A stretch of 62,609 nt of DNA from a virus: IMG/VR virus record IMGVR_UViG_3300028909_000024, positions 1 to 62,609 of that record; one strand, 5' to 3'. The notes beneath the pieces were generated by a model, which saw only the letters and a program-made list of their open reading frames with translations, was not told the origin of the DNA and ran no database searches. The translations under genes and the position numbers were made by a program. Shown here one piece after another: positions 1 through 62,609 of the stretch (within the stretch, counting starts at the first letter, position 1; every line of letters begins with the position of its first letter).

Positions 1-157
1 TTGCGACAGTTCAGGGGTTTGGTGTGGCTCTGACCTCTGGAACCTCAGCGACCATAACCTCAATGGGCCTAACCCCAGGTGACTGGGATGTCACAGGTGT
101 GGGGTTGGTCACGCCAAGTGGCGGAGCGACGATCTCTAACTTTGCGTCCAGCACATC
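1..157. repeat. Left copy of the terminal overlap (same as 62453-62609)
   Basis: The first 157 bases repeat the last 157 bases of the window, with a single difference (C at 127, T at 62579). Removing one copy leaves a unit of 62,452 bp. The spike reading frame passes through the join without a break, so this is the overlap of a circular or circularly permuted sequence. It seems too short for a packaged direct terminal repeat, although that is not excluded. Confidence 0.9.
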
Positions 158-356
158 AACGGCGAGTAGTGTCCTGGGCGCTTTCCCCTATGCCGCCATC
201 ATGAGCGCCAGCACGACGGGCCAGATGTCTGCGGCGCTGCCGACACGGCGCGTAAGCGTTTCGGCGTTCACGACGATCTATCTTGTGACCCAAGCTAGCT
301 TCAGCGGGGGCACCGTCAATGGCGCTGGGTATCTCTATGCGAGGCGCGTGAGATGA
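1..356 (+). CDS. C-terminal end of the beta-helix tailspike that begins at 60694
   Basis: This is the last part of the spike gene starting at 60694. Joined across the circle, 60694-62452 plus 1-356 gives 2,115 bases, an uninterrupted 704-residue protein. Reading begins at base 3 in the frame of the right-hand copy. The visible residues are rich in Gly, Ser, Thr and Ala with alternating short strands and end in YLYARRVR, typical of a trimerising C-terminal domain of a phage spike. It is followed by the tail adaptor gene. The partial start reflects only the arbitrary contig break. Confidence 0.88.
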   Translation, partial: ATVQGFGVALTSGTSATITSMGLTPGDWDVTGVGLVTPSGGATISNFASSTSTASSVLGAFPYAAIMSASTTGQMSAALPTRRVSVSAFTTIYLVTQASFSGGTVNGAGYLYARRVR

Positions 357-399
357 TCACGGGCGCCGTCATTTTCCAAACCACATAGGAGGCTGCGGG

Positions 400-1374
400 A
401 TGGCTGCGCCCACTATTTCCACGGCTTCCAGCTTCAACATGACGCGGGACAAGATTTGCCAGCGGGCATTGCGTCTTCTGCAAGCGATTGAGGCCGGGGA
501 AACGCCTGGTGCCGATCTGATGGCGACCGCCGTTGAAGCCCTAAACGCTTGGACCAAAGAGCAGCAGGCGACGGGCCTGCATCTGTGGACGGAAACTGAG
601 GGTGTCGTCATCCCTGTGCCCGGTCAGAATTCCTATGCCCTTGGCACCGGAACGCCAGATATGGCCGTCAACGGACCTCTGTATGGGGTTCTGTCGGCCG
701 GGAACGCAGCGGGGAGCACGGTAATCAATCTGGTGGCCCCTCCAGGCACCGTGGATGGCGATACACTGGCTATCTTGTCTGCGGCCGGGCAGTTCACGCT
801 TTCAACCATTACCGCCATTGGCGCATCCACCGTGACGATTGCTGCGCCGGGGCTTTTGGTGGCCGCTAACCAAAATGCCCCCGTCCTGACATGGCATTCG
901 ACGGCGACGATGAGCCGACCCCTGCGTGTTTTGTCGCTGCGCCGATACAATCTGCAGAGCAAGATCAACGTTCCGCTCATGCCGCTTGCCCGGCTGGATT
1001 TCCGCGGCCTGCCGAACCAGCAGCAGCCGGGCGTCATCAATTCGTGGTTCTATGACCCCCAGCTTACCTTTGGCCGTCTGTGGCTCTGGCTCTCACCTCA
1101 GAACCCCATCGGGGATGTCTGCAATATCACCTATATGCGGCCACTGAATGATTGGACCAACCCCAGCAATATCGGGGATTTTCCGCAAGAATGGCTGTCC
1201 TGCATCGCCTATAATCTTGCGGTCGAGATGCTGCCAGAATTTGGTGTTCCGACCACGCAAGCGCAATTACTGATCCAGATGGCGGCCCAAAAGCTTGATA
1301 TCTGCCAGGGCTTCGATAAGGAGCCCGAAAGCGTTTTCTTTGGCTATGCGTCTGAGCCGGGGTTCTTCCGCTAA
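400..1374 (+). CDS. Head-tail adaptor / tail completion protein (P22 gp4-like)
   Basis: A 324-residue protein preceded by a strong ribosome site (AGGAGG, 9 bases before ATG). The N-terminal helical part (TRDKICQRALRLLQAIEAGE) resembles the P22 gp4-type adaptors that sit below the portal. A middle segment of roughly residues 95-170 is rich in Val, Thr and Ala like a beta-sandwich insertion, and the C-terminal region returns to helices with conserved aromatic residues. The stop codon overlaps the start of the gp10-like gene, the same gene order as in P22-type tails. Assignment to the adaptor family is by sequence style and position and is not certain. Confidence 0.65.
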   Translation: MAAPTISTASSFNMTRDKICQRALRLLQAIEAGETPGADLMATAVEALNAWTKEQQATGLHLWTETEGVVIPVPGQNSYALGTGTPDMAVNGPLYGVLSAGNAAGSTVINLVAPPGTVDGDTLAILSAAGQFTLSTITAIGASTVTIAAPGLLVAANQNAPVLTWHSTATMSRPLRVLSLRRYNLQSKINVPLMPLARLDFRGLPNQQQPGVINSWFYDPQLTFGRLWLWLSPQNPIGDVCNITYMRPLNDWTNPSNIGDFPQEWLSCIAYNLAVEMLPEFGVPTTQAQLLIQMAAQKLDICQGFDKEPESVFFGYASEPGFFR

Positions 1375-3053
1375 TGGGCATGCAGCAAATTCCGTTTGTG
1401 CCGATGCAGGGAAAATCCCGGTCAAGCACGCTTGATGCTCAGGTTTGCATCAACTTCTTTGCCGAACAGGCGCCGAGCAAGGATGCGGAAAGCGAGGTCA
1501 TGGCGGTCGGGGTGCCTGGCCTGAAGGTCTTTTCAAGCCTTTCCACTGGCCCTATACGCGCCTTCCATATCGTCAATGACCTGCTTTACGTCGTGAGCGG
1601 ACCCGGACTGTTCAGCCTCAGCAAAACTGGGGTTGTGTCTGATTGTGGGACTGGGATTGCCGGTTCCAGCGTGGTCAATGTGGCGGATAATGGCCAACAA
1701 ATCCTCATCGTCAACGGTCAGGAGGGCTACCTCTACCAGATCAGCACAAACACCCTGACCCAGATCGGCCCAAATACGGTCATTGACGTGCAGATTTCGT
1801 CGGAGGCTGTGCCTGGTGACGAAGCTCTTAATATCACGGTAACCACGACAAATCAGACTGTCGAAAATATCACTATTCCATCAGACATTACTGGCCCTGG
1901 CATTCCACCAGGGACGTCGATACTTTCAGTTTCAGGAAATATCCTGAATATTTCAGCGCCAATTACCCAGGATTTGCCAGTTGGAACGGCTTTGGTTGTA
2001 ACAGTGATTGGTACGAACGCCTTTTACCCGGCAAAGACGGTGACATTTATTGACGGATATTTTGTCCTAGAGCGCACTGGCACGGCGGAGTTTTTCTATA
2101 GCGGTCTCTACAATGGTGCGACCTATAACGGGCTGGACTATGCGACCAAGGAAAGCAATTCGGACTTTTTGCAGGGCGTCATCAATCTCCATCAGCTTCT
2201 GATCCTGATCGGCGAGCGCACGTCTGAGCTTTGGTATGATTCGGGAACCACGGATGCGCCGTTTTCACCCTACACCAGTTCAGCGATCCAGCGCGGGACC
2301 GCAGCGCCTTACAGCATCGTCCTTGAGGACAATGCGATTTTCTTTCTGGGCGATGACCTGATTTTCTACCGGTTTCAGACCTATTTGCCCGTGCGCATAA
2401 GCACGCATGTTGAGGAATCGGTCTGGGCTTCCTACGGCAGCTATGCCGATGCATTCGCCTTTGTGACGATCTGGCAGGGGCACAAGTTCATCAATCTCAC
2501 ATTCCCGTCGGCGCCCGGCGATCAGCCACGGACATGGGTCTTCGATATCGCCACATCCCTCTGGCATGTGCGGGATAGCGTGGATCAAGACAATGTCAGC
2601 ATGGCCAGATGGCGTGGAAATGCAGGGATTATGTATTTCGGTCAGACCCTTATCGGGGACTGCGTCAACGGAAATGTGGGCGTTTGGGACTACGACACGT
2701 TCACCGAATACGGAAATACGATCGTCGGGCAGGTTAGTTCGCCGCCTATCCATAAAAACCGGCGCCGGATCTTCATGCGGGCTCTGGAAGTCTACATGGA
2801 AAGCGGGACGGGGCTCCAGGAGGGCGAAGGGTCTGACCCGCAGATCTATCTGGATTACAGCGATGATGGCGGCAAGACGTGGTCTGCGCGGAAATTGCCG
2901 CAATCCTTTGGCCCACAAGGGCAATACAAGAAGCGTTGCCGGTGGCTGCGCCTAGGCCAAGCACGCACGCGGACCCTTCGATTGACGATCACAGATCCGG
3001 TCAGGCGCAACATCATTGGCGCCTACCTTGATGTCCAAGCAGGAGAATCATAA
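1374..3053 (+). CDS. Packaged-DNA stabilisation protein / tail hub (P22 gp10-like)
   Basis: A 559-residue protein starting inside the stop codon of the preceding gene (TAATG). The N-terminus (VPMQGKSRSSTLDAQVCINF) and the C-terminal pattern (RCRWLRLGQARTRTLRLTIT) match the style of the P22 gp10 family, which closes the portal channel and holds packaged DNA in the capsid. The middle contains repeated short motifs with Tyr and Trp, as in a beta-propeller-like hub. Residues about 135-215 look like an inserted Ig-like segment (many Thr, Val and Ile). It lies between the adaptor and ejection proteins, consistent with a tail-hub role. Confidence 0.8.
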   Translation: MGMQQIPFVPMQGKSRSSTLDAQVCINFFAEQAPSKDAESEVMAVGVPGLKVFSSLSTGPIRAFHIVNDLLYVVSGPGLFSLSKTGVVSDCGTGIAGSSVVNVADNGQQILIVNGQEGYLYQISTNTLTQIGPNTVIDVQISSEAVPGDEALNITVTTTNQTVENITIPSDITGPGIPPGTSILSVSGNILNISAPITQDLPVGTALVVTVIGTNAFYPAKTVTFIDGYFVLERTGTAEFFYSGLYNGATYNGLDYATKESNSDFLQGVINLHQLLILIGERTSELWYDSGTTDAPFSPYTSSAIQRGTAAPYSIVLEDNAIFFLGDDLIFYRFQTYLPVRISTHVEESVWASYGSYADAFAFVTIWQGHKFINLTFPSAPGDQPRTWVFDIATSLWHVRDSVDQDNVSMARWRGNAGIMYFGQTLIGDCVNGNVGVWDYDTFTEYGNTIVGQVSSPPIHKNRRRIFMRALEVYMESGTGLQEGEGSDPQIYLDYSDDGGKTWSARKLPQSFGPQGQYKKRCRWLRLGQARTRTLRLTITDPVRRNIIGAYLDVQAGES

Positions 3054-3056
3054 TCC

Positions 3057-3326
3057 ATGGCCACAAACACGGGACTGACCCTCCCGCCGCTGCAAAGCAT
3101 CCAGTTCATCGACCCATCCTCCGGTCAATTGACCCCGATGGGCCTCACTGCTTTGCAGAAGATCGTAACGGCCATCCAAGCGCTTCAGGATGGCACCGTT
3201 CTGCCGGCGTATTTCCCCACGCCCACAAGCACGAGCTGCGCCAATGATGGAGCGGCAGAGGCTATTGGTGTGAAGGTCGGCCAGCTTTACCGCAATGGCT
3301 CAGTCATTCAGGAGCGCATCATCTGA
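3057..3326 (+). CDS. Small putative virion protein, 89 aa
   Basis: An 89-residue protein starting three bases after the gp10-like gene and overlapping the next start by one base (TGATG). It has a Pro-rich N-terminus (TLPPLQSIQFIDPSSGQLTP), a short helix, and a C-terminus resembling small phage tail-associated proteins (VGQLYRNGSVIQERII). Tight coupling to tail genes suggests a minor structural or tail assembly role. I do not recognise a specific family. Confidence 0.6.
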   Translation: MATNTGLTLPPLQSIQFIDPSSGQLTPMGLTALQKIVTAIQALQDGTVLPAYFPTPTSTSCANDGAAEAIGVKVGQLYRNGSVIQERII

Positions 3327-3877
3327 TGTCCGAGTTTCTTAAACTCGCTTCTGGCTTGGATGTGTCGTCTTTGGCCTTGGAAATTCATCGCCAACCCGAA
3401 CTCTGGGATCAAAACCCCACGCGCCGCACGTTCGAGAACACTCCACATGCCGACATGACGGACATATGGATCAGGTTCAGAGCTGAGGAAGAATTGCGCA
3501 GTCTGGAAGACCACAAGACCGAGCATCGCTGTGTTTTTTGGCCTGCGTGGTATGCCCTGCCGTCGTTACGTCCCCTCGTCTTTGGTATGATGACGAAGGT
3601 GCAGGCTACCGAACTTGGATCAGTGCTTGTGACCCGCTTGCCGCAGGGGGGCACGATCAAGACCCATACCGATGCAGGGGCATGGGCGCCGGAATTCTTC
3701 AACATGAAGCTGCACCTGATCCTGTCGGGGCAAGCGATCGTCACGTGCCTTGAGGAAAGCCAAGTTTTTGGGAAGGGTGACCTCTTCACCTTCGACAATC
3801 TCAAACTGCATTCGGTCGAGAACCATTGGCCGGAAGACCGAATAGCGCTGATCGTCTCCATGAGGGTTGAGGCATGA
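3326..3877 (+). CDS. 2-oxoglutarate/Fe(II) oxygenase, aspartyl/asparaginyl beta-hydroxylase type
   Basis: A 183-residue protein with the features of the Asp/Asn beta-hydroxylase-like double-stranded beta-helix: an HTD triad (His114, Asp116) in GGTIKTHTDAGAW, a distal iron-ligand His162 in FDNLKLHSVENH, and a later Arg (DRIALIVSMR) suited to binding 2-oxoglutarate. The core beta-strand segment FFNMKLHLILSG lies between them. Members hydroxylate protein side chains using O2 and 2-oxoglutarate; the substrate here is unknown. It starts within the stop of the preceding tail gene and overlaps the next gene by four bases, so it is co-translated with virion genes. A virion protein or host protein could be the target, which is inference. 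Confidence 0.78.
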   Translation: MSEFLKLASGLDVSSLALEIHRQPELWDQNPTRRTFENTPHADMTDIWIRFRAEEELRSLEDHKTEHRCVFWPAWYALPSLRPLVFGMMTKVQATELGSVLVTRLPQGGTIKTHTDAGAWAPEFFNMKLHLILSGQAIVTCLEESQVFGKGDLFTFDNLKLHSVENHWPEDRIALIVSMRVEA

Positions 3878-4203
3878 GCGTTGTTCGTAATCTCTCTGGG
3901 GGGGGTATCGCATTCTGGTGTCCAGGCTGTGAAGATACCCATCAGGTCAATTCTCAGCCGGAAAGGTCGCGATGGGCATATAACGGTAACCCTGCAAAGC
4001 CGACATTTTCACCTTCTATCTTGGTAACCTATCAGGACTTGAGCGGGGACGGTCAGCATGAGAGGTGCCATTCCTTCGTCACGGATGGTCGCATTCAGTT
4101 CCTAAGCGATTGCACGCATAAACTTGTCGGCCAAACCGTTGATCTGCCGCAATGGCCATACGCGCCAGGCACTTATGGTGGCATAGAGGAACCAGAAGCA
4201 TGA
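3874..4203 (+). CDS. Small phage protein of the DUF6527 type, 109 aa
   Basis: A 109-residue protein with the pattern of a widespread phage family: an N-terminal CPGC knuckle followed by His (FWCPGCEDTHQV), then PAKPTFSPSILVTY, and a C-terminal block CHSFVTDGRIQFLSDCTHKL with two Cys and two His. The four Cys and nearby His could bind one metal. It is coupled by four-base overlaps to the oxygenase upstream and the cupin downstream. Function unknown; such genes often sit among tail or lysis genes. Confidence 0.68.
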   Translation: MSVVRNLSGGGIAFWCPGCEDTHQVNSQPERSRWAYNGNPAKPTFSPSILVTYQDLSGDGQHERCHSFVTDGRIQFLSDCTHKLVGQTVDLPQWPYAPGTYGGIEEPEA

Positions 4204-4586
4204 ATCGGCCCTGCGATACTTGCGGTGGGGCCTTGGATGGCCGCTGCTATGTTCGGTCGGGAAATCAGCCTGAGACCATGGAATTTGTGGTCGATGGCAT
4301 GTGGATCAACCAAGTGACTTTAAAGGGCAAAGACTTGGCCCTTCCTCAGCATAGCCACAAATTTGAGCACCTCAGCGCGATTACGCGAGGAAGCGTTAGG
4401 GTTATCTGCGAAGGAATGCCTGATCGAGAATTCACTGCAACAGATGTCCCAGCTATGGTCAGAATTCCTGCAAACGCTAAACATCTGTTCATTACCCTCA
4501 GTGATGAGGTAACTATCCTTTGCCTACACAGAATTGACCGCACTGGCGCTGTGGAGATTGCTGAAGAGCATCACATTGTGGAGTAA
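4200..4586 (+). CDS. Cupin-fold protein with an N-terminal zinc knuckle, 128 aa
   Basis: The start chosen is the ATG that overlaps the preceding stop (ATGA), giving 128 residues. An N-terminal CDTCGG knuckle with a further Cys may bind zinc. The remainder looks like a small cupin barrel: His-rich LPQHSHKFEHLSAITRGSVRV, then a PANAKHLFITL strand. The clustered His residues (HSHKFEH) could be metal ligands. Third member of a compact, translationally coupled cassette with the oxygenase and the DUF6527-like protein. Enzymatic or binding role unknown. Confidence 0.6.
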   Translation: MNRPCDTCGGALDGRCYVRSGNQPETMEFVVDGMWINQVTLKGKDLALPQHSHKFEHLSAITRGSVRVICEGMPDREFTATDVPAMVRIPANAKHLFITLSDEVTILCLHRIDRTGAVEIAEEHHIVE

Positions 4587-4591
4587 ATCCA

Positions 4592-5602
4592 GTGCCGTTC
4601 GCCGCTGTAGGAGCCGCTGCTGCCGCCGTAACTGCCGGAACGCAGATTTATGGTGCAGTTTCGGCGGGGAATAACTCGTCAGGATCTGCACTAGAGGCAG
4701 CCAAGATTCAAGCCCAAGCGGAGCAGAACGCTGAGGATATTGCGTCTCAAAACGCAGATCAAACGTCGCTGATTACTCAGCAAAATCAGCAGGCCAGCAC
4801 CGCAGCGGCAAACCAATACTACAACACCGCCTCGTCTAACCTTACGCCTGCCATTTCGACTGGCAATTCTGCGCTCTATTCGCTGGCTAACCTGTATGGT
4901 TTGAACGGCACAAGCGGCACGGCGGCGGCCAATCAGACAACGGCAGGGCAGGCACTACAGCAGCTTCAGGGGCTTTCTGGCATCGGGGGCGCAAGTTCAG
5001 CATCTGCCTTCAACAATGCCTATTCGGCGTTTCAGAACAGCCCCACATACCAGTTTGCAGCTCAGCAGGGATCGCAGGCTTTGGATCGCTCGGCCGCATC
5101 CACAGGAACGCTTCTTTCCGGCGGACAGATCAAAGCTGCTGAAAGCTATGGCTCAGGTTTGGCCAGCCAGGGGCTGTCTCAATACACATCGAACCTGCAA
5201 AACCTTTACAGCGGGCAGGTTTCTGGGTTGCAGAACCTGGGTTCGACGGGCGAAAGCGCGGCATCAACACTCGGCAGTCTTGGCTCTCAAGCGGCTGGGA
5301 CAATCGCTGGTGTGAATAACAGCGCATCCAGCACGATTGGATCTGCCCTTTCCAGCGCTTCCAGCGCGGAAACGAATGCCGCTCAGAATTCCGGGACCGC
5401 TCAGGCATCCGGTGTCCTTGGATCGTCTCAAGCCCAAAACACAGAATTGGCTAATTCATTGGCCTCTTTGACCGGCAACAACAGCAGCTACTCTAACAGC
5501 AATGCGTTGGGGTCAATCCTTGGGGGCGTTTCCAGCTTGTTTGGAAGCAGCGGAAGCAGTGGCCTAGCGTCTACCGGAAATACGGGTTGGGTAACCACAT
5601 GA
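4592..5602 (+). CDS. DNA transfer (ejection) protein, P22 gp7-like
   Basis: A 336-residue protein with a GTG start preceded by GGAG. The Ala-rich hydrophobic N-terminus (AAVGAAAAAVTAG) is followed by a long low-complexity region of Ala, Ser, Gln, Asn and Gly with almost no charge, predicted helical. This is typical of P22 gp7/gp20-type ejection proteins, which leave the virion with the DNA and line the path through the envelope. The stop overlaps the next ejection gene. The exact counterpart in P22 cannot be fixed by eye. Confidence 0.72.
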   Translation: MPFAAVGAAAAAVTAGTQIYGAVSAGNNSSGSALEAAKIQAQAEQNAEDIASQNADQTSLITQQNQQASTAAANQYYNTASSNLTPAISTGNSALYSLANLYGLNGTSGTAAANQTTAGQALQQLQGLSGIGGASSASAFNNAYSAFQNSPTYQFAAQQGSQALDRSAASTGTLLSGGQIKAAESYGSGLASQGLSQYTSNLQNLYSGQVSGLQNLGSTGESAASTLGSLGSQAAGTIAGVNNSASSTIGSALSSASSAETNAAQNSGTAQASGVLGSSQAQNTELANSLASLTGNNSSYSNSNALGSILGGVSSLFGSSGSSGLASTGNTGWVTT

Positions 5603-7950
5603 GCGATTTCACGATTGAGCAAAGCCAGCCGCAATACAATCCGTGGACGCCGCTTGAGGCGATGGGGTCAATTGCCCAGCAGAATAATGCGGTTCAGCAG
5701 GGGCAGATTCAGAACCAAGGCAGCTTGCTGAACCTGCAACTTCAGAAGGCTCGGCTTCAGCCAATTCTATCAGCGTTGCAAGGTTACCAGTCCCAACTGC
5801 CCCCGCAGCAACCTGGGAACGGGTCTGCACTTGCAACGGCAAGCGCCCCAATTACGCCAGTGGGATCGGCTCCATTGGGTGCAGCAGGCGCTTCTGGGGC
5901 TGCTGCTCCAGGTGGCCCTGGCGGTGGACCGGGCATGGCGCCCGGCGGAAGCGCTTTGGCTGCCATGGGCGGTTCAGGTGCTGGTGGTTCTGCTCCTATG
6001 GGCGCATCGGGGGGCAGTCCCTCTACGGACGGTCTACCGCCCGGCCCAGGCGATCTCGCAGCCAGTCAGGTTGGGTTTCCCATGCCTGTCCTGCAATACG
6101 CATCGGCAGCGACCTCGCAAGATCCCTCGGGTGCATTGGCCAAAATTGCAGAGACGCGCCGTCAGTTGCTCTATACCGGGGCAGCCTCGGCCAATAGCCC
6201 AGAGGCATGGAATTCGTTTGTGATGAGCGCCTACCAGAATGGGTGGGCGACCGCTGGGCAGACGCAGCAGCTTCTCAACCATTTTGAGTTGCAGCCTCGG
6301 GTTTTGCAGGCCATGGCAAGCCCGGACGAGAACCTGAAATATACCGGCGAGATTTCCGGTCAGGGTCTTGCTGTGGATGCCAATGGCAATCCAGTTCCGG
6401 GGGCTGCGCAAATCGCTGCGAGGGGTGATCTGGCTCAGGCTGACGCGGCCGGCAAGAATGCCGGTAACCTTCCGCTGGCGGGAACGATCGCGCAAGCGAC
6501 GGCTGCTGGCACGCAGGCTGGTGAATTGCCCTATGTGGGTCCGCGCGCTGCTGCGGCGGCCGGGGCAACGCTGCCCTATGATGTTACCAAAGCGCAGGCA
6601 GCCCCGTATTCGCTGCAACCCGGTGAAACGCGCATCAATCCAGCAATTCCAGGCATGCCCGATGGGTCTCTACCGCCCGGCGCCCCCGGCTCCGCGCCAT
6701 CGGGGCCGAACCCCAATAACCCTGGGAACCTCAAAAACCCTGGCGGCGTTGGTTTCCAGACCTTTGAAAGCCCCGTGGCGGGGCTTTTGGCCATGTCGGA
6801 CCAGTTGCAGCGCTATGGGCAGCGCGGGATCAATACGGTGGGCAGCATCGTGTCCACCTACGCACCATCGTCTGAGAACAACACGGCGGCTTATGCGGCA
6901 TCTGTCGCCAAATCGCTTGGCGTCGATCCGAATGCCCCGTTGAACTTGAATGACCCCAACATCCGGGCGCGCTTGGCTACAGCCATGCTGCAACAGGAAG
7001 GGAACTCGAAAGGTTTGGCCGCAGCCCTTGGCGGCGGCCCCGCACAAGCTGCTCCCGCACCGCAAGCGCAGTCTCTGGCTGTTCCTGCTCAAATCACCCC
7101 TGGTAGCGCAGACCAACTTCCTGGCGCAGCTCCTGCAGTTGGCCCTGTGGGGGCGGCAGTCGCTTCGCCAGCTGCTGCGCCCGCAATTGCGGCACCTGTG
7201 ACGCCCGCTCCCGCAGATCAAAATGCGGCGGCGCCAAGTGTTATCCCGCTCCCCGGTGGGGGAACATCCGTGCAGGCGCCAGCTCAGCCGCTGATTGATG
7301 TCGAGCAGGCAAAAGCGAACATCGGAGCTATGACCACCTACCGGCAGGGACTGCTCACCAACGCACAGGCGTCCGTGCAGCAGAATGCTGTTCTTGATCA
7401 GATGCAGCAGGAAGCTGGGGGCTTTACGCAGGGTGAATTCGCCGATGTGAAAGGCGCTGCCGGGTCTTACTTGGACGGGTTCGCAAAGACTTTTGGCGTC
7501 CCAGAATCGCAATCGTTCAGCCAAGGGGTGGGTGATTGGCAGGCTTTCAACAAGAACGCCGGCAATCTTGCCCGGTCGGCGGCCCATGAGTTGGGATCGC
7601 GCACGGGCGTTCAGGAACTGGCTATGATCCAGCGGACGCTGCCCAGCGACGAAACGTCCTCTCAGGGCTTTTCGATGGTTAAAAACCAATTGCAGGGCAT
7701 CAATGATTTTGCCATCGCGAAGTCTGCGGCATCTGCCAATTTCACGGGCAATCCGAACCAGTTTGAGGCAAATTGGAACGCCAATGTTTCGCCATCGGCG
7801 TTCATCATCAATCGGATGAGCCCGGCAGACTTTCAAGCGATGGCCGAGAAGCTAAAACAGACCCCCGAAGGGCTGCAAACCCTGAAGCAGATGCGCGATG
7901 AATACGCCTATGCGCAAAATCAGGGGCTGTTCAAAATGGTGCAACCCTAA
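5599..7950 (+). CDS. Virion ejection protein with structural-protein-P5-like domain
   Basis: A 783-residue protein; the ATG overlapping the previous stop (ATGA) is preferred to the TTG four codons upstream. N-terminal Gln-rich region, then a Pro/Gly/Ala-rich linker (about residues 75-150), a helical section, and at about residues 370-475 the domain beginning NPGNLKNPGGVGFQTF and containing YAPSSENNTAAY. That domain is widespread in phage virion and ejection proteins and often annotated structural protein P5; it may be peptidoglycan-related but its activity is unproven. A second Pro/Ala-rich linker separates it from a C-terminal helical domain. Likely ejected with DNA. Confidence 0.65.
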   Translation: MSDFTIEQSQPQYNPWTPLEAMGSIAQQNNAVQQGQIQNQGSLLNLQLQKARLQPILSALQGYQSQLPPQQPGNGSALATASAPITPVGSAPLGAAGASGAAAPGGPGGGPGMAPGGSALAAMGGSGAGGSAPMGASGGSPSTDGLPPGPGDLAASQVGFPMPVLQYASAATSQDPSGALAKIAETRRQLLYTGAASANSPEAWNSFVMSAYQNGWATAGQTQQLLNHFELQPRVLQAMASPDENLKYTGEISGQGLAVDANGNPVPGAAQIAARGDLAQADAAGKNAGNLPLAGTIAQATAAGTQAGELPYVGPRAAAAAGATLPYDVTKAQAAPYSLQPGETRINPAIPGMPDGSLPPGAPGSAPSGPNPNNPGNLKNPGGVGFQTFESPVAGLLAMSDQLQRYGQRGINTVGSIVSTYAPSSENNTAAYAASVAKSLGVDPNAPLNLNDPNIRARLATAMLQQEGNSKGLAAALGGGPAQAAPAPQAQSLAVPAQITPGSADQLPGAAPAVGPVGAAVASPAAAPAIAAPVTPAPADQNAAAPSVIPLPGGGTSVQAPAQPLIDVEQAKANIGAMTTYRQGLLTNAQASVQQNAVLDQMQQEAGGFTQGEFADVKGAAGSYLDGFAKTFGVPESQSFSQGVGDWQAFNKNAGNLARSAAHELGSRTGVQELAMIQRTLPSDETSSQGFSMVKNQLQGINDFAIAKSAASANFTGNPNQFEANWNANVSPSAFIINRMSPADFQAMAEKLKQTPEGLQTLKQMRDEYAYAQNQGLFKMVQP

Positions 7951-10900
7951 TGGCTGATCTGGCTGACTTTGACAGCGTGCTGGCTCCGGTTGCGCCTACC
8001 GCAAGTTCTACGCCTGCACCCGTGACGACGTCTGTGCCTTCTGCTGCGGCGCCTGCTGCTTCACCAGTAGGAAATGGCTCAGCGCAGTATCCATGGGTAG
8101 CGCCTCATCCGGTCCCTGATGGTTCTGGGGGCCTGACGAACCTATCCGATGCGGACTATGCCAAGTTCATGGCGGGCGCTCCTCCTTCCTCTGGATCGGT
8201 GACGCCTCCTCCTGCTCCAAATGCACCCATGCCATCTGCGCCCGGTGGGGGCCAAGCTACACCCACAACCCAAGTAACTCCGGCTTCTGCAGTAACTTCT
8301 CAGCAAGATCCTAAGCTTGCAGCGATTGATAGCGCCATAGCGACGGCACCCAAAGAGGTTCAAAGCGCTTCTCCGGGGGCGCCCTCGTCTGACAAAGAAC
8401 CCGCCAAAGTGACTGGTCCCCTCGCAAATTTGGCGGCCGGCGCGAATGAGGCGGTGGCGGGCACGCTTGGGTTGCCGGTCGATTTGATGACGGGCGCGCT
8501 AAACCTCGGCGCCAAGGGGGTCAATGCCGTTGCGGGAACGAATATCCCGGCGATCCAAAACCCTGTTGGTGGCTCCAATTGGTGGCAGGGCGCCATGGGG
8601 CTGCTCGGGGCCAATCCTCAGAACGTCCAGGCCAATGGTCTTGGTGACAACATGGCGCGCGGGATCGGCGCCGGCGTGGCGGGCGCGGTTCTTCCTGGCG
8701 GGTTGGCGGGGCAGGCTGGCCGCGTAGCTGACGCTGTTGGTCAGGCGGCTCCTGTCATGCGTGGTGCGGCTGATGCGATTGCGGCTCCGAGTGCGTTGGC
8801 GAATGCGGCGGCGGGCGCTGGTGCTGGCGTTGGCGGCGCAGTGGCTCAATATGTGGTTCCGCAGCAATATTCTGCGCTGGCTGGCACGGTCGGCAATCTC
8901 ATTGGCGGCGGTGCTGTGGCGGCCGGCGAGGCTGCGACCAATGGCCTTGTGAATGCGGGCAGAAACGGGGCTCAATCTCTCCTTGGGCCAATCAGTTCCA
9001 ATAGCGGTTTGGCCCAGAGGGCAGCTCGTTTGGCTGGTGTGGATATCAGTCCGCAAACTCTGACGACTCCGGATGGCCAAACGGTTACAGCTTCTCCCGG
9101 CCAAATCGCGCGGGCGCAAAGTCAGTTGGCGGGTGCGGCGGATATGTCGCCCGGTGATCTCGCCGCGTCCATCCCGCCGCCTGATGAGGCAAATCCGATC
9201 CCAGGTGTTCAAGGAACGCTTGGACAGGTTTCTGACAATGCCGGGGTCATGGGGCTTGAGCGCACGCTTCGCACGCAAGGCCCGATTAAGAGCCGGGTTG
9301 GAATGGCGGCGGATGAGGCTCGCAACAATCAGGCTCGCTTGGATCTAATTCGGGGCATCGCAAGCCCGGATGCTCAGGCCGAAACAGCCGGCAACTACTT
9401 TCAGAAAGTCCAGCAGGGCATCGACCGTGCGGGCGATCTCGCGGTGTCTGCGAAGCAGCAACAGGCGGCTCAGGTGGCCGGGCAAGCTGGCGGTGCGGAA
9501 ACGGTGGCCGGCGCCGGTGGCCGCATTCGTGGCACTGTGGATGCGCAGCATAAGCCGTCAGTCTTGGAAGTCATGGCGGCGGAGGATCGAGCTAGGCAAT
9601 TGGCTGATGCCGGCAATAAGGCGGTCGGCGGTCTTGGGTCTGGATCGGAAGGGCAAACCGGTTTGCAACGCGCCGGAACAGCGGCTCGTGATCCTGTGGC
9701 GAATGTCATTAAGAACGAAAAGGAAGCAATCAGCCGGCTTTATAAGGTAGTCGAGGAGCATCATCGGGCGACGGTTGATGTCGGTCCTCTGAAGGATGTC
9801 GCCAAGAAGATCAGCAAGGAAATCGATCCGCAGAGCGGAGAGAGTTTGCCTGCGAGTGTTGAGCGTCGTCTTGATGCAATTCGGTCGGCGCCGGATCAGA
9901 TGCGGTTTAAGGCATTGCAGGACATGCGCCGCTTCGTGGGGGAGGATATCCGCAAGGCGCGTTTCGCCGGCAACATGAGCGAGGCCCGCCAGCTTGGGGA
10001 CATCAAGGCTGCCATAGATCAATCGGTGAATGAAGCAGTCAAAAGCATCGTTCGCGAGGAAGCCCCTGATGTTGTCTCGGGAAAGCTGGCTCGGCCTGAC
10101 AGTCTCCTCGGAAAGCTCGCGCAGCATGCAGCGGATGAAAAAGCCGCAGTGTTCACGCCGGTCGGGCGTCGGATTGAGACCAAGCCTGAAGTTGTCGAGG
10201 CGGGCAGTCTGCAAACCTCCCACAATGATGATCTATCCGTAAATCCAAGCTATCCGCAGGAGCTGCAGCCTCGTGATCGTGGCCGCATGGCCAGCGCAGC
10301 CCAGGTTGATCGCATGTCGCGGACCTTGCAGCCTGATCGGCTTGGGTTGTCTGGTGGAGCGAACGAGGGGGCGCCGATCGCTGGCCCTGATGGTGTGGTG
10401 GAAAGCGGAAACGGTCGTATCCTGGCCATCCGTCGTGCCTATGCCCAGAACACGCCAGCCGGACGCGCCTATCGTCAGTGGGTGGCCGGGCATGGTGTTG
10501 ATGTCTCGGGGATGCGTGAGCCGGTTCTTGTCCGGACGCGCACGACTGATCTCAGTCCGCAAGATCGTGTCCAGTTCACACGTGAGGCCAATGAGGGGAC
10601 CGGTTTGACGCTCGGCGCGGCGGAGCGTGCCCAGACCGATGCTCAATCCATCTCAAACGGGACATTGGCCAAATATGAGACCGGGGATGTGAACGCGGCG
10701 CAGAACCGGAATTTTGTCACGTCGATGATCAAGGATATCGGCAACGGCGATCATGGGCAGTTTGGGACGGCGGATGGTCGGTTGTCCCTCCAAGGTGCTG
10801 AGCGCATCCGGAATGCTCTCCTTCAGCGAGCCTATGGGGATCTGCATCTGGTCGCGGAAATCGCTGAGACCGGCGATCCTGACATCAAAGCATTCGGCGC

Positions 10901-13001
10901 GGCGCTGACGGACGCGGCTGGTCAGATGGCTCGGCTGCGGTCTGAGATTGATAGTGGTGCGGTCGATCCTCGTGTTGACCTTGGCCCTCGCCTGGCGGAA
11001 GCCGCGCGGCTGGTGCAGATGGCCCGGCGCCTCAAGATGCCGCTGCGGGATGTCGTGGGCCAGCAGGATGCGCTTTCGCCTCTCTCGGCTGAGGCTGAAC
11101 ATATTTTAAGGTTCGCTTACGGGGAGAACCTGTCAGGAAGGTTCTCGCGCAACCGATTCGGTGAATACCTCAAGGCATATGCCGAAGAGGCTGAGCAACA
11201 ACAGACTGCCCCGCGGCTCTTTGGAGAGAACGCGAGCCAGTCCGAACTATTGAGGACGGCAGGTGGCAGAACACGAAGCATCCCGGCGAGTGACACAAGC
11301 GGCGCCGGACCCGATTTTCCTGAAGGTTCACGGCAAAGCAGTGGAGAAGGTGGGCCGCAAGGTCGCGGATCTCAGTCTGGTCCGGCAGGGTCGGGTGATG
11401 CACGAGGACGCCAAGGCACAGTTGTCGAGCCTGAAGGCGAACCGCTAACCCGCGAGGCTGCTCAGTCTCTTAAAGATGCTATCGCCCGTCGCGCGGCGCT
11501 TGCTGAGCGGACGCAGGGCGCCCCGGACCGCATCATGGCTGCCGGGAAGGGTGGCGCGCTTTACGCGGTCAGCGATAGCAACGTTGGGCGTGAGTTCTTC
11601 GGCAAGGGTGCGGAAGGTGCTCAGAGTCTCATTCGGGTTCTTGGGTCGCGCGAGGAAGCGGAAAGCGCGATTGCCGATTATGCCGCGCATGACCTTCGAT
11701 CGACCAAGGGAATGGTCAATCCGGATGGCTCTCTAAACCCTGTAAAGTTCAAGGGATGGTTGGATAGCCATCGGGAAGAGCTGACGGTTTTCCCCGGACT
11801 CGCCAAGCGGTTTGGTAACGCGCAAGCGGCGGCTCAGGATTTGGCGGATCTGTCAGCTCGGCGTCAGGCGATCGAGGCGCTTAATCCGTTGGCCAAGGAA
11901 ACCACTGATGCCGGTGTGGTCCAGAAGTATTTCCAGCCTGGCGGCCGGGGAACTGAAGCGGCGCAGTCATTTGCCCGCGATACCGGGGGCAGTCGTGAGG
12001 CCGTCCAGTCTCTATCCGATGGCATCGCCGCGCAGTTCCGCGACAAAGTTATGCCGGATGGTGTGGTGAAGTCGCAGGCATACCGCAATTTCATGACCCT
12101 GCATCGTCCGTTCTTTGATGCCGCGCCTCCTGAAATCCGCGCTAGATTTGAGACGGCGGGGAAGGCTCAAGAGGCTGTCGAAAATGCGCAGCGTGATCTT
12201 GTGGCGCAGCGTGAGGCTTACGAAAACAGCGCGGCGCGGTTCTATCTGGATCGCCGCGGCGAGGTGAAGGACCCCGCCGTTGCGGTTCGCAACCTGCTGA
12301 ATTCGAACAATCCGGATCGGAATGCGGCGGCGCTTATGCGGTTGGCTCGGGCGGATAAATCCGGCGCGGCGGCGGCCGGCATCCAGCGGAATGCGGTTGA
12401 TTATGTTCTTGGTGTTATCCGATCGACCACGGAAGCGGGGACGACGCAGGAAAAGCAGATTGCCAAGGAAGCACTAGACAAACTCGTGAACAAGACAAAG
12501 ACTGGCCGTGCCCTGGAAAGCCTGATTGGCAAGGATGGCATGGACTGGCTGCGCAAGGTCACGGTGGACCTGGATCGTGAGGCGCGCAGCTATAACGCCA
12601 TCAAGGTGCCTGCGACGTCCCAGTCGGCAGCTGATACCCATGGTGTGGCTGCTCATGGTCATGGCGGCTCGCATGATCCATCGATGGCTGCTCAGGTGGT
12701 CGGGATGGAAATGCTCGGAGAGGGTGCGTCCCATGTGGCGTCGGTCGTGTTCCCTCATTTCGCGCTGGCTCGCATAGGGGCGAAGGTGGCCTCGGCCTTT
12801 GGCGCCGTCATGCTCAATTCCGCGCGCACGGCTGGGTTGGAAAGGGTGGATGAACTGCTGCTGGCCGCCGTGCGCAATCCCGAGATTGGCCGCCTCATGC
12901 TCCTGCATCCGACGCCGGCCGCGCGCGTCGGTGTGATGCGCAAGCTCTCTGGGTTGATCGCAAACCTGTCTGTCTCTGGCTACACCACGCAAAGGAAATA
13001 G
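7950..13001 (+). CDS. Giant ejection/polyvalent protein with DdrB/ParB-like domain, 1683 aa
   Basis: A 1,683-residue protein starting in the preceding stop (TAATG). Order: Pro/Ser/Ala-rich N-terminus (1-140); hydrophobic Gly/Ala-rich segment (about 150-340) that could insert into membranes; charged helical region; a DdrB/ParB-like domain at about 765-1040 with LQPRDRGRMASAAQVDR and the signature VVESGNGRILAIRRAYAQNT; a Gln/Ser/Gly-rich linker at about 1120-1180; then long Ala/Arg-rich helices. The ParB-like signature is shared with so-called polyvalent proteins of phages and conjugative elements, thought to enter the recipient cell with DNA. By position it is the last of three ejected internal virion proteins. 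DNA binding or nuclease activity is inference. Confidence 0.7.
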   Translation: MADLADFDSVLAPVAPTASSTPAPVTTSVPSAAAPAASPVGNGSAQYPWVAPHPVPDGSGGLTNLSDADYAKFMAGAPPSSGSVTPPPAPNAPMPSAPGGGQATPTTQVTPASAVTSQQDPKLAAIDSAIATAPKEVQSASPGAPSSDKEPAKVTGPLANLAAGANEAVAGTLGLPVDLMTGALNLGAKGVNAVAGTNIPAIQNPVGGSNWWQGAMGLLGANPQNVQANGLGDNMARGIGAGVAGAVLPGGLAGQAGRVADAVGQAAPVMRGAADAIAAPSALANAAAGAGAGVGGAVAQYVVPQQYSALAGTVGNLIGGGAVAAGEAATNGLVNAGRNGAQSLLGPISSNSGLAQRAARLAGVDISPQTLTTPDGQTVTASPGQIARAQSQLAGAADMSPGDLAASIPPPDEANPIPGVQGTLGQVSDNAGVMGLERTLRTQGPIKSRVGMAADEARNNQARLDLIRGIASPDAQAETAGNYFQKVQQGIDRAGDLAVSAKQQQAAQVAGQAGGAETVAGAGGRIRGTVDAQHKPSVLEVMAAEDRARQLADAGNKAVGGLGSGSEGQTGLQRAGTAARDPVANVIKNEKEAISRLYKVVEEHHRATVDVGPLKDVAKKISKEIDPQSGESLPASVERRLDAIRSAPDQMRFKALQDMRRFVGEDIRKARFAGNMSEARQLGDIKAAIDQSVNEAVKSIVREEAPDVVSGKLARPDSLLGKLAQHAADEKAAVFTPVGRRIETKPEVVEAGSLQTSHNDDLSVNPSYPQELQPRDRGRMASAAQVDRMSRTLQPDRLGLSGGANEGAPIAGPDGVVESGNGRILAIRRAYAQNTPAGRAYRQWVAGHGVDVSGMREPVLVRTRTTDLSPQDRVQFTREANEGTGLTLGAAERAQTDAQSISNGTLAKYETGDVNAAQNRNFVTSMIKDIGNGDHGQFGTADGRLSLQGAERIRNALLQRAYGDLHLVAEIAETGDPDIKAFGAALTDAAGQMARLRSEIDSGAVDPRVDLGPRLAEAARLVQMARRLKMPLRDVVGQQDALSPLSAEAEHILRFAYGENLSGRFSRNRFGEYLKAYAEEAEQQQTAPRLFGENASQSELLRTAGGRTRSIPASDTSGAGPDFPEGSRQSSGEGGPQGRGSQSGPAGSGDARGRQGTVVEPEGEPLTREAAQSLKDAIARRAALAERTQGAPDRIMAAGKGGALYAVSDSNVGREFFGKGAEGAQSLIRVLGSREEAESAIADYAAHDLRSTKGMVNPDGSLNPVKFKGWLDSHREELTVFPGLAKRFGNAQAAAQDLADLSARRQAIEALNPLAKETTDAGVVQKYFQPGGRGTEAAQSFARDTGGSREAVQSLSDGIAAQFRDKVMPDGVVKSQAYRNFMTLHRPFFDAAPPEIRARFETAGKAQEAVENAQRDLVAQREAYENSAARFYLDRRGEVKDPAVAVRNLLNSNNPDRNAAALMRLARADKSGAAAAGIQRNAVDYVLGVIRSTTEAGTTQEKQIAKEALDKLVNKTKTGRALESLIGKDGMDWLRKVTVDLDREARSYNAIKVPATSQSAADTHGVAAHGHGGSHDPSMAAQVVGMEMLGEGASHVASVVFPHFALARIGAKVASAFGAVMLNSARTAGLERVDELLLAAVRNPEIGRLMLLHPTPAARVGVMRKLSGLIANLSVSGYTTQRK

Positions 13002-13004
13002 GTC

Positions 13005-14462
13005 ATGGCGACCGGTTCTCTTTTCTTCTCCCCCTATTTCCAGTTCACGGATGCGTCTGGCGTTCCCTATGCTGGCGGATCGCTGGCGTTCTATTCCAGT
13101 GGCACCAATACGCCGCTGGCGGTCTATGCGGACCAAGAACTGACAACGCCCCTGCAGAACCCTGTCCCGCTCAACTCTGCGGGCTGGCCGGAAGACCAGA
13201 TCTGGCTGCAGACCCAGGAATATCGTGTGGTCCTGTCCGATGTGAACGGAGTGCAAATCTGGGCGGCTGACCCGGTGGCAGCTGGCGGTCAGTTTACGGG
13301 TTCTGTGGTGGTTTCCGGCACCGGACAAGTAGGATTTACCGCCGTTAATTTGTCTGCGAACGGGAATACTTGGGGATGGTATTCCCAAACCGATGGCACC
13401 TTCAATGCTATTGACTCAAACAATGGTGCCATCCCCATTTCAATAAACAACGGCGGGACTGTTACGTTTTCTGTCACCCCCATTGTGGTGGCGCCGACAA
13501 CCGTGGGCATCGTTCTGACGAGCACGGCAGTAGCTGGGCAAGAGTGGGCGCTATATTCAGCCGATGATGGTTCATTTAGTCTTTTCAACTCCACCAATGC
13601 CGTCACGCCATTTTATGTTTTGCCTGATGGAAATGTGACTTTCCAAGAAGCAGTGACCTTTGGTGGGGTTACGACTTTCAACCAAGCATCTGCTTTTGAA
13701 CAGCCGGTCACGATGGCTGGGCCGTTTTATTCGACGTATTCAGCGGCATTCTCGGCCACCACGACATTCACAGCGACTGAAACACATAGTGGCGCAGTGG
13801 GCTTTTCTGGAACTGTGACATTTAGCGGGGGATCGGACCCACTCATCACAGGGACCGGAACGCCAGGACTAGAGATTACCAATACCTCTGGGAGCGGGCG
13901 CTCTTGGACGACTTATGTAAATTCGTCTGGTGTTTGGGTTCTGGCTGACCAAACGGCTGGCCTTTCCCGCATGTATCTTGACTCTAATGGCGTCGTCACG
14001 ATGACAGGAGGGGGCGATACCGGGACTGGTAGCTATGGATATCTCGCCAATACCGGGGCAGGAACGCAGACTGGCACCTATAGCTATGGGTTGAATGTTA
14101 CGGGCGGCATCACCTCTACAATCTATTCTGCGACCTCTGATCGGCGCCTAAAAAGCAAAATAGAAAACATCACCGAAGACGATGCATGGTCCTATGTGAT
14201 GGCAGCACGTCCTGTCACCTACCGTATGGATGGCATTTCAGGCGCCGGATTCATCGCTCAGGAAGAGGCCAAAGGGCCTCGCGCGGCATCGGTCGCAACC
14301 GTGTCCAACATCAGTTTGGAAGAAACGATTGATGAAGATGGGTTTGTCTCTCCTGCCGGATTTCAACTCACCAAGAACTATGACCATGACATCGCGTATC
14401 TGACGCGGGCAATCCAAAGCCTTAAAGCGGAACTTGAAGCCATTAAGAAAGGTTCAGTCTAA
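13005..14462 (+). CDS. Tail fibre with C-terminal S74 intramolecular chaperone
   Basis: A 485-residue protein. The N-terminus (GSLFFSPYFQFTDASG, then YAGGSLAFYSSGTNT) is a common phage fibre or spike attachment module. The middle consists of Thr/Val/Gly-rich repeats. The C-terminal 110 residues form an endosialidase-type S74 peptidase: SDRRLKSKIENIT with the Ser and Lys of the self-cleavage dyad (Ser near residue 379), then GFIAQE and a terminal helix (DIAYLTRAIQSLKAELEAI). These domains trimerise the fibre and then cut themselves off. It overlaps the following spike gene by one base. Confidence 0.8.
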   Translation: MATGSLFFSPYFQFTDASGVPYAGGSLAFYSSGTNTPLAVYADQELTTPLQNPVPLNSAGWPEDQIWLQTQEYRVVLSDVNGVQIWAADPVAAGGQFTGSVVVSGTGQVGFTAVNLSANGNTWGWYSQTDGTFNAIDSNNGAIPISINNGGTVTFSVTPIVVAPTTVGIVLTSTAVAGQEWALYSADDGSFSLFNSTNAVTPFYVLPDGNVTFQEAVTFGGVTTFNQASAFEQPVTMAGPFYSTYSAAFSATTTFTATETHSGAVGFSGTVTFSGGSDPLITGTGTPGLEITNTSGSGRSWTTYVNSSGVWVLADQTAGLSRMYLDSNGVVTMTGGGDTGTGSYGYLANTGAGTQTGTYSYGLNVTGGITSTIYSATSDRRLKSKIENITEDDAWSYVMAARPVTYRMDGISGAGFIAQEEAKGPRAASVATVSNISLEETIDEDGFVSPAGFQLTKNYDHDIAYLTRAIQSLKAELEAIKKGSV

Positions 14463-17400
14463 TGCGCCGTCTATCATATATTTTAGGACTGGTTTTTTTC
14501 TTTGTGGCACACGCGGCTTTTGCTCAAAGCCCTGGGACCATCAATATTTGCGGTCCTTCTCGGTGTCCGGGTAATCCGCAAATAGGTGACACTACGATAA
14601 ACAACGCGGTTAACCCTGCTCTTGGTCTCAAGATTGACACCAATGGAGGTGTTGCCACTAATCTAACCATCAATGGCGGCAACGTGCCTTCGGGTCAGGT
14701 ATTCACTGTTCCCACCGCCCCTGCTGGCACGAACACGACGCAGGCGGCGAGCACGGCGTTTGTCAATGTCCAAGCCCCTGCCGCCGCCTGGTCCGGCACC
14801 GGCTTCGGGTTCAGCGGGGCACCGAGTGCGGCGAGCGTGGGCGCGGCAGTTTCTACAGTGCCAGCGGCTGGCACAGCAAGCAGGCTTAACTCTGACATTT
14901 TCGGTGATTATAAGTCGGCTGAAAACTGGCGATGCACGGCCGGGACGCCGAATTATATCGCAAAGACCTGCACCGCAGGCGGAACTTATCTTGATGATGG
15001 AGCAACTTTGCAAGCAGCATTCAATGCTGCTACCCGTATCCTCATCCCGAAGAACTACTATCTCCTACCCTCCGATACGATCCCGACCGCGACCAATGAC
15101 CTCGACATAATGGGGCTTGGGCCGCAGATCAGTGGAATTTATCTGGACCCCAGCGTCACAGGCTCGAATTCGGACATTTATACGGTCGGCCAGGAAAGTG
15201 TCACTGGCGCGACGCTTGGTTCGCCGGGCACTGGCGGCACCAATGGCGCCTGCGTATTGACTGGGACATCTGGAGCTTTGGCCTCTGGAGGCGCCTATTT
15301 CCAAGTGGCGGGCACTGTGTCCGGCGGCCAGCTGCAGTCGGTCGGCAGCGTCATTTCGGGGGGCGCCTATATCAGCCCGCCCAAAACCGGGCTCGAATTT
15401 GTCACCAGCAATTGCGGCCTTACCAGCGCGCAGCTCAACCTGACATTGGCGTATTCGATTGCTCATGTGAAGCTGAGCTATATGACCTTTGGCGGCAACT
15501 GGGGTGCGCCGGACCCGAACAATCCGGGCCAATTTCTCTATTCCCAGGTCGGCAACCCGCTGGTGCTTTTGAAGGGTGTGGACAACGTCGAGCTTTCGCA
15601 CGTCCGTTTTCAGAACTCTCGCGCCTTTACCTTCCAGACGCGGTTCTCCCGCAACGTCGATATCGGGAATTACGAAGTCCTGAACTCGGTGCGCGATGGT
15701 ATCGCGGTCTGGGACACGTTTTATGTCAACATTCATGACGGATACCAGAAAGGCGGCAACGACAGCGCCATCTCGCTTCACGTCGATTCCGATGCCACGC
15801 AGCCGCGCACATCTACCCGCGTCAGCAACATCACGCTGGTGGACACGTCGAGCATTGACACGCTGGGCGCCAAGATCCTGCAGGTCGACAACATCATCTG
15901 CTGGCGTAGTCATGGCGCCTGCGTGACGGTCGGCGGCTATGTGCCAGGCAGCCAAGGCGATACCTCGAACTGGGGCATTTCCCTCCAAAACATCCAATCC
16001 TACGACCCGATCCAGGGCAGCTTCTTCTTCCAGACCACGCCTCCAACACCAGCGCCGGCTAATGCCCAGATCCTGATCAACTCCACACCTTGGAGTGCGG
16101 GAAGCCTTGGCGCAGTCCCGATGCAAAACGTGGTCGGGTCTGGCACAATTGCAGCTGTCCTCGGCACCTATTACAATAATGGCGTGCTCGCAGGGGGCCT
16201 TCCTTCTCCACCCTCGCAGCAGATCGACATCGGCGGTGTCGTGATCCGCCAGACCTTGCCGCCGGTTGCGAATTACTCTGACTGGGGATATGGCAAAGCG
16301 TTTGGGGGCACTGTCGGCTGGCTTGACGGCCCAATCACGCAAACCATGACCACGTCACACGGTATGGAGTTTCGTGGCCCGATTTGGGACATGCGGGTGC
16401 ATGATTTCCATATCGCTGATGGAAGCTATGGCCTTCGGTTTACCTGCACCACGTCAGGCACGATCTGTGCATCGGGGTGGCCGAACAATCTGTTTCGCCG
16501 CGTCGTCATCGAAGACGGAACGATCACGAATTCGCCGGTCGATTGCGTGCAGTTCTTCGGCCAAGGCACTGTCCCGAGCTCGCAGGATATCGAGTTCAAT
16601 CACGTCACCTTTGACTGCGATTCCGAGTTCACCGCATCGACCCGCGGGGCAAACGGCAAGTGGGCCAGCACGTCGCCCTATGCCATAGACTCCCCGTATG
16701 TCAGTGGCATGCGGATCGTAAATAGCTCGTTCCGCGACCTCGCTATCCCGGTCAACGAGACCGGCATCCCAGCCAATACCAACTATTACCTCAATGATAC
16801 GATTTATGCGTATCCGGCGTTCCCAAGCTTCAGTCCATCCAATGCCGGGGTCGCGAAATCGTATCCTGATGACCAGCAGTGGCAAACGATCTTTGAGTAT
16901 TCCGACCCCACGCTGTCCAATTTCCGCACGATTGCGGGCGTGCCGTCATCGTCTTCGGCCTCGATGCCCGTCACCGGTTGCTATACCGGCGGCAGTTTCG
17001 TCATGGCGCAGAACACATCCTATGGCCCGTCCGGTGAACCCGCCGGCTGGTCGCGGATCACCACGGGGTGCAACCATAACCCTGTCTCGGCGCTGGCTAT
17101 TGTGAACGCTGGGACGGGTGGGACGCCTGGCACCTATGCCCTGATTTTCACGTCCACCAACGGTTCGGGCGCTGCGGGCACCTTCACGGTCGGGGCCGGC
17201 GGCACGGTCACCGGGACCTCGCTGACCAATGGCGGCAACAGCTACCAAGCTAGCCTCCCGCCGACCATCTCGCTTGCCAATGCGCCCGGTTTGACCGGGG
17301 CATCAGTCACGGCCTCGGTCGAGGGCGACTGGGCGCAAACCTACGCGTTCTGGGGCGGCCCTGGTTCGCCGTATAAAGACAATATCGTCCTGAGTTCGAG

Positions 17401-17806
17401 CAATGGTGGCCTGCCATCTGTCTCGTCCAACAGCGCAAGCAGCAGCATCGTCGTCACCCCGACCGGCACGGGCTCGACAGTGCTCACAGCCGCGCTGAAA
17501 TCCACCGGCCTAGCGCCAACCATCTCGGCCAATTTTGGAACGTCACCGACGATCGCTGGCAACAACACACGATCTGTCGTCACGGTTGGCACAGGTGGCG
17601 CCACCCAGGGCACCATTCTATTCAATCCGGGTCAGCCTCTGACCGCAGGATCTACGTCCTGCACGGCGGTAGATAATACAACATCACCCTCCACCAGCGG
17701 CAGCCTTTGGGCCCAGGTCAGTGCAAGCGGTCTGTCTGTGACCGTTTTCGCGATCGGCGGGACCATGCAGGCTGGCGACAAGATCGTCGTCAATTGTGGA
17801 GCGTGA
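14462..17806 (+). CDS. Large tailspike-like protein with a signal-peptide-like N-terminus, 1114 aa
   Basis: A 1,114-residue protein. Residues 1-21 (MRRLSYILGLVFFFVAHAAF then AQ) are a textbook Sec signal peptide with an AxA-like cleavage site, unexpected for a cytoplasmically assembled spike. Next come fibre-type repeats (TAPAGTNTTQAASTAFV), then a long region of about residues 160-800 with pectate-lyase-like right-handed beta-helix character (DDGATLQAAFNAATRILIPK; many Asn, Gly, Val and aromatic rungs), and a Gly/Thr-rich C-terminus. The family usually binds or degrades surface polysaccharide. It is the first of three consecutive genes with export signals; whether the protein is exported, or the hydrophobic stretch anchors it to the tail, is open. 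Confidence 0.65.
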   Translation: MRRLSYILGLVFFFVAHAAFAQSPGTINICGPSRCPGNPQIGDTTINNAVNPALGLKIDTNGGVATNLTINGGNVPSGQVFTVPTAPAGTNTTQAASTAFVNVQAPAAAWSGTGFGFSGAPSAASVGAAVSTVPAAGTASRLNSDIFGDYKSAENWRCTAGTPNYIAKTCTAGGTYLDDGATLQAAFNAATRILIPKNYYLLPSDTIPTATNDLDIMGLGPQISGIYLDPSVTGSNSDIYTVGQESVTGATLGSPGTGGTNGACVLTGTSGALASGGAYFQVAGTVSGGQLQSVGSVISGGAYISPPKTGLEFVTSNCGLTSAQLNLTLAYSIAHVKLSYMTFGGNWGAPDPNNPGQFLYSQVGNPLVLLKGVDNVELSHVRFQNSRAFTFQTRFSRNVDIGNYEVLNSVRDGIAVWDTFYVNIHDGYQKGGNDSAISLHVDSDATQPRTSTRVSNITLVDTSSIDTLGAKILQVDNIICWRSHGACVTVGGYVPGSQGDTSNWGISLQNIQSYDPIQGSFFFQTTPPTPAPANAQILINSTPWSAGSLGAVPMQNVVGSGTIAAVLGTYYNNGVLAGGLPSPPSQQIDIGGVVIRQTLPPVANYSDWGYGKAFGGTVGWLDGPITQTMTTSHGMEFRGPIWDMRVHDFHIADGSYGLRFTCTTSGTICASGWPNNLFRRVVIEDGTITNSPVDCVQFFGQGTVPSSQDIEFNHVTFDCDSEFTASTRGANGKWASTSPYAIDSPYVSGMRIVNSSFRDLAIPVNETGIPANTNYYLNDTIYAYPAFPSFSPSNAGVAKSYPDDQQWQTIFEYSDPTLSNFRTIAGVPSSSSASMPVTGCYTGGSFVMAQNTSYGPSGEPAGWSRITTGCNHNPVSALAIVNAGTGGTPGTYALIFTSTNGSGAAGTFTVGAGGTVTGTSLTNGGNSYQASLPPTISLANAPGLTGASVTASVEGDWAQTYAFWGGPGSPYKDNIVLSSSNGGLPSVSSNSASSSIVVTPTGTGSTVLTAALKSTGLAPTISANFGTSPTIAGNNTRSVVTVGTGGATQGTILFNPGQPLTAGSTSCTAVDNTTSPSTSGSLWAQVSASGLSVTVFAIGGTMQAGDKIVVNCGA

Positions 17807-17876
17807 ACGCCATGACCCCTGACCGAGAAGGAGCCGGGATGCGGGACGAAAACTTGAAACCAGAGGAGATTGAAAC

Positions 17877-18413
17877 ATGCGTTTGAGTGGTCTTGCTCTG
17901 TTCAGCCTGTTGCTATCTACGGTGAGTGCCTACGCGCAAATTGCGCCAGGCCCTCCGCCTACATCAACTTATTGCTCGAATTCATCGGGTTCTGGATGGG
18001 TTCCGTGTCCTCCGCCCATAGGGAACACATCCACTCCTGATGTGACCTCTCCGCAGCCTCCTGCGACAGCCACGGCATCATCTGGTCCGCTCATGTGTCA
18101 GCAGGGCACCGCAAGCGCTACGCTGGTTTGCAAGGCGTCTGCGGGCAATCTGTATGGGGTTCAAGCCACCGTGCAGGCGAGCACGGTGGCGTTTTGGGTG
18201 CTCGTCTTCAATGCGACGGCAGCACCGGTTGACGGCGCGGTAACCCCATCCAAGTGTTTTTATGTGCCGGCCAATTCCACAGGGACATTGTCGTTTCCGG
18301 TCTTTGGTCCATATTTCTCGGCTGGGATTACGTTTTCTGCGAGTTCCACTGGCTGCTTCACCAAAACGGCCGTGACGGCTAATTTCCCATTTCTGTCGGG
18401 AGACTATCGGTGA
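17877..18413 (+). CDS. Putative secreted protein, 178 aa, Cys- and Pro-rich
   Basis: A 178-residue protein preceded by GAGGAG at good spacing. Residues 1-21 form a Sec signal peptide (LALFSLLLSTVSAYAQ, cleavage after AYA). The mature part starts Pro-rich (APGPPPTST) and contains seven Cys, so disulfides are possible in the periplasm. The rest is a beta-rich domain with many Ala, Ser, Thr and Val. It lies directly after the spike with a signal peptide and overlaps the next secreted-protein gene by four bases. No family recognised; it could be a spike-associated receptor-binding accessory or a protein acting on the infected cell's envelope. Confidence 0.6.
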   Translation: MRLSGLALFSLLLSTVSAYAQIAPGPPPTSTYCSNSSGSGWVPCPPPIGNTSTPDVTSPQPPATATASSGPLMCQQGTASATLVCKASAGNLYGVQATVQASTVAFWVLVFNATAAPVDGAVTPSKCFYVPANSTGTLSFPVFGPYFSAGITFSASSTGCFTKTAVTANFPFLSGDYR

Positions 18414-18799
18414 AACGGGCGCTATCGGTTGCATGCCTTTTGCTTGCCACTGGCTTGGTAGTTGCCCGCGGGCAAGGGTATTCGAGCACAGGCGTGACAT
18501 TGGTCCAAGCAACCAATGTCACCACAGCCTCTGACGGAACATGGGCTGTGACGTGGAAAACCCCCTTTAACACGTCACAACCATTTGTTGCGGCGCATTA
18601 TATCGGGGTGGCTACCGCTCAGCCGGTCCAGTGTATGCTTACGTCATCGACCTCCACCAGCGCTTCAGGGAAATGCTACGCCGGTCAAAGCACGCTGCTA
18701 AGCCTATCTATTGTGACCACGGGCATAACTGTCCTTCCCTTTGCTGTTTCATCTGGTGGTATAGCGGTTCAAGTTCTTGGCCGAGACACGACGCAGTAA
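18410..18799 (+). CDS. Putative secreted protein, 129 aa
   Basis: A 129-residue protein with a GTG start overlapping the previous stop (GTGA). N-terminal residues 1-22 (RALSVACLLLATGLVVARGQ) look like a Sec signal peptide. The mature domain has alternating strands with two Cys (QCMLTSS, KCYAGQ) and resembles small beta-sandwich domains found at the tips of phage fibres. Third consecutive gene with an export signal, so probably part of one functional set with the two genes before it. Function unknown. Confidence 0.58.
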   Translation: MKRALSVACLLLATGLVVARGQGYSSTGVTLVQATNVTTASDGTWAVTWKTPFNTSQPFVAAHYIGVATAQPVQCMLTSSTSTSASGKCYAGQSTLLSLSIVTTGITVLPFAVSSGGIAVQVLGRDTTQ

Positions 18800-18821
18800 T
18801 CATCCATTTGGAGTTGTTGTT

Positions 18822-19244
18822 ATGTTTTCTATGGTTCGCCCCAGGTATGCCGTTCAAGGGCTTTTGGGATACCTCCGAGAAGGGCGGAATATAGGCCATG
18901 TCGTTACTCTGGGGGTCATGACGGGCATTGCTTGTGTGGTTCTCTTCTCCGGTGGCACTTTCTACACAAGCATTTCATACAATTGGTTTTTTGCGCATTG
19001 GCCCTACACCGAAAGAGGTTGGGGCCTTTTGTTTGCCGCCTTCTCTTTGCTCGGCTCCCTGACGTTCTTTACCAAGAACCGTTACGTTCATTTGGCATCT
19101 GCGACGGCCATGGGAGTCGGGCACCTTCTGATCGCCCAGGGCATGTGGATCTCAAACCATCTCAGCACAGCCCCGATCACATATTCGTTCGTGGCATTCC
19201 TTAGCATTTGGGTGTTTTGGCGGGTCATCGAAGAGGAAGGGTGA
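18822..19244 (+). CDS. Small multi-pass membrane protein, 140 aa
   Basis: The start chosen is the ATG with GGAG nine bases upstream; an in-frame ATG further upstream would overlap the previous gene. The 140 residues contain about four hydrophobic segments (including VTLGVMTGIACVVLFSGG, GWGLLFAAFSLLGSLTFF and TYSFVAFLSIWVFW). It lies before the lysis genes and just before another four-helix membrane protein of similar size. A holin role is possible from position, but the fold is not a recognised holin class. Confidence 0.55.
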   Translation: MFSMVRPRYAVQGLLGYLREGRNIGHVVTLGVMTGIACVVLFSGGTFYTSISYNWFFAHWPYTERGWGLLFAAFSLLGSLTFFTKNRYVHLASATAMGVGHLLIAQGMWISNHLSTAPITYSFVAFLSIWVFWRVIEEEG

Positions 19245-19248
19245 CCTC

Positions 19249-19614
19249 GTGAAATTTCCGTCCTGCCGGTCCAAAAGACTACTTGCAGATTATGTCTTGG
19301 CTCTGCTGCTTTTCTGCTGGTCAGTGCATGTGATGATTTTCCCCGCAGGGATGGACCGAATTGCCGCTTATCGGTGGATGACGATTAACCCCCAAGTAAT
19401 TGCTGGAATTGGTATTTTTGTTGCTGGGTGCCAGTTTTTTTCTGCTGTTTTCATGGTTGCATGGGCTAGAAGATTAGGGGCAATTGCGGCGGGATCAATC
19501 ATGTTTAACTTTGCCGTTAAAGTCTTCGAAGTCCAGCCCGAGGCGCATATCAGTTCGTTTTATGGCGGCTTGGCGTTGAGCAACTTGATCTTGTTTTTCT
19601 GGCCGTGGATGTGA
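19249..19614 (+). CDS. Small multi-pass membrane protein, 121 aa
   Basis: A GTG start four bases after the previous stop. The 121 residues contain about four membrane segments (DYVLALLLFCWSVHVMIF, VIAGIGIFVAGCQFFSAVF, LGAIAAGSIMFNFAV, GGLALSNLILFFW). It resembles its upstream neighbour in size and topology, so the two may be diverged partners. A holin or antiholin role before the endolysin is possible but unsupported by a family signature. Confidence 0.55.
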   Translation: MKFPSCRSKRLLADYVLALLLFCWSVHVMIFPAGMDRIAAYRWMTINPQVIAGIGIFVAGCQFFSAVFMVAWARRLGAIAAGSIMFNFAVKVFEVQPEAHISSFYGGLALSNLILFFWPWM

Positions 19615-19620
19615 CCCGAT

Positions 19621-20028
19621 ATGGCTGATTCTCCGCAGGGATGGTGGGAAGAGTTCCGCCAATGGTTTTCCGGTGCCGGGCTCGCTTTTGGGGTCGGCAT
19701 TTTTTATGGCCTGCGGTGGGCGTTCAAGGACTGGTGGAGCAACCGGAGCGATTCGGCCAAGGAAGAGAAGCGCCAGAGGGAGCGTGACCGGCGGTCAGAA
19801 GACCGGCAGGACAAAGACCTCACCACGGCGTGGGCTCGGATTGACGATCTGGAAGACGGCAGGCGTGAAATTGAGCGTGACCGGGACCGCGGCTGGGATT
19901 TGGCCCGAGGGTGGTTTGATGTGGCCCATCAGGAACGGCATGCCCGCAACAACCTACTGATGGCTGCCGGGGGCCGTGCTCTTGATCCTCTGCCTGGCTT
20001 TGAAGAACTGGAAGGACGGCGCCAATGA
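19621..20028 (+). CDS. Membrane-anchored coiled-coil protein, inner-membrane-spanin candidate
   Basis: A 135-residue protein with one N-terminal membrane segment (GAGLAFGVGIFYGLRWAF) followed by a strongly charged helical stretch (EEKRQRERDRRSEDRQDKD and more, about residues 45-100), ending in a less charged tail. One N-terminal anchor plus a long charged coiled coil beside the endolysin is the pattern of Rz-type inner-membrane spanins, which join the two membranes at lysis. The stop overlaps the endolysin start (ATGA). The identification rests on architecture and position only. Confidence 0.5.
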   Translation: MADSPQGWWEEFRQWFSGAGLAFGVGIFYGLRWAFKDWWSNRSDSAKEEKRQRERDRRSEDRQDKDLTTAWARIDDLEDGRREIERDRDRGWDLARGWFDVAHQERHARNNLLMAAGGRALDPLPGFEELEGRRQ

Positions 20029-20510
20029 GTTTTGCTCAGGCTTTTGCGTTAACGGTTTCCCCCGCTGTTGAGGGGGGATATTCCAATAATCCTGCTGATC
20101 CGGGGGGCGCCACGAAATACGGAATATCCCAAGCAGGTTATCCCTCCCTCAACATTGCGGCCCTCACGCTTTCCGATGCCCAGACGATCTACCAGCGTGA
20201 TTATTGGGCCGCATGTCAGTGTGACGCTCTTCCTCCCGCTGTCGCCGGGCTCGTCTTCGATGCCGCCGTGAATCAAGGGCCAGCGTGGGCACGCAAGGCG
20301 CTTCAATCGGCCGTGGGGGTGACAACTGATGGGGTGATCGGCCCAAAGACCTTGGCGGCCGTAAAATCAGCCGATCCCGCCACGCTTCATGCTACCATCG
20401 GATGGTTGCGTGAGACCGCCTATCGTCAGGCGGCTGACTTTCCGACTTTTGGGCACGGTTGGATTATCCGGCTATGCCGCGTTATCGCCGCGTCTGCGGC
20501 ATTCACATGA
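20025..20510 (+). CDS. Endolysin, glycoside hydrolase family 108
   Basis: A 161-residue endolysin. The family hallmark is clear: EGGYSNNPADPGGATKYGIS with the catalytic Glu16, cleaving the glycan strands of peptidoglycan. The C-terminal half carries the usual peptidoglycan-binding segment (LVFDAAVNQGPAWARKALQ, then TDGVIGPKTLAAV) and ends in the conserved Phe/Gly/Trp/Arg pattern (FPTFGHGWIIRLCRV). Length is near normal for GH108 lysins. There is no signal peptide, so release depends on a holin. It overlaps its neighbours upstream (ATGA) and is followed eight bases later by a lipoprotein gene. Confidence 0.9.
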   Translation: MSFAQAFALTVSPAVEGGYSNNPADPGGATKYGISQAGYPSLNIAALTLSDAQTIYQRDYWAACQCDALPPAVAGLVFDAAVNQGPAWARKALQSAVGVTTDGVIGPKTLAAVKSADPATLHATIGWLRETAYRQAADFPTFGHGWIIRLCRVIAASAAFT

Positions 20511-20518
20511 GGGACATC

Positions 20519-20899
20519 ATGACTGATCTCAATCGACGGAATTTCGGCACTGCAATCTTGGCTGCGGGAGCTTCCACGGCCTTAGCCGGTTGCTCGGGGC
20601 TTGCTTCCACCATCACCACTGAAGCCGGCAAAATCAGCGCGACCATCGTGACTGACGTGGGCACGCTCACCAATCAATATGCGATCGTCAAAGGCATTGG
20701 TCAGGTTGCCTTGGCCGCCCTCAGCGTTGCAGATCCGGCCGCTGCCACGATCATCAGCGATGGCATTTCCCTTATCGACGGGTGGATTGCCGCCGGCAGT
20801 GCGACGGTTTCTGCCAATGCTGCGACCATAGTCACCACTACCCAGGCCATTCTGGCCGCTGCGGCGCCCGCTATTACCGCCGTTAAGAACGCTGCATAA
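20519..20899 (+). CDS. Twin-arginine-type lipoprotein, 126 aa
   Basis: The second ATG is chosen because GAGGG lies at proper spacing before it. The N-terminus has an RR motif (NRRNFG) followed by a hydrophobic stretch and a lipobox (STALAGC), so Tat export and lipidation of Cys near position 25 are likely. The mature 100 residues are almost pure Ala, Thr, Ile, Ser and Val helix with few charges. It directly follows the endolysin, where outer-membrane spanin lipoproteins often sit, but it is longer and less Pro-rich than most. Function uncertain. Confidence 0.55.
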   Translation: MTDLNRRNFGTAILAAGASTALAGCSGLASTITTEAGKISATIVTDVGTLTNQYAIVKGIGQVALAALSVADPAAATIISDGISLIDGWIAAGSATVSANAATIVTTTQAILAAAAPAITAVKNAA

Positions 20900-20911
20900 G
20901 GGACAATCCCC

Positions 20912-21520
20912 ATGGACACGCATACCCTTCTCGTCATCGCCGTCTTGATGATTGCTGGCGCCATTGTTGGCGCTGGCGTGAAGTGGCTGACGGCTTGGCG
21001 CGCAACCCCAGAGGCTGCCAAATACCCGGCTCTGAACTATCTCGCGGGCCTTGCTATCAGGGTCGGGAACGATGCTCTGGCCCTGATGGCTGCCAACCCC
21101 ACTCTCAAACCCGCTGATGCTCTGGCATGGGCACAGAACGAGTTCAAAGCGACAGCGCCGGATGCGATCACCACTCTCGGCAAAGACGCAACTGATGCCG
21201 GGGTGAACGCCATGGTGCGCCGTGGTTTGCTGACGGCGGCCAATGCTGCGACGGTCTCGACAGCTTCGACCGCTATCATCAATGATCTCGCTCCCAGCGC
21301 CATTACGGCCAAGATTTCGCCGCCGCAGATTGCCGCCGTTGCGGCAGCGCTTCCGGCGGCCGTTCCTGCCCTCGAAGATGTCGCCGCCAGCGTGATGGCG
21401 ATGCTGCCGGATTGGGTCAAATCCCCCAACCCTCCTGCTGTTGCCCGAGCGACAGTCGTTCCCATCTTGGATGCACCAAAGCCTGCGCCGGCAACTCCGC
21501 CGACGCCTTTAGGAACGTAA
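20912..21520 (+). CDS. Membrane-anchored Ala-rich protein, 202 aa
   Basis: A 202-residue protein with one N-terminal membrane segment (LLVIAVLMIAGAIVGAGVKW), a long Ala-rich helical body, and a Pro-rich tail (PKPAPATPPTPLGT). An upstream purine-rich site (AAGGGA) supports the ATG. Its position at the end of the lysis cluster suggests a holin- or spanin-like partner, but no family is recognised. The next small membrane gene starts three bases after its stop. Confidence 0.5.
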   Translation: MDTHTLLVIAVLMIAGAIVGAGVKWLTAWRATPEAAKYPALNYLAGLAIRVGNDALALMAANPTLKPADALAWAQNEFKATAPDAITTLGKDATDAGVNAMVRRGLLTAANAATVSTASTAIINDLAPSAITAKISPPQIAAVAAALPAAVPALEDVAASVMAMLPDWVKSPNPPAVARATVVPILDAPKPAPATPPTPLGT

Positions 21521-21523
21521 AAC

Positions 21524-21694
21524 ATGACGCTTTTGCTCATCATAATCCTGGCCATCCTCCTTCTGGGAGGTGGTGGATATATGGGATTCGGGGGAGGCTA
21601 TGCCCGATACGGAAATTACGGGGCTGGTGGCCTCGGATTTCTGGTTCTCATCGTGGTGATAATTTTGCTGGTCGGCGGCGGTTTACGCTACTGA
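21524..21694 (+). CDS. Tiny two-helix membrane protein of the DUF3309 type, 56 aa
   Basis: A 56-residue protein: LLLIIILAILLLGGGGY, a Gly/Tyr-rich middle (GFGGGYARYGNYGAGG), then FLVLIVVIILLVGGG. Two hydrophobic helices around a Gly/Tyr loop match the style of the DUF3309 family, found in many Alpha- and Betaproteobacteria. It starts three bases after the previous stop and ends just before the bidirectional terminator. It may influence lysis or envelope behaviour; the function of the family is unknown. Confidence 0.6.
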   Translation: MTLLLIIILAILLLGGGGYMGFGGGYARYGNYGAGGLGFLVLIVVIILLVGGGLRY

Positions 21695-21704
21695 GCAGAC
21701 CAAG

Positions 21705-21734
21705 CCCAGACGGCTTACAGTAAAGCCGTCTGGG
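21705..21734. terminator. Bidirectional hairpin between convergent operons
   Basis: A perfect 12-bp inverted repeat: CCCAGACGGCTT at 21705-21716 and AAGCCGTCTGGG at 21723-21734, with a six-base loop. It separates the rightward late genes from the leftward operon and includes the stop codon of the leftward gene 21715-21939. There is no long T-run on either side, so efficiency is unclear, but placement and symmetry fit a shared terminator. Confidence 0.75.
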
Positions 21735-21939
21735 TCGCCTCCTGCCGGTCAATGGCAGGCTTGGCAAAGGGCGGAGCAAGTCTGCCCCCATATCGCCCCC
21801 GCAGGGCCTTCTGTGCATCTTTTGGCAACTGATCCTCAAGAGCCCGCGCTGCCCGGTGTAGCAAGGGCTTCCATCTCGGCTCATGGCGCGCCAGAAGGCG
21901 AAGCTCGTCAGTGATATCTTGAATGCGCTGCGTGTCCAT
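21715..21939 (-). CDS. Small leftward protein, 74 aa
   Basis: A 74-residue protein with AGAGG before the ATG. Sequence is charged and helical (ITDELRLLARHEPRWKPLLH, RAARALEDQLPKDAQKAL). No family recognised. It is the last gene of the leftward block and its stop codon lies in the terminator stem. It is separated from the gene upstream by a 270-base gap holding a possible promoter, so it may be transcribed on its own. Confidence 0.55.
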   Translation of the reverse strand: MDTQRIQDITDELRLLARHEPRWKPLLHRAARALEDQLPKDAQKALRGRYGGRLAPPFAKPAIDRQEATQTALL

Positions 21940-22211
21940 GGCTGCCTCTGTGGCGGCTGCAATGGATATATAGTTGCGCGTTACGACAAATGAAAGAGAA
22001 TTGGCCCATGACGGTTCTTAGCCTTGATTATTTAAGAGGACTGGCTTTGCCCATGACATCCAAATTTTAGACTCGTGCATTTGGCCTTTGGATGTTTAGG
22101 GAGAATCATCTTGTCAAGTCGTGGGCCGGCGCCTTGTCTCGTGTCCTCGCCAAAGTGCAAAAACTGACCCGTAGCGCTGCCAGAGGGGCCAGCCATGTTG
22201 GGAGTATCTAA
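21940..22211. other. Intergenic gap with a possible leftward promoter
   Basis: A 272-base gap without a convincing gene. On the minus strand, TTTCAT near 21991 and TATATA near 21968 are 17 bases apart and could form a sigma-70 promoter for the 74-residue gene downstream. A TTGCGC half-site of the genome's recurring palindrome lies at 21974-21979. A 20-codon ORF at 22009 on the plus strand has no support. Nothing else stands out. Confidence 0.35.
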
Positions 22212-22850
22212 TCAGAAATCGTATCGCGGCACAACAGGCTTGGCGCCCTTTTTGAGGTCAGCCTCCTCGGTCTTTCGAATGCCGCGAAAGATCGCGTTTC
22301 TGGCTTCAAGGTGATAGTCCAAAACGTCTTGATGGCTGCCAGAATATGGGATGGCGAAGGGACGTTTCGCGAAATGGAGGTATGCCTCCATCAGTTTGGG
22401 CATCTTGTAAACGCTGGGATTGCGTGTCGGCAGTTTGCAGTAGTTGGTTGAGCGTTTCATGAGGCAAAAAGTGGATAGGATCGGCAATTCAATGTCGCAT
22501 GCAGTGGCTGCAACGGCGGCTGTCTTTAGATGATGCTCTACCGAGTAGGCCGCCACCCGGTCAGCGCGGCGTGCCATGTCCGCAAACTTATCCATGACGA
22601 TGTGGAGCGGAACGCCATGATCCAGCATCATCCGCAAGCCGATTCCGTCGAAATTGAACTGCTCTTCGCTGATCGTCTTCCCTTCATCCAGGGTGACAAT
22701 CGCCGTCATGCGGTCGGTTTCTTTCAGACTGTCATCGTCAATTAGGTTTGCGACTAGTCCGAGCAGGTCGGGCTGGCTTGGATCGCTGTGCGACAGGCTG
22801 AAGTCGTGGCGTTGATTTTGCAGCGTGTGGAAGACAAGTATCGTGGTCAC
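22212..22850 (-). CDS. DnaQ-fold exonuclease homologue lacking catalytic acids
   Basis: A 212-residue protein; the GTG start is chosen because AAGGAG lies eight bases upstream. Alignment by eye with phage DnaQ-like (DEDDh) 3'-5' exonucleases holds over the length: SDPSQPDLLGLVANLIDDD, ALDHGVPL-like LDHGVPLHIV, CKLP, MPKLMEAYLHF and the Exo III region SHQDVLDYHLEARNAIF. The catalytic positions are changed. Exo I, normally DTET, reads HTLQ; Exo II, normally HNxxFD, reads YSVEHH; only the His and Asp of Exo III remain. The fold is kept while catalysis is probably lost, suggesting a binding or regulatory role. Last gene but one of the leftward recombination block. Confidence 0.72.
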   Translation of the reverse strand: MTTILVFHTLQNQRHDFSLSHSDPSQPDLLGLVANLIDDDSLKETDRMTAIVTLDEGKTISEEQFNFDGIGLRMMLDHGVPLHIVMDKFADMARRADRVAAYSVEHHLKTAAVAATACDIELPILSTFCLMKRSTNYCKLPTRNPSVYKMPKLMEAYLHFAKRPFAIPYSGSHQDVLDYHLEARNAIFRGIRKTEEADLKKGAKPVVPRYDF

Positions 22851-23136
22851 GAGATGGTCTCCTTGGGTCTGATGGGTGATAGTGGTCTCGGGCACGGTAG
22901 TTTTTAGGGTCGTTGTAAGGCGGTCCCCATTCCTGCATGATCAGGATATGATACCTGGAACTAAGCGCAAAATACGCTCTAAAATGCAAGTCTTCATATC
23001 GATCAAACAGCGCTCCGATAGCCTTTAAAGAGCGCGTATTAATTTTTTCGACCTCATTTGAGGTTTTGGCCGCAGCGCAATCCGCCTCTAGCTGGGATGT
23101 AAACTGTTCGGCTGCGGATCGGCGATCGTCATTCAT
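22738..23136 (-). CDS. Unknown leftward protein, 132 aa, overlapping the DnaQ-like gene
   Basis: A 132-residue frame whose start overlaps the end of the methyltransferase gene by eight bases. The first 90 residues look protein-like and helical (EADCAAAKTSNEVEKINTRS, FRAYFALSSRYHILIMQEWG). The last 38 codons overlap the DnaQ-like gene in another frame and are Pro/Arg-rich, so either the overlap is real or the end has drifted by frameshift. A degenerate copy of the recurring palindrome lies inside it at 22962-22980. No family recognised. Confidence 0.45.
   Translation of the reverse strand: MNDDRRSAAEQFTSQLEADCAAAKTSNEVEKINTRSLKAIGALFDRYEDLHFRAYFALSSRYHILIMQEWGPPYNDPKNYRARDHYHPSDPRRPSRDHDTCLPHAAKSTPRLQPVAQRSKPARPARTSRKPN
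22955..22990 (-). promoter_or_regulatory. Degenerate copy of the recurring palindromic promoter element
   Basis: Read leftward, TTGCAT, about 20 bases, then TAGTTC, enclosing AGAGCGTATTTTGCGCTT. This resembles the elements at 58217-58245 and 34438-34466. It lies about 110 bases upstream of the DnaQ-like start and inside the preceding frame. The left arm is damaged (CGTA instead of CGCAA), so activity is doubtful. Confidence 0.4.
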
Positions 23137-23869
23137 GGGGTTTGAAGGTTGCAGCGATATGCCGTGAAAGCGGGGTGGGTATTTTGGCGATCATGGCGGA
23201 AGCGGACTTTCGTTTTAGCGACTTTGAGCCATGATTTCTTGGGCCTTGGCCTTGGCGGTATCCATGGAACCAAGAGCCGCCAAGTTTGATGTGCTCATCA
23301 GGGTTTGTTAAATGGGGCGTGTGGGAGTGACCATCTCTCTTATTTGCATGCCCTATCGATTTCATGATTTTCGTGTCCGGCATTAAAGCCGGGATATCGC
23401 CCCAAAGATGGAAGCTACCAAAATTCCACCGTGATCTTCCTACCCATGGGATAGCCCCGCGCACGTTTTCAACCACCAAAGGGATATGGTGCCCTGCCGC
23501 TTCACATGCCTCGCGCTGGATGCGGAAACATGCGTCAAATAGACGGTTCAGATCGGCTAGAGCTTGGCCTGTCTCATCTGCCCTGATCTCTGCCGCTTTG
23601 GCTTTGGCCAGTGTCCAAGGCATCGCCATGTAGCTGTAGGCTTGGCATGGAGGAGATGCGACGATGATAGCCGCATCCTTAAACTGCGATCCATGCAGGG
23701 TGAGCACGTCCTGAATGACAAGCGATCCAGGGTAGCAATGCTCACCGTAAACATGCTGCTCAATATCGAAACCTATCGCGTCATAACCCTCGGCTAGGAA
23801 ACCTTTGGCCCATCCCCCTAAACCTGCAAAGAGGTCGATAACCAAGGGTTTGCGCGCATTAGCCTTCAT
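23129..23869 (-). CDS. DNA cytosine-5 methyltransferase
   Basis: A 246-residue enzyme. Motif I DLFAGLGGWAKGF binds S-adenosylmethionine, motif IV SPPCQAYS carries the catalytic Cys, and motif VI is VENVRG. The C-terminal IPTPLSRHIAATF fits the last helix motif. It is shorter than bacterial enzymes, with a small target-recognition region. The second of two adjacent ATGs is preferred for spacing to GAGGG. It probably modifies phage DNA against host restriction, which is the usual role for a phage orphan enzyme. No partner endonuclease is seen. It overlaps the exonuclease gene upstream and the unknown gene downstream. Confidence 0.88.
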   Translation of the reverse strand: MKANARKPLVIDLFAGLGGWAKGFLAEGYDAIGFDIEQHVYGEHCYPGSLVIQDVLTLHGSQFKDAAIIVASPPCQAYSYMAMPWTLAKAKAAEIRADETGQALADLNRLFDACFRIQREACEAAGHHIPLVVENVRGAIPWVGRSRWNFGSFHLWGDIPALMPDTKIMKSIGHANKRDGHSHTPHLTNPDEHIKLGGSWFHGYRQGQGPRNHGSKSLKRKSASAMIAKIPTPLSRHIAATFKPHE

Positions 23870-24818
23870 CATGACCCTCTAGGCTGGTGGAGTTTCTGAG
23901 TTTGACGTTTACCCGGCGCTGTTTTTCGGACACGCTCTGGTCAATAAACCAATGCCGCGTATAGGCGTGCAGATTCTTGTCCATGTGCTTCACCAGCCGA
24001 TTACGGGCCAAGTCATAGTCCTGCTGTGCCTGCCGGCGGTTCACGGATGCCGTATCGAAGGCTAAGGCAAGTTCATCGGCCTCTTCGTCGGCCTCATAGT
24101 TGGCCATGCCAGGCTGGTAGATCTTCGGCGGGTATTCCGCACGAAGGCACAACCTAGTGCTCTCCGTGTGGTCCACGGGCGGTTCAACGTCGCCTAGCAC
24201 GCTGTCGCGCCAGAACTTGGCAATCTCCTCTCTCAGGCGATCTCCGTTGTCCTGTGGGGCTCTGAGCGGATATGCATAGTATTCCGTCTCACCATTGGCG
24301 CAGCCGATCATGCCCCATTCGTAGCCAGTAGCCGCACATTCCTGCGCTACTTGGATTCGGACGTAATCGGGGGCTGATGTTTTGGTCCAATGCCGCAGGA
24401 ACTGAAAGGGGATCACGGACTTGATCTGCAGGACGCCGGGACCATCAACCTTTTTGCCAAGCTGCCGCCGGATTTCGGCCGTGGGCTCTTCAATAATGTA
24501 ATCCAGCGATGCCCTCATAAGTGGCTCATGATCGTCTATGACGTAGTGGCCCTTTTTGATCTTGAGCCCATGTTCCACCGCGATGATCTCGGCAATGCTG
24601 GGCTCTCGTATCAAGCCGCGTGCAGCGAATTTGGGGTCTCCGCTAAACACCGAATTTGCGTCAATCTCGCCACGCTTCACCTTTCTCAGGGTGTATTGCG
24701 ACATTGCATAGCCCGGCCGTTCCATCGGAAAAAGCGCGCTGACCTCGCTGGCACCAATGCCTTTGAGGCGCAAATCGTGCCATTTCTTAGAGCCCATTTG
24801 GACCTTAACTAGAGGCAT
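23859..24818 (-). CDS. YqaJ/lambda-exonuclease-family recombination nuclease
   Basis: A 319-residue protein; the ATG preceded by AAAGGA is chosen over one 21 codons upstream. It has the YqaJ pattern: GIGASEVSALF at the N-terminus, ARGLIREPSIAEI with the conserved Glu, MRASLDYI with the metal-binding Asp, then GVLQIKS and RIQVAQECAATGYEWG. In the usual D...ExK core the Glu of ExK is here Gln (LQIK), which could weaken metal binding. Such 5'-3' exonucleases make single strands for phage recombination. No annealase is obvious nearby, though neighbouring small genes are unidentified. Confidence 0.7.
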   Translation of the reverse strand: MPLVKVQMGSKKWHDLRLKGIGASEVSALFPMERPGYAMSQYTLRKVKRGEIDANSVFSGDPKFAARGLIREPSIAEIIAVEHGLKIKKGHYVIDDHEPLMRASLDYIIEEPTAEIRRQLGKKVDGPGVLQIKSVIPFQFLRHWTKTSAPDYVRIQVAQECAATGYEWGMIGCANGETEYYAYPLRAPQDNGDRLREEIAKFWRDSVLGDVEPPVDHTESTRLCLRAEYPPKIYQPGMANYEADEEADELALAFDTASVNRRQAQQDYDLARNRLVKHMDKNLHAYTRHWFIDQSVSEKQRRVNVKLRNSTSLEGHDEG

Positions 24819-25068
24819 CAGTTTCGTCCTTTTGGCGCGCGCGCATTGCTGCGTAGTGAGCTGCCTCGGCTTTGTTCGCAATTATTTGCAGACGATAAAG
24901 AATCTCACGGCCTTCTATCGCAGCATCAACGATATCAATAACGCCCATCAAACTGAAAATACGCAACATAATCGCGCGGATCATAAGTCCTAACGCGGCG
25001 CCAAGAAGTTTGATCCCTTGCCAATTGGTCAGAAGATCGGGGTCTTCTTTGAAGTTATGAAGGGGCAT
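24805..25068 (-). CDS. Small leftward protein, 87 aa, hydrophobic middle
   Basis: An 87-residue protein with GGAAGG eight bases before its ATG. The middle is hydrophobic (IKLLGAALGLMIRAIMLRIF), then it turns charged and Ala-rich. It overlaps the exonuclease start by 14 bases and its own start overlaps the end of the next gene upstream. No family recognised; part of the leftward recombination operon by tight spacing. Confidence 0.55.
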   Translation of the reverse strand: MPLHNFKEDPDLLTNWQGIKLLGAALGLMIRAIMLRIFSLMGVIDIVDAAIEGREILYRLQIIANKAEAAHYAAMRARQKDETDASS

Positions 25069-25375
25069 GTTCAGTGCCTTCCGAGGAATTATGGATGGAG
25101 AATCCCGCTTTCATCACAAATGGATGCTGAAACCGATCTTGGGCAGCAACCTGCGTCATCCATCCGCACATGGCTTGAATGACTTCACACGGGCAAGCTG
25201 GATGGGTTCGGATCAGTTCTTCAAGCGCAAGCTGTGCAAGGCCCGTCATGACCGATACCCGATCTGTAAGAGTAACTTCCCGGTTGAGGAAATCTTTCAC
25301 ATAAGCAAAAGCATCTTCCGACAAGTTTTTAAGCTGGGATTTGGACGACGCTTGCAGATTAAAAATATCGGTCAT
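25055..25375 (-). CDS. Small leftward protein, 106 aa
   Basis: A 106-residue, mostly helical protein (SQLKNLSEDAFAYVKDFLN, VSVMTGLAQLALEELIRTH) with a Cys pair (ACPCEVIQAMC) in the middle. It lies 11 bases after the SbcC-like gene and overlaps the next gene. No family recognised. Confidence 0.55.
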   Translation of the reverse strand: MTDIFNLQASSKSQLKNLSEDAFAYVKDFLNREVTLTDRVSVMTGLAQLALEELIRTHPACPCEVIQAMCGWMTQVAAQDRFQHPFVMKAGFSIHNSSEGTEHAPS

Positions 25376-25386
25376 GAGTGCAGTCC

Positions 25387-26715
25387 TTACTTGCGGGTTT
25401 TCTTGGCGGGTTTGGCCGGTTCCTGATCAGTCTCAGCCGCTACCGGTTCTCCATCAATGCTGGCGACGGTGCCTTCTACCATGCAGACCCCAACGCGGCC
25501 CGTTTCGTCCACACGCTCCACGATTACCTGATAGTCCCGGTCCAGAGCCATTTCGGCGACGATCTGCATAGCTTTGCTGTCCAGCATGCTCCCTTCATGG
25601 ACCAGGATGGTGCGAAGCGCCGGGTTCTCGGCCATGGCGATACCCACCGCAGCCCGTAGCTTTTCAGCGTAGCTTCCCTGCTCGAACGGAACGCCTGCCA
25701 GCATGACGGTGTTGTTGGCCAAGGTCAGCCCCGGATAGGGCATCTTGGTGTCCTCAATGGCCTTGTTGATGCGCTTGGTGCGCTCCTCCATCTTGGCGGT
25801 CAGGGCTGCCGACGCTTTTTCCTGCTCCTCAGCCATGCCTTCAAACTCGCGGCGCCGCTGGTAAGCGTCCACGTTCTTGTTGGTCTCATTGGCGCGGGTG
25901 AGGTCGCGGCGCAGCTCGGCAGTGTCGATCTCGGCGGCAATCACGTAGGCAGCCACGTCTTGTTTTTTTCGCGCGATAAATTCGCGAGCTTTGGCAATCC
26001 GCTCTTCCCATTCTTTTATTTCTCCCTCGGCACGGGTAATCGCAGCTTCGTCGCTGGCTTTCCCGGCAAGCATGCGCTCGCGGTCAGCATTTGCTGATCC
26101 AGCCTTTTCCAGATCCTTGGACAGCCGTTCGATGCTGATCTTCTGCTTGGGGGTGCCATCCGGCACAAAGACCTGCTCGGCCGCCGCCCGGAGCCGCTTG
26201 GCCTCGCGGTTGACATCGGTGCGTTGCTCGAAGTCGCCGCGGTAAAGCCGCTCCTCCAACTCGAAATCAATCCTCTCCACAAACTTGCGGAGGGAGGCGT
26301 ATTTCTCCTTTTCGGGCAGCCGCAGAAAGGCCACGGGGTCAAAGGAAAAGCTGCCCAGCAGTTCGTTCAGGATCTGCTGGGGCTGGCTGTAGCGTGCGCC
26401 ATCGGCGCTCTCCACGGTCAGGGTGCTTTCCTGCTTTTCCTCTTTGCCCTGGGTAATGTTGCGGGTGATGATCAAGTCGCCAAGCTGGCCGCGGATACGG
26501 GCCTGTTTGGCGCCATGGTGGATGGCATCCGGGGGTAGCGCACTCTTGCCGGCGAGCAGGCATTCGATCGCATCCAGCACACTGCTCTTGCCATGGCCGT
26601 TGGCGCCTGTGATCTGGGTCACGCCGGCCTGATCTCCGAGCGGGATGAATGCAGCCTCGATACGCTTGAAGCCTTCGATGCCGAGGGAAATCAGGTAGCG
26701 GGGTTTCTGGTCCAT
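25387..26715 (-). CDS. SbcC/RecF-like P-loop ATPase with short coiled coil
   Basis: A 442-residue protein with Walker A GANGHGKSS near residues 37-45, followed by the characteristic VLDAIECLLAGKSAL. Residues about 150-320 are a charged coiled coil, shorter than in SMC or SbcC. The C-terminal ATPase half holds LRTILVHEGSMLDSKAMQIV, where the Walker B/D-loop region lies (HEGSMLD). It ends in a Lys/Pro-rich tail. Family members act in double-strand break processing with a nuclease partner; the YqaJ-like protein in the same operon is the obvious candidate here. No SbcD is seen. Confidence 0.75.
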   Translation of the reverse strand: MDQKPRYLISLGIEGFKRIEAAFIPLGDQAGVTQITGANGHGKSSVLDAIECLLAGKSALPPDAIHHGAKQARIRGQLGDLIITRNITQGKEEKQESTLTVESADGARYSQPQQILNELLGSFSFDPVAFLRLPEKEKYASLRKFVERIDFELEERLYRGDFEQRTDVNREAKRLRAAAEQVFVPDGTPKQKISIERLSKDLEKAGSANADRERMLAGKASDEAAITRAEGEIKEWEERIAKAREFIARKKQDVAAYVIAAEIDTAELRRDLTRANETNKNVDAYQRRREFEGMAEEQEKASAALTAKMEERTKRINKAIEDTKMPYPGLTLANNTVMLAGVPFEQGSYAEKLRAAVGIAMAENPALRTILVHEGSMLDSKAMQIVAEMALDRDYQVIVERVDETGRVGVCMVEGTVASIDGEPVAAETDQEPAKPAKKTRK

Positions 26716-26767
26716 GATGGTCTCTCTCTGAATAGGATTTGCATAAAGTCGGGTGGATTTGCAGAAA

Positions 26768-26956
26768 TCAGCCGTTTTTGTATCCGGTCGATAAGGTCAC
26801 ATCCCAATCTGAAATTTCTCCCGGAGATGTGTCTACGATGGTGTCAGAAAGGGTCTGCACCTTTAGTTTGGTTTCTTCCAGGTTATGTGCGCGGACGCGA
26901 AATTCGCAGCCTTTACAGGTGGCTTCGCCTGTAAAAATGAATGTGTAAAGCTGCAT
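26768..26956 (-). CDS. Small leftward protein, 62 aa
   Basis: The start is set at the ATG with AGGAAA upstream, giving 62 residues. A beta-rich N-terminus (QLYTFIFTGEATCKGCEFRV) carries CKGC, then a short helix. It resembles small phage proteins that adopt a ferredoxin-like fold, but no family is certain. It lies between the SbcC-like gene and a 77-residue gene in the leftward operon. Confidence 0.5.
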   Translation of the reverse strand: MQLYTFIFTGEATCKGCEFRVRAHNLEETKLKVQTLSDTIVDTSPGEISDWDVTLSTGYKNG

Positions 26957-26999
26957 TGGAAATGTTTCCTGTGGTTTGTCAGACGTGCGAAAGTTGGAG

Positions 27000-27233
27000 T
27001 TAATCGGTGGGCTTGATAACAAAACGAGCGGGCTGAAACTCAACCTCAACGCCATAAGCGGCATGAAGGGCGTTCTTGAGGCCTTCAAGGTAATCGTCCT
27101 CGCTCTTTGTCGAGGGGGTTCCGATCTCGTCCATAAGCCTGATCACCTTACTGATGACGCGGTTTTTCTCGGTCTCTAGGGCAGCGGTTACAGCAGCCTC
27201 AATTATGCGGTCTTCATGGAGTGAATCGCTCAT
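27000..27233 (-). CDS. Small acidic leftward protein, 77 aa
   Basis: A 77-residue protein whose ATG overlaps the preceding stop (ATGA). Helical and acidic (EDRIIEAAVTAALETEKNRV, KSEDDYLEGLKNALHAAYG), ending in a short beta segment (FQPARFVIKP). No family recognised; second gene of the leftward operon. Confidence 0.55.
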   Translation of the reverse strand: MSDSLHEDRIIEAAVTAALETEKNRVISKVIRLMDEIGTPSTKSEDDYLEGLKNALHAAYGVEVEFQPARFVIKPTD

Positions 27234-27571
27234 TTGCTGTGTGCCTCAGCCCGCAGCGAAACGAGTGTCCGGCTAAACCGGAAGGCCGAAAGCTCTGCCG
27301 TGGGGGCTTTCAGAGCGTTTGCGGCTTCCACCCGCCCGAGCAGATGCAAATCGGCATGCGTCTGGTCCAGAATGCTCAGAAGCTCATCCAGCGTTTCCTG
27401 CATGATTTCATGGGTGCGCCGCAGGATCATGCAATCAGCTTGGCTCAGTTCGGGCTTGTGCGGCAATTTGGAAACGGGATGGGACACAAAACCATCCCCA
27501 TGCAGTTCATCTTCAACGTGATCCGGTGCAGGGCCGACCGGCTTGCGGAAAATCTGGCGAAGAATGTTCAT
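27230..27571 (-). CDS. First gene of the leftward operon, 113 aa
   Basis: The start is set at the ATG after GAGAGG, giving 113 residues. It has a basic N-terminus (NILRQIFRKP), a His/Pro-rich linker and a C-terminal helical hairpin (DCMILRRTHEIMQETLDELL, HADLHLLGRVEAANAL). It is the first gene after the divergent control region, a position often held by early regulatory proteins. No family recognised. Confidence 0.5.
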   Translation of the reverse strand: MNILRQIFRKPVGPAPDHVEDELHGDGFVSHPVSKLPHKPELSQADCMILRRTHEIMQETLDELLSILDQTHADLHLLGRVEAANALKAPTAELSAFRFSRTLVSLRAEAHSK

Positions 27572-27590
27572 TTGTCTGGTCCTCTCGGTT

Positions 27591-27696
27591 GGCTGCAAAA
27601 TCAGGCTGCAAGAGATTTGTAAACAAACTCCGACATGGCTGCAAGAGGCATTGCCGGAATGACCGACATTATCTATCTTGCAGCCACCTAAGATAG
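27591..27696. promoter_or_regulatory. Divergent control region with four GGCTGCAA(G) sites and a -10 inverted repeat
   Basis: GGCTGCAA lies at 27591-27598, GGCTGCAAG at 27604-27612 and 27637-27645, and its reverse complement CTTGCAGCC at 27677-27685. A leftward promoter fits TTGCAG (27644-27639), 17 bases, TACAAA (27621-27616), with its -35 inside the third site. A rightward promoter fits TTGCCG (27651-27656), 17 bases, TATCTT (27674-27679). An inverted repeat CTATCTT/AAGATAG (27673-27679 and 27690-27696) covers that -10 box. The layout resembles a phage genetic switch, probably bound by the adjacent XRE protein. Confidence 0.6.
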
Positions 27697-27706
27697 GGTG
27701 ACACGA

Positions 27707-27931
27707 ATGAAGCTAGATGAATGGATGCAACTCAAAGGGCTGTCGGTTGCAGACTTTGCGATGCAGGCTGGCATTTCGCGGCAAGGCGCCTATAGCTGGA
27801 TGAGCGGTGAGATCAGTTCTAGGGCCATGGCCCGCGTGCAGGCCCTGACCGATGGGGCTGTCCTGCCGCTAGATTTTTTCCCTGAACAGGGGCGTCTTGT
27901 GAAGGATGCCCAATCCGAGAAGGAAAGCTAA
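27707..27931 (+). CDS. Small XRE-type helix-turn-helix regulator (Cro/CI-like), 74 aa
   Basis: A 74-residue protein; the ATG with AGGG eight bases upstream is preferred over a GTG three codons earlier. Residues 1-35 form an XRE helix-turn-helix (MKLDEWMQLKGLSVADFAMQ, then AGISRQGAYSWMSG). It has no protease-sensitive or dimerisation domain, so it is closer to Cro than to a full repressor. As first gene of the rightward early operon, it lies beside the control region with four repeated sites, which it probably binds. Its stop overlaps the next start (TAATG). Confidence 0.75.
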   Translation: MKLDEWMQLKGLSVADFAMQAGISRQGAYSWMSGEISSRAMARVQALTDGAVLPLDFFPEQGRLVKDAQSEKES

Positions 27932-28815
27932 TGGCCAAAACTGATGACGAAACCACGCAGGGCGGCATTAAGCCCGACAAGTGGCTGAAACACCAAGCCG
28001 TCTACTCCGAATCGCAAATCAAATTGCAGGAAGCCACGTCCGAGAACCAAGTTCGGCTGAAGGCAGCCAAGGCAGACGGTATCCATATCGACGCCCTCAA
28101 GACGGTGTCGAAGCTGAACCGCAAAGACCCAGCGGAAGCCGCCGTGTTCCTGCGGGCGGTGCTGGAAGGTGCCCTAATCCAAGGTTGCGCGTTCATGCAC
28201 CAGGCCGACATGCTCAACGGCGGATCGATCGCCGATATGTTCAAGATCGACAAGCCGAGCGCCAAGGCGGTGGAGCAGTTCAAGGAGTCGGAAGCTTTGC
28301 AGATTGGCTACGATGAGGGCCTGAACGGCGGCTCCATCGAAAACCTGCAAAAGCAATTCGACGCGGGCAGCGCTGGTCTGACGGCGGCTGTGCGGGGCTT
28401 CAAGCGCGGTCGGGATTTTGTGGAGGCGAGTGCGCAGCCAGGCGTGACGCCAGTTGCTGCTGCCCGTGGGCGCCGCGGTGGACGCAAGGCGGCTGGTGCT
28501 GCGGAAGAAGCTGAGGCTCCCAAGCCGGAACCGGCGAAGCCCGCGCATGACCCTGACGGTGACCCGGATTTTGATGAGCCCCTGCGCGGGACGGATGATC
28601 CAGATGACGGCGAAGAGGGTGAAGCCGCCTCGTCCGAGGATGTCCCAAACATGATCGAAGTCCAGAAGATGTCCAACGTGAAGATGGCCGCCCTCTGGAA
28701 CAAGCTCACGGGGCAGAATATCCCCAAGTTCGAGTCTCGCGCGGTCGGGCTCAGCAAGTTGACGCAGCTCTATTCGGCCCGGCAGCATGGCGCTGCTGAC
28801 GCTCACGCGAACTGA
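27931..28815 (+). CDS. Early rightward protein with acidic linker, 294 aa
   Basis: A 294-residue protein. Residues 1-165 are helical (KADGIHIDALKTVSKLNRKD, AVFLRAVLEGALIQGCAF). A disordered Ala/Glu/Asp/Pro segment at about 175-240 follows, and the C-terminal part holds MAALWNKLTGQNIPKFESRA, a motif seen in several phage and bacterial DNA-related proteins. By position between a regulator and a RuvC-like nuclease it probably acts in DNA metabolism. No certain family. Confidence 0.55.
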   Translation: MAKTDDETTQGGIKPDKWLKHQAVYSESQIKLQEATSENQVRLKAAKADGIHIDALKTVSKLNRKDPAEAAVFLRAVLEGALIQGCAFMHQADMLNGGSIADMFKIDKPSAKAVEQFKESEALQIGYDEGLNGGSIENLQKQFDAGSAGLTAAVRGFKRGRDFVEASAQPGVTPVAAARGRRGGRKAAGAAEEAEAPKPEPAKPAHDPDGDPDFDEPLRGTDDPDDGEEGEAASSEDVPNMIEVQKMSNVKMAALWNKLTGQNIPKFESRAVGLSKLTQLYSARQHGAADAHAN

Positions 28816-29372
28816 TGGATCTGCGGCCAAACCCGAGGCTATTCCCGCCCATGGAGAAGGGCGGGAGCGGCTTCTTCGATCTGGCTACGCGCACGGGGTG
28901 GGCATATGGACATCCCGGCGTACTGCCATCCTGTGGCGTTTTTGATCTGAAGGGATCAGCGGAAGACGGCACACTTTATGCCGCACTGTATGAGTGCGTC
29001 TGCGATTTTATCGAATGGCATAAGCCAACACGGCTCTATGCTGAAGCTCCGCTGTCCCCCCAGGGCACAAAGTCCAACATGAATGCGTGGCTGATCCTGA
29101 TCGGGATGGTTGGGGTCGTTAGGTGTGTGGGGGCTCAATACGGGCTCCGAGTGCGCTTGATGAACCTAAGTAAAATCCGCAGCGATGTCCTAAGCGGCCT
29201 TCCATGGAACCAGAAACAGAAGAATGGAAAGAAACCAGTGGTGGAACAATGGTGTGCCGATCAGGGAATTTTTACGCCTGACCATAATGCGGCAGATGCT
29301 GTAGTCGGCTTGGAGCACAGCTTGCGGTTGTTCTCCCGAAAAGGCTTTGCCAGAGACCTTGCTCAGCCGTAA
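28815..29372 (+). CDS. RuvC-like Holliday junction resolvase
   Basis: A 185-residue protein starting inside the previous stop (TGATG). The RNase H-like acids of RuvC nucleases are visible: Asp22 in FFDLATRTGWAYG, Glu in LYAEAPLSPQG, and the C-terminal DHNAADAVVGLEH with two Asp. A basic stretch (NQKQKNGKKP) may contact DNA. The enzyme would resolve branched DNA before packaging or during recombination. Followed by a terminator-like hairpin. Confidence 0.78.
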   Translation: MDLRPNPRLFPPMEKGGSGFFDLATRTGWAYGHPGVLPSCGVFDLKGSAEDGTLYAALYECVCDFIEWHKPTRLYAEAPLSPQGTKSNMNAWLILIGMVGVVRCVGAQYGLRVRLMNLSKIRSDVLSGLPWNQKQKNGKKPVVEQWCADQGIFTPDHNAADAVVGLEHSLRLFSRKGFARDLAQP

Positions 29373-29388
29373 GGTGCCCAAACGAAAA

Positions 29389-29417
29389 CGGCTGGCGAGG
29401 GACCAACCCGCCAGCCG
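29389..29417 (+). terminator. Hairpin after the RuvC-like gene
   Basis: CGGCTGGCG (29389-29397) pairs perfectly with CGCCAGCCG (29409-29417) over nine bases with an 11-base loop, followed by CTTATTG. There is no strong T-run, so it may be only a partial terminator before the replication genes. It starts 17 bases after the RuvC-like stop. Confidence 0.55.
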
Positions 29418-29564
29418 CTTATTGAGAGACCAGACCAACTAGGCCCACGAAACTAACCCGGTAAGGACCAGATCGGGGGACGCAACCACCTTCTCAGAAA
29501 GGCTCGCCTTCATGGTTATGTATGAGATACCCGCCGCAAGTCAAGCAACGCGGGGAATCCGTCT

Positions 29565-29732
29565 ATGAACATTCCGACAAATTGCCCTGAGTTTGAACTC
29601 GCCCGGCAGCAGATGCTGAGAGCGTTCAACCAGTGGCTACAATCCAATCCCTCCGAAGAGCAGGCTTATCAAGCAGTGGAGGAAACTCTGTCTGCAATGC
29701 AGCAATTATATCTACTGCGCACGCACGGATAG
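29565..29732 (+). CDS. Small protein, 55 aa
   Basis: A 55-residue helical protein (PEFELARQQMLRAFNQWLQS, EEQAYQAVEETLSAMQQLYL) with GGGGA upstream of its ATG. It ends nine bases before the initiator gene, so the two are probably co-transcribed. The 190-base stretch between the RuvC-like gene and this one holds the hairpin above and no other clear signal. No family recognised. Confidence 0.55.
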   Translation: MNIPTNCPEFELARQQMLRAFNQWLQSNPSEEQAYQAVEETLSAMQQLYLLRTHG

Positions 29733-29741
29733 GCCTCGGCT

Positions 29742-30698
29742 ATGAGCTTTGTAGCTACCGTATGGGCGTGGAAGACAGGGGCCAAGGGCCTGGACAAGCT
29801 TGTCCTGCTTAACTTGGCTAACCGCTGTGATGAGATAGGAAGGACATGGCCTAGCGTGGAACGGATAGCCCAAGACTGTGGCATATCTGAAAGAGCTGCG
29901 AGAAACGCACTCGCTGAATTGGTCAGCCTTGGGTTAATAAAGGTTGAGCGCCGTCAGAGGAAAACTAACCTGTTCCACGTCCTGTTTCCTGACCTTTCAA
30001 AGGAAATCGTGGTCAATGCTCCATCGGATGCTTTGATTTCAGATACTTGCGAGATGGGTGCAGGATATGCCCCCATAAGGGGGCACGATATGCCCCCATC
30101 AGATTTAACCCTGCACGATGTGCCGAATAAGACCCATTTGACCGGCACATCAGAGCATCTTGATCGGCACATCGTGCAAAGTTTGCCTGCATCTCGTGCC
30201 CCCGAATCTAAAAGAGAATCTATTAAGGAATCTGATGCAGATTCCGGTGGCCTGTTTGGAGATGTCATTCCTTCAAAGCTGCAAAGTCCATCATCCGAAA
30301 ACGATGCATCAGGGTTTGCAGACTTTTGGCGCGCTTACCCGAGAAAGGAAGCTAAAGGGGTAGCTGAGAAAGCTTATGCTCGCGCGCTATCCCGTGGGGC
30401 AAAATCAAGCGAACTACTGACGGCTTTGAAATCCACGCAGTTCAACATGGAAGATGAAGGAAAATTTATCCCGCATCCTGCAACATGGTTGAACCAAGAT
30501 CGATGGTTGGATGTGCCGATTTCTGTCACGATTGATGGTGTCGTGAAGAGGAAATATGACCCCCGCTATTACGCACCCAACCCACCTGCGGAAGTGGCAA
30601 AACTGCCCAAGCCTCACTTTTCGCGGCCAGAATATGAGCCATGGATGGAATCGCACCATGGAAACTCCACCCCGCTACCCAAGGACGCCAAGCGATGA
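29742..30698 (+). CDS. Replication initiator / helicase-loader-like protein with winged helix
   Basis: A 318-residue protein. The N-terminal winged helix (RTWPSVERIAQDCGISERAA, then RNALAELVSLGLIKVERRQ) is the DNA-binding type of phage replisome organisers. A flexible middle (about 95-200) is encoded by a repeat-rich DNA segment. The C-terminal domain FADFWRAYPRKEAKGVAEKA through FIPHPATWLNQDRWLD is typical of phage replication proteins. The stop overlaps the primase-helicase start (ATGA), as expected for a replication pair. Repeats inside the gene suggest that it carries its own origin, as lambda O does. Confidence 0.75.
   Translation: MSFVATVWAWKTGAKGLDKLVLLNLANRCDEIGRTWPSVERIAQDCGISERAARNALAELVSLGLIKVERRQRKTNLFHVLFPDLSKEIVVNAPSDALISDTCEMGAGYAPIRGHDMPPSDLTLHDVPNKTHLTGTSEHLDRHIVQSLPASRAPESKRESIKESDADSGGLFGDVIPSKLQSPSSENDASGFADFWRAYPRKEAKGVAEKAYARALSRGAKSSELLTALKSTQFNMEDEGKFIPHPATWLNQDRWLDVPISVTIDGVVKRKYDPRYYAPNPPAEVAKLPKPHFSRPEYEPWMESHHGNSTPLPKDAKR
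30064..30203. repeat. Clustered direct and inverted repeats inside the initiator gene, candidate origin
   Basis: GATATGCCCCCAT occurs at 30064-30076 and 30087-30099. TGCCCCC/GGGGGCA form an inverted pair at 30068-30074 and 30079-30085. A 14-bp perfect inverted pair TGCACGATGTGCCG and CGGCACATCGTGCA lies at 30112-30125 and 30165-30178, with another CGGCACATC at 30143-30151. GGGGGCACGA at 30079-30088 recurs inverted at 30194-30203. Such iteron-like density within an initiator gene resembles lambda-type origins. Confidence 0.55.
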
Positions 30699-32488
30699 AA
30701 TATGAAACAGTTCCTGGGATGCTGATTGAAAACGGCATCATGACGAAGTCTTTTCGGGCTGGTCATTCGGAGCGCATAGTTTGCCCAAAATGTGCAGGGG
30801 GAAAGACGCGGGAGAAATGCCTTAGCGTCACGATCGACAATGACGAAATGGGAGCTGTTTGGACGTGCTTCCGCGGGAATTGCGGATGGAAAGGGGGTGG
30901 TAAAGTCGGGACTGAACGAAGCGCAACCGTCTACAACATTGCCCCCAAAGTGGCTGCAAATGCCATTAAGCCGGAGCCTCATAGACCGGAAGCAATCCAG
31001 CGGGGAGATTTGCTCTATGGATTTTTTGCAGGACGGAAGATAAGCCCGGAGACGGTTGATGAGTTTGGGTGCTATTCGACAAAATCTCAGGCCCCAAAAT
31101 TCAAAGACGTTGATTTCATCGTATTCCCCTATCTCTACCGTGGGGAATTGGTTAACCGAAAGATCCGTTCAACCTGCAAGCAGTTCATGTTGCAGGACAA
31201 ATCTCCTCTCCCAACGCTCTTCAACATAGACGCGATCCAATCCCCTGATGTCGTCATTTTCGCAGAGGGCGAAATAGACGTGATGTCTCTTCATGAGGCT
31301 GGGTATCCGCAATCGGTTTCCTTGAAGGATGGCGCGCCGGCAAAGCTCAGCGAAGAGGGTTCAGACAGCAAGCGGTTTTATGCGCTGAACACCCATCATG
31401 AGTTGCTTAGCGTGGTGCAGAAATTCATCCTGGCAGGCGATATGGACGGCCCTGGGATGGTCCTACGTGAAGAGATCGCAAGGCGGCTGGGCAAGGACAA
31501 ATGCTGGCTGGTGACGTGGCCCCAAGACTGCAAGGATGCGTCAGATTGCCTTGTGAAGCACGGGCCAGACGTTGTCCGAGGTCATATCGAAGCTGCCCAG
31601 CCATATCCTCTTGAAGGGGTGAGATTAGTCAGCGGTGAAACGCTGCAGGGTTATCTGGATCTTCCTCCGCCCCGCGTGTTGTCGATGGGCACAGCCAATT
31701 CAAACGCCAAGATGAAGCTGCCAGGTGATGGCAGACTAATCATTGTCACAGGCATCCCATCCAGCGGCAAAAGCTCATGGACCATGTTTGAGATGGTTCA
31801 TTTGATGCAGGCGGAGGGGCGCAGGTTCCTCGTATTTTCCCCAGAGATGCAGCCATTCCAAGAGTTCCTAAAGGCGTGCGCCCAAATCTACTTGGGCAAG
31901 CCCACAATGTGGGGGCGGCATCTTTCCCCCGAAACCAAGATTGCTACCCGTGATGAGATAGCGGAGGCCGGGGATTGGTTGCGGGGGAAGCTTAGTTTCC
32001 TTGAAAGCGATGCCGAGGATACTGCTCCAACCCTTGAGTGGATCATGGAAATGGCTAAGAGCATGATCCTGCGTGAAGGCGTCACCGACCTGCTCATAGA
32101 CCCATGGAACGAGGTCGAGCACATGCGTGGCAATCTTACAGATGTCGATTACATCAGCCGTTCCCTGCAGCGCCTAAAGGCGTTTGGTCTTCGCCATGGA
32201 TGCAACGTGTGGATTGTGGTCCACCCCACAAAATTGCGTCCTGAGAAGCCAGGGCAGCCTATTCCAGCCCCATCAGGGTATGACATCAACGGTGGCGCAA
32301 TGTGGTTTAATAAGGCGGACATCGGGATCACCGTCCATCGTCCGACCAATGTAACAGAGGTCACCTTGTGGAAGTCTCGATTTATGCGGTGGGGCCGCAG
32401 GGACACGAAGTTTTCCATCTCTTATGATCCGGAAACGGGTCGATTTTCCGATTTTGATCTTCCCGATTTAGACGAAAATTCAGAGTGA
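30695..32488 (+). CDS. Primase-helicase (T7 gp4/Twinkle type)
   Basis: A 597-residue protein; the start overlapping the preceding stop (ATGA) is chosen. The N-terminal zinc-binding domain has CPKC and CFRGNC. The toprim primase domain has FAEGEIDVMSL with its Glu and LAGDMDGPG with the DxD acids. The C-terminal DnaB/RecA-type helicase has Walker A GIPSSGKSS and TDLLIDPWNEV as Walker B, then VWIVVHPTKL. This one protein would both prime and unwind. No phage DNA polymerase is present, so it probably works with the host replicase and the initiator encoded just upstream. Confidence 0.88.
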   Translation: MKYETVPGMLIENGIMTKSFRAGHSERIVCPKCAGGKTREKCLSVTIDNDEMGAVWTCFRGNCGWKGGGKVGTERSATVYNIAPKVAANAIKPEPHRPEAIQRGDLLYGFFAGRKISPETVDEFGCYSTKSQAPKFKDVDFIVFPYLYRGELVNRKIRSTCKQFMLQDKSPLPTLFNIDAIQSPDVVIFAEGEIDVMSLHEAGYPQSVSLKDGAPAKLSEEGSDSKRFYALNTHHELLSVVQKFILAGDMDGPGMVLREEIARRLGKDKCWLVTWPQDCKDASDCLVKHGPDVVRGHIEAAQPYPLEGVRLVSGETLQGYLDLPPPRVLSMGTANSNAKMKLPGDGRLIIVTGIPSSGKSSWTMFEMVHLMQAEGRRFLVFSPEMQPFQEFLKACAQIYLGKPTMWGRHLSPETKIATRDEIAEAGDWLRGKLSFLESDAEDTAPTLEWIMEMAKSMILREGVTDLLIDPWNEVEHMRGNLTDVDYISRSLQRLKAFGLRHGCNVWIVVHPTKLRPEKPGQPIPAPSGYDINGGAMWFNKADIGITVHRPTNVTEVTLWKSRFMRWGRRDTKFSISYDPETGRFSDFDLPDLDENSE

Positions 32489-32525
32489 CACTGAGCGCAA
32501 TTTGCGCTCATATATGGTCTATAAC
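32485..32525 (+). promoter_or_regulatory. Palindromic promoter element in front of a small-gene block
   Basis: GAGCGCAA-T-TTGCGCTC at 32493-32509 is a perfect palindrome (extended by T/A to 19 bases). It is flanked by GTGACA (32485-32490) and ATATAT (32510-32515), 19 bases apart, like -35 and -10 boxes. It sits between the primase-helicase stop and the block of small genes with GcrA. The same architecture occurs at 38495-38525. Confidence 0.6.
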
Positions 32526-32531
32526 CTAGAT

Positions 32532-32780
32532 ATGTCCGGACCAGACATGCCAAGAGATAACAATGAATTCTGTGTTTATTTTGATGCCGGGAACAAGCCC
32601 TTAGCTAAATTTCATGATTATAAATCCGCTGAAGAATATGCCCGAAAAATATACCCAGTATTTGGGCATAAGGGCACGCTCACCATCGAAAGGAATGACC
32701 TGATTCTAGGGACGCTTCGCAAAGATGGGGATGCCCGGTTGTGGTGCGATCTCACCTTTGAAGGGTGCAAGTTTGCATGA
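32532..32780 (+). CDS. Small protein, 82 aa
   Basis: An 82-residue protein just after the palindromic promoter. The start is uncertain: ATG at 32532 or at 32547 (which has GGA upstream). Mixed alpha/beta sequence (EFCVYFDAGNKPLAKFHDYK, GTLTIERNDLILGTLR). No family recognised. The stop overlaps the start of the zinc-ribbon gene (ATGA). Confidence 0.5.
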   Translation: MSGPDMPRDNNEFCVYFDAGNKPLAKFHDYKSAEEYARKIYPVFGHKGTLTIERNDLILGTLRKDGDARLWCDLTFEGCKFA

Positions 32781-32965
32781 ATTGGAACCAGCCTGATCGG
32801 TTGTGTTTCGAGTGTGGGACCGCAGGTGTTTTTGTCATTGCGTTCAATTGGTCAAAGACCTTTCCAACCGATGCTGTATTTTGCAGCTATGAATGTGCCA
32901 AGCTAAACGGCTGGCCATGGATTCCTGAAAGTGAAAAGAAAAATGAAAAACCCAAATCTGACTGA
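32777..32965 (+). CDS. Zinc-ribbon protein, 62 aa
   Basis: The start at the ATGA overlap gives 62 residues. RLCFECG and later VFCSYECAKLNG supply four Cys in two knuckles, a likely zinc ribbon. The gene 33452-33832 has the same N-terminal pattern (LCFECG, then CSIQCAKNMG), so the two are probably related by duplication. It overlaps the GcrA gene by 23 bases. Possibly nucleic-acid binding. Confidence 0.6.
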   Translation: MNWNQPDRLCFECGTAGVFVIAFNWSKTFPTDAVFCSYECAKLNGWPWIPESEKKNEKPKSD

Positions 32966-33437
32966 CGAAAAGCGACAGCAGATCATTGATCTATGGGCCG
33001 CAGGGACATCAGCATCTGAAATTGGCCGCATCGTCGGATTCACAAAGAACATGATCATGGGCTATGTGCGCCGCTGGGATTTGCCCACGCGGAAAAATCC
33101 GATCACCGGGGTTGTCCCTGCTGAGCGCAAAGCTTGGGTCCAGAAAAGCGCCGCGCAACGCTTAGCCGAACGGGCAGAACATGAAGCCAAAGCGGCAGAA
33201 CTCAGGGCTAAATTGGAAGCTGAGCTATTTACCCCTACGGCTACAACATCTGATCCCCCCGAACCCATTGTGGTCCGGCTTTCCCCTCAGACCAAAAGGA
33301 CGTGCCAGTGGTTGAATGGTGACCCGAGAAAGCTGGATTTTTGCGGTTGTGATGCGGTGCCAGGGAAGCCTTATTGCGAAACGCATGTAAGTCGGGCTTA
33401 CGTTAAAATCGTAGCGCGTGATTTAGCTCGCGTATGA
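32943..33437 (+). CDS. GcrA-family cell-cycle regulator homologue
   Basis: A 164-residue protein with both ends of the GcrA family. The N-terminal helix-turn-helix reads DLWAAGTSASEIGRIVGFTK then NMIMGYVRRWDLPTRK, matching the LW..G.SASQIA...G.TRN.VIGK..RL pattern. The C-terminal module has CQWLNGDPRKLDFCGC and PGKPYCETHVSRAY. In Caulobacter and relatives GcrA binds sigma-70 and activates promoters with methylated GANTC sites. An ATG or a GTG four codons upstream could be the start. It lies in the early block behind the palindromic promoter and may redirect host transcription (inference). Confidence 0.82.
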   Translation: MKNPNLTDEKRQQIIDLWAAGTSASEIGRIVGFTKNMIMGYVRRWDLPTRKNPITGVVPAERKAWVQKSAAQRLAERAEHEAKAAELRAKLEAELFTPTATTSDPPEPIVVRLSPQTKRTCQWLNGDPRKLDFCGCDAVPGKPYCETHVSRAYVKIVARDLARV

Positions 33438-33451
33438 AGGAAAAGCATTAA

Positions 33452-33832
33452 ATGCCGCGTCTGTGCTTTGAGTGTGGGGGAGAAGTCACAACCCCAGTCC
33501 GGTGTGGGCAGGGGAGCGGTGTCTCGCTTTGCAGCATCCAGTGCGCCAAGAACATGGGGCTATCGTGCGAAGATGATGGGCCGACATGGAAACAAAAGGT
33601 GGCCGATCGCCATAAGCTTTGGGCGGAAAAGGCCAAGCGCCTTGAGGCCGCACGCAAGGCTGTAGGCTGGAATAGGCGGGAACTGGTGCGACAATACCCC
33701 GCCTATGCCGAAGTCACTATCAGGGCCATGGAATCAGGCCGCAGAAGCGTCCCTGATGATCTGCTGAATTGGATTGAGCGCCTGGCTAAAGCCCATATCA
33801 AAAACCCGGCGCCCACCCGATCAGCGAATTGA
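33452..33832 (+). CDS. Zinc-ribbon plus helix-turn-helix protein, 126 aa
   Basis: A 126-residue protein. The N-terminal ribbon (RLCFECGGEVTTPVRCG, then LCSIQCAKNMG) is followed by a helix-turn-helix-like domain (RLEAARKAVGWNRRELVRQY, then EVTIRAMESGRRSVPDDLLN) that resembles the XRE fold. The ribbon looks like that of the 62-residue protein encoded at 32777. It is the last rightward gene here and its 3' end overlaps the convergent leftward gene by 12 bases. Confidence 0.6.
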   Translation: MPRLCFECGGEVTTPVRCGQGSGVSLCSIQCAKNMGLSCEDDGPTWKQKVADRHKLWAEKAKRLEAARKAVGWNRRELVRQYPAYAEVTIRAMESGRRSVPDDLLNWIERLAKAHIKNPAPTRSAN

Positions 33833-34117
33833 TATGCCGCGTGGCCGCCCTCGGTTGGGTTGGTTCACGCGGATTTCGCAGGGAAGATCCTGCTTTTCTG
33901 CTTCGGATTGCACATAGGTTGCACCTGTTCCCCTCGCGATGATGTCGGGACGCTCTTTAAGCCGACGCACCGCAACCAAAATCCCAGTCGCCGCGCCTTC
34001 CATGGCGCCCCCTTGGTTCTCTGGGAATCGTTCGTGGTAATCATCCCAGCCTGCAATTGTGACCGTGACGGCCCATGCATGGTTGGTCATGCTGAGACGG
34101 ATCTCGCAATTGGACAT
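33821..34117 (-). CDS. Small leftward protein, 98 aa
   Basis: The start is set at the ATG close behind the upstream gene's stop, giving 98 residues. Mixed sequence with NHAWAVTVTIAGWDDYHERF and a basic C-terminus (NQPNRGRPRGISIR). No family recognised. It is the second gene of a short leftward unit driven from the palindromic promoter near 34450. Confidence 0.5.
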   Translation of the reverse strand: MSNCEIRLSMTNHAWAVTVTIAGWDDYHERFPENQGGAMEGAATGILVAVRRLKERPDIIARGTGATYVQSEAEKQDLPCEIRVNQPNRGRPRGISIR

Positions 34118-34121
34118 GGGG

Positions 34122-34394
34122 TTAGTCCTCGCTCTTGACGATCTGCAGATGCAGTCCTGGCGCCGCAAATGCCATGATGCGTCCGCTGTCAAACCCAGTT
34201 GGGAAATAGAGCTGAGCGCCAGCATCCGCAGTGCTGACAAGCATCATGTCTTTAGGGCGGATTTTGTCGCCAGCGTCCAAGAAATAATCAGGGTCAGTTA
34301 CCTCTGTGATGGTGTCGTCGCCAGCGTCATAACGCCACATCGTGAAACGATCTGCGCGTGAAAGAACAATCAATTTGTAAGGGATGAATGGCAT
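34122..34394 (-). CDS. Small leftward protein, 90 aa
   Basis: A 90-residue protein with GGGAAGAG upstream of the ATG. Beta-rich sequence (YKLIVLSRADRFTMWRYDAG, DAGAQLYFPTGFDSGRIMAF). First gene after the palindromic promoter at 34438-34466. No family recognised. Confidence 0.5.
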   Translation of the reverse strand: MPFIPYKLIVLSRADRFTMWRYDAGDDTITEVTDPDYFLDAGDKIRPKDMMLVSTADAGAQLYFPTGFDSGRIMAFAAPGLHLQIVKSED

Positions 34395-34437
34395 TTTTCT
34401 GTCTCTTCCCCTGATTGGCCCGAGGAGCGGCGTGCAG

Positions 34438-34466
34438 AAAATAGGCGCAATCTGCGCTGTCTGCAA
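34438..34466 (-). promoter_or_regulatory. Leftward promoter containing a variant of the recurring palindrome
   Basis: Read leftward, TTGCAG (34466-34461), 17 bases, TATTTT (34443-34438), enclosing AGCGCAGATTGCGCC. The arrangement is the same as at 58217-58245 with a few substitutions in the arms. It would drive the two small genes ending at 33821. Confidence 0.6.
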
Positions 34467-34470
34467 ACAC

Positions 34471-34499
34471 AAAAAACCCGGCAGTTTGCTGCTGCCGGG
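34471..34499 (-). terminator. Intrinsic terminator for the leftward block
   Basis: Read leftward, CCCGGCAG, a seven-base loop, CTGCCGGG, then six Ts (34476-34471). A strong rho-independent terminator for the leftward block that ends with the HNH gene at 34562. It also insulates the next leftward promoter. Confidence 0.85.
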
Positions 34500-34561
34500 C
34501 TAGTTTCGGGAGATGCCATCCAAGAAAACAGCACGATCAAAGACCGCCGCTGGTGGATCTT

Positions 34562-35023
34562 TCATACCTGTGAGGGTGGTGTCGTTGCAAGATAGATCAT
34601 CGCCAAACGTGCTGCGATCAGGGGTAAATCGACGTTATATTTTGCGGCAAAGGTGTCGCGGCCGATCGCATGGTATTCTCGATGATGACCAAGGCAAAGG
34701 CTCACAACTGATCCAAGGTCTTTAGGCTTGATAGAAGTGCCAGAATTTTCGGCTGTCCGAAGATGGTGAGCTTCCATCCCACCTATGCAGCTACGCCCTT
34801 TGCACGCACAGGGCTGAGTGCGCACATAAGCAAGGAACGGAAGGTTTTGGCCAGCTCTTGGCTTCTTCGGGCGCTTTGAGTCCTTTAGCTCAATCGGGGA
34901 GCAGGTCAGACATAGGCGCGGCCTGAGAGGTGGGAAACGCACTTCGTCACGTCCCTTGCGGCATTGGCGGCAGACGGCATTCAGGGAACGCTGGCGTAGG
35001 CCAGTGGAACGGTTAAGGTTCAT
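34562..35023 (-). CDS. HNH nuclease of the DUF968/Ref type
   Basis: The start with AAAGGAG and the ATGA overlap gives 153 residues. The N-terminal part has a Cys pair set (CRQCRKG, CLTC). The nuclease core shows CACKGRSCIGGMEAHHLRTA, a conserved Gly/Ser loop, and VVSLCLGHHREYHAIG, matching the His-rich metal finger of DUF968 and P1 Ref-type HNH nucleases. Such enzymes act in phage recombination. Last gene of a long leftward accessory operon, followed by a strong terminator. Confidence 0.72.
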   Translation of the reverse strand: MNLNRSTGLRQRSLNAVCRQCRKGRDEVRFPPLRPRLCLTCSPIELKDSKRPKKPRAGQNLPFLAYVRTQPCACKGRSCIGGMEAHHLRTAENSGTSIKPKDLGSVVSLCLGHHREYHAIGRDTFAAKYNVDLPLIAARLAMIYLATTPPSQV

Positions 35024-35544
35024 TTGTCTCCTTTGGGCGCGGTCCAATCCCATGGGGCTTTGCCGGGCTCTTTGTCGGCGCGTTGTGTCACAAGCCACCC
35101 ACGGCAAACTTCTGTGGCTTTTCCATCCACCATATTGTGGTGGCACATAAAAGGAACACCTTCAATCACACACTTGATGGCATCCAAGACAGTTTCAGGG
35201 CACCCATTTGGCACCGTCCCTTCGCGAAAAGCGCAAGATGAGCAACGGTCAGGGACTAATGCCATTGCCTCTGGACATTTTTCCCAAGCATCCTTTACCT
35301 CGCTCTGCGGGCGGGCGGACCAGGCGGCGAGCGCCAGTTTCGCCGCGTCCGTTGCGGCTTTCAGTGTCTCGGTCTGGTCGGAATGCACAAGGTCAACGCG
35401 CTCGCCATCATCGGCCTGGATGGAAATACGGCGACCATTCTTGGCGACATAGCTTGTCTCGCGAAACATCTCGACATTCTCGGCAGCAGCTATCAGGGCC
35501 TCAAACGCCGCTCGCACCTGCGCCTCTTGGGTTTGGGTGGTCAT
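35020..35544 (-). CDS. Cys-rich accessory protein, 174 aa
   Basis: A 174-residue protein with GGAG upstream of its ATG. The N-terminal half is helical; the C-terminal half has a conserved Cys pattern CSSCAFREGTVPNGC, IKC, PFMCHHN, EVCRGW that could hold zinc or an iron-sulphur cluster. This pattern recurs in small phage and bacterial proteins of unknown function. It overlaps the HNH gene (ATGA). Confidence 0.6.
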   Translation of the reverse strand: MTTQTQEAQVRAAFEALIAAAENVEMFRETSYVAKNGRRISIQADDGERVDLVHSDQTETLKAATDAAKLALAAWSARPQSEVKDAWEKCPEAMALVPDRCSSCAFREGTVPNGCPETVLDAIKCVIEGVPFMCHHNMVDGKATEVCRGWLVTQRADKEPGKAPWDWTAPKGDK

Positions 35545-35570
35545 GGTGTGATCTCCAATATGGGAATGCG

Positions 35571-36416
35571 TCATACGCCGCATCCTGAATCTTCGCAGGG
35601 AATATGCCGCTCATTCAGGTCAAACGGCAGAGACCCCTGATCTCGGATGACACGCTCCATGGTCGCATAGTCTTCCCGATCTGCGCGGAACGTTCCGCCA
35701 GCGCCGACACCATGCGGGATAGCCTCCATCTGCGGCCACCAAGCCATGCGGAGCGGATGATCCTTGATCATGCGCGAGATAGCAGCGCGATTTTTCAGGA
35801 AGCATCCATCGCAGTTTCCTTCCCAAGGCCCTTTGAGGCGAAGGTCGAATGGTTGCTCTCGCCAAAACTCGAACACTTGTTCTTCGGTGATACCAGCCTC
35901 AGCTAAAGGGCACGCGTTATGCCACCGGTCTTTTTTGGTGCGTTCACGGTCTAACGCCCTGGCGACCCGCTTGGGCTCATCAGCACGAAGGCCAACAAGG
36001 CTCAACCAGTGCGTCCAGCCGAGCGATTGCAAAAACCGCTTTTGAGTGCGGATCTTCAGTTCAATGGTGCAGAACCGGCTGACAGGATTTGGAAGCATGG
36101 ACTTGCTTCGCAGCATCGCCTCGAACGGCTCACCATTTCGACTAGTCGAGTTATGGTTCACCTCGATGACGATCGGACCAGAGGCCGATCTGGAATATTC
36201 CAGCCAGCGAACGGTCACATTCCAAGCTGATGCGCAATCTCGGACGAAGTCCAGCGTCGCCGGCATCTCGCGCCCGGTATTAGCGAAGCACACCACGACA
36301 TCAGGAGGCAGCGCGCCCCCATGTGCTTGGAGGATGCGCCAGAGCATGTAGGCCGATGTCCGTCCACCACTGAACGAGACAACAGCAGGCCCAGTAATGA
36401 AGAACGGATCAGCCAT
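35571..36416 (-). CDS. PAPS-reductase-like / PP-loop ATP pyrophosphatase family protein
   Basis: The start coupled to the upstream stop (TGATG) gives 281 residues. The PP-loop SFSGGRTSAYML binds ATP, as in PAPS reductases and adenine nucleotide alpha-hydrolases. CFANTGREMPATLDFVRDC continues the fold. A Cys pair in GNCDGCFLKN and Cys residues in SRFCTIELK and the C-terminal CEDSGC could bind a metal or cluster. In DNA phosphorothioation DndC has this fold, and phages carry related proteins with unclear substrates. Sits among small unidentified genes, so its role cannot be read from context. Confidence 0.75.
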   Translation of the reverse strand: MADPFFITGPAVVSFSGGRTSAYMLWRILQAHGGALPPDVVVCFANTGREMPATLDFVRDCASAWNVTVRWLEYSRSASGPIVIEVNHNSTSRNGEPFEAMLRSKSMLPNPVSRFCTIELKIRTQKRFLQSLGWTHWLSLVGLRADEPKRVARALDRERTKKDRWHNACPLAEAGITEEQVFEFWREQPFDLRLKGPWEGNCDGCFLKNRAAISRMIKDHPLRMAWWPQMEAIPHGVGAGGTFRADREDYATMERVIRDQGSLPFDLNERHIPCEDSGCGV

Positions 36417-36955
36417 CACTCCCCTCCCGCGCGGGCGCTCTGGCCGAGAGCGGCGCGTGCGATGCGACGGATTACGAACATTCCAACCGTCAGCCCCCAC
36501 GCCTCCTTCTCGATTTCCTGCAAAGCCGCCTTCTGCTGCTCAATCAGCACATTTGCCGATGCGATCTGCGCCGCGTGCGTCGCCTCAAGCTCGCGGATGC
36601 GGTCGTTCAAGGCGGCAATCGTCGCATCCTTCTCGCGGCACTGGTTGCCCAAGGCGTCCATCGTGTCCCACGCATCCTTGACCTCGGCAGCGAGCTTTGC
36701 GTTTTCGGCACGCGCCGCTGCCAGATCGGTTGCGTCCGTGGGTGATGCCTGTCCCCGGTAGTTCCATTCGAGCAAATGCGCCGTCACAGGTGAACTGCCA
36801 CTTCCAGTCGATGTCCTAAGCCACTCAGGGGTCGGTGAACTGAACCACCTCCAGACCTCAAGGCCCTGCCTAGGATGCTCTACCCAGTGCAAACTGCCAT
36901 CCTCCGCACCCTCGGGTGGCACGCATGCCGGTAACGCCATCAAATGCTGCGTCAT
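36416..36955 (-). CDS. Coiled-coil accessory protein, 179 aa
   Basis: A 179-residue protein. The first 70 residues have aromatic-rich motifs (LEVWRWFSSPTPEWLR), then a long coiled coil (AARAENAKLAAEVKDAWDTM, DRIRELEATHAAQIASANVL) and a short hydrophobic-basic end. Translationally coupled on both sides. No family recognised. Confidence 0.55.
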   Translation of the reverse strand: MTQHLMALPACVPPEGAEDGSLHWVEHPRQGLEVWRWFSSPTPEWLRTSTGSGSSPVTAHLLEWNYRGQASPTDATDLAAARAENAKLAAEVKDAWDTMDALGNQCREKDATIAALNDRIRELEATHAAQIASANVLIEQQKAALQEIEKEAWGLTVGMFVIRRIARAALGQSARAGGE

Positions 36956-37209
36956 AGCGCGGGCTCCATTTTACGCTTAACGGGAACTGCGTTTTTCAGC
37001 GCGCTGCACATGGCCGCACCTGCTGCGAACAACGTGTGCATTTCTGAGCTTTGTTCCATAGGCTGAATGCAAACAGATCGCATGCCAGAACCTGACCGGA
37101 TATAGACCCAAACCGGGGCGTTGGCCCAACCTGGACCTGAAACATACTGTGGGACACAAGCAACGATTTCTTCATCCCGAGCAAGAGCAATCGCAGTTGG
37201 TTTTTTCAT
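36952..37209 (-). CDS. Small accessory protein, 85 aa
   Basis: An 85-residue protein with a beta-rich first half (EEIVACVPQYVSGPGWANAP, VWVYIRSG) and a helical end. Overlaps both neighbours by four bases (ATGA), so it is part of the same leftward operon. No family recognised. Confidence 0.5.
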   Translation of the reverse strand: MKKPTAIALARDEEIVACVPQYVSGPGWANAPVWVYIRSGSGMRSVCIQPMEQSSEMHTLFAAGAAMCSALKNAVPVKRKMEPAL

Positions 37210-37589
37210 GGCGCGGGCTCCTGGATGAGGGGGAGTTCTGGGCCGCGATCGTCTTCTAGGACGCTCTCGATGAAATCCCAGACCGTTTCGTTTACAGAAA
37301 TGCCTTTCGGCATGAAAAGCGTGTCAGACGCTTCATGCTTTATGGCCTCTTGGACATCACGAAGAGCGCTTTTGAGATGAGATATCTGCTGCTGTTCCGC
37401 CTCGATATGGCGGATGGCGATGGTAGCACAAATTGATATGGACCATCTCGGAGCAGAGTTGCGATCTTCCCACATAGACCGCCACAATTTGTCGCTTAAT
37501 TTGCTTCCAGCCATCTTTTCAGCCATCTCCCGCGCCATCGCCTCCACCGCATCCGGCGCGGGCTGCTGTGCGGGCTGGGTGGGGGTCAT
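37206..37589 (-). CDS. Small accessory protein, 127 aa
   Basis: A 127-residue helical protein with a Pro-rich start (TPTQPAQQPAPDAV), then AMAREMAEKMAGSKLSDKLW and a central helix pair with ICATIAIRHIEAEQQQISHL. Four-base overlaps with both neighbours. No family recognised. Confidence 0.5.
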   Translation of the reverse strand: MTPTQPAQQPAPDAVEAMAREMAEKMAGSKLSDKLWRSMWEDRNSAPRWSISICATIAIRHIEAEQQQISHLKSALRDVQEAIKHEASDTLFMPKGISVNETVWDFIESVLEDDRGPELPLIQEPAP

Positions 37590-37792
37590 GATTGTGCTCC
37601 TTGATCAAGCCGGAGGCGGGGATCGCGGTAACCATCGACCTTGCAGCGCTGTCCGGGCAATAGGATTGATGCGTTGGTTTTAGGGCGAAGGATGTGACAC
37701 TGAGGGCATTCACGCCCTAACGACCTGCGTTTCTCAGTGCGGGCATCCCGCACATCCCGGTAAAATGCTCCCATGCTTTCGTCTTCGGTCAT
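37586..37792 (-). CDS. Small zinc-knuckle protein, 68 aa
   Basis: A 68-residue basic protein with RECPQCHILRP and a later GQRCKVDGYRD; Cys, Cys, His and Cys could form a zinc knuckle. The start overlaps the stop of the 59-residue gene upstream (ATGA). Likely nucleic-acid or protein binding; no family recognised. Confidence 0.5.
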   Translation of the reverse strand: MTEDESMGAFYRDVRDARTEKRRSLGRECPQCHILRPKTNASILLPGQRCKVDGYRDPRLRLDQGAQS

Positions 37793-37968
37793 GGCGAAGC
37801 CTTTGCAACAAGCTTGGCTTGAGCAATCGCAGGCAGAACAGATACAGTGCGCTCGGCTGCGACGTAGCCAGCCACGGGGGCGGCGGTCGCGAGGATGAGG
37901 CGGGTCATGGTGCCCTCGGGGCCTGGATAGCTTCGAGGTTGATCAGGTAATAACCACCACAAGCTCAC
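37789..37968 (-). CDS. Short accessory protein, 59 aa, GTG start
   Basis: A 59-residue protein with a GTG start that overlaps the preceding stop (GTGA) and has GGAGG seven bases upstream; its own stop overlaps the next start (ATGA). An internal ATG would give 39 residues with a hydrophobic N-terminus (TRLILATAAPVAGYVAA). The two precise overlaps make it a real gene. Function unknown. Confidence 0.55.
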   Translation of the reverse strand: MSLWWLLPDQPRSYPGPEGTMTRLILATAAPVAGYVAAERTVSVLPAIAQAKLVAKASP

Positions 37969-38192
37969 GACACCACCTCCTCAGCCGGCCACCCAAGCTT
38001 GGCGCGGCGGATGAACTCGTGACCGCGAGGGGTGAGTGTGCCGCCCGTGTGATCCACCAAGCCGATTTTCTGGAGGCTATCGACTGCGCCCATAAGGATG
38101 TCTCTGTCGCAGCCGAGGCGCTTTGCCGCGTCCCAGTATGTTGGTGCCCCACAATTGACCCGCAGCACGTCTTCCACCGTTGCGATAAGCAT
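37965..38192 (-). CDS. Small winged-helix-like protein, 75 aa
   Basis: A 75-residue protein starting at the ATG that overlaps the previous stop (TGATG), with GGAGG upstream. The sequence ATVEDVLRVNCGAPTYWDAA, CDRDILMGAVDSLQKIGLVD and GGTLTPRGHEFIRR reads as a winged helix like those of small phage regulators. Second gene of the leftward accessory operon. Confidence 0.5.
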   Translation of the reverse strand: MLIATVEDVLRVNCGAPTYWDAAKRLGCDRDILMGAVDSLQKIGLVDHTGGTLTPRGHEFIRRAKLGWPAEEVVS

Positions 38193-38437
38193 CACACCAC
38201 CTCCTTCCTCATTGCATCCTGGCGATCCCGAACCGCATTGATCGCCGAAAACCCCTCGGCATATGCGATATCCTCGGCAAACGCGTCTGATGATGTTGGT
38301 GCCAGTTCATCCGCTAGAGCGGAGTAGCGCTCGGAAATGCCCGGCTGATCTTCGTTGTCTCGGATCAGGTTCAGCAGGACTTCCTTGGCGCGCTCAATCC
38401 GGGCATAGGCGGACCAAGAATATGCGGCGTCGGTCAT
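38192..38437 (-). CDS. First gene of the leftward accessory operon, 81 aa
   Basis: An 81-residue acidic helical protein (YSWSAYARIERAKEVLLNLI, AFAEDIAYAEGFSAINAVRD). It is the first gene after the palindromic element at 38503-38519. Its stop overlaps the next gene. No family recognised. Confidence 0.5.
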   Translation of the reverse strand: MTDAAYSWSAYARIERAKEVLLNLIRDNEDQPGISERYSALADELAPTSSDAFAEDIAYAEGFSAINAVRDRQDAMRKEVV

Positions 38438-38494
38438 GGCGTGGCCCTCGGCGGTTGGAGGGCGCTGCCCTCTGTGGTTGTGATTTAATAACGC

Positions 38495-38525
38495 TTGAAA
38501 CTGAGCGCAAATTGCGCTCTATTAA
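38495..38525. promoter_or_regulatory. Perfect copy of the recurring palindrome in a divergent intergenic region
   Basis: GAGCGCAA-A-TTGCGCTC at 38503-38519, flanked by TTGAAA (38495-38500) and TATTAA (38520-38525), 19 bases apart on the plus strand. The palindrome could equally serve the leftward operon beginning at 38437 (TTAATA, 17 bases, AGTTTC on the minus strand). It lies between divergent gene blocks. Confidence 0.65.
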
Positions 38526-38566
38526 GCGGGCTGTCAACACCAAATTTGCAAAGGCTTCCCTTAAAA

Positions 38567-38806
38567 ATGTTCGATGGAATTGACCTGATAAAGCCTCGGA
38601 TGTCCTACCCATCCAGGGTCTTGAGGCGCTTGGGGCAGGTCGCTTTTTGGCTGTGTCGGATTGCAGCCATTATGATGATAGCGCTGGGGGTAGCGCTGTG
38701 GTTTTTTGGCACGCACGGAGATCCGGCGCTGTGCATCCCGTGTTTTGTAATTGCCGTGGTGCTTTGGTTTGCAGCCCAAGCGGTCGGCTATATTTTGGTA
38801 GAGTGA
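38567..38806 (+). CDS. Small membrane protein, 79 aa
   Basis: A 79-residue protein with two membrane segments (FWLCRIAAIMMIALGVALWF and CIPCFVIAVVLWFAAQAVGY). The start at 38567 lacks a good ribosome site; an alternative ATG lies 11 codons later. First rightward gene after the palindrome. No family recognised. Confidence 0.45.
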   Translation: MFDGIDLIKPRMSYPSRVLRRLGQVAFWLCRIAAIMMIALGVALWFFGTHGDPALCIPCFVIAVVLWFAAQAVGYILVE

Positions 38807-38818
38807 GGTGGACTAAAA

Positions 38819-39034
38819 ATGACCCAAGCCGCTCAAACTAGTCCACGCGAGATCGCACGGGCGCTGGCTGATGGACCTTTGACCCCTCTGGAACTGGCCG
38901 ATTTCGTGAAGGTCAGCCTTGACCGCGTCCGGTTGATGCTGGGCTCTATGGAGGGGCGGGGTCTGGTGTGCAGAGTGGGCGGGAAATATGAACTGACCAG
39001 CCGGGGGGCAGTGGCTCGGGTGGACCGACCCTAA
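38819..39034 (+). CDS. Small winged-helix protein, 71 aa
   Basis: A 71-residue protein with GAGG upstream of its ATG. PREIARALADGPLTPLELAD and VSLDRVRLMLGSMEGRGLVC followed by GGKYELTSRG is a clear winged-helix layout. Similar small winged helices are encoded at 37965 and 44048 in this window. Probably a regulator; target unknown. Confidence 0.6.
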   Translation: MTQAAQTSPREIARALADGPLTPLELADFVKVSLDRVRLMLGSMEGRGLVCRVGGKYELTSRGAVARVDRP

Positions 39035-39157
39035 TTTCTTGCGGGAGAGACGGTCAAGCCCTACTTTCTGGCTGTCTAACACAGGGGCTTCGCAATGGTT
39101 GAAGTCACGGGTTCAGCGCCAGCGGGATTGTCCGGTGGTGACGAAAGGGGTTCAAAG

Positions 39158-39433
39158 ATGAAAAACGTGTCTCCGAGGAAGTCGATGGCAATGGGGGACA
39201 ATATGCCCAGCGCCAGCGCAATGGGCATCGGCCCGATCGCCGATCCAGATGCGGGCGCTTATACGCATCCCGACCGCAACATGGAAACGGGCCGCTCCAC
39301 CAAGGACGGCGCCCGTGGCCATACTCCGCCCGCCTCGTCCGGCCGCGCAGGCCGCATGGCGATGCCAGGCGAGGTCGATCATGGCCCACACAGCATGCCG
39401 GCCGGCACCAACGGTCTGCGGCGCGGCAAATGA
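39158..39433 (+). CDS. Gly/Met-rich small protein, 91 aa
   Basis: The start is set at the ATG preceded by AAAGGGG; another ATG 21 codons upstream also has a ribosome site. The 91 residues are low in hydrophobics and rich in Met, Gly, Ser and Pro (SMAMGDNMPSASAMG, DPDAGAYTHPDRNMETGR). It looks like a conserved, largely unfolded phage protein. The stop overlaps the next start (ATGA). Confidence 0.5.
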   Translation: MKNVSPRKSMAMGDNMPSASAMGIGPIADPDAGAYTHPDRNMETGRSTKDGARGHTPPASSGRAGRMAMPGEVDHGPHSMPAGTNGLRRGK

Positions 39434-40248
39434 GCCTCTACCAACGGGCAGCCGATACGCTCCGGGCTCTCCTCGCGATCGGGGATGACCGGGTGCAGGC
39501 CCTGAAAACAGACGGCGATGCGCTGGTGCAGCATCTCGAAAGCGCGCACAAGGCGACTTCGAGCGCGATCCAGCCCGGAGACGGCAGCACTGCAACGGTG
39601 TCTGGATCGCCCGGCAATGGATTTCTGGTGTCGATCCATGACGGCACGTTTTTCCGCTCGTTCGTTTCCGATGCCGAGGATGCGATTGCAGCCCTCAAGG
39701 AAGGCTATGAGCGGTTTGACGAGGCGGTTGCCCACGAAGAGCCTGCGGCAGTCCCCGAACTCGAGCCAGCGCCCGTGGTTCGGCAGCCTGCAGGCCAAAC
39801 GCAGGTCCAGATCCTGCCAGTCGAGCGTCCGTTTGACCTTGATCCCGGCACGCTGGATGTCACCCGCGGTCGGACGGGCGATGAAATGCCGGACGAAGAC
39901 AAGCGCATGATCGCCCAGCAGGACCATTTGGCCAACGGGACCAATGTGCCCGTGGCTGACCCGATCCTGCCGGTTACCGAGCCACAGCCAAATGAACCCG
40001 TTCCGCCGGGTGTGACCGAGGCTGCACCTGTCGTGGGCACGCATCTGGGCGATGATCAGGCCGTGTCTTACGAAGCTCAGGAAGTGGCTCCGGGCGTGGC
40101 TAAAGTGTATTCCTCGGTAGAGGCTGCGCTGGCTGCATACGCTTCGCCTGCAACGCCTGGGGAGCACATCGCGGCTGCAGAACAGCGTGCAGCCGAACAA
40201 CAGGAGGCCAGCCATGGCGGGACCGAAGAAAGCCCCAAGCCGGTCTGA
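39430..40248 (+). CDS. Acidic Pro/Ala-rich protein, 272 aa
   Basis: A 272-residue protein. Residues 1-95 form a compact part (RAADTLRALLAIGDDRVQAL, FLVSIHDGTFFRSFVSDAED); the rest is Pro, Glu, Ala and Val-rich linker with occasional hydrophobic motifs. It overlaps its neighbours on both sides. It precedes the packaging genes but shows no known packaging motif. Function unknown. Confidence 0.5.
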   Translation: MSLYQRAADTLRALLAIGDDRVQALKTDGDALVQHLESAHKATSSAIQPGDGSTATVSGSPGNGFLVSIHDGTFFRSFVSDAEDAIAALKEGYERFDEAVAHEEPAAVPELEPAPVVRQPAGQTQVQILPVERPFDLDPGTLDVTRGRTGDEMPDEDKRMIAQQDHLANGTNVPVADPILPVTEPQPNEPVPPGVTEAAPVVGTHLGDDQAVSYEAQEVAPGVAKVYSSVEAALAAYASPATPGEHIAAAEQRAAEQQEASHGGTEESPKPV

Positions 40249-40447
40249 TGCGAAGGGCGGCGACAAAAAAACGTCGCTCGCCCGGTCTGCGCCTATGCCG
40301 GGTCCGGTCCACATCACAATTGAGCCCATTTCCAATGGTCATGTGGTTCGACACGCGACTACCGACAAAAACGGCGTCTACAGCGAGACTAAGACTTTCA
40401 TGAAGAAGCTGCCGAGCAACCTTGCAGGCATCGCAAAAACCAAGTGA
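40214..40447 (+). CDS. Small basic protein, 77 aa
   Basis: The start is set at the ATG with AGGAGG six bases upstream, giving 77 residues that overlap the previous gene by 35 bases. Basic N-terminus (AGPKKAPSRSDAKGGDKK), then a beta-rich body (GPVHITIEPISNGHVVRHAT) and a basic end. No family recognised. Followed at once by a terminator hairpin. Confidence 0.55.
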   Translation: MAGPKKAPSRSDAKGGDKKTSLARSAPMPGPVHITIEPISNGHVVRHATTDKNGVYSETKTFMKKLPSNLAGIAKTK

Positions 40448-40452
40448 AACTG

Positions 40453-40479
40453 CGGCCCTGGGGAAACCTGGGGCCGTTT
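40453..40479 (+). terminator. Hairpin with GAAA tetraloop
   Basis: CGGCCC (40453-40458) pairs with GGGCCG (40471-40476); T-G, G-T and two G-C pairs extend the stem to a GAAA loop, followed by TTTC. It separates the preceding small genes from the terminase block. Confidence 0.6.
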
Positions 40480-40527
40480 CCAATTGAGACTGCCGCCAAG
40501 AGCGGATGAGATAGAGAGACGCAATTG

Positions 40528-40824
40528 ATGTCTGCAAAAAACAATGGCGGCCTGTGGGTGCGCCCTGGCCTGTGGCGCCCGATGTCGTGGGATATGCTCG
40601 AAACCCGATGCCAGAAGCTATTCGGTGATGGCTGGCGCCCAGTGGTCTGCAAGCTTTTGGATATCACGCCTCGCACCCTAGCGCGCTGGAAGGCCAAGAA
40701 CGAAGTCACCAATGGCCCAACAGCCGGGTGGCTCATGGCTATGGAAGACCTCAAGGATGCGGGGGAACTGGAAGCGCACTTACGGCAACAGGGCCATGAG
40801 GTGTTTGTGGGAGTGGCCGTCTGA
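40528..40824 (+). CDS. Helix-turn-helix protein preceding the small terminase, 98 aa
   Basis: A 98-residue protein whose stop overlaps the small terminase start (TGATG). The middle reads as a DNA-binding helix pair (WRPVVCKLLDITPRTLARWK), with an aromatic-rich N-terminus (GGLWVRPGLWRPMSWDMLET). Coupling to the small terminase suggests a packaging or late-control role (inference). Confidence 0.55.
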   Translation: MSAKNNGGLWVRPGLWRPMSWDMLETRCQKLFGDGWRPVVCKLLDITPRTLARWKAKNEVTNGPTAGWLMAMEDLKDAGELEAHLRQQGHEVFVGVAV

Positions 40825-41390
40825 TGTCTGGGACCAATACCAAAAAGGGTTTGAGCCCTCGCCATCAGCTATTCGTGCAGCGCTACCTCATCCACAGGAA
40901 TGGAGCGCAGGCTGCAAGAGAGGCCGGATACTCCGTAAAGACAGCGCGACATCAGGCAAGTGACCTCCTGGCTAATCCCGACATTGCAGCCTTGGTGAAG
41001 CGGGAGACCGAAAAAGCCATGGATTTGCTCGTCAGGGACAAGGATGCAGTGATCCGCAGGTTGGGTCAGATCGCATTCGGGGACGCTCGACGGCTGTTCC
41101 ATGAGGACGGCACCCCAAAGCTCCCACATGAGCTAGACGACGATACCGCGGCGATCGTGGGCGGGGTCGAGCACACCCGGACTGTGAAGGTCTCTCGGCC
41201 TGCCAATGAGGTGGTGGGGGCTGGGAAGGCCAAGAAGCGGCAGAAGGTGGTCAGCGCGACCACGACAACTGAGGTGCGATACCGCAAGATCGACCCGGTG
41301 AAGGCGCTGCATCTCCTCGGCATCCACCATCAGGTGTTCAAGGATCAGCCTACGGTCAACCAGTTCGTGCAGTTTATAATCCAAGAATAG
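40824..41390 (+). CDS. terS: Terminase small subunit (Terminase_2 family)
   Basis: A 188-residue protein with the Terminase_2 N-terminus: LSPRHQLFVQRYLIHRNGAQ, then AAREAGYSVKTARHQASDLL and NPDIAALVKRE. This helix-turn-helix region binds the packaging site. The C-terminal part (VEVRYRKIDPVKALHLLGIH pattern) is also typical. The subunit recognises phage DNA and delivers it to the large subunit, here encoded 4.6 kb downstream beyond a run of small genes. Confidence 0.85.
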   Translation: MSGTNTKKGLSPRHQLFVQRYLIHRNGAQAAREAGYSVKTARHQASDLLANPDIAALVKRETEKAMDLLVRDKDAVIRRLGQIAFGDARRLFHEDGTPKLPHELDDDTAAIVGGVEHTRTVKVSRPANEVVGAGKAKKRQKVVSATTTTEVRYRKIDPVKALHLLGIHHQVFKDQPTVNQFVQFIIQE

Positions 41391-41404
41391 GCATCATTTT
41401 GATG

Positions 41405-41433
41405 TTGACTGGCGCATCGGATTGATGCATTAT
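41405..41433 (+). promoter_or_regulatory. Putative sigma-70 promoter with inverted repeat
   Basis: TTGACT (41405-41410), 17 bases, CATTAT (41428-41433) just after the small terminase gene. The spacer holds GCATC and GATGC (41414-41418 and 41424-41428), a possible operator. It would drive the small-gene block at 41482-46009. Confidence 0.5.
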
Positions 41434-41481
41434 CTGGTTATCGGGACGGGATGGCCGTGCCGAGAAACCAGGAGACGGACG

Positions 41482-41685
41482 ATGGCAAGGTTTGAATTTT
41501 ACAAAAACTTCGACATGCAAGCGCTTCGCGCTGAACGAACCAGGCTCGAAAAAATTCTGGATTCGGCGCAGGAGCATTCTTACAACAATGGCTATTGGAG
41601 CCGTGACCCCGTCGAAATGCTGGCCCGCAGGGAGCTTTCCGTCGTCAACGCAGCAATCGCCAAGCTGATCCCGGTCGCCGTCTAA
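41482..41685 (+). CDS. Small accessory protein, 67 aa
   Basis: A 67-residue helical protein (MQALRAERTRLEKILDSAQE) with AGGAG upstream of its ATG; an in-frame ATG earlier lacks a site. First gene of the block between the terminase subunits. No family recognised. Confidence 0.5.
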   Translation: MARFEFYKNFDMQALRAERTRLEKILDSAQEHSYNNGYWSRDPVEMLARRELSVVNAAIAKLIPVAV

Positions 41686-41712
41686 TATAATTCCCAATTC
41701 AGGAGACAGACG

Positions 41713-42054
41713 GTGGATATTCAAGGAAAAATTTCGACCGTATTGGCGCTTTCGATGGCGGATCGGGAAATCATGCGCAAGCGCCTCATGGAAAAAGCAC
41801 GGAGAATCCACAATGCTGATAGCACCGCATTCCGTCGTGGCGGAACTTCTCGATTTTTCGACTTGGCTGAACTGGATAGGGCTATGGGTGAATATGATAT
41901 GACGGTTAGTGATTACGAGGCGGTCACGATTTTGGTGGGTTTTGACGATGCGGAAATTCACGCCGGCAAGCGCAGTCGCTTTTCCAGCGATCCGCAGCAA
42001 GAGATGCTGCTGGATGCTGCTTACGCAGCTCGTGCAAAAGAAATTGGCGCCTGA
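41713..42054 (+). CDS. Small accessory protein, 113 aa, GTG start
   Basis: A 113-residue protein with a GTG start and AGGAGA upstream, the same leader pattern as the previous gene. Helical and charged (MADREIMRKRLMEKARRIHN, DDAEIHAGKRSRFSSDPQQE). No family recognised. Confidence 0.5.
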   Translation: MDIQGKISTVLALSMADREIMRKRLMEKARRIHNADSTAFRRGGTSRFFDLAELDRAMGEYDMTVSDYEAVTILVGFDDAEIHAGKRSRFSSDPQQEMLLDAAYAARAKEIGA

Positions 42055-42055
42055 C

Positions 42056-42268
42056 ATGACTCCCGCCGAACTCCGCGCCGCGCTGACCGCGCTGGGGTGG
42101 TCCTGGGCAGACCTCGCCGAGCCCCTGGGTATAGACCGCAGCGTGCCGCAACGTTGGACGCAAGTGCCTCCCATGGTGGTTCTATGGGTGGAACAAAGTC
42201 TCCATTGGCATGCACAACGCCCTAAAATATCGCCGAATTGGCGAGAGGCAACATCAGTTCAGGAGTGA
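42056..42268 (+). CDS. Small helix-turn-helix protein, 70 aa
   Basis: A 70-residue protein one base after the previous stop. AELRAALTALGWSWADLAEP then LGIDRSVPQRWTQ is an XRE-like helix-turn-helix, and a Trp-rich end follows. It may regulate this accessory block. Confidence 0.55.
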   Translation: MTPAELRAALTALGWSWADLAEPLGIDRSVPQRWTQVPPMVVLWVEQSLHWHAQRPKISPNWREATSVQE

Positions 42269-42275
42269 CCATCTC

Positions 42276-42515
42276 ATGTCTGAGCCCATGTCTGGCAAAG
42301 CCATAGCGTTTAATTTTGCTCTTATGCTTTCGGCAGTTATTTCGCTTGATGAGCGCATCGTTGCTGCGGAAGCAATTCACAATTGGTTAATACAGGGCAG
42401 TAATGGCAAGCATTCCCTTCGTGTTAAGGCACTCCAAGCATCCATGGCGCTGCCTAACGCTCGCTCGGTGACGCAAATCTTATCGGACGCCGAACGTCTT
42501 GTGGATTGGGTGTGA
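42276..42515 (+). CDS. Small accessory protein, 79 aa
   Basis: The start is set at the ATG with AGGAG ten bases upstream, giving 79 residues. Helical (FNFALMLSAVISLDERIVAA, SVTQILSDAERLVDWV). No family recognised. Confidence 0.5.
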   Translation: MSEPMSGKAIAFNFALMLSAVISLDERIVAAEAIHNWLIQGSNGKHSLRVKALQASMALPNARSVTQILSDAERLVDWV

Positions 42516-42624
42516 TCCCGGTGGGAATGTTCCGGTCACATACAATGATTGTGACCGTTGCGGTGGCACTGGTCGCATCACTGGCCAATCCCTCATCAAC
42601 CAATCAATCACGAGGCAACCATGA
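42499..42624 (+). CDS. Short zinc-knuckle protein, DnaJ-type CxxCGGTG motif, 41 aa
   Basis: A 41-residue frame containing GCDPGGNVPVTYNDCDRC then GGTGRITG, which resembles the CxxCxGxG repeat of DnaJ zinc fingers common in tiny phage proteins. Its stop overlaps the next start (ATGA), which argues that it is translated. The start is uncertain; a TTG overlapping the previous gene is assumed. Confidence 0.42.
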   Translation: MWIGCDPGGNVPVTYNDCDRCGGTGRITGQSLINQSITRQP

Positions 42625-42926
42625 AGAAGCCATCGCAGACCACCGTATCTGGTGAGAGGAAATGGGTTCGCATGCATTTGGCAAGTCGTATTCTTTTAAC
42701 CGTGGGCTTCTTGCCGATCATATTTTTCTGCAGTCGATTTGTGATCGTGCAATTCTCGGCAATTCTCAGATACGGGTCGGCGAGTTCCTATTTTATCAGC
42801 TTTTGCTGTTCGTTTCTGATGCTGTTTCTCTGCCTTGGCAGCTTAACCAGCATCTGGGGGGCGCGGCGCGTTGATTATATTCTGCTTAATTTGGAAAGCG
42901 AGGAGAAGTCAGATGAAGCGTCCTAG
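42621..42926 (+). CDS. Small membrane protein, 101 aa
   Basis: A 101-residue protein with two membrane segments (ILLTVGFLPIIFFCSRFVIV and FISFCCSFLMLFLCLGSL). Its N-terminus (MKKPSQTTVS) resembles that of the next gene (MKRPSQATIN). It overlaps the zinc-knuckle gene upstream by four bases. No family recognised. Confidence 0.5.
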   Translation: MKKPSQTTVSGERKWVRMHLASRILLTVGFLPIIFFCSRFVIVQFSAILRYGSASSYFISFCCSFLMLFLCLGSLTSIWGARRVDYILLNLESEEKSDEAS

Positions 42927-43056
42927 TCAGGCCACCATCAACAAGGCTGATGCCGAGATGGACAAGAAGATCGGCGTGAAGCCAGGCAGCGCCAAGGACA
43001 AGAAGCTTGATCGCCTCACAGGTGCGAAGTGGCCGACGAAGAAGGGCAAGGAATGA
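42913..43056 (+). CDS. Small Lys-rich protein, 47 aa
   Basis: A 47-residue protein with GAGGAGAA before its ATG and nearly half charged residues (NKADAEMDKKIGVKPGSAKD, then KKLDRLTGAKWPTKKGKE). It overlaps the membrane-protein gene by 14 bases and the next start by four. The first ten residues echo the start of the preceding protein. Confidence 0.5.
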   Translation: MKRPSQATINKADAEMDKKIGVKPGSAKDKKLDRLTGAKWPTKKGKE

Positions 43057-43238
43057 CGGCTGATCATCATCAACGTTCGGTTGCTGCTTATCGCATGCAG
43101 CTTCTTGGTTTCAATGGGGAAGAATTGGACTATGACCAAGTGGCAGAACTTTGCAGAACCCGATCGGCGGCGCAGGTAGCTGAGATGCTGCAAGTATCCC
43201 CGCATGTAGTGGACCGTCTGCGCCGCATACCATCTTAA
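43053..43238 (+). CDS. Small helix-turn-helix-like protein, 61 aa
   Basis: The start at the ATGA overlap gives 61 residues. YDQVAELCRTRSAAQVAEML then QVSPHVVDRLRR reads as a helix-turn-helix of the sort seen in small phage regulators. No precise family. Confidence 0.5.
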   Translation: MTADHHQRSVAAYRMQLLGFNGEELDYDQVAELCRTRSAAQVAEMLQVSPHVVDRLRRIPS

Positions 43239-43249
43239 AGGATTAAGAC

Positions 43250-43456
43250 ATGCCGCTTCCAGATGATCAGGAATTATACACAGCGATATGGCTGGCTCCC
43301 GATCTGCAATCCGTGGCTGATCGCTATGGGGTTTCTCTGGAAGAAGTTCTGCACTCTCTTTCTCGTTTGATGAAGCGCGTATACGTGGTGGAGGATCCAT
43401 CTGGCCCGGCTGGTCCCGATGGAATTTGGCGCATTGGAAACTTTACAAATCCTTAA
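43250..43456 (+). CDS. Small protein with helix-turn-helix-like middle, 68 aa
   Basis: A 68-residue protein. DLQSVADRYGVSLEEVLHSL is helix-turn-helix-like, followed by a short beta hairpin (KRVYVVEDPSGPAG). It lies 11 bases after the previous small helix-turn-helix gene. No family recognised. Confidence 0.5.
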   Translation: MPLPDDQELYTAIWLAPDLQSVADRYGVSLEEVLHSLSRLMKRVYVVEDPSGPAGPDGIWRIGNFTNP

Positions 43457-43472
43457 ACCCAGGAGTCAGACC

Positions 43473-44051
43473 ATGCAGGATGATCCGCAGGTCACACTAG
43501 ACGATGCCTTCCCCAAGTCGGATGCAACAGACATCCCAGCCCATGTAGAACCTGAAAGCGTGTCTGGAGCAGCAGTGTCCCCAGTCACTCTGACGGCGGC
43601 GCAGGAGCGAGCACTACGGTGGCTGCAGGCGGATGGGTCGTGGAGCGATAAGACAGCTCCGCGCGCGGTATTTGAGGCACTCGGTATGCTGAGCGTGGAG
43701 TGCATCGCCATGACCGCCATCACATGGTCCGCACGGGAGGCGCTTGCCTGCGCCTATTGCTGGTCTGGGTTCATCAACCCAGAAAAGCGCACTGACACGC
43801 CAGAGCAGTATTGGCTCTCCCTCAGCGAGCGCGTGCGCCAGGCATATCGTGATGATGTCGAGCGGGCTTCTCTGCTGGATGTCGCCCATGGTTCGGCTAT
43901 GGCCCTTCATCCTGCCGCCGCCCTCACCGATGAATTCCATCGCAACTTTGGTGATCGCATCGGTGTCAAGGCTGCCAACCGCGTCACCAAGATCCTTAAA
44001 GAGCTGTTCTATGCGCTCAAAGAAAGTCGGTCTGGACGGGTAAAATCATGA
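43473..44051 (+). CDS. Accessory protein, 192 aa
   Basis: The start is set at the ATG with AGGAG upstream, giving 192 residues. The N-terminal 40 residues look disordered; the rest is helical with several Trp and Cys (LTAAQERALRWLQADGSWSD, AREALACAYCWSGFINPEKR). No family recognised. The stop overlaps the next gene (ATGA). Confidence 0.5.
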   Translation: MQDDPQVTLDDAFPKSDATDIPAHVEPESVSGAAVSPVTLTAAQERALRWLQADGSWSDKTAPRAVFEALGMLSVECIAMTAITWSAREALACAYCWSGFINPEKRTDTPEQYWLSLSERVRQAYRDDVERASLLDVAHGSAMALHPAAALTDEFHRNFGDRIGVKAANRVTKILKELFYALKESRSGRVKS

Positions 44052-44266
44052 CCGCCATCAAGCTTACCCCCGCGCAGGTGAAGGCGCTGATGTGGCCCCA
44101 TAATCCTCTGCTGGATTTTTTTGACAGTCGGTATTCATTTCGTCGCGATGCGCCGATGGAGACAGTTCTGGTTCAGCTCCAAGCGAAGGGTTTGGTTGAG
44201 CGCCGCGGTGTTCAATGGCGTCTCACCCCCGCCGGCATAGCCGAGCGGAAGCGGAGGGAGGGGTGA
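44048..44266 (+). CDS. Small winged-helix protein, 72 aa
   Basis: A 72-residue protein: LTPAQVKALMWPHNPLLDFF, then APMETVLVQLQAKGLVERRG and VQWRLTPAGIAERKRREG, a winged-helix layout. Coupled to both neighbours (ATGA and TGATG). Probably DNA binding. Confidence 0.5.
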   Translation: MTAIKLTPAQVKALMWPHNPLLDFFDSRYSFRRDAPMETVLVQLQAKGLVERRGVQWRLTPAGIAERKRREG

Positions 44267-44520
44267 TGGAGCCGTCAGTAGCGATCTATTTCATTCTTGA
44301 TGGCAAAGAGTTTGCCTTTCGCCGTTGGCGTTTTGTGCCCGCAGTTGGGGATAAAATTGAGTTTGATGGACAACGCGGTCGGTTCTTTACCATCGAGCGG
44401 CGATGCTGGGTTCAGGGAGATAGCGCTCTCGGCTGGGCATATCAGCAAGCCGTAAACATCTGGATCAGCGAGATTGATACCAAGGCCAAGCGGATTAAGG
44501 TCCAAAGGACAAAGCCATGA
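44266..44520 (+). CDS. Small beta-rich protein, 84 aa
   Basis: An 84-residue protein starting in the previous stop (TGATG). Strands dominate (VAIYFILDGKEFAFRRWRFV, GQRGRFFTIERRCWVQGD). No family recognised. Overlaps the MazG-like gene by four bases. Confidence 0.5.
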   Translation: MEPSVAIYFILDGKEFAFRRWRFVPAVGDKIEFDGQRGRFFTIERRCWVQGDSALGWAYQQAVNIWISEIDTKAKRIKVQRTKP

Positions 44521-45791
44521 CCGACCAGCCCACGCCGCCGGGTGAGCTTTGCACCTGCGAGCGCTGCCAGGATGAGCGTTGCCATGCCGACGGGCAGCCG
44601 TTTAGGATACTCGGGCCAAACGTTCCCGGCTGGTCTTATGCGTGTGGGACTTGCGGCAACAAACGCTGTCCTCACCATGCTGATCATCGGTTCGTCTGCA
44701 CACGCAGTAATGAGCCTGGGCAGATCGGCGTGCTGGCGACCGACGCAGCCCTCGAATCCCTCGCCGAGGCGGACGCGGATCTGGTGATGACGGAGAGAGC
44801 GGGAGATGCGGCGCTCGCGGTGAAGGTCACGCGGCTGACCGATGAAGTCGCTCGGTGGAAGCTCATCCTCGGCGACGTGCTGGATGATCCCGGTTCGCCA
44901 ACGGTGCTGGGGGATGCCAGGGCGGCGCTCGCTGCTGCGTCTCCGCCTGAGCTGGACGAGTCCAGGCGTGACAAAGACTCCGCGCCTGCCATCAGCGATG
45001 AGGCGGCGGAGGCATTTTTCAGGGTTTGGTATCCTGCGTGGGTGACATTTTCCGACGAGTGGCGATCGAAAATTTGCAAGTCTGTCCGCGCAGCACTCAC
45101 CGCAGCCGCCCCGCACGTGTGCGCCGCGAAAGACGCGGAGTCGTTCCAAACGCGTGTGCTGCCCTGGCTGATCGCATGCTTTGGCACTGAGATCGCGTCA
45201 GACAAAATCGAGCGCAACCATCGGTTTCTCGAAGAGGCGCTTGAGACAGTCCAGGCCGCCGGATGCACGCAGTCGGAAGCGCATCAGCTTGTCGATTACG
45301 TCTACGGGCGCCCAGTCGGCGAGCTGAGCCAGGAAGTCGGCGGCGTTATGGTCACCCTTGCTGCGCTGTGCCTAGCCCACGGCGTCAATATGCATGATTG
45401 CGGTGAAACCGAGCTGGCCCGCGTGTGGACGAAGGTCGAGAAGATCCGCTCGAAGCAGGCGGCAAAGCCGAAGCACTCGCCGCTTCCAGAGCAGCCCGCA
45501 GATGCCAAAGACGCGGAAATCACCCGACTCAAGGCCCACATCGCTTCTATCGACACCGAGTGTGCCGCGTGGCGGGCGAAGGCGGATGAGAGCTATCGTC
45601 GTGGGGTTGAAGGCGCTGCAGAGATATGTCGTGAGTTTGATGAGTGTGGGTTACCCGATGGAGAAACCTACGAGCATTCTGTGCTGTCGCTTTTGGAAAA
45701 GAGCGGTTTGACTTTGACTGAAGGCCAACAAATCATTGCAAACACGCTGAATGGTCTCAAAGCCCGCGCCCTCAAGGGAGACGGGGAATGA
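44517..45791 (+). CDS. Zinc-cluster, MazG-like pyrophosphatase and coiled-coil fusion, 424 aa
   Basis: A 424-residue multi-part protein. Residues 10-65 hold about eight Cys in knuckle-like pairs (LCTCERCQDERC, CGTCGNKRC, then FVC). Residues about 205-305 resemble an all-alpha NTP pyrophosphohydrolase of the MazG kind: FQTRVLPWLIACFG, FLEEALETVQAAGC, then VGELSQEVGGVMVTLAALCL, with acidic residues in helices suited to metal binding. The C-terminal part (KDAEITRLKAHIASIDTECA) is a coiled coil. Phage MazG-type enzymes hydrolyse nucleotides or alarmones. The combination is unusual. Confidence 0.62.
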   Translation: MTDQPTPPGELCTCERCQDERCHADGQPFRILGPNVPGWSYACGTCGNKRCPHHADHRFVCTRSNEPGQIGVLATDAALESLAEADADLVMTERAGDAALAVKVTRLTDEVARWKLILGDVLDDPGSPTVLGDARAALAAASPPELDESRRDKDSAPAISDEAAEAFFRVWYPAWVTFSDEWRSKICKSVRAALTAAAPHVCAAKDAESFQTRVLPWLIACFGTEIASDKIERNHRFLEEALETVQAAGCTQSEAHQLVDYVYGRPVGELSQEVGGVMVTLAALCLAHGVNMHDCGETELARVWTKVEKIRSKQAAKPKHSPLPEQPADAKDAEITRLKAHIASIDTECAAWRAKADESYRRGVEGAAEICREFDECGLPDGETYEHSVLSLLEKSGLTLTEGQQIIANTLNGLKARALKGDGE

Positions 45792-46009
45792 CCATCCGCA
45801 TTACGTCCATAGAAAGATTGCCGTCAGAACAGTTTGTCACCGACGATGAGGCAGTTGGTGCGGTCCGAGCATTGCTGTTCATAGCTTGTGTTGATCTCGT
45901 TCTTGGCCACCCTGGCCTTGCGGCAATGACACTGTTTTTCCAGATTTTCGGCATTGTCGCGTTGATTGGCATAAGAACGTTTTTTGTTCGATCCAAGGTC
46001 TATAAATAA
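45788..46009 (+). CDS. Small membrane protein, 73 aa
   Basis: A 73-residue protein with two hydrophobic stretches (GAVRALLFIACVDLVLGHPG and AAMTLFFQIFGIVALIGIRT). Coupled to both neighbours: ATGA upstream, and its stop overlaps the large terminase start (TAATG). No family recognised. Confidence 0.5.
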   Translation: MTIRITSIERLPSEQFVTDDEAVGAVRALLFIACVDLVLGHPGLAAMTLFFQIFGIVALIGIRTFFVRSKVYK

Positions 46010-48423
46010 TGTCTGCAACCGTTGGTGCCAAGCCTCTGCAGTTCATCTACTCGTATGAAAATGTCCCGACCATTAAGAGGTTTTCCGAGAGTTCTGCTTT
46101 TATCCGCGGTCTCATGGGTCCGTTTGGTTGTCTTCCCGCCGAAACGGAGTTTCTATCCGATAAAGGATGGAAGCGAATGGATGAATTCGGTCTAGGCGAT
46201 AAAGTGGCTCAATGGCACCAATCATCTAGCCGCATAGAATTTGTCGAGCCGTTAAATCGTGTGGTGATGCCATGTGATGACATGCTGAGATTTAAAGGAA
46301 GTGGGCCGGGTTCTGTTCACATGGTGGTTTCCGATGAACATCGGGTGCCGCACTACAACTGGTCTGGTGAGTTTTCCGTTCGCACGGCCGCGCAAATTGC
46401 TGCAAAGCCGTCTAGGCGCACTATCCCCACCACTTTTTGTGGTCCAATCGGGGACGGATTGGAAATGTCGGATGACCTCATTCGCTTTGCCGTCATGATG
46501 CATGCGGATGGCCATTATCCCAAGCAGGGCAAGAAAGCGCTTATCTGCGTTCGCAAGGAACGCAAAAAAGCTCGGATTCGTGCTTTGTTTCAGAGGTTAG
46601 AAATTGAATTCACCGAGTCTGTTTATGAGAAGCGTCCCACCGAAACCACATTCAGATTTGTGCCTCCATATAAGGGGAAAAGCTTTGGCCCTGAGTGGTA
46701 TCAAGCCAATGCGCTTCAATTGCAGATTATTTTGGATGAAATTGAGCATTGGGATGGGCTTTATGGGCACGCCCAAAAGGTCTTTAGTTCAAGCGATAAA
46801 GCCAGCATTGATTTCATTCAGTATGTTGCCCATGCCTGTGGTTTTCGGGCAATTGCACGCCTGAATGGGGGCAAAGATCACTGGCAACCTAATTGGGCAC
46901 TTCATATTCGCTCTGGGGACAATCATAAGAATAGAGCTTGTGTGCGCGAGGGCACTCGGATTGACAGGGTGAAGACCTCGGATGGTCTCAAATATTGTTT
47001 TGAGGTTCCGAGCAGTTTTTTTGTCGTCCGACATGCAGGCTCTGTCTTTATAACAGGAAATTCAGGAAAGTCTTCGGGGTGCGTGGTCGAGATATTGCGG
47101 CGCGCGCTGGCGCAGCGTCCTGGACCTGATGGGGTTAGGCGCAGCCGGTGGGCGATCGTGCGCAACACCTATGCCGAATTGCGGATGACAACGGTAAAAA
47201 CCGTTCTGCAATGGCTTCCAAAAGACATCTACGGTGATTTTCACGAGACTAACCACACCTACACGATTCGCAATTTCGAGGGCGCAGAAATCGAACTGGT
47301 TTTCATTGCCTTGGACAGCGACAAGGATGTGAAAAAGCTTCTGTCCTTGGAATTGACAGGCGCGTGGGTCAATGAAGCGCGCGAGGTGCCCTGGTCCATC
47401 ATTGAAGTGCTGCAGGGGCGCCTGGGGCGTTATCCGGCGATGCGTGACGGCGGCCCGAGTTGGACTGGCCTGATTATGGATACCAATCCACCAGACGCAG
47501 ATTCGGCATGGTATAAGTTCTTCGAGGAAGCCGACCATTCAGATGATATTCGACGCCTTAACGAAGCTGTTCCCGGGCTCAATCTCACCCCAGAAACCTA
47601 TGCTGCAATCTTTAAACAACCATCAGGGCTGAGCGACGAGGCTGAAAACCTCGATAATTTGCAGGCAGGCTATTATCAGCGGCTTGCGATTGGGAAAAGC
47701 CCGGAATGGGTAAAGATCTATGTCAAGGGAGATTACGGCTTTGTCATGGAGGGACTTCCGGTCTTTCCGGAATTCTCTGATGCGCTTCATTTGGGGGAAT
47801 GTAAGACAGTTCGCGACCTTCCGGTCATACGCGGGTGGGACTACGGACTTACCCCAAGCTGCATTTTCTCGCAGCTTGCGCCGTCTGGTCAGCTTATCAC
47901 GGTCGATGAAATGACCTCAGAAGGCATGGGGATCGCCCGCTTTGCTGAGCATGTGATTGAGCACACCAAGATCGCCTTCCCCAAACGGGATTTCATTGAT
48001 GTGGGTGATCCTGCTGGTGATAGCCGTGTGCAGACGGATGAGCGCACTTGTTTTGAGATACAGCGTGCCATGGGCATCGACATTCAGGCTGCTCCGCAGA
48101 CCCTTTCCATCAGGTTGGAGAGCATGCGGAAGCCGCTGACTGTGCTCCGGGGCGGTCGCCCTGGGTTTGTGTTGCATCCGCGCTGCAAGATCCTTCGCCG
48201 AGCTTTTCTTGGCGGATATCACTACAAGAAAATGGGCAAATTGGACGGAGAGTTTCAGCAGATGCCCAATAAAAATCGCTTCAGTCACCCGATGGATTCG
48301 CAGACTTATATTGCAGCTTATTTATTTGGGGACAGTCTCACAACGCTTCCAAGCCGCGGAGATCACATGGACGATGAGATGATTTTTAACGTCAGAACGC
48401 GGTCAGATATTACTGGCTACTGA
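46009..48423 (+). CDS. terL: Terminase large subunit interrupted by an intein at Walker A
   Basis: An 804-residue precursor. Residues 1-40 and 352-804 are the terminase (493 residues after splicing); residues 41-351 are an intein. Joining the flanks gives a P-loop (GPFG then SGKSSG), split by the intein. Downstream, ELTGAWVNEAREVP is the Walker B region, followed by LIMDTNPPDADSAWYKFFEE. The C-terminal RNase H-like nuclease has RGWDYGLTPSCIFSQ and VGDPAGDSR with metal-binding Asp residues. The motor packages DNA through the portal and cuts it. Without splicing the ATP site is broken, so packaging depends on protein splicing. Confidence 0.88.
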   Translation: MSATVGAKPLQFIYSYENVPTIKRFSESSAFIRGLMGPFGCLPAETEFLSDKGWKRMDEFGLGDKVAQWHQSSSRIEFVEPLNRVVMPCDDMLRFKGSGPGSVHMVVSDEHRVPHYNWSGEFSVRTAAQIAAKPSRRTIPTTFCGPIGDGLEMSDDLIRFAVMMHADGHYPKQGKKALICVRKERKKARIRALFQRLEIEFTESVYEKRPTETTFRFVPPYKGKSFGPEWYQANALQLQIILDEIEHWDGLYGHAQKVFSSSDKASIDFIQYVAHACGFRAIARLNGGKDHWQPNWALHIRSGDNHKNRACVREGTRIDRVKTSDGLKYCFEVPSSFFVVRHAGSVFITGNSGKSSGCVVEILRRALAQRPGPDGVRRSRWAIVRNTYAELRMTTVKTVLQWLPKDIYGDFHETNHTYTIRNFEGAEIELVFIALDSDKDVKKLLSLELTGAWVNEAREVPWSIIEVLQGRLGRYPAMRDGGPSWTGLIMDTNPPDADSAWYKFFEEADHSDDIRRLNEAVPGLNLTPETYAAIFKQPSGLSDEAENLDNLQAGYYQRLAIGKSPEWVKIYVKGDYGFVMEGLPVFPEFSDALHLGECKTVRDLPVIRGWDYGLTPSCIFSQLAPSGQLITVDEMTSEGMGIARFAEHVIEHTKIAFPKRDFIDVGDPAGDSRVQTDERTCFEIQRAMGIDIQAAPQTLSIRLESMRKPLTVLRGGRPGFVLHPRCKILRRAFLGGYHYKKMGKLDGEFQQMPNKNRFSHPMDSQTYIAAYLFGDSLTTLPSRGDHMDDEMIFNVRTRSDITGY
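46129..47061 (+). mobile_element. Intein with degenerate LAGLIDADG endonuclease domain
   Basis: Encodes 311 residues from Cys41 to Asn351 of the terminase precursor. Block A is CLPAETEFLSDKGWKRMDEF; block B is HMVVSDEHRVPH with His111; the C-terminal blocks F and G read FFVVRHAGSVFITGN, with Asn last and Ser as the +1 residue. The penultimate residue is Gly rather than His, a known but uncommon variant. The middle has LIRFAVMMHADGHY, a degenerate LAGLIDADG helix, and SSSDKASIDFIQYVAHACGF as in homing endonucleases. The DNA looks more A/T-rich than its flanks. Confidence 0.88.
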
Positions 48424-48436
48424 AGGAGAGAGACTT

Positions 48437-48898
48437 TTGGCCGAATCAGCGCTTAGCGGCATGCCGGTTTCAGACCGGATCATCGTTGCAGAAGGACCAA
48501 TGGAACGGCTGATCACCGATCTGGTTCATTGGCAGCCAGGACTTGGCCCGCAGTCCGATAGGCATCTTGCAGACCGCGTCTTGGTGGCCTGCGGATGGCT
48601 CAGGATCAAGCGGGACGGCGAACCCACGCAATGGATTGCAGGATTGGCCCCCGATTTGGTATTTGAGGAGACGCACTACCCCAATCCGTTGCTGCGAATT
48701 GATGATGCGTTGAGCATTTTCCCACCGTCATGGATGGTCGTGGAAATGAAACTGCTGGCCCAGCCGGTGGTTTGGCTGGTGCGCGCCCGTAATCGCCTGA
48801 CCGGCGCCACGCTTGCGCCGATGAATGGCTGCCTGTCTGTCGCCATCTGCTGCGCTGCGGTGCTGGCCTGGGTAGAGGAGCGGCCAGCCGGTGAGTAG
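48437..48898 (+). CDS. Unknown protein between terminase and portal, 153 aa
   Basis: A 153-residue protein with a TTG start supported by AAGGAG eight bases upstream (an ATG eight codons on is the alternative). Mixed sequence with aromatic residues (VLVACGWLRIKRDGEPTQWI) and a hydrophobic C-terminus (CLSVAICCAAVLAWVEE). No family recognised; head-gene position suggests a morphogenesis role. Confidence 0.55.
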   Translation: MAESALSGMPVSDRIIVAEGPMERLITDLVHWQPGLGPQSDRHLADRVLVACGWLRIKRDGEPTQWIAGLAPDLVFEETHYPNPLLRIDDALSIFPPSWMVVEMKLLAQPVVWLVRARNRLTGATLAPMNGCLSVAICCAAVLAWVEERPAGE

Positions 48899-49322
48899 CG
48901 TGCTGGCGGCGGCCATACGCGACCTTGAGGATACGATAGCCATCCAGTCAGAGGGTGCGCCAGACGGCGCGGTAAGGCTGGCCAGCGGAGGTATCGCAGA
49001 GGACGATGACAGCCCGCCTTTCCTCTGCCTCACGCGGGAAATGGCGGTTGATGAGTGGCTGACCGCCATGCACGATTACATCGTGGCTCGGATGGGCGAG
49101 GAAGGCAGCCCATTCGTCAATATGACCCATGAGGATCTGTGCCTGCGATGGGGAGATGAACCGGCGATGTATCGCTATCAGATCACCATGACAGGCGACG
49201 ACAACACGCACAGGGTGGTGCAGGACCGGTTTGCCGTGTTTTGCACGGTATGGATCGGAACCATTGAGGAAAGCGCCAAGCTGAAGCCAGCGCGGCCAGT
49301 TCTGGGGGTATCTGAGAGATGA
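48891..49322 (+). CDS. Unknown head-region protein, 143 aa
   Basis: A 143-residue acidic protein with a GTG start overlapping the previous gene. Contains SVLAAAIRDLEDTIAIQ and a mixed C-terminal part (CLRWGDEPAMYRYQITMTGD). Overlaps the following start (ATGA). No family recognised. Confidence 0.5.
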   Translation: MSSVLAAAIRDLEDTIAIQSEGAPDGAVRLASGGIAEDDDSPPFLCLTREMAVDEWLTAMHDYIVARMGEEGSPFVNMTHEDLCLRWGDEPAMYRYQITMTGDDNTHRVVQDRFAVFCTVWIGTIEESAKLKPARPVLGVSER

Positions 49323-49552
49323 GCGTTTCATCTTTGCCTATTCCAAGCCGTTGCAGGACTGTGGATCAGGCTTTAGGGGCTGCAAAAAACGAAGGACTTT
49401 CTAACGTCTTGATCCTTTCGGAAACAGAAACTGGGCTTCTCATGATCAATGCGGGAGATGGCGAGCCCCTTACCGCAGCACAGTGCGCTTGGCTTTTGCT
49501 CAAAGCGCAGAGCATTCTTACAAGCCCAGAGCCTTACGAACCCAATTCATGA
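49319..49552 (+). CDS. Small head-region protein, 77 aa
   Basis: A 77-residue protein: TVDQALGAAKNEGLSNVLIL, SETETGLLMINAGDGEPLTA and a terminal helix (CAWLLLKAQSIL). No family recognised. It is followed by a 39-base gap holding an inverted repeat (CTTTCGC at 49558-49564, GCGAAAG at 49578-49584) whose right arm overlaps the portal ribosome site. Confidence 0.5.
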   Translation: MSVSSLPIPSRCRTVDQALGAAKNEGLSNVLILSETETGLLMINAGDGEPLTAAQCAWLLLKAQSILTSPEPYEPNS

Positions 49553-49591
49553 TAAAGCTTTCGCCAGCATGGTCCTAGCGAAAGGCGACAT

Positions 49592-51829
49592 ATGAGCCAG
49601 ACTGTATCTCCAGCGGCGCCCGGTCCTGGCGTCTCTATGCTGGGGGCGCTTGGTGCAGGCGCTCCTCCTTCCGGTCAAGCGCCTGGCTATGGACAGGCTG
49701 CAATACTGCCGCCCTTACCTCCAACACATGACGCGAACACCGAGATCTTGGACGGTGAGTCCCGTGGCGGTCCTGACATGGGGCAGGCGGAAAACCTGAA
49801 ACGCTGGATTGAGTCGGTCAATATTGCCGATGAACTGCCGGAGGAAGAGGTTGCAACCTATGGTATGCGCGTCAGTCAGGACTTTGAGATAGACCATACG
49901 AGTTGCGCAGACTGGCTCGAGAAATACCGCCGCTGGATGGACCGGGCGCTGCAGGTGACTGAGCCCAAGACTTATCCTTGGGTGAATGCTTCCAACGTCA
50001 TTTTCCCGTTGATGTCCACAGCGTCAGTGCAGTTTGCCGCCCGCGCTTACCCGGCGATCGTCGTTAATAAGGACGTGGTCAAGGGAGTGGTGGAGGGGTC
50101 TGAGGACAACGATGGCCTGCGGGAACGCGCCGAGCGCATCGGCTCCTATATGTCCTGGCAGTGCCTGGAAGAGATGCCCGAATGGGAGGGCGAGACTGAC
50201 AAGCTTCTGCACATCCTGCCCATCGTCGGGTCTGCGTTCCGCAAATCCTATTTCGATCCGGCCTTGCGGCGGAATGTTTCCCGACTGGTGACCTCTGACA
50301 AGGTGATCGTCAATTACAAGGCGATTTCGTTCTACCGGGCGCCTCGCGTGACTGAGATCATCGAATATTACCCGCATGAGATTGAAGAGAAAGTGCGGGC
50401 GGGTGTGTTCACGGACTATCCTTATGCCACCATGTCTGGCCGGATGGATGGCGATCTGGATGCGCCCATTGAGTTTCTAGAGCAGCACAGACGCCTAGAC
50501 CTTGATGGGGATGGTTATGCCGAGCCCTATATCGTCACAGTCCTCAAAGACACGTCCACGGTCGCCAGGATCGTCGCTAACTACGACATGGACGGGGTGA
50601 TCTTCGCCAAGTCGGCGGATGGCACGCCTGACCGCATCCGCTCAATTGATCATGTGGCCTATTACACTCCCTATGAGTTCCTGCCGAACCCTGATGGCGG
50701 CGTGTATGGCATCGGCTTTGGCCATCTCCTCTATCCGATCAATGCGGCGATCGACACCAGCCTGAACCAATTGCTGGATGCCGGACACCTTGCCAATACC
50801 GGCGGCGGCTTCATCGGCAAGGGTGTCAGTCTGTCATCTGGGTCCATGCGGTTCGCGCCAGGCGAATACAAGCAGGTCAATTCCAGTGGCCCGGCACTGA
50901 AAGACAACATCGTTCCACTGCCTTTTGCAGGTCCAAACCAAGTCCTGTTCGCGCTGCTGCAATTCCTCGTGGAGGCAGGTAAGGATGTGGCCTCCATCAA
51001 AGACATTCTGATGGGCCAGCAACCACAGGCCAACGTGGCTGCAACCACTGTTCTGGCCCTGATTGAGCAGGGCATGCAGGTCTTTTCGGCGATCTACAAG
51101 CGCGTTCACCGGTCGCTGCATGCCGAATACCAGAAGCTTTACAGGCTCAATCGGCTTTACATGGATGCCGAGGCCAAGTTCCGCAAAGGCGATATGTGGG
51201 GCAAGGTCAAACGGGAGGATTTCACTCCCGATTCGGGGTGTGAGCCTGTTTCTGACCCCACGATGATCAGCAACATGCAGAAGCTGGCCAAAGCCAACTT
51301 CCTTTTGCAGTTCAAAGATGACCCGCAGATCAACCAATTGGCCCTGCGCAAGCGGGTCTTCAGCTATGCCGGCGTCGATAAGATGGACGAGCTGCTGAAC
51401 GAGCAACCGCCGCAGCCAGATCCGCAGATCGTCCTGGGTCAGGCCCAACTTGCGCTGCAAAAGCAGATCGCCTCTGAGCAGTTGGAGACGAAGCAGGTTG
51501 CCGATGCCGAGGAAGCCCGCAGAAAGCGGGAGCGGGATGCGGTCATGAACGTGCTTACCTTGTCGCAGGCTTATAACCAACTCGCCCAGGCTGAAAAGGC
51601 GGCCGGCGACAATGACCGGGAATGGCTCACACACCAGTTGGAGTTTATGCGGAGTGAAATCGATAGATGGGGAGCTGGCCAAACGTCTGCGGGAGGCGGG
51701 ACATCCGATGGTGGATCGGCCGGAAATCCGCCGTCAGCTCCTGCTGCTGGCGGAAACGGACCCAATCCAATTCAACCTATGGCGCAACCACCCGGTAACG
51801 GAGCTGTTTCTCCGCTACCTGCATCATAG
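49592..51829 (+). CDS. Portal protein
   Basis: A 745-residue portal of the podovirus type. After a Pro/Gly-rich N-terminus (1-60), the core has YPWVNASNVIFPLMSTASVQ, YYTPYEFLPNPDGGVYGIGF, PINAAIDTSLNQLLDAGHLA and VAATTVLALIEQGMQVFSAI, patterns of the P22/T7-like portal family. The C-terminal 150 residues are Gln/Ala-rich helices and then a Gly/Pro/Ser-rich disordered end. Twelve copies would form the ring through which DNA passes. The last 176 bases are shared with the next gene in another frame. Confidence 0.88.
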   Translation: MSQTVSPAAPGPGVSMLGALGAGAPPSGQAPGYGQAAILPPLPPTHDANTEILDGESRGGPDMGQAENLKRWIESVNIADELPEEEVATYGMRVSQDFEIDHTSCADWLEKYRRWMDRALQVTEPKTYPWVNASNVIFPLMSTASVQFAARAYPAIVVNKDVVKGVVEGSEDNDGLRERAERIGSYMSWQCLEEMPEWEGETDKLLHILPIVGSAFRKSYFDPALRRNVSRLVTSDKVIVNYKAISFYRAPRVTEIIEYYPHEIEEKVRAGVFTDYPYATMSGRMDGDLDAPIEFLEQHRRLDLDGDGYAEPYIVTVLKDTSTVARIVANYDMDGVIFAKSADGTPDRIRSIDHVAYYTPYEFLPNPDGGVYGIGFGHLLYPINAAIDTSLNQLLDAGHLANTGGGFIGKGVSLSSGSMRFAPGEYKQVNSSGPALKDNIVPLPFAGPNQVLFALLQFLVEAGKDVASIKDILMGQQPQANVAATTVLALIEQGMQVFSAIYKRVHRSLHAEYQKLYRLNRLYMDAEAKFRKGDMWGKVKREDFTPDSGCEPVSDPTMISNMQKLAKANFLLQFKDDPQINQLALRKRVFSYAGVDKMDELLNEQPPQPDPQIVLGQAQLALQKQIASEQLETKQVADAEEARRKRERDAVMNVLTLSQAYNQLAQAEKAAGDNDREWLTHQLEFMRSEIDRWGAGQTSAGGGTSDGGSAGNPPSAPAAGGNGPNPIQPMAQPPGNGAVSPLPAS

Positions 51830-52031
51830 CCGCATTGAGGCACTGCTCAACCTCATGGCCCAATGGGAAAGCGGGGGATTGGTGCTATCAGAAGAACACG
51901 CGCTGCGCGGGCGCTTGCAGGCTCTGCACGATGCTGCAGAGACCCAATTGACGGACATCCGCGGCCATTACGAAGGGGTCTACCCACCTGGGATGCCCTG
52001 GCCTGAAGACAGGAAAAAGGACGGAGACTGA
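51654..52031 (+). CDS. Protein overlapping the portal 3' end, 125 aa
   Basis: The start is probably GTG with GGAG ten bases upstream, which makes it overlap the portal by 176 bases (an ATG at 51708 would shorten the overlap). Helical sequence: RPEIRRQLLLLAETDPIQFN, LWRNHPVTELFLRYLHHSRI, RIEALLNLMAQWESGGLVLS. The stop overlaps the co-chaperonin start (TGATG). No family recognised; probably a head morphogenesis accessory. Confidence 0.55.
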   Translation: MKSIDGELAKRLREAGHPMVDRPEIRRQLLLLAETDPIQFNLWRNHPVTELFLRYLHHSRIEALLNLMAQWESGGLVLSEEHALRGRLQALHDAAETQLTDIRGHYEGVYPPGMPWPEDRKKDGD

Positions 52032-52513
52032 TGGAACAGAGACTATTGAAGACCGGAACGGCCGAATACACGATGGTCGAATGGAACGGACGGAACGAAT
52101 CGGGTTTCGAGCCGTTTTCAAACCGGGTTCTGATCCTCGTGGATCAGGTTGCAGCCCAAACCAAAGGCGGCATCATCATCGTCAATGAAATTCAGGAGAA
52201 GCAGAACGCGGCCTCTGAAAGCGGCGTCATCGTTGCCATGGGCACCGAGGCGTTTCAGCGTGATGATGATGGGCGGCCATGGGTCGGCGCAAAGCCGGAG
52301 GTCGGCAAGCACGTGTTTTTCGAGCGCTACGCCGGCCAAGTGCTGCATGGGGCAGATGCCCGCATGTATCGGCTGATGGACGCGCGATGCATCGGGGCTA
52401 TGGCGATTGCTTTGCCCGATGATTTCGAGCCCCCCGAAGTGCAGTTTGTCAAAAGTGCCCCCAGGGATCTGCTGGGTGCGGTGGCCAAAAACGTTGCAGG
52501 GAGTGCGTCATGA
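52031..52513 (+). CDS. GroES-like co-chaperonin (Cpn10 family)
   Basis: A 160-residue protein. FEPFSNRVLILVDQVAAQTK and GGIIIVNEIQEKQNAASESG form the Cpn10 barrel start and the mobile-loop region; GVIVAMG and VGKHVFFERYAGQVLHGADA complete the fold. It is longer than host GroES (about 95 residues), with extra residues at both ends. Phage co-chaperonins such as T4 gp31 replace GroES so that GroEL can fold capsid proteins. Its place between portal and scaffold supports such a role for the major capsid protein. Confidence 0.8.
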   Translation: MEQRLLKTGTAEYTMVEWNGRNESGFEPFSNRVLILVDQVAAQTKGGIIIVNEIQEKQNAASESGVIVAMGTEAFQRDDDGRPWVGAKPEVGKHVFFERYAGQVLHGADARMYRLMDARCIGAMAIALPDDFEPPEVQFVKSAPRDLLGAVAKNVAGSAS

Positions 52514-53430
52514 GCGGATCGCGCCAACGGGTTGATGACGATCTGACGGAAAACGGCGAAGGCGCCGGTCAGACTGATGTCGAAGCCCGTGCCCGCCGGG
52601 CCGGATGGCGTCCTCGGGAGGAATACCGTGGCGATCCCGAGCGCTGGGTTGATGCGGATCAATTCCTTGAGGTCGCCGAACATGACCTGCCGATCGCAAA
52701 GGAGCGGAACAAGCGGCTTGACCAAAAGCTCACGCGCCAGGAGCGCATGTTGGAGCAGCAGGCTCAGGCCATCCATGAGCTGCGTGCCATGGCTTCCAAA
52801 AACGAAGAACGGGCTTATGAGCGGGCTCGGCAGGAGCTTCTGGTTGCCCAAGCTCAGGCAGTTGAGACGGCCGATACCGCGACATACCAGCGGGCCACAG
52901 CCCAGCTTGCCGAGTTGGAGAAGGAAAAGCCCAAGCCTGCCCCCACAGTGGCTCCGGGTCTGCCGCCGTCTGAAGACGTGCAGGATGTGCAGAATTGGGT
53001 CAAAAGCCAAGACTGGTGGCAGAAGGATCAGCAGCTCACGAACCTCGTCACCGGCATGCATGCTCAGGTCATGATGGCTCACCCCGAACTATCCCAGATG
53101 GATGGCCTTCGGCGGGTGCAGCGCATGTTGGCCGAGGACTACCCGGATAAGTTCGGCCAAACCCAGAAGCGTCCGCAGACGCAGCCTTCGGCTGATCAGG
53201 ATGGTGACGATCGCCAGCCGAATGCGCGCCGTGATGCCCCGGCTGCGGTTGGGGGCAGTGAATTGGGCGGCGCCGCGCCCAGGGGGCGTCGGGCATCCCC
53301 CAAGACCATTGCAGACCTTCCGCGCGATGAGCAGGCCGAGGCCCGCAAGGCATACCTCAAGTTCAAGTCCATGCCTGGCCTCAAGGACTTCACCGAGGAA
53401 GAATACGTCAAAAACTATCTGGAAGGCTGA
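52510..53430 (+). CDS. Scaffold protein
   Basis: A 306-residue protein: acidic, helical and coiled (NKRLDQKLTRQERMLEQQAQ, RAYERARQELLVAQAQAVET), with Pro-rich linkers and a C-terminal helix (FKSMPGLKDFTEEEYVKNYL) of the kind that binds capsid protein. Located between co-chaperonin and capsid genes, as scaffolds usually are. Overlaps the co-chaperonin gene by four bases. Confidence 0.72.
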   Translation: MSGSRQRVDDDLTENGEGAGQTDVEARARRAGWRPREEYRGDPERWVDADQFLEVAEHDLPIAKERNKRLDQKLTRQERMLEQQAQAIHELRAMASKNEERAYERARQELLVAQAQAVETADTATYQRATAQLAELEKEKPKPAPTVAPGLPPSEDVQDVQNWVKSQDWWQKDQQLTNLVTGMHAQVMMAHPELSQMDGLRRVQRMLAEDYPDKFGQTQKRPQTQPSADQDGDDRQPNARRDAPAAVGGSELGGAAPRGRRASPKTIADLPRDEQAEARKAYLKFKSMPGLKDFTEEEYVKNYLEG

Positions 53431-53448
53431 ACAAAGGAGGCTTGACCA

Positions 53449-53655
53449 ATGGCTAAGCTGACGACGAAAGCCCGCAAAGAGATCCCGGCCAAAGATTTTG
53501 CAGGCCCTGACCGGTCTTATCCCATCGAAGACCGCTCTCATGCACGCAATGCCCTTGCGCGGGCGTCGGGGAAGCCCGTTGAGGCGAAGGTCAAGGCTGC
53601 GGTCAAGCGCAAGTTCCCTGACATCAAGGTCAGCGGCAAAAAGGGGTCAAAGTAA
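53449..53655 (+). CDS. Small basic head-region protein, 68 aa
   Basis: A 68-residue protein with GGAGG upstream. KEIPAKDFAGPDRSYPIEDR then SHARNALARASG is a pattern widespread in small phage and bacterial proteins (DUF6582-like), and a Lys-rich end follows. Overlaps the next start by one base. Role unknown. Confidence 0.6.
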   Translation: MAKLTTKARKEIPAKDFAGPDRSYPIEDRSHARNALARASGKPVEAKVKAAVKRKFPDIKVSGKKGSK

Positions 53656-53930
53656 TGACCGCAGAAGTGGCCGCAACGGTCGCCCCCTTCACTGAAGCCG
53701 TGAATACCTTTGCTGCCGGGTTCACGGTGGCGAACGGGGCTTATGCTGGCATCACTGTGCCGGTGCAGCAGCGCGTTTACCAGATCGGGGATACATCCGA
53801 TTACGTCCAGATCCTGGCCGCTGCGGGCAAGTTCAAAGCCTCAAATCTCTATTGGATCACGCCCATAACGCAGACCCGTGATGGCCATGCGTTCTGCGAG
53901 TTCCAAATCGTTTTGCTACCCACAACATAG
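53655..53930 (+). CDS. Small head-region protein, 91 aa
   Basis: A 91-residue beta-rich protein (AAGFTVANGAYAGITVPVQQ, ASNLYWITPITQTRDGHAFC). Starts in the preceding stop (TAATG). Possibly a head decoration or completion protein; no family recognised. Confidence 0.5.
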   Translation: MTAEVAATVAPFTEAVNTFAAGFTVANGAYAGITVPVQQRVYQIGDTSDYVQILAAAGKFKASNLYWITPITQTRDGHAFCEFQIVLLPTT

Positions 53931-53941
53931 GAAATAACGCG

Positions 53942-54649
53942 ATGTCTGATACCCCTCGCAAGGGTCGGCCTCCTGGCCCCAGAGTAAACCGCTCGCATCT
54001 TCTGTCCCCGTCCGAACCGGGGGAAGGCAACCTAAGCGCCGATGAAGACTTGCAGGATGCGGCGGCCGAAGAAGAGGAAGAGGCGATTGGACAAGCTCCC
54101 GTCGCCCCTCCCGGTTTCCCCGAACAAGACGGTCTTCGGGCTGGCCAAGAGCGCATGCAGCGCATCCGGGCCGAGGAAGAAGAGCGGAAACGGATCGAAG
54201 AAGCGCGCATTGCCAATGCCGGACGCACGCTTCTGCAAGACGATGCAGGGGCTGCAAGGCGGGTAACGCGCGAGACTCGCAAGCCTTTTGGTTCGATGAG
54301 CCAAAAACTGTATTGGCCAAAGCGCGAAGGTTTCTATAGACATTGGTTCAATGACTTGCCCGGTCGGATCGAGCAAGCCTTGCAGGCCGGTTATACGCAC
54401 GTGACTGATCCCAGCACGAAGCAGCCGGTTTCCAGGGTTGTCGGGAAAAATGACCGGGGCGAAGGCTTCCGCGGCTACCTCATGGAAATCCCAGAGGATT
54501 GGTGGCGTGAAGACATGGCGACAAACGACAGAGTAACGGCTGCCCGAATTGACCCCATCCGGCGCGGGAAGCCAGACGAAATGAAAGGCCAGCAGGGCTA
54601 TACGCCCCAGACAGGCATTTCATGGAAAGATGGCGATACGAGCCGCTAA
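53942..54649 (+). CDS. Head-region protein, 235 aa
   Basis: A 235-residue protein. The first 110 residues are charged and partly disordered (EEEEEAIGQAPVAPP); the C-terminal half has LYWPKREGFYRHWFNDLPGR then IEQALQAGYTHV, a pattern found next to capsid genes of other podoviruses. Likely a minor head or assembly protein. Confidence 0.55.
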   Translation: MSDTPRKGRPPGPRVNRSHLLSPSEPGEGNLSADEDLQDAAAEEEEEAIGQAPVAPPGFPEQDGLRAGQERMQRIRAEEEERKRIEEARIANAGRTLLQDDAGAARRVTRETRKPFGSMSQKLYWPKREGFYRHWFNDLPGRIEQALQAGYTHVTDPSTKQPVSRVVGKNDRGEGFRGYLMEIPEDWWREDMATNDRVTAARIDPIRRGKPDEMKGQQGYTPQTGISWKDGDTSR

Positions 54650-54663
54650 CTAAGGCGCCCTAT

Positions 54664-54733
54664 CCCCGAGTGAGACTGCCGGCGGGAAGCCGGATTGTTT
54701 TCCCTCTGAAACTCATTCGGGGAGTTCGGCCAA
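54664..54733 (+). promoter_or_regulatory. Structured leader that can hide the ribosome site of the next gene
   Basis: CCCCGAGTGAG (54664-54674) pairs with CTCATTCGGGG (54712-54722), ten Watson-Crick pairs and one G-T pair. Inside it, CCGGC/GCCGG (54679-54683 and 54689-54693) forms a second hairpin followed by TTGTTTT. The right outer arm includes most of the GGGGAG ribosome site (54719-54724). It may act as a translational switch or attenuator for the decoration and capsid genes. Confidence 0.5.
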
Positions 54734-55336
54734 ATGGCCAATCCAAATGTCGCCCGCGGGCTGATCCCTGTTCGGGGTGCCTACGGCAATTACTTCAATG
54801 GCATGGGCAATATCTATTATGTCCCTGCCACGGATGCGAACAACATCTTCGTCGGTGATCCGGTCATCGTCACAGGCGGCGCTGATGCGAACGGCATTCC
54901 AGTCGTCACGCTCGCGACTGCTGGCGCTTCCAACTACATCACCGGGGCCATGATGGGCATCGTTCCGGCCGGTGGCCCGATCCTGCCCGAACTGGCCGTT
55001 CTCCGTGATCAGCCGGTCTATCGCCCGGCCAGCGTCGGCGCCTACATCCTCGTTTCCGACGATCCGGGCCAGCTTTACGAGATCCAAGAGGATAGCGTGG
55101 GCGGTGCGCTCGCCGCGACCGCCGTCAGCGGCAACGCCAATCTGGTCGCAGGTGCCGGCAATACGATCAACGGCTATTCGGGCTGGCAGTTGCAGTCTTC
55201 AAGCCTCGCCAACACCGCGACCTTGCAGCTCCGCATCCTGCGCGGCGTCCAGCGGGTGGACAACATCATCGGCGTCAACTTCAAGTGGTATGTGAAGCTC
55301 AATCTATCGAGCATCGCAAACCCAACCGGCGTGTAA
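54734..55336 (+). CDS. Putative capsid decoration protein, 200 aa
   Basis: A 200-residue beta-rich protein (IPVRGAYGNYFNGMGNIYYV, DPVIVTGGADANGIPVVTLA, LRDQPVYRPASVGAYILVSD). It directly precedes the major capsid gene by 15 bases, where decoration or head-stabilising proteins are common. No charge-rich or membrane segments. Identity inferred from position and composition. Confidence 0.6.
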   Translation: MANPNVARGLIPVRGAYGNYFNGMGNIYYVPATDANNIFVGDPVIVTGGADANGIPVVTLATAGASNYITGAMMGIVPAGGPILPELAVLRDQPVYRPASVGAYILVSDDPGQLYEIQEDSVGGALAATAVSGNANLVAGAGNTINGYSGWQLQSSSLANTATLQLRILRGVQRVDNIIGVNFKWYVKLNLSSIANPTGV

Positions 55337-55351
55337 GGGAGGGTCACAGCA

Positions 55352-56260
55352 ATGGCGACAATTACCACTGGCACCCATCCGAAAGCCCTCTGGCCTGGCG
55401 TCAAGGCATGGTGGGGACGCTCCTATGATGAGCATGTGCCCGAATACCCGGACCTCTACGAATCGGACACGTCCGACAAGGCGTATGAAGAAGAGGTCGA
55501 AATCACCGGTTTCGGTCTGGCTCCGGCGAAAGCCGAAGGTTCCGCGATCGTCTATGACAGCGAGACCCAGGGCACCGTGCAGCGCTACACGCACGTCGCC
55601 TATGCCCTCGGCTATATCGTCACCTACGAAGAGCTGCGGGACGATCTCTACGAATACGTGTCCAAGCGCCGTGCGCAGGCCCTGGCCTTCTCGATGCGGC
55701 AGACCAAGGAGAACGTGGGCGCGCTCCTTTACAACCGCGCGTTCAACAGCGCCTATCCGGCCGGCGACGGTCAGGCGGTCATCTCGGCCAACCACCCTAG
55801 CCTGAACGGTCCTCAGTCCAATTTGCTGGCGACGGCGGCCGATCTGTCGGAAGCTTCGATCGAAGATCTCGCGATCCAGATCATGCAGACGACAAACAAC
55901 CGCGGCCTGAAGGTCTCCAACATCCCGCAATCGCTGCACGTCGCCCCAGCCAACTGGTTTGAGGCTCAGCGCATCGTCGGCTCGATCCTGCAGAACGACA
56001 CGGCGAACAACGCCATCAACGTGATCAAGCAGCAGGGCTTGTTCCCCAAGGGCGTCAAGGTGAACCACTATTTCACCTCGCCAACCGCATGGTTCATCCG
56101 CACCAATATCCCTCGCGGAACCATGTATCTGGAACGCGAAAAAATTAGTTTCGATCAGGATTCTGACTTTGATACAAAGAACGCCAAAGCTGCTTGCTAT
56201 GAGCGCTATAGCTTTGGAATCAGTGACTTCCGCGGCTTATTTGGCACACCTGGGGTATGA
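55352..56260 (+). CDS. Major capsid protein
   Basis: A 302-residue protein with a HK97-like layout: N-terminal arm, spine helix segments (ALGYIVTYEELRDDLYEYVS, RAQALAFSMRQTKENVGALL) and P-domain strands, ending YERYSFGISDFRGLFG. ANHPSLNGPQSNLL is a typical capsid loop. It follows the decoration gene and is closed by a strong terminator, consistent with high expression. The codon use is very regular and G/C-rich at third positions. Confidence 0.82.
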   Translation: MATITTGTHPKALWPGVKAWWGRSYDEHVPEYPDLYESDTSDKAYEEEVEITGFGLAPAKAEGSAIVYDSETQGTVQRYTHVAYALGYIVTYEELRDDLYEYVSKRRAQALAFSMRQTKENVGALLYNRAFNSAYPAGDGQAVISANHPSLNGPQSNLLATAADLSEASIEDLAIQIMQTTNNRGLKVSNIPQSLHVAPANWFEAQRIVGSILQNDTANNAINVIKQQGLFPKGVKVNHYFTSPTAWFIRTNIPRGTMYLEREKISFDQDSDFDTKNAKAACYERYSFGISDFRGLFGTPGV

Positions 56261-56302
56261 GTTTTCAATGACTTAGCAGATTTTCTGCGGTCAATTCTGA
56301 AA

Positions 56303-56330
56303 GGGGGTCACTTCGGTGGCCCCCTTTTTT
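56303..56330 (+). terminator. Strong intrinsic terminator after the capsid gene
   Basis: GGGGGTCAC (56303-56311) and GTGGCCCCC (56316-56324) form a nine-pair stem (one T-G) with a TTCG tetraloop, followed by six Ts. A classical rho-independent terminator. Confidence 0.92.
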
Positions 56331-56351
56331 GCTTTGCTTTGATCTAAAACT

Positions 56352-56381
56352 GTGCAAATAACTAATTGCGCTCTTTAGGAT
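56352..56381 (+). promoter_or_regulatory. Putative promoter of the HNH gene with a palindrome half-site
   Basis: GTGCAA (56352-56357), 18 bases, TAGGAT (56376-56381), with AATTGCGCTC (56364-56373) matching the right half of the recurring palindrome. The left half is missing. It sits right in front of the free-standing endonuclease gene. Confidence 0.45.
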
Positions 56382-56389
56382 CAAAATGA

Positions 56390-57133
56390 ATGAAATGTTC
56401 AGAATGCGATAAAAAGGCCATATCGCGAGGCTTATGTTCCACCCACTATCACCGGATGCGCCGCAATGGCACGGTGGTCAGGCAAAATGTTCCTCGTTCA
56501 TCTGAATGTTCGGTGGAGGGGTGCCACAAGGAAATCCTCGCGCGGGGTTTTTGTGCCCGACATTATGCGTCGGATTACCAGCACCCGCTAAAGTCTATCT
56601 GGAAACTTCTCAGATCACGCGCGATAGGGGCATACCCACCGGAATGGGAAAAATTTGACGCTTTTTTAGCAGATGTGGGGGAAAGGCCGCACCCAAAGTC
56701 GCAATTGCGGCGACTAAACCCTCTGGAAGCCTATTCCAAAGAAAACGTCAGATGGACAGTTCCCTATAATCGACCTGGCTATATGACCAAGGAAGAGAGG
56801 TCGCGTTACAGCAAAAACCATCATCGGTTAAAAAAGTTTGGTTTGACCGAAGAAGAATTCCACCAGATGCTTCATGACCAAGGAAACAAATGCGCCATTT
56901 GTCTCAAAGATTTTGGGGGGCTGGATGAAGAAACGGGAAACATCAGAATCCCACATATCGACCATTGCCATGGGAGCAAGATCGTCAGGGAACTTCTTTG
57001 CCTAAAATGCAATGGCGGGATCGGGTTCTTTGGGGAAGATCCGGCTAGAATGTGCAGAGCGGCAGCTTATGTTGAAAAACATGCCAAGCGCATAAAGACG
57101 CTGACATCGCAGGACGAAAAGAGCGCTCCTTAA
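56390..57133 (+). CDS. Free-standing HNH endonuclease, endonuclease VII type
   Basis: A 247-residue protein. The N-terminus has two copies of a Cys/His motif (CSECDKKAISRGLCSTHYHR and CSVEGCHKEILARGFCARHY). The C-terminal nuclease reads FGLTEEEFHQMLHDQGNKCA, then IPHIDHCHG, VRELLCLKCNGGIGFFGED, matching the endonuclease VII His-Me finger: paired Cys, catalytic His and Asn. It stands alone between the capsid terminator and a leftward block, with A/T-richer DNA than its neighbours, like a mobile homing endonuclease gene. Confidence 0.82.
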   Translation: MKCSECDKKAISRGLCSTHYHRMRRNGTVVRQNVPRSSECSVEGCHKEILARGFCARHYASDYQHPLKSIWKLLRSRAIGAYPPEWEKFDAFLADVGERPHPKSQLRRLNPLEAYSKENVRWTVPYNRPGYMTKEERSRYSKNHHRLKKFGLTEEEFHQMLHDQGNKCAICLKDFGGLDEETGNIRIPHIDHCHGSKIVRELLCLKCNGGIGFFGEDPARMCRAAAYVEKHAKRIKTLTSQDEKSAP

Positions 57134-57142
57134 TGGAGCGCT
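57122..57142. terminator. Bidirectional hairpin at convergent stops
   Basis: AGCGCTCC (57122-57129), loop TTAAT, GGAGCGCT (57135-57142): a perfect eight-pair stem flanked by AAAA on the left and TTTC on the right. It covers the stop codons of both the HNH gene and the leftward 87-residue gene. Confidence 0.75.
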
Positions 57143-57393
57143 TTCTCCATGATGGGGTCCATGATCGCATCTAAACGCTCGGCCATGTCCTCATCAATAA
57201 GGACGTTCATGAACTCGCTAGGCGGCACATAGCCGTGCATAGCTATTTCGCCAAGGACTTCACCCCCTGGGTTGCAGCCTTCCTGATGAGATTTATGGAC
57301 GGCTGAAAGGAAATCCTCTACCTTCACAATGCAAATCCCGATGCATGGCATTGCCTTTGCTTTGTCGAAAAACGTCAAAATCCAAATGTCCAT
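57130..57393 (-). CDS. Small leftward protein, 87 aa
   Basis: An 87-residue protein with mixed structure (AMPCIGICIVKVEDFLSAVH, SEFMNVLIDEDMAERLDAIM) that ends in the bidirectional hairpin. Last gene of a leftward block. No family recognised. Confidence 0.5.
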   Translation of the reverse strand: MDIWILTFFDKAKAMPCIGICIVKVEDFLSAVHKSHQEGCNPGGEVLGEIAMHGYVPPSEFMNVLIDEDMAERLDAIMDPIMEKALH

Positions 57394-57417
57394 GAGTTTT
57401 TTCCTTTGGGGTGGAAG

Positions 57418-57443
57418 GGCGCTCCGTTATGGGGCGCCTTTTT
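57418..57443 (+). terminator. Second, similar hairpin with rightward T-run
   Basis: GGCGCTCC (57418-57425), loop GTTAT, GGGGCGCC (57431-57438), then five Ts. It resembles the hairpin at 57122 (GCGCTCC, five-base loop, GG-GCGC) but points rightward, although the genes on both sides run leftward. It may be a relic of an earlier arrangement. Confidence 0.6.
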
Positions 57444-57445
57444 CG

Positions 57446-57685
57446 TTACCGATAGACAATGTGATCTGCGATGTTGGTCATCGCGTGGGCCATGCTCTGG
57501 TTATATTCATCCAAGGCTTGGCCCTGCATGTTTTGGGCGCTTTCTGGGTAATAGGGTGCTGCTTGTGCATAATCAGCCAGATCCACGACATAATAGGTCT
57601 CTGGGCGCCTGCGGATCATCACCCAATGTTCCCGAGGCCCTGTGCGCTCCCAGGTGATCCCTGCGGGCTCTGTGATGATCTTCAT
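57446..57685 (-). CDS. Small leftward protein, 79 aa
   Basis: A 79-residue protein with aromatic-rich sequence (EHWVMIRRRPETYYVVDLAD) and a helical end. Overlaps the gene upstream by four bases. No family recognised. Confidence 0.5.
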   Translation of the reverse strand: MKIITEPAGITWERTGPREHWVMIRRRPETYYVVDLADYAQAAPYYPESAQNMQGQALDEYNQSMAHAMTNIADHIVYR

Positions 57686-57903
57686 GGTGTGCGGGTTTTC
57701 CTTCGGTCTAGTTGATAGCCATCAGTTCCACAGACCTCTACCCAATGGATTTGGGCGAGCGACAGGTGTGTTGCGGTCCAGCTTGGGGTTGAACCTTCTG
57801 CATAGGCGATCCGCTCAAGCTTATTCGCTTTTTCCTGCGCAATGCGCTGATGTAGCGTCAGGTCGCGATGAGTCAGAAGTTTGAACATGGAGCGCCCAAT
57901 CAT
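57682..57903 (-). CDS. Small leftward protein, 73 aa
   Basis: A 73-residue protein starting in the overlap with the upstream stop (ATGA); an ATG five codons later is an alternative start. Basic and helical first half (HRDLTLHQRIAQEKANKLER), then a mixed end. No family recognised. Confidence 0.5.
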   Translation of the reverse strand: MIGRSMFKLLTHRDLTLHQRIAQEKANKLERIAYAEGSTPSWTATHLSLAQIHWVEVCGTDGYQLDRRKTRTP

Positions 57904-58184
57904 TCTTTGGGCTGCATAAACAATGCACGAAAAGCGCCGATGATGCCGGCAAACAGCGTCGTTATGATCACGACCACAGTGCCAAAAACAAAAATCGGGG
58001 GCGCTGTCGTGCCTGCATACTCGTCCATTTGGGTCTCGCAGATCCAGAGAAGAAACCCGATATACAGAGCGTAGCAGACGGCTTCGCCCAGAACGGACGC
58101 TGCTGCGGTAAGCCGACTTTCGGGTTTGGGGGCATCTTCGTCATTTGTCGCAATGACGGTTCCATAGGTGTATTTTTGGCTCAT
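57900..58184 (-). CDS. Small membrane protein, 94 aa
   Basis: The start is set at the ATG lying downstream of the palindromic promoter, giving 94 residues. Two membrane segments (GEAVCYALYIGFLLWICE and IFVFGTVVVIITTLFAGI) separated by a short acidic loop. First gene of a four-gene leftward block. No family recognised. Confidence 0.5.
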   Translation of the reverse strand: MSQKYTYGTVIATNDEDAPKPESRLTAAASVLGEAVCYALYIGFLLWICETQMDEYAGTTAPPIFVFGTVVVIITTLFAGIIGAFRALFMQPKE

Positions 58185-58216
58185 TTGCTTGGGTCCTGCG
58201 GTGGTTGGTGATGCAG

Positions 58217-58245
58217 AAACTAAGCGCAATTTGCGCTCTATGCAA
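58217..58245 (-). promoter_or_regulatory. Leftward promoter containing the recurring palindrome
   Basis: Read leftward, TTGCAT (58245-58240), 17 bases, TAGTTT (58222-58217); the spacer carries GAGCGCAA-A-TTGCGCTT. It lies 33 bases before the first gene of the leftward block and is almost the same as the element at 34438-34466. Confidence 0.65.
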
Positions 58246-58370
58246 GCCACAAATTACAGAAAAGAAACGCGGGGACCATGAGCCTCATGCGCCCCCGCGC
58301 TGATCGGATGTCCTTTTTGGCTCGCCGTCCTTTCCGGGAAGTTTGAAAGTCCGTTGAACACCATCCGATA

Positions 58371-58448
58371 TGGTCGGGGAGGCAGGATTTGAACCTGCGG
58401 CTTTTTGGTCCCAAACCAAGCGCTCTGGCCAGACTGAGCTACGCCCCG
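58371..58448 (-). tRNA. tRNA-Pro (anticodon TGG)
   Basis: A full cloverleaf on the minus strand: acceptor CGGGGCG, D-stem GCTC/GAGC, anticodon loop TTTGGGA with TGG, T-stem GCAGG/CCTGC around TTCAAAT, and an encoded CCA end. The acceptor has one mismatch (position 6 with 67). It could support proline CCN codons, of which the phage uses many. Confidence 0.88.
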
Positions 58449-58452
58449 GAAA

Positions 58453-58530
58453 TGGTTGCGGGGAACGGATTTGAACCGTTGACCGATCGGGTATGAACCG
58501 ATTGCTCTACCAGGCTGAGCTACCGCCGCG
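58453..58530 (-). tRNA. tRNA with CAT anticodon (Met-like), initiator-like acceptor end
   Basis: A minus-strand cloverleaf: D-stem GCTC/GAGC, anticodon stem ATCGG/CCGAT with loop TTCATAC (anticodon CAT), T-stem AACGG/CCGTT around TTCAAAT, and 3' CCCCGCA-ACCA as in bacterial initiator tRNA. Pairing CGCGGCG with CCCCGCA leaves a C1-A72 mismatch, the mark of initiator tRNAs, plus one mismatch at 6-67 and an extra base before the D-stem. Initiator, elongator or Ile2 identity cannot be settled by eye. The encoded CCA is present. Confidence 0.78.
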
Positions 58531-58658
58531 GCCAAATCCATAGCGAATAAGCTTGACATGCGCTAGGGTCTGTTTGTTCGCGATTAGCCAGGCCCCGCCG
58601 GTAGCGCGCTCCCCCACAATTTGCGCGGTGTATGCCGCAGTTTTTGAGGAGATCGACT

Positions 58659-59588
58659 ATGGGTAAGCCAACGGCCCTTCAAGGCCCGCTTGTCGTCTAT
58701 GGGCTGCGCAATGCGCCCGGTAATCTCGCCAGCGATCCTGATGCGAGCCTTTCGCTGTTTTTCGGCGGCACGGGCCTTTTCGACAGCCGCGCCGGTTACA
58801 GCATCACGCGCCGCGGTGCACTTGGGTTCGCTTCGCCGAGCCCGATTGAGGCACTTGCCGTCATCCCATCGACCATCAGCGCTACCGCGATCGCAGCCGC
58901 TCAGGTGCCCGTCGCAGGCACTGCTCTGACGCTCGCCGCCGCGACGGCCAACGGCGTGACGGTGATCACGGCAGCCAACCAAGCGCCTCTGCCCGTGTCT
59001 CAGAACGTGCCGCCCATCGGCGCGCTGTTCATTGACGGTCTGCCGGCGTTCCTGCCGATCGGCTTGGATGGACAGATTGCCATCTGGGACGTGACCTCCA
59101 TCAGCCAGCGTGCTGTTCAGATCACGTCCGTGGGCAATGACAGCACGGCGACCTTCACCATCCGCGGTTGCGACTATACCGGCGCCCCGGTGACCTGCAC
59201 CGTGACCGGCGCCAATGCCGGTGTGGCGACCAGTTCCAAGACGTTCAAGGCGGTCTACAGCATCACCCCTGCCGGCACGCTTTCCGGTTCCAATGTGAGC
59301 GTCGGTCAGGCGGATGTGTTTCAGTTCCCGCTGCTGGCGGCAGGTTGGGAAAACGTCCAAGTGTTCTGGAACGGCCTGCAGGTCACGGCGGCCAGCACCG
59401 GATTCACGGCGCCCGATCTGACAACCCCGGCAACGGCCCTGACCGGCGATACCCGCGGCAAATATGCGGTCCAGAGCGCGTCCAACGGGACCAAGAAGCT
59501 GGTCATGTTCGTCACGCCCAGCCCGGCCGCAATCGCGTCCAGCCCTGGCAGCCTGAATACGGCGCTCTTCGGAGTGACCCCTTTCTAA
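58659..59588 (+). CDS. Putative virion structural protein, 309 aa
   Basis: The start with GAGGAGA upstream gives 309 residues. A beta-rich protein of Ala, Thr and Val with regular strands (LFFGGTGLFDSRAGYSITRR, LDGQIAIWDVTSISQRAVQI, GTKKLVMFVTPSPAAIASSP). It opens the second structural block after the tRNAs. Possibly a head fibre or decoration protein; no family recognised. Confidence 0.58.
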   Translation: MGKPTALQGPLVVYGLRNAPGNLASDPDASLSLFFGGTGLFDSRAGYSITRRGALGFASPSPIEALAVIPSTISATAIAAAQVPVAGTALTLAAATANGVTVITAANQAPLPVSQNVPPIGALFIDGLPAFLPIGLDGQIAIWDVTSISQRAVQITSVGNDSTATFTIRGCDYTGAPVTCTVTGANAGVATSSKTFKAVYSITPAGTLSGSNVSVGQADVFQFPLLAAGWENVQVFWNGLQVTAASTGFTAPDLTTPATALTGDTRGKYAVQSASNGTKKLVMFVTPSPAAIASSPGSLNTALFGVTPF

Positions 59589-59601
59589 TAGGAGACGTGG
59601 C

Positions 59602-59991
59602 ATGGTTGATTCTGTAACCAGCCAAATCCTCGTCTCTGGCCCAAGGAATCTCGTCCTCAAGCTGACGAATTATTCTGACGGGACTGGTGAAACCGGAGTG
59701 GTGAAGGTCAATGCTGCGGCCTTCACACCACCCCTGGGAACGCACCTGACGGTGATTGGCATAGACTTTTCAGTTCAAGGAATGGTCGCGCGCCTGCAAT
59801 GGGATGCGACTATTCCGGTGGATATGCAGCTTCTGGCTGGATATGGCTCGTTCGATTTCCGGCGATTTGCTGGTTTGACCTGTCCGAATGTTGCCGGTGT
59901 CACCGGGAATATCCTGATGACTACGGCCGGTCAGGTGGCTGGATCAAGCTACGATATTGTGCTTCGGATGAGAAAAAATGTCTCTCCATGA
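59602..59991 (+). CDS. Putative virion structural protein, 129 aa
   Basis: A 129-residue beta-rich protein (QILVSGPRNLVLKLTNYSDG, ARLQWDATIPVDMQLLAGYG), a pattern seen in small virion proteins next to tail genes of podoviruses. GGAGACG precedes the ATG. Exact role unknown. Confidence 0.55.
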   Translation: MVDSVTSQILVSGPRNLVLKLTNYSDGTGETGVVKVNAAAFTPPLGTHLTVIGIDFSVQGMVARLQWDATIPVDMQLLAGYGSFDFRRFAGLTCPNVAGVTGNILMTTAGQVAGSSYDIVLRMRKNVSP

Positions 59992-60010
59992 GAAGGCATA
60001 GATCCAATCC

Positions 60011-60697
60011 ATGGGACGCAGGAATTTCTATAAACCGGGGTCTTACTACGTAATCGACGACAGATCGGGGTTTGCCGTTCCGATCGAACGTGCCCGGATG
60101 GAATGGAATGGTCTTTTAGTTCGCGAACAATCCTGGGAGCCTCGTCAGCCCCAGGATTTCGTCCGAGGAACAGTCGATCAACAATCGGTGCCGATTGCCC
60201 GTCCACGGACGCCACCGCAGTTTGTGCCCACGGGCATAAGTCCTGTCGTCGATATCTTCAACACTGCGATTGGCGGCGATTTCACCACAGATTTCAATTC
60301 GGATTTCGACATTGGATCGCTGGTGACCTGCATTCAGGTTCAGAACCAATCTGGATGGCTGACGGGCGACATTATCTGGATCATGCAAAATAATGGTGTT
60401 TTCTTCCGAGCAACCATCGTGGCTATCGGACCCGTGACGACAGGCTCCGGGTCACAGAGCGCATCCCCTTACGTGACGGTGATGCCGCAGGTTATCCAAG
60501 AGGTTGCCGCTCAAAATCCCGTCGTCAATATGGCCCTGCAAGCGCGGATAGCTGCGAACTTGTATCCGGGGATGATCGGTAATTTCACTATCGGACGGGA
60601 TTCTATCGGCGTGAATTCCCTGTCTGAGTTTGGTCCGCAGCTCGAAGATTATGACACGATCGCAGTCCTAGATCAGGTGGAGGATTTCTCTAGATGA
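60011..60697 (+). CDS. Putative virion structural protein, 228 aa
   Basis: A 228-residue protein. The first 70 residues (NFYKPGSYYVIDDRSGFAVP, MEWNGLLVREQSWEPRQPQD) and a linker are followed by a beta-rich domain (GSLVTCIQVQNQSGWLTGDI). The stop overlaps the spike start (ATGA), so it may connect or help assemble the spike. No family recognised. Confidence 0.55.
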   Translation: MGRRNFYKPGSYYVIDDRSGFAVPIERARMEWNGLLVREQSWEPRQPQDFVRGTVDQQSVPIARPRTPPQFVPTGISPVVDIFNTAIGGDFTTDFNSDFDIGSLVTCIQVQNQSGWLTGDIIWIMQNNGVFFRATIVAIGPVTTGSGSQSASPYVTVMPQVIQEVAAQNPVVNMALQARIAANLYPGMIGNFTIGRDSIGVNSLSEFGPQLEDYDTIAVLDQVEDFSR

Positions 60698-62609
60698 GCG
60701 GCAACGGCAATTTACCGCCTGATCAATGGCCCCCTGGATACACGCCAAACGCTGCGGAGTGGGATGCTGCGTTTTCTGGCTTGGTCCGCAATGTTGGAAC
60801 GGCCACAACGGCAGGAGAATTGGCCGAATTTGCAGACAGCACAGGTCTCAACCTTGTGGGGGTTCCAAACACGCTGCTGACTGCCGTTCAGAGCGTATCA
60901 ACCATCGCCGCTCTGCGTGCCTTGACGACTGTCACAGGCGCCGAAAGCATTGCCTACGTTGAAGGCTATGCGGCGAATGGAGACGGCGGTGAGGGGGTTT
61001 TCACAGTCAATTCCTCGGATACGACATCGGCAGATAACGGCGGCACTATCATTGTCGATGGGTCGGCCCGGCGCTGGTATCGCAGCCTGCATGCCTGTTC
61101 TGTTTCAGCCCATCACTTTGGCGCAACGGTCAATGCAGGGGTGGATTGCTCTGCCTCGGTCAATGCAGCGATCAACTTTGTGGCTCTGACTGGTGGCCTC
61201 GTTACCCTTGAAGCTGGGACTTATACCGTTTCCAGCACCATCATCATGAAGACCAAAGTGGGCCTGCAAGGTAAAGGTCATCAGAAAACATTCATCGTTG
61301 GCGCTGCTGGAACCACCATGGATCTGGTGCAGACCTATCAGTTCCCCGCGCTGACCGGCACCAACACGGTTGGCGGCCCCTATGGCTGGTCCATCAAGGG
61401 CATCAGCTTCAATGGCCTAAAAGCATCCCGATCCGCCGGCCGGTGCGTTGCGATCTATGGCTATGACTATGTGATTGATGATTGCGAATTCTTCAACGCT
61501 CATGGGGATGGCGTCTATTCGGAGTGGGCGACCTCGGGCAGCGTTCCTGTGGCCTCGGGTGGCAACGGGATGGAAGCCCTGATGGAGAACGTCAAGTTCT
61601 TCCAAAACGGCGGAAACGGCCTGACGTTCAATGGCCCGCATGATTCGGGCATCATCAATGCCCTGTCGTTCCTGAACACAGGATACGGGATCGCAGCAAA
61701 TCAAACGGCCAATTATTCCGGCGGCTGCAACCTCATTACTGTTCATGCATATGCCAACGGCAATCACGGCATTTACGTGAATACTGGCGTCAACATGGGT
61801 CAGGTCCAAAGCGAAAGTAATCTTGGCGCCGCTGGTGGCTTCTATATTGACACAGCGGGTTTTGTCGTTGGGTCCGATATCACCGCTTATTCAAACGGTG
61901 GGTTTGGGATGCAGGTCAATGGCGGCTTGTCTTCTATGTCTAACCTCTTTTTTCACGCCAATGGCACCAATGGCTTGGTGGTCAACGGGGGCGCCAATAC
62001 GTTCTCAAACGTCTTGTCCAGCAACAATGGACAGGACGGGGTAATCCTCACCTCCACTGGCACATCCAATATTATCTCCGGGTTGCTTTGCCAGTCCAAT
62101 GGCAGTTTTGGCGTGGCTTGCTCGGGATCGGATAACGCCATCACGGGCATTTTGGCTGAGTTCAACACGGGCGGCGGCGTGACGATCGCCAATGGGGTCG
62201 GTTTCGTCCGGATGTCTGGTGAGGTCAACAACAACGGGGCTGGCGCGGTTCAGGTGCCTCTGGGCACCATGGGTGCTGGCTGCATGATTGATCTGGCCGT
62301 GTTTACGGTCGCAGGCCAGACGGCGTGGACTGGGAATATCGGCAATAATTTCGTCCGCATCGCTGTGGCCGGTGCTGGCGCTGGCAGTCCGATTGATAGC
62401 GGTCCCGGTGTAACCGATGGGTCTAGCGCGAACGGCGGCCAGATCGGGGAAGTTGCGACAGTTCAGGGGTTTGGTGTGGCTCTGACCTCTGGAACCTCAG
62501 CGACCATAACCTCAATGGGCCTAACCCCAGGTGACTGGGATGTCACAGGTGTGGGGTTGGTCACGCCAAGTGGCGGAGTGACGATCTCTAACTTTGCGTC
62601 CAGCACATC
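60694..62609 (+). CDS. Beta-helix tailspike (continues at 1-356)
   Basis: The 5' part of a 704-residue tailspike; the reading frame is open to the end of the window and continues at base 3. N-terminal region (PPDQWPPGYTPNAAEWDAAF) is an attachment part; from about residue 150 a right-handed beta-helix follows (SVNAAINFVALTGGLVTLEA, with many G/N-rich rungs such as NGGFGMQVNGG). This pectate-lyase-like fold binds or cleaves surface polysaccharide. It overlaps the gene upstream by four bases. Confidence 0.82.
   Translation, partial: MSGNGNLPPDQWPPGYTPNAAEWDAAFSGLVRNVGTATTAGELAEFADSTGLNLVGVPNTLLTAVQSVSTIAALRALTTVTGAESIAYVEGYAANGDGGEGVFTVNSSDTTSADNGGTIIVDGSARRWYRSLHACSVSAHHFGATVNAGVDCSASVNAAINFVALTGGLVTLEAGTYTVSSTIIMKTKVGLQGKGHQKTFIVGAAGTTMDLVQTYQFPALTGTNTVGGPYGWSIKGISFNGLKASRSAGRCVAIYGYDYVIDDCEFFNAHGDGVYSEWATSGSVPVASGGNGMEALMENVKFFQNGGNGLTFNGPHDSGIINALSFLNTGYGIAANQTANYSGGCNLITVHAYANGNHGIYVNTGVNMGQVQSESNLGAAGGFYIDTAGFVVGSDITAYSNGGFGMQVNGGLSSMSNLFFHANGTNGLVVNGGANTFSNVLSSNNGQDGVILTSTGTSNIISGLLCQSNGSFGVACSGSDNAITGILAEFNTGGGVTIANGVGFVRMSGEVNNNGAGAVQVPLGTMGAGCMIDLAVFTVAGQTAWTGNIGNNFVRIAVAGAGAGSPIDSGPGVTDGSSANGGQIGEVATVQGFGVALTSGTSATITSMGLTPGDWDVTGVGLVTPSGGVTISNFASST
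62453..62609. repeat. Right copy of the terminal overlap (same as 1-157)
   Basis: Matches 1-157 except T at 62579 where the left copy has C at 127, changing GCG (Ala) to GTG (Val) in the spike. The difference may be a sequencing error or a variant within the sampled population. Confidence 0.9.

Follow-up and report, generated by a model that had tools for sequence, protein, structure and literature searches.

A probable replication origin within the HTH_36-type initiator gene of an uncultured phage, built of dyad iterons and an adjoining A+T-rich array

Does this uncultured phage carry its replication origin within the very gene that encodes its replication initiator? The question is raised by a repeat cluster at 30064–30203 of IMG/VR virus record IMGVR_UViG_3300028909_000024, which was analysed in its entirety (62,609 bp, referred to as the window) and in which an earlier note had pointed to a candidate origin. 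Origins within initiator genes have long been known. The window may represent a complete genome. Its ends (1–157 and 62453–62609) are direct repeats of each other, imperfect and about 157 bp long: the first 30 bases reappear at 62453, the last 30 bases at 128. No near-identical known phage matched its right-hand 24.6 kb. Away from the locus, its minus strand holds a phosphoadenosine phosphosulfate reductase-like gene (35571–36500; phrog_424, 1e-57) and a tandem of tRNA-Pro and tRNA-Met genes (58371–58530).

Judged from its sequence, the protein encoded around the cluster is a member of the HTH_36/phrog_270 phage replication initiators, and its initiator activity is suggested by this family membership and by the neighbouring primase/helicase gene (Table 1). 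The predicted structure consists of two confident domains (residues 1–80 and about 191–260) with a linker between them. Foldseek matched the N-terminal domain to winged-helix regulators and to the N domain of plasmid initiators (4pql, 4pt7), and this winged helix is presumed to be the iteron binder. The C-terminal domain is presumed to be the helicase-loading part, a function that we infer. Although the fold resembles the plasmid initiator N domain, Pfam RepA_N (PF06970) is absent from the initiator. Likewise, Pfam Phage_rep_O (PF04492) gave no match in this protein, whereas lambda O and P22 gp18 match it strongly. In a profile comparison with lambda O the winged helices aligned at a probability of 1.6%, and the Foldseek list for the initiator includes the O protein of phage Min27 (1.2e-7).

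All repeats considered here fall within the linker-coding DNA. Six related sites (30059–30200) conform to varying degrees to the iteron consensus KGCACGATRTGCC, i.e., a GCA-N5-TGC dyad, and no further perfect or one-mismatch copy of KGCACGATRTGCC occurs in the whole record. Their spacing is mostly 22–23 bp, or about two helical turns, and the sites at 30144, 30166 and 30188 are exactly 22 bp apart. A local palindrome, GGGGGCA-cgata-TGCCCCC, spans 30079–30097. The 13-base direct repeats described earlier were recovered as exact copies of GATATGCCCCCAT at 30064–30076 and 30087–30099, and the perfect inverted repeat, reported as 14 bases long, is present but measures 15 (TGCACGATGTGCCGA at 30112–30126, with its reverse complement at 30164–30178). 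The cluster as a whole is real and far beyond chance, although its proposed end at 30203 falls short of the feature, which continues through 12-mers (30204–30239) and a palindrome (30227–30245).

Table 1. Features of the initiator locus (coordinates in the window).
Feature	Position	Strand	Description
Replication initiator gene	29742..30698	+	318 aa; phrog_270 1.1e-38 (residues 1-261, both domains); Pfam HTH_36 1.3e-11
N-terminal winged-helix domain, residues 1-80	29742..29981	+	pLDDT 89-98; HTH_36 = residues 17-66
Disordered linker, residues 82-193	29985..30320	+	pLDDT about 50 (predicted structure); repeat excess over shuffles
Iteron 1	30059..30071	+	TGCAGGATATGCC; one mismatch to KGCACGATRTGCC
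Iteron 2	30082..30094	+	GGCACGATATGCC; perfect match to KGCACGATRTGCC; core of GGGGGCA-N5-TGCCCCC palindrome
Iteron 3	30112..30124	+	TGCACGATGTGCC; perfect match to KGCACGATRTGCC
Degenerate iteron (half-site)	30144..30156	-	GCTCTGATGTGCC; one half intact; exactly 22 bp before next site
Iteron 4	30166..30178	-	TGCACGATGTGCC; perfect match to KGCACGATRTGCC
Iteron 5	30188..30200	-	GGCACGAGATGCA; two mismatches to KGCACGATRTGCC; 22 bp after iteron 4
Tandem 12-mer array, candidate unwinding element	30204..30239	+	GAATCTAAAAGA/GAATCTATTAAG/GAATCTGATGCA
Palindrome closing the array	30227..30245	.	GGAATCTGATGCAGATTCC; P = 0.01 here
C-terminal domain (FxxFWxxYPRK ... PATWLN)	30321..30527	+	kept in all homologues; pLDDT mostly above 85
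Primase/helicase gene	30695..32488	+	phrog_239 1.3e-75; Toprim domain; start overlaps initiator stop codon

The linker contains 58 near-identical 12-mer pairs. Shuffling the order of its codons 1000 times gave 5.2 such pairs on average and never more than 23; in 1000 synonymous permutations that preserve the protein, the count reached 31 at most. Among 2603 segments of 144 bp taken across the record, the one starting at 30049 scored highest (44, compared with 20 for the next unrelated segment). Moreover, the iterons are read in different frames and lie in both orientations, so the peptide is not what is conserved and selection acts on the DNA. The next most repetitive place in the record is situated between the leftward and rightward early genes, immediately ahead of a gene at 27698 for a small HTH regulator. 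It holds four GGCTGCAAGA-like copies, three direct and one inverted (27591–27693), and is likely a repressor operator cluster.

Directly downstream of the iterons lies the array of GAATCT(AAAAGA/ATTAAG/GATGCA) units. Nowhere else in the record do three GAAYC follow one another at 10–14-bp spacing, and codon shuffling produced this arrangement in 3 of 5000 trials. From 30204 onwards, 40 bp have an A+T content of 70% (vs. a mean of 43%), which is above 99.9% of comparable segments, with 11 other regions of the record equalling this level, and the coding strand of the array region has 16 A vs. 9 T. With a period of 12, all units of the array are read in the same frame. By itself the array carries little weight (P = 0.09 in the general test), which it gains from the homologous arrays found in the family. 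The closing palindrome was rejected as a family trait, being significant in only 4 of 44 homologues, and is a feature of this record.

The family, large and for the most part unstudied, was assembled as homologues of about 21–36% identity drawn from IMG/VR, from GTDB genomes and from the records of phages and plasmids. Neither a single-protein search nor a search with the record's own iteron pairs yielded close relatives, and a 10-sequence alignment was dropped as a search query for being too divergent. Sixty-nine non-redundant homologues were picked by homology only, a set of 73 linkers additionally includes loci from the array scan described below, and 95 segments taken elsewhere in these loci, from genes other than the initiator, served as controls. 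Compared with codon-shuffled controls, the linkers of the 69 homologues were self-similar at lags of 22–23 (z 13 and 11) and 11–12 (z 4 and 8), while the flanking domains in the 73-linker set had no such lag peaks. A significant 20–26-bp repeat was present in the same linker of 57 of the 69 homologues (vs. 8 of the 95 controls), and a significant 10–16-bp array in 40 (vs. none of the controls). Both elements were significant in 34 loci; in 27 of these the iterons come first and the array follows downstream.

A strand bias marks the 44 arrays that were looked for on the downstream side. Their coding strand has more A than T in 43 cases (43% A and 17% T overall); 22 of them contain AACC two or more times and none contains GGTT, and arrays in the family often have GAACC cores. 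Short dyads are also enriched in the linkers, with an excess that peaks at a 5-bp spacer as in the lambda iterons. Examples are CGGCA-ccaga-TGCCG in an Azospirillum linker and GTGAC-agaga-GTCAC in that of a Vibrio phage (four copies each), and GGTGCA-ccagt-TGCACC in a Pseudomonas phage. Covariation between recognition helix and iteron initially gave a partial r of 0.16 (P 0.0005). After filtering for relatedness and G+C it fell to 0.08–0.10, and another segment of the domain reached a similar value; this weak signal is taken as suggestive only. Soon after the array, a C-run/G-run hairpin (CCCCC...GGGGG) was seen in loci L064, L138, L140, L167, L177, L185, L195 and P22 (L210, 2963–2987), without significance across the whole family. 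The arrays of L005 (EBPR podovirus 2) and L209 (lambda), whose initiators belong to different Pfam families, are both followed by an inverted repeat with shared arms (GTCAGAG...CTCTGAC).

Without use of protein information, 2.9 million viral contigs were scanned for exact matches to three copies of GAACCNTC at 11-bp spacing, which returned 47 sites on 46 contigs. Of these, 39 lie inside a same-strand reading frame matching the initiator profile and 5 more, preceded by visible iterons, in initiators that are truncated or have a broken frame, bringing the total in initiator genes to 44; the remaining 3 look unrelated. All three frames are used across the whole site set (19, 21 and 7). Repeats of 11 bp shift frame from one unit to the next, and this again places selection on the DNA. 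Outside any recognisable initiator gene, GAACC 11-mer arrays were observed in L028 (9484–9513; five copies in AT-rich non-coding DNA), L037 (8122–8151) and L048 (5112–5141), and these are possibly origins located outside the gene. The literature searched (open-licence papers only) gave no specific account of a GAACC array, nor a description of the shared strand-biased array.

Lambda O and P22 gene 18, for which iterons or origin are annotated, were read as positive controls. Both showed dyad iterons 20–24 bp apart (P = 0.002 each) followed by an A-rich coding strand. P22 additionally has a significant 14-bp array (ACAAAAGACAATAT, P = 0.004), whereas that of lambda is not significant (P = 0.14). 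The repeats of this record lie between the two folded domains as in these controls, which agrees with the earlier suggestion of a lambda O-like placement.

Taken with the initiator and primase/helicase genes, the position of the repeats between the domains and the recurrence of the layout in most of the 69 homologues, this suggests that 30056–30245 is very probably a phage replication origin inside its own initiator gene, composed of iterons as binding sites of the winged helix and, next to them, an unwinding element. The earlier proposal of an origin in this gene is thereby supported. GC skew, offered as a check, was uninformative as to the origin and does not mark 30064–30203, its detrended curve having its minimum at 38.3 kb and its maximum at 12.9 kb. 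For this uncultured phage, the search for the origin would be confined to a stretch of about 190 bp, and such a rule should help to find origins in many phages with unstudied replication. More tentatively, and with rather less confidence than doubt, we propose that HTH_36 phage replicons share an in-gene origin of two parts, in which private dyad iterons at 22–24 bp are followed by a strand-biased array of 11–15-nt units with a widely common GAACCATC-like core. The array would then be a sequence-specific single-strand site for the initiator or helicase loader, as a counterpart of the RK2 13-mers or DnaA-trios. With the array core common and the iterons private to each phage, the family would separate phage-specific recognition from a shared opening step, and such a two-part grammar, if true, would permit origin prediction directly from metagenomic sequence.

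It could also be that the iterons constitute the origin while the downstream array is a mere A+T-rich stretch with no specific element. We hold this to be unlikely, though by no means negligible: the P values of the arrays of this record and of lambda accord with it, and the A+T-rich region of lambda has been described by base composition (PMC7466680), but arrays reached significance in more than half of the homologues and in none of the controls, and the GAACCNTC unit recurs in unrelated phages though it is not AT-rich. Moreover, the unwinding element of RK2 contains four 13-mers, all of them required, and TrfA binds these on their A-rich strand (PMC4980987).

Considerably less probable is that the repeats serve as clustered operators by which the initiator or some other regulator governs transcription of the replication operon, with replication starting elsewhere. 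Short dyads whose halves are 5 bp apart are a usual form of winged-helix/HTH operators, and regulation of their own gene is common among initiators. However, the sites lie mid-gene, about 300–450 bp past the start codon, and not at the promoter, and no comparable copy is found upstream of the initiator gene. The same place is occupied by an iteron cluster in distant homologues, lambda and P22, and a candidate operator cluster of different sequence exists at 27591–27693. Finally, a linker that is disordered and varies in length and sequence across the family might have gained its repeats as a by-product of low-complexity expansion and contraction, without DNA function, but this is highly improbable and in large part refuted by the recurrence of one DNA word in different frames and orientations, by periods (11, 22 and 23 bp) that are not multiples of three, by protein-preserving permutations that fall short of the repeat score and by GAACC 11-mers in all three frames.

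For an origin composed of iterons and an unwinding element, we envisage that initiator dimers would bind the five or six KGCACGATRTGCC dyads via their N-terminal winged helix, and that several dimers about two helical turns apart would wrap or bend the DNA. The resulting strain, together with supercoiling and transcription through the gene, could open the A+T-rich 12-mer array (30204–30243), where the initiator or a partner would capture one strand. The primase/helicase from the adjoining gene might then be loaded, perhaps through the C-terminal domain of the initiator. The linker, being disordered, tolerates the peptides that the DNA sites impose. Origin opening and capture by initiators have been called an open question (PMC5043065), which the HTH_36 family makes testable by comparison.

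In its layout, the locus is of the lambda-type embedded-origin architecture, i.e., linker-borne dyad iterons at about 20–24 bp and a downstream A+T-rich, strand-asymmetric region. In lambda, O dimers bind the iterons and, on supercoiled DNA, open an adjoining A+T-rich region of 40 bp that is strand-asymmetric (PMC5043065); single strands of this region are also bound by O (PMC7466680). Lambda O and P22 gene 18 likewise have mid-gene dyad iterons and then an A-rich coding strand between the initiator domains, and the lambda iterons have the same 5-bp spacer. The systems differ in iteron sequence and in the initiator, which is Phage_rep_O there and HTH_36 here, and the next gene here encodes a primase/helicase and not a lambda P-type loader. 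The lambda-O-like reading in the earlier note is supported for the layout, with two corrections: the protein gives no match to Pfam Phage_rep_O, and the neighbouring AT-rich array, likely the unwinding element, had been overlooked.

Similarities extend to plasmids. In RK2 oriV, iterons adjoin a repeated 13-mer unwinding element whose A-rich strand is captured (PMC4980987), although oriV has DnaA boxes and sits outside the initiator gene; between 27552 and 31835 of the window, no match to TTWTNCACA with at most one mismatch was found, and the host's own box may differ. The pSK41-type RepA_N origin has its Rep boxes centrally in rep, in the linker-coding part between two domains (PMC5703833), and differs in its RepA_N initiator. 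HTH_36 proteins have a direct precedent in the pPR9-type replicon, whose Rep has an HTH_36 N-domain (pfam13730) instead of RepA_N, exchanged along with the origin region; the pPR9 mini-replicon replicates (PMC5703833). N-domain and origin region thus move as one functional unit there, in a plasmid with a RepA_N-type C-terminal domain, and the likeness concerns the domain rather than aligned origin sequences. With in-gene origins already known, including that of a plasmid with an HTH_36 initiator, the embedded origin itself is not a new kind, and the candidate fresh part is the recurring strand-biased array common to the family.
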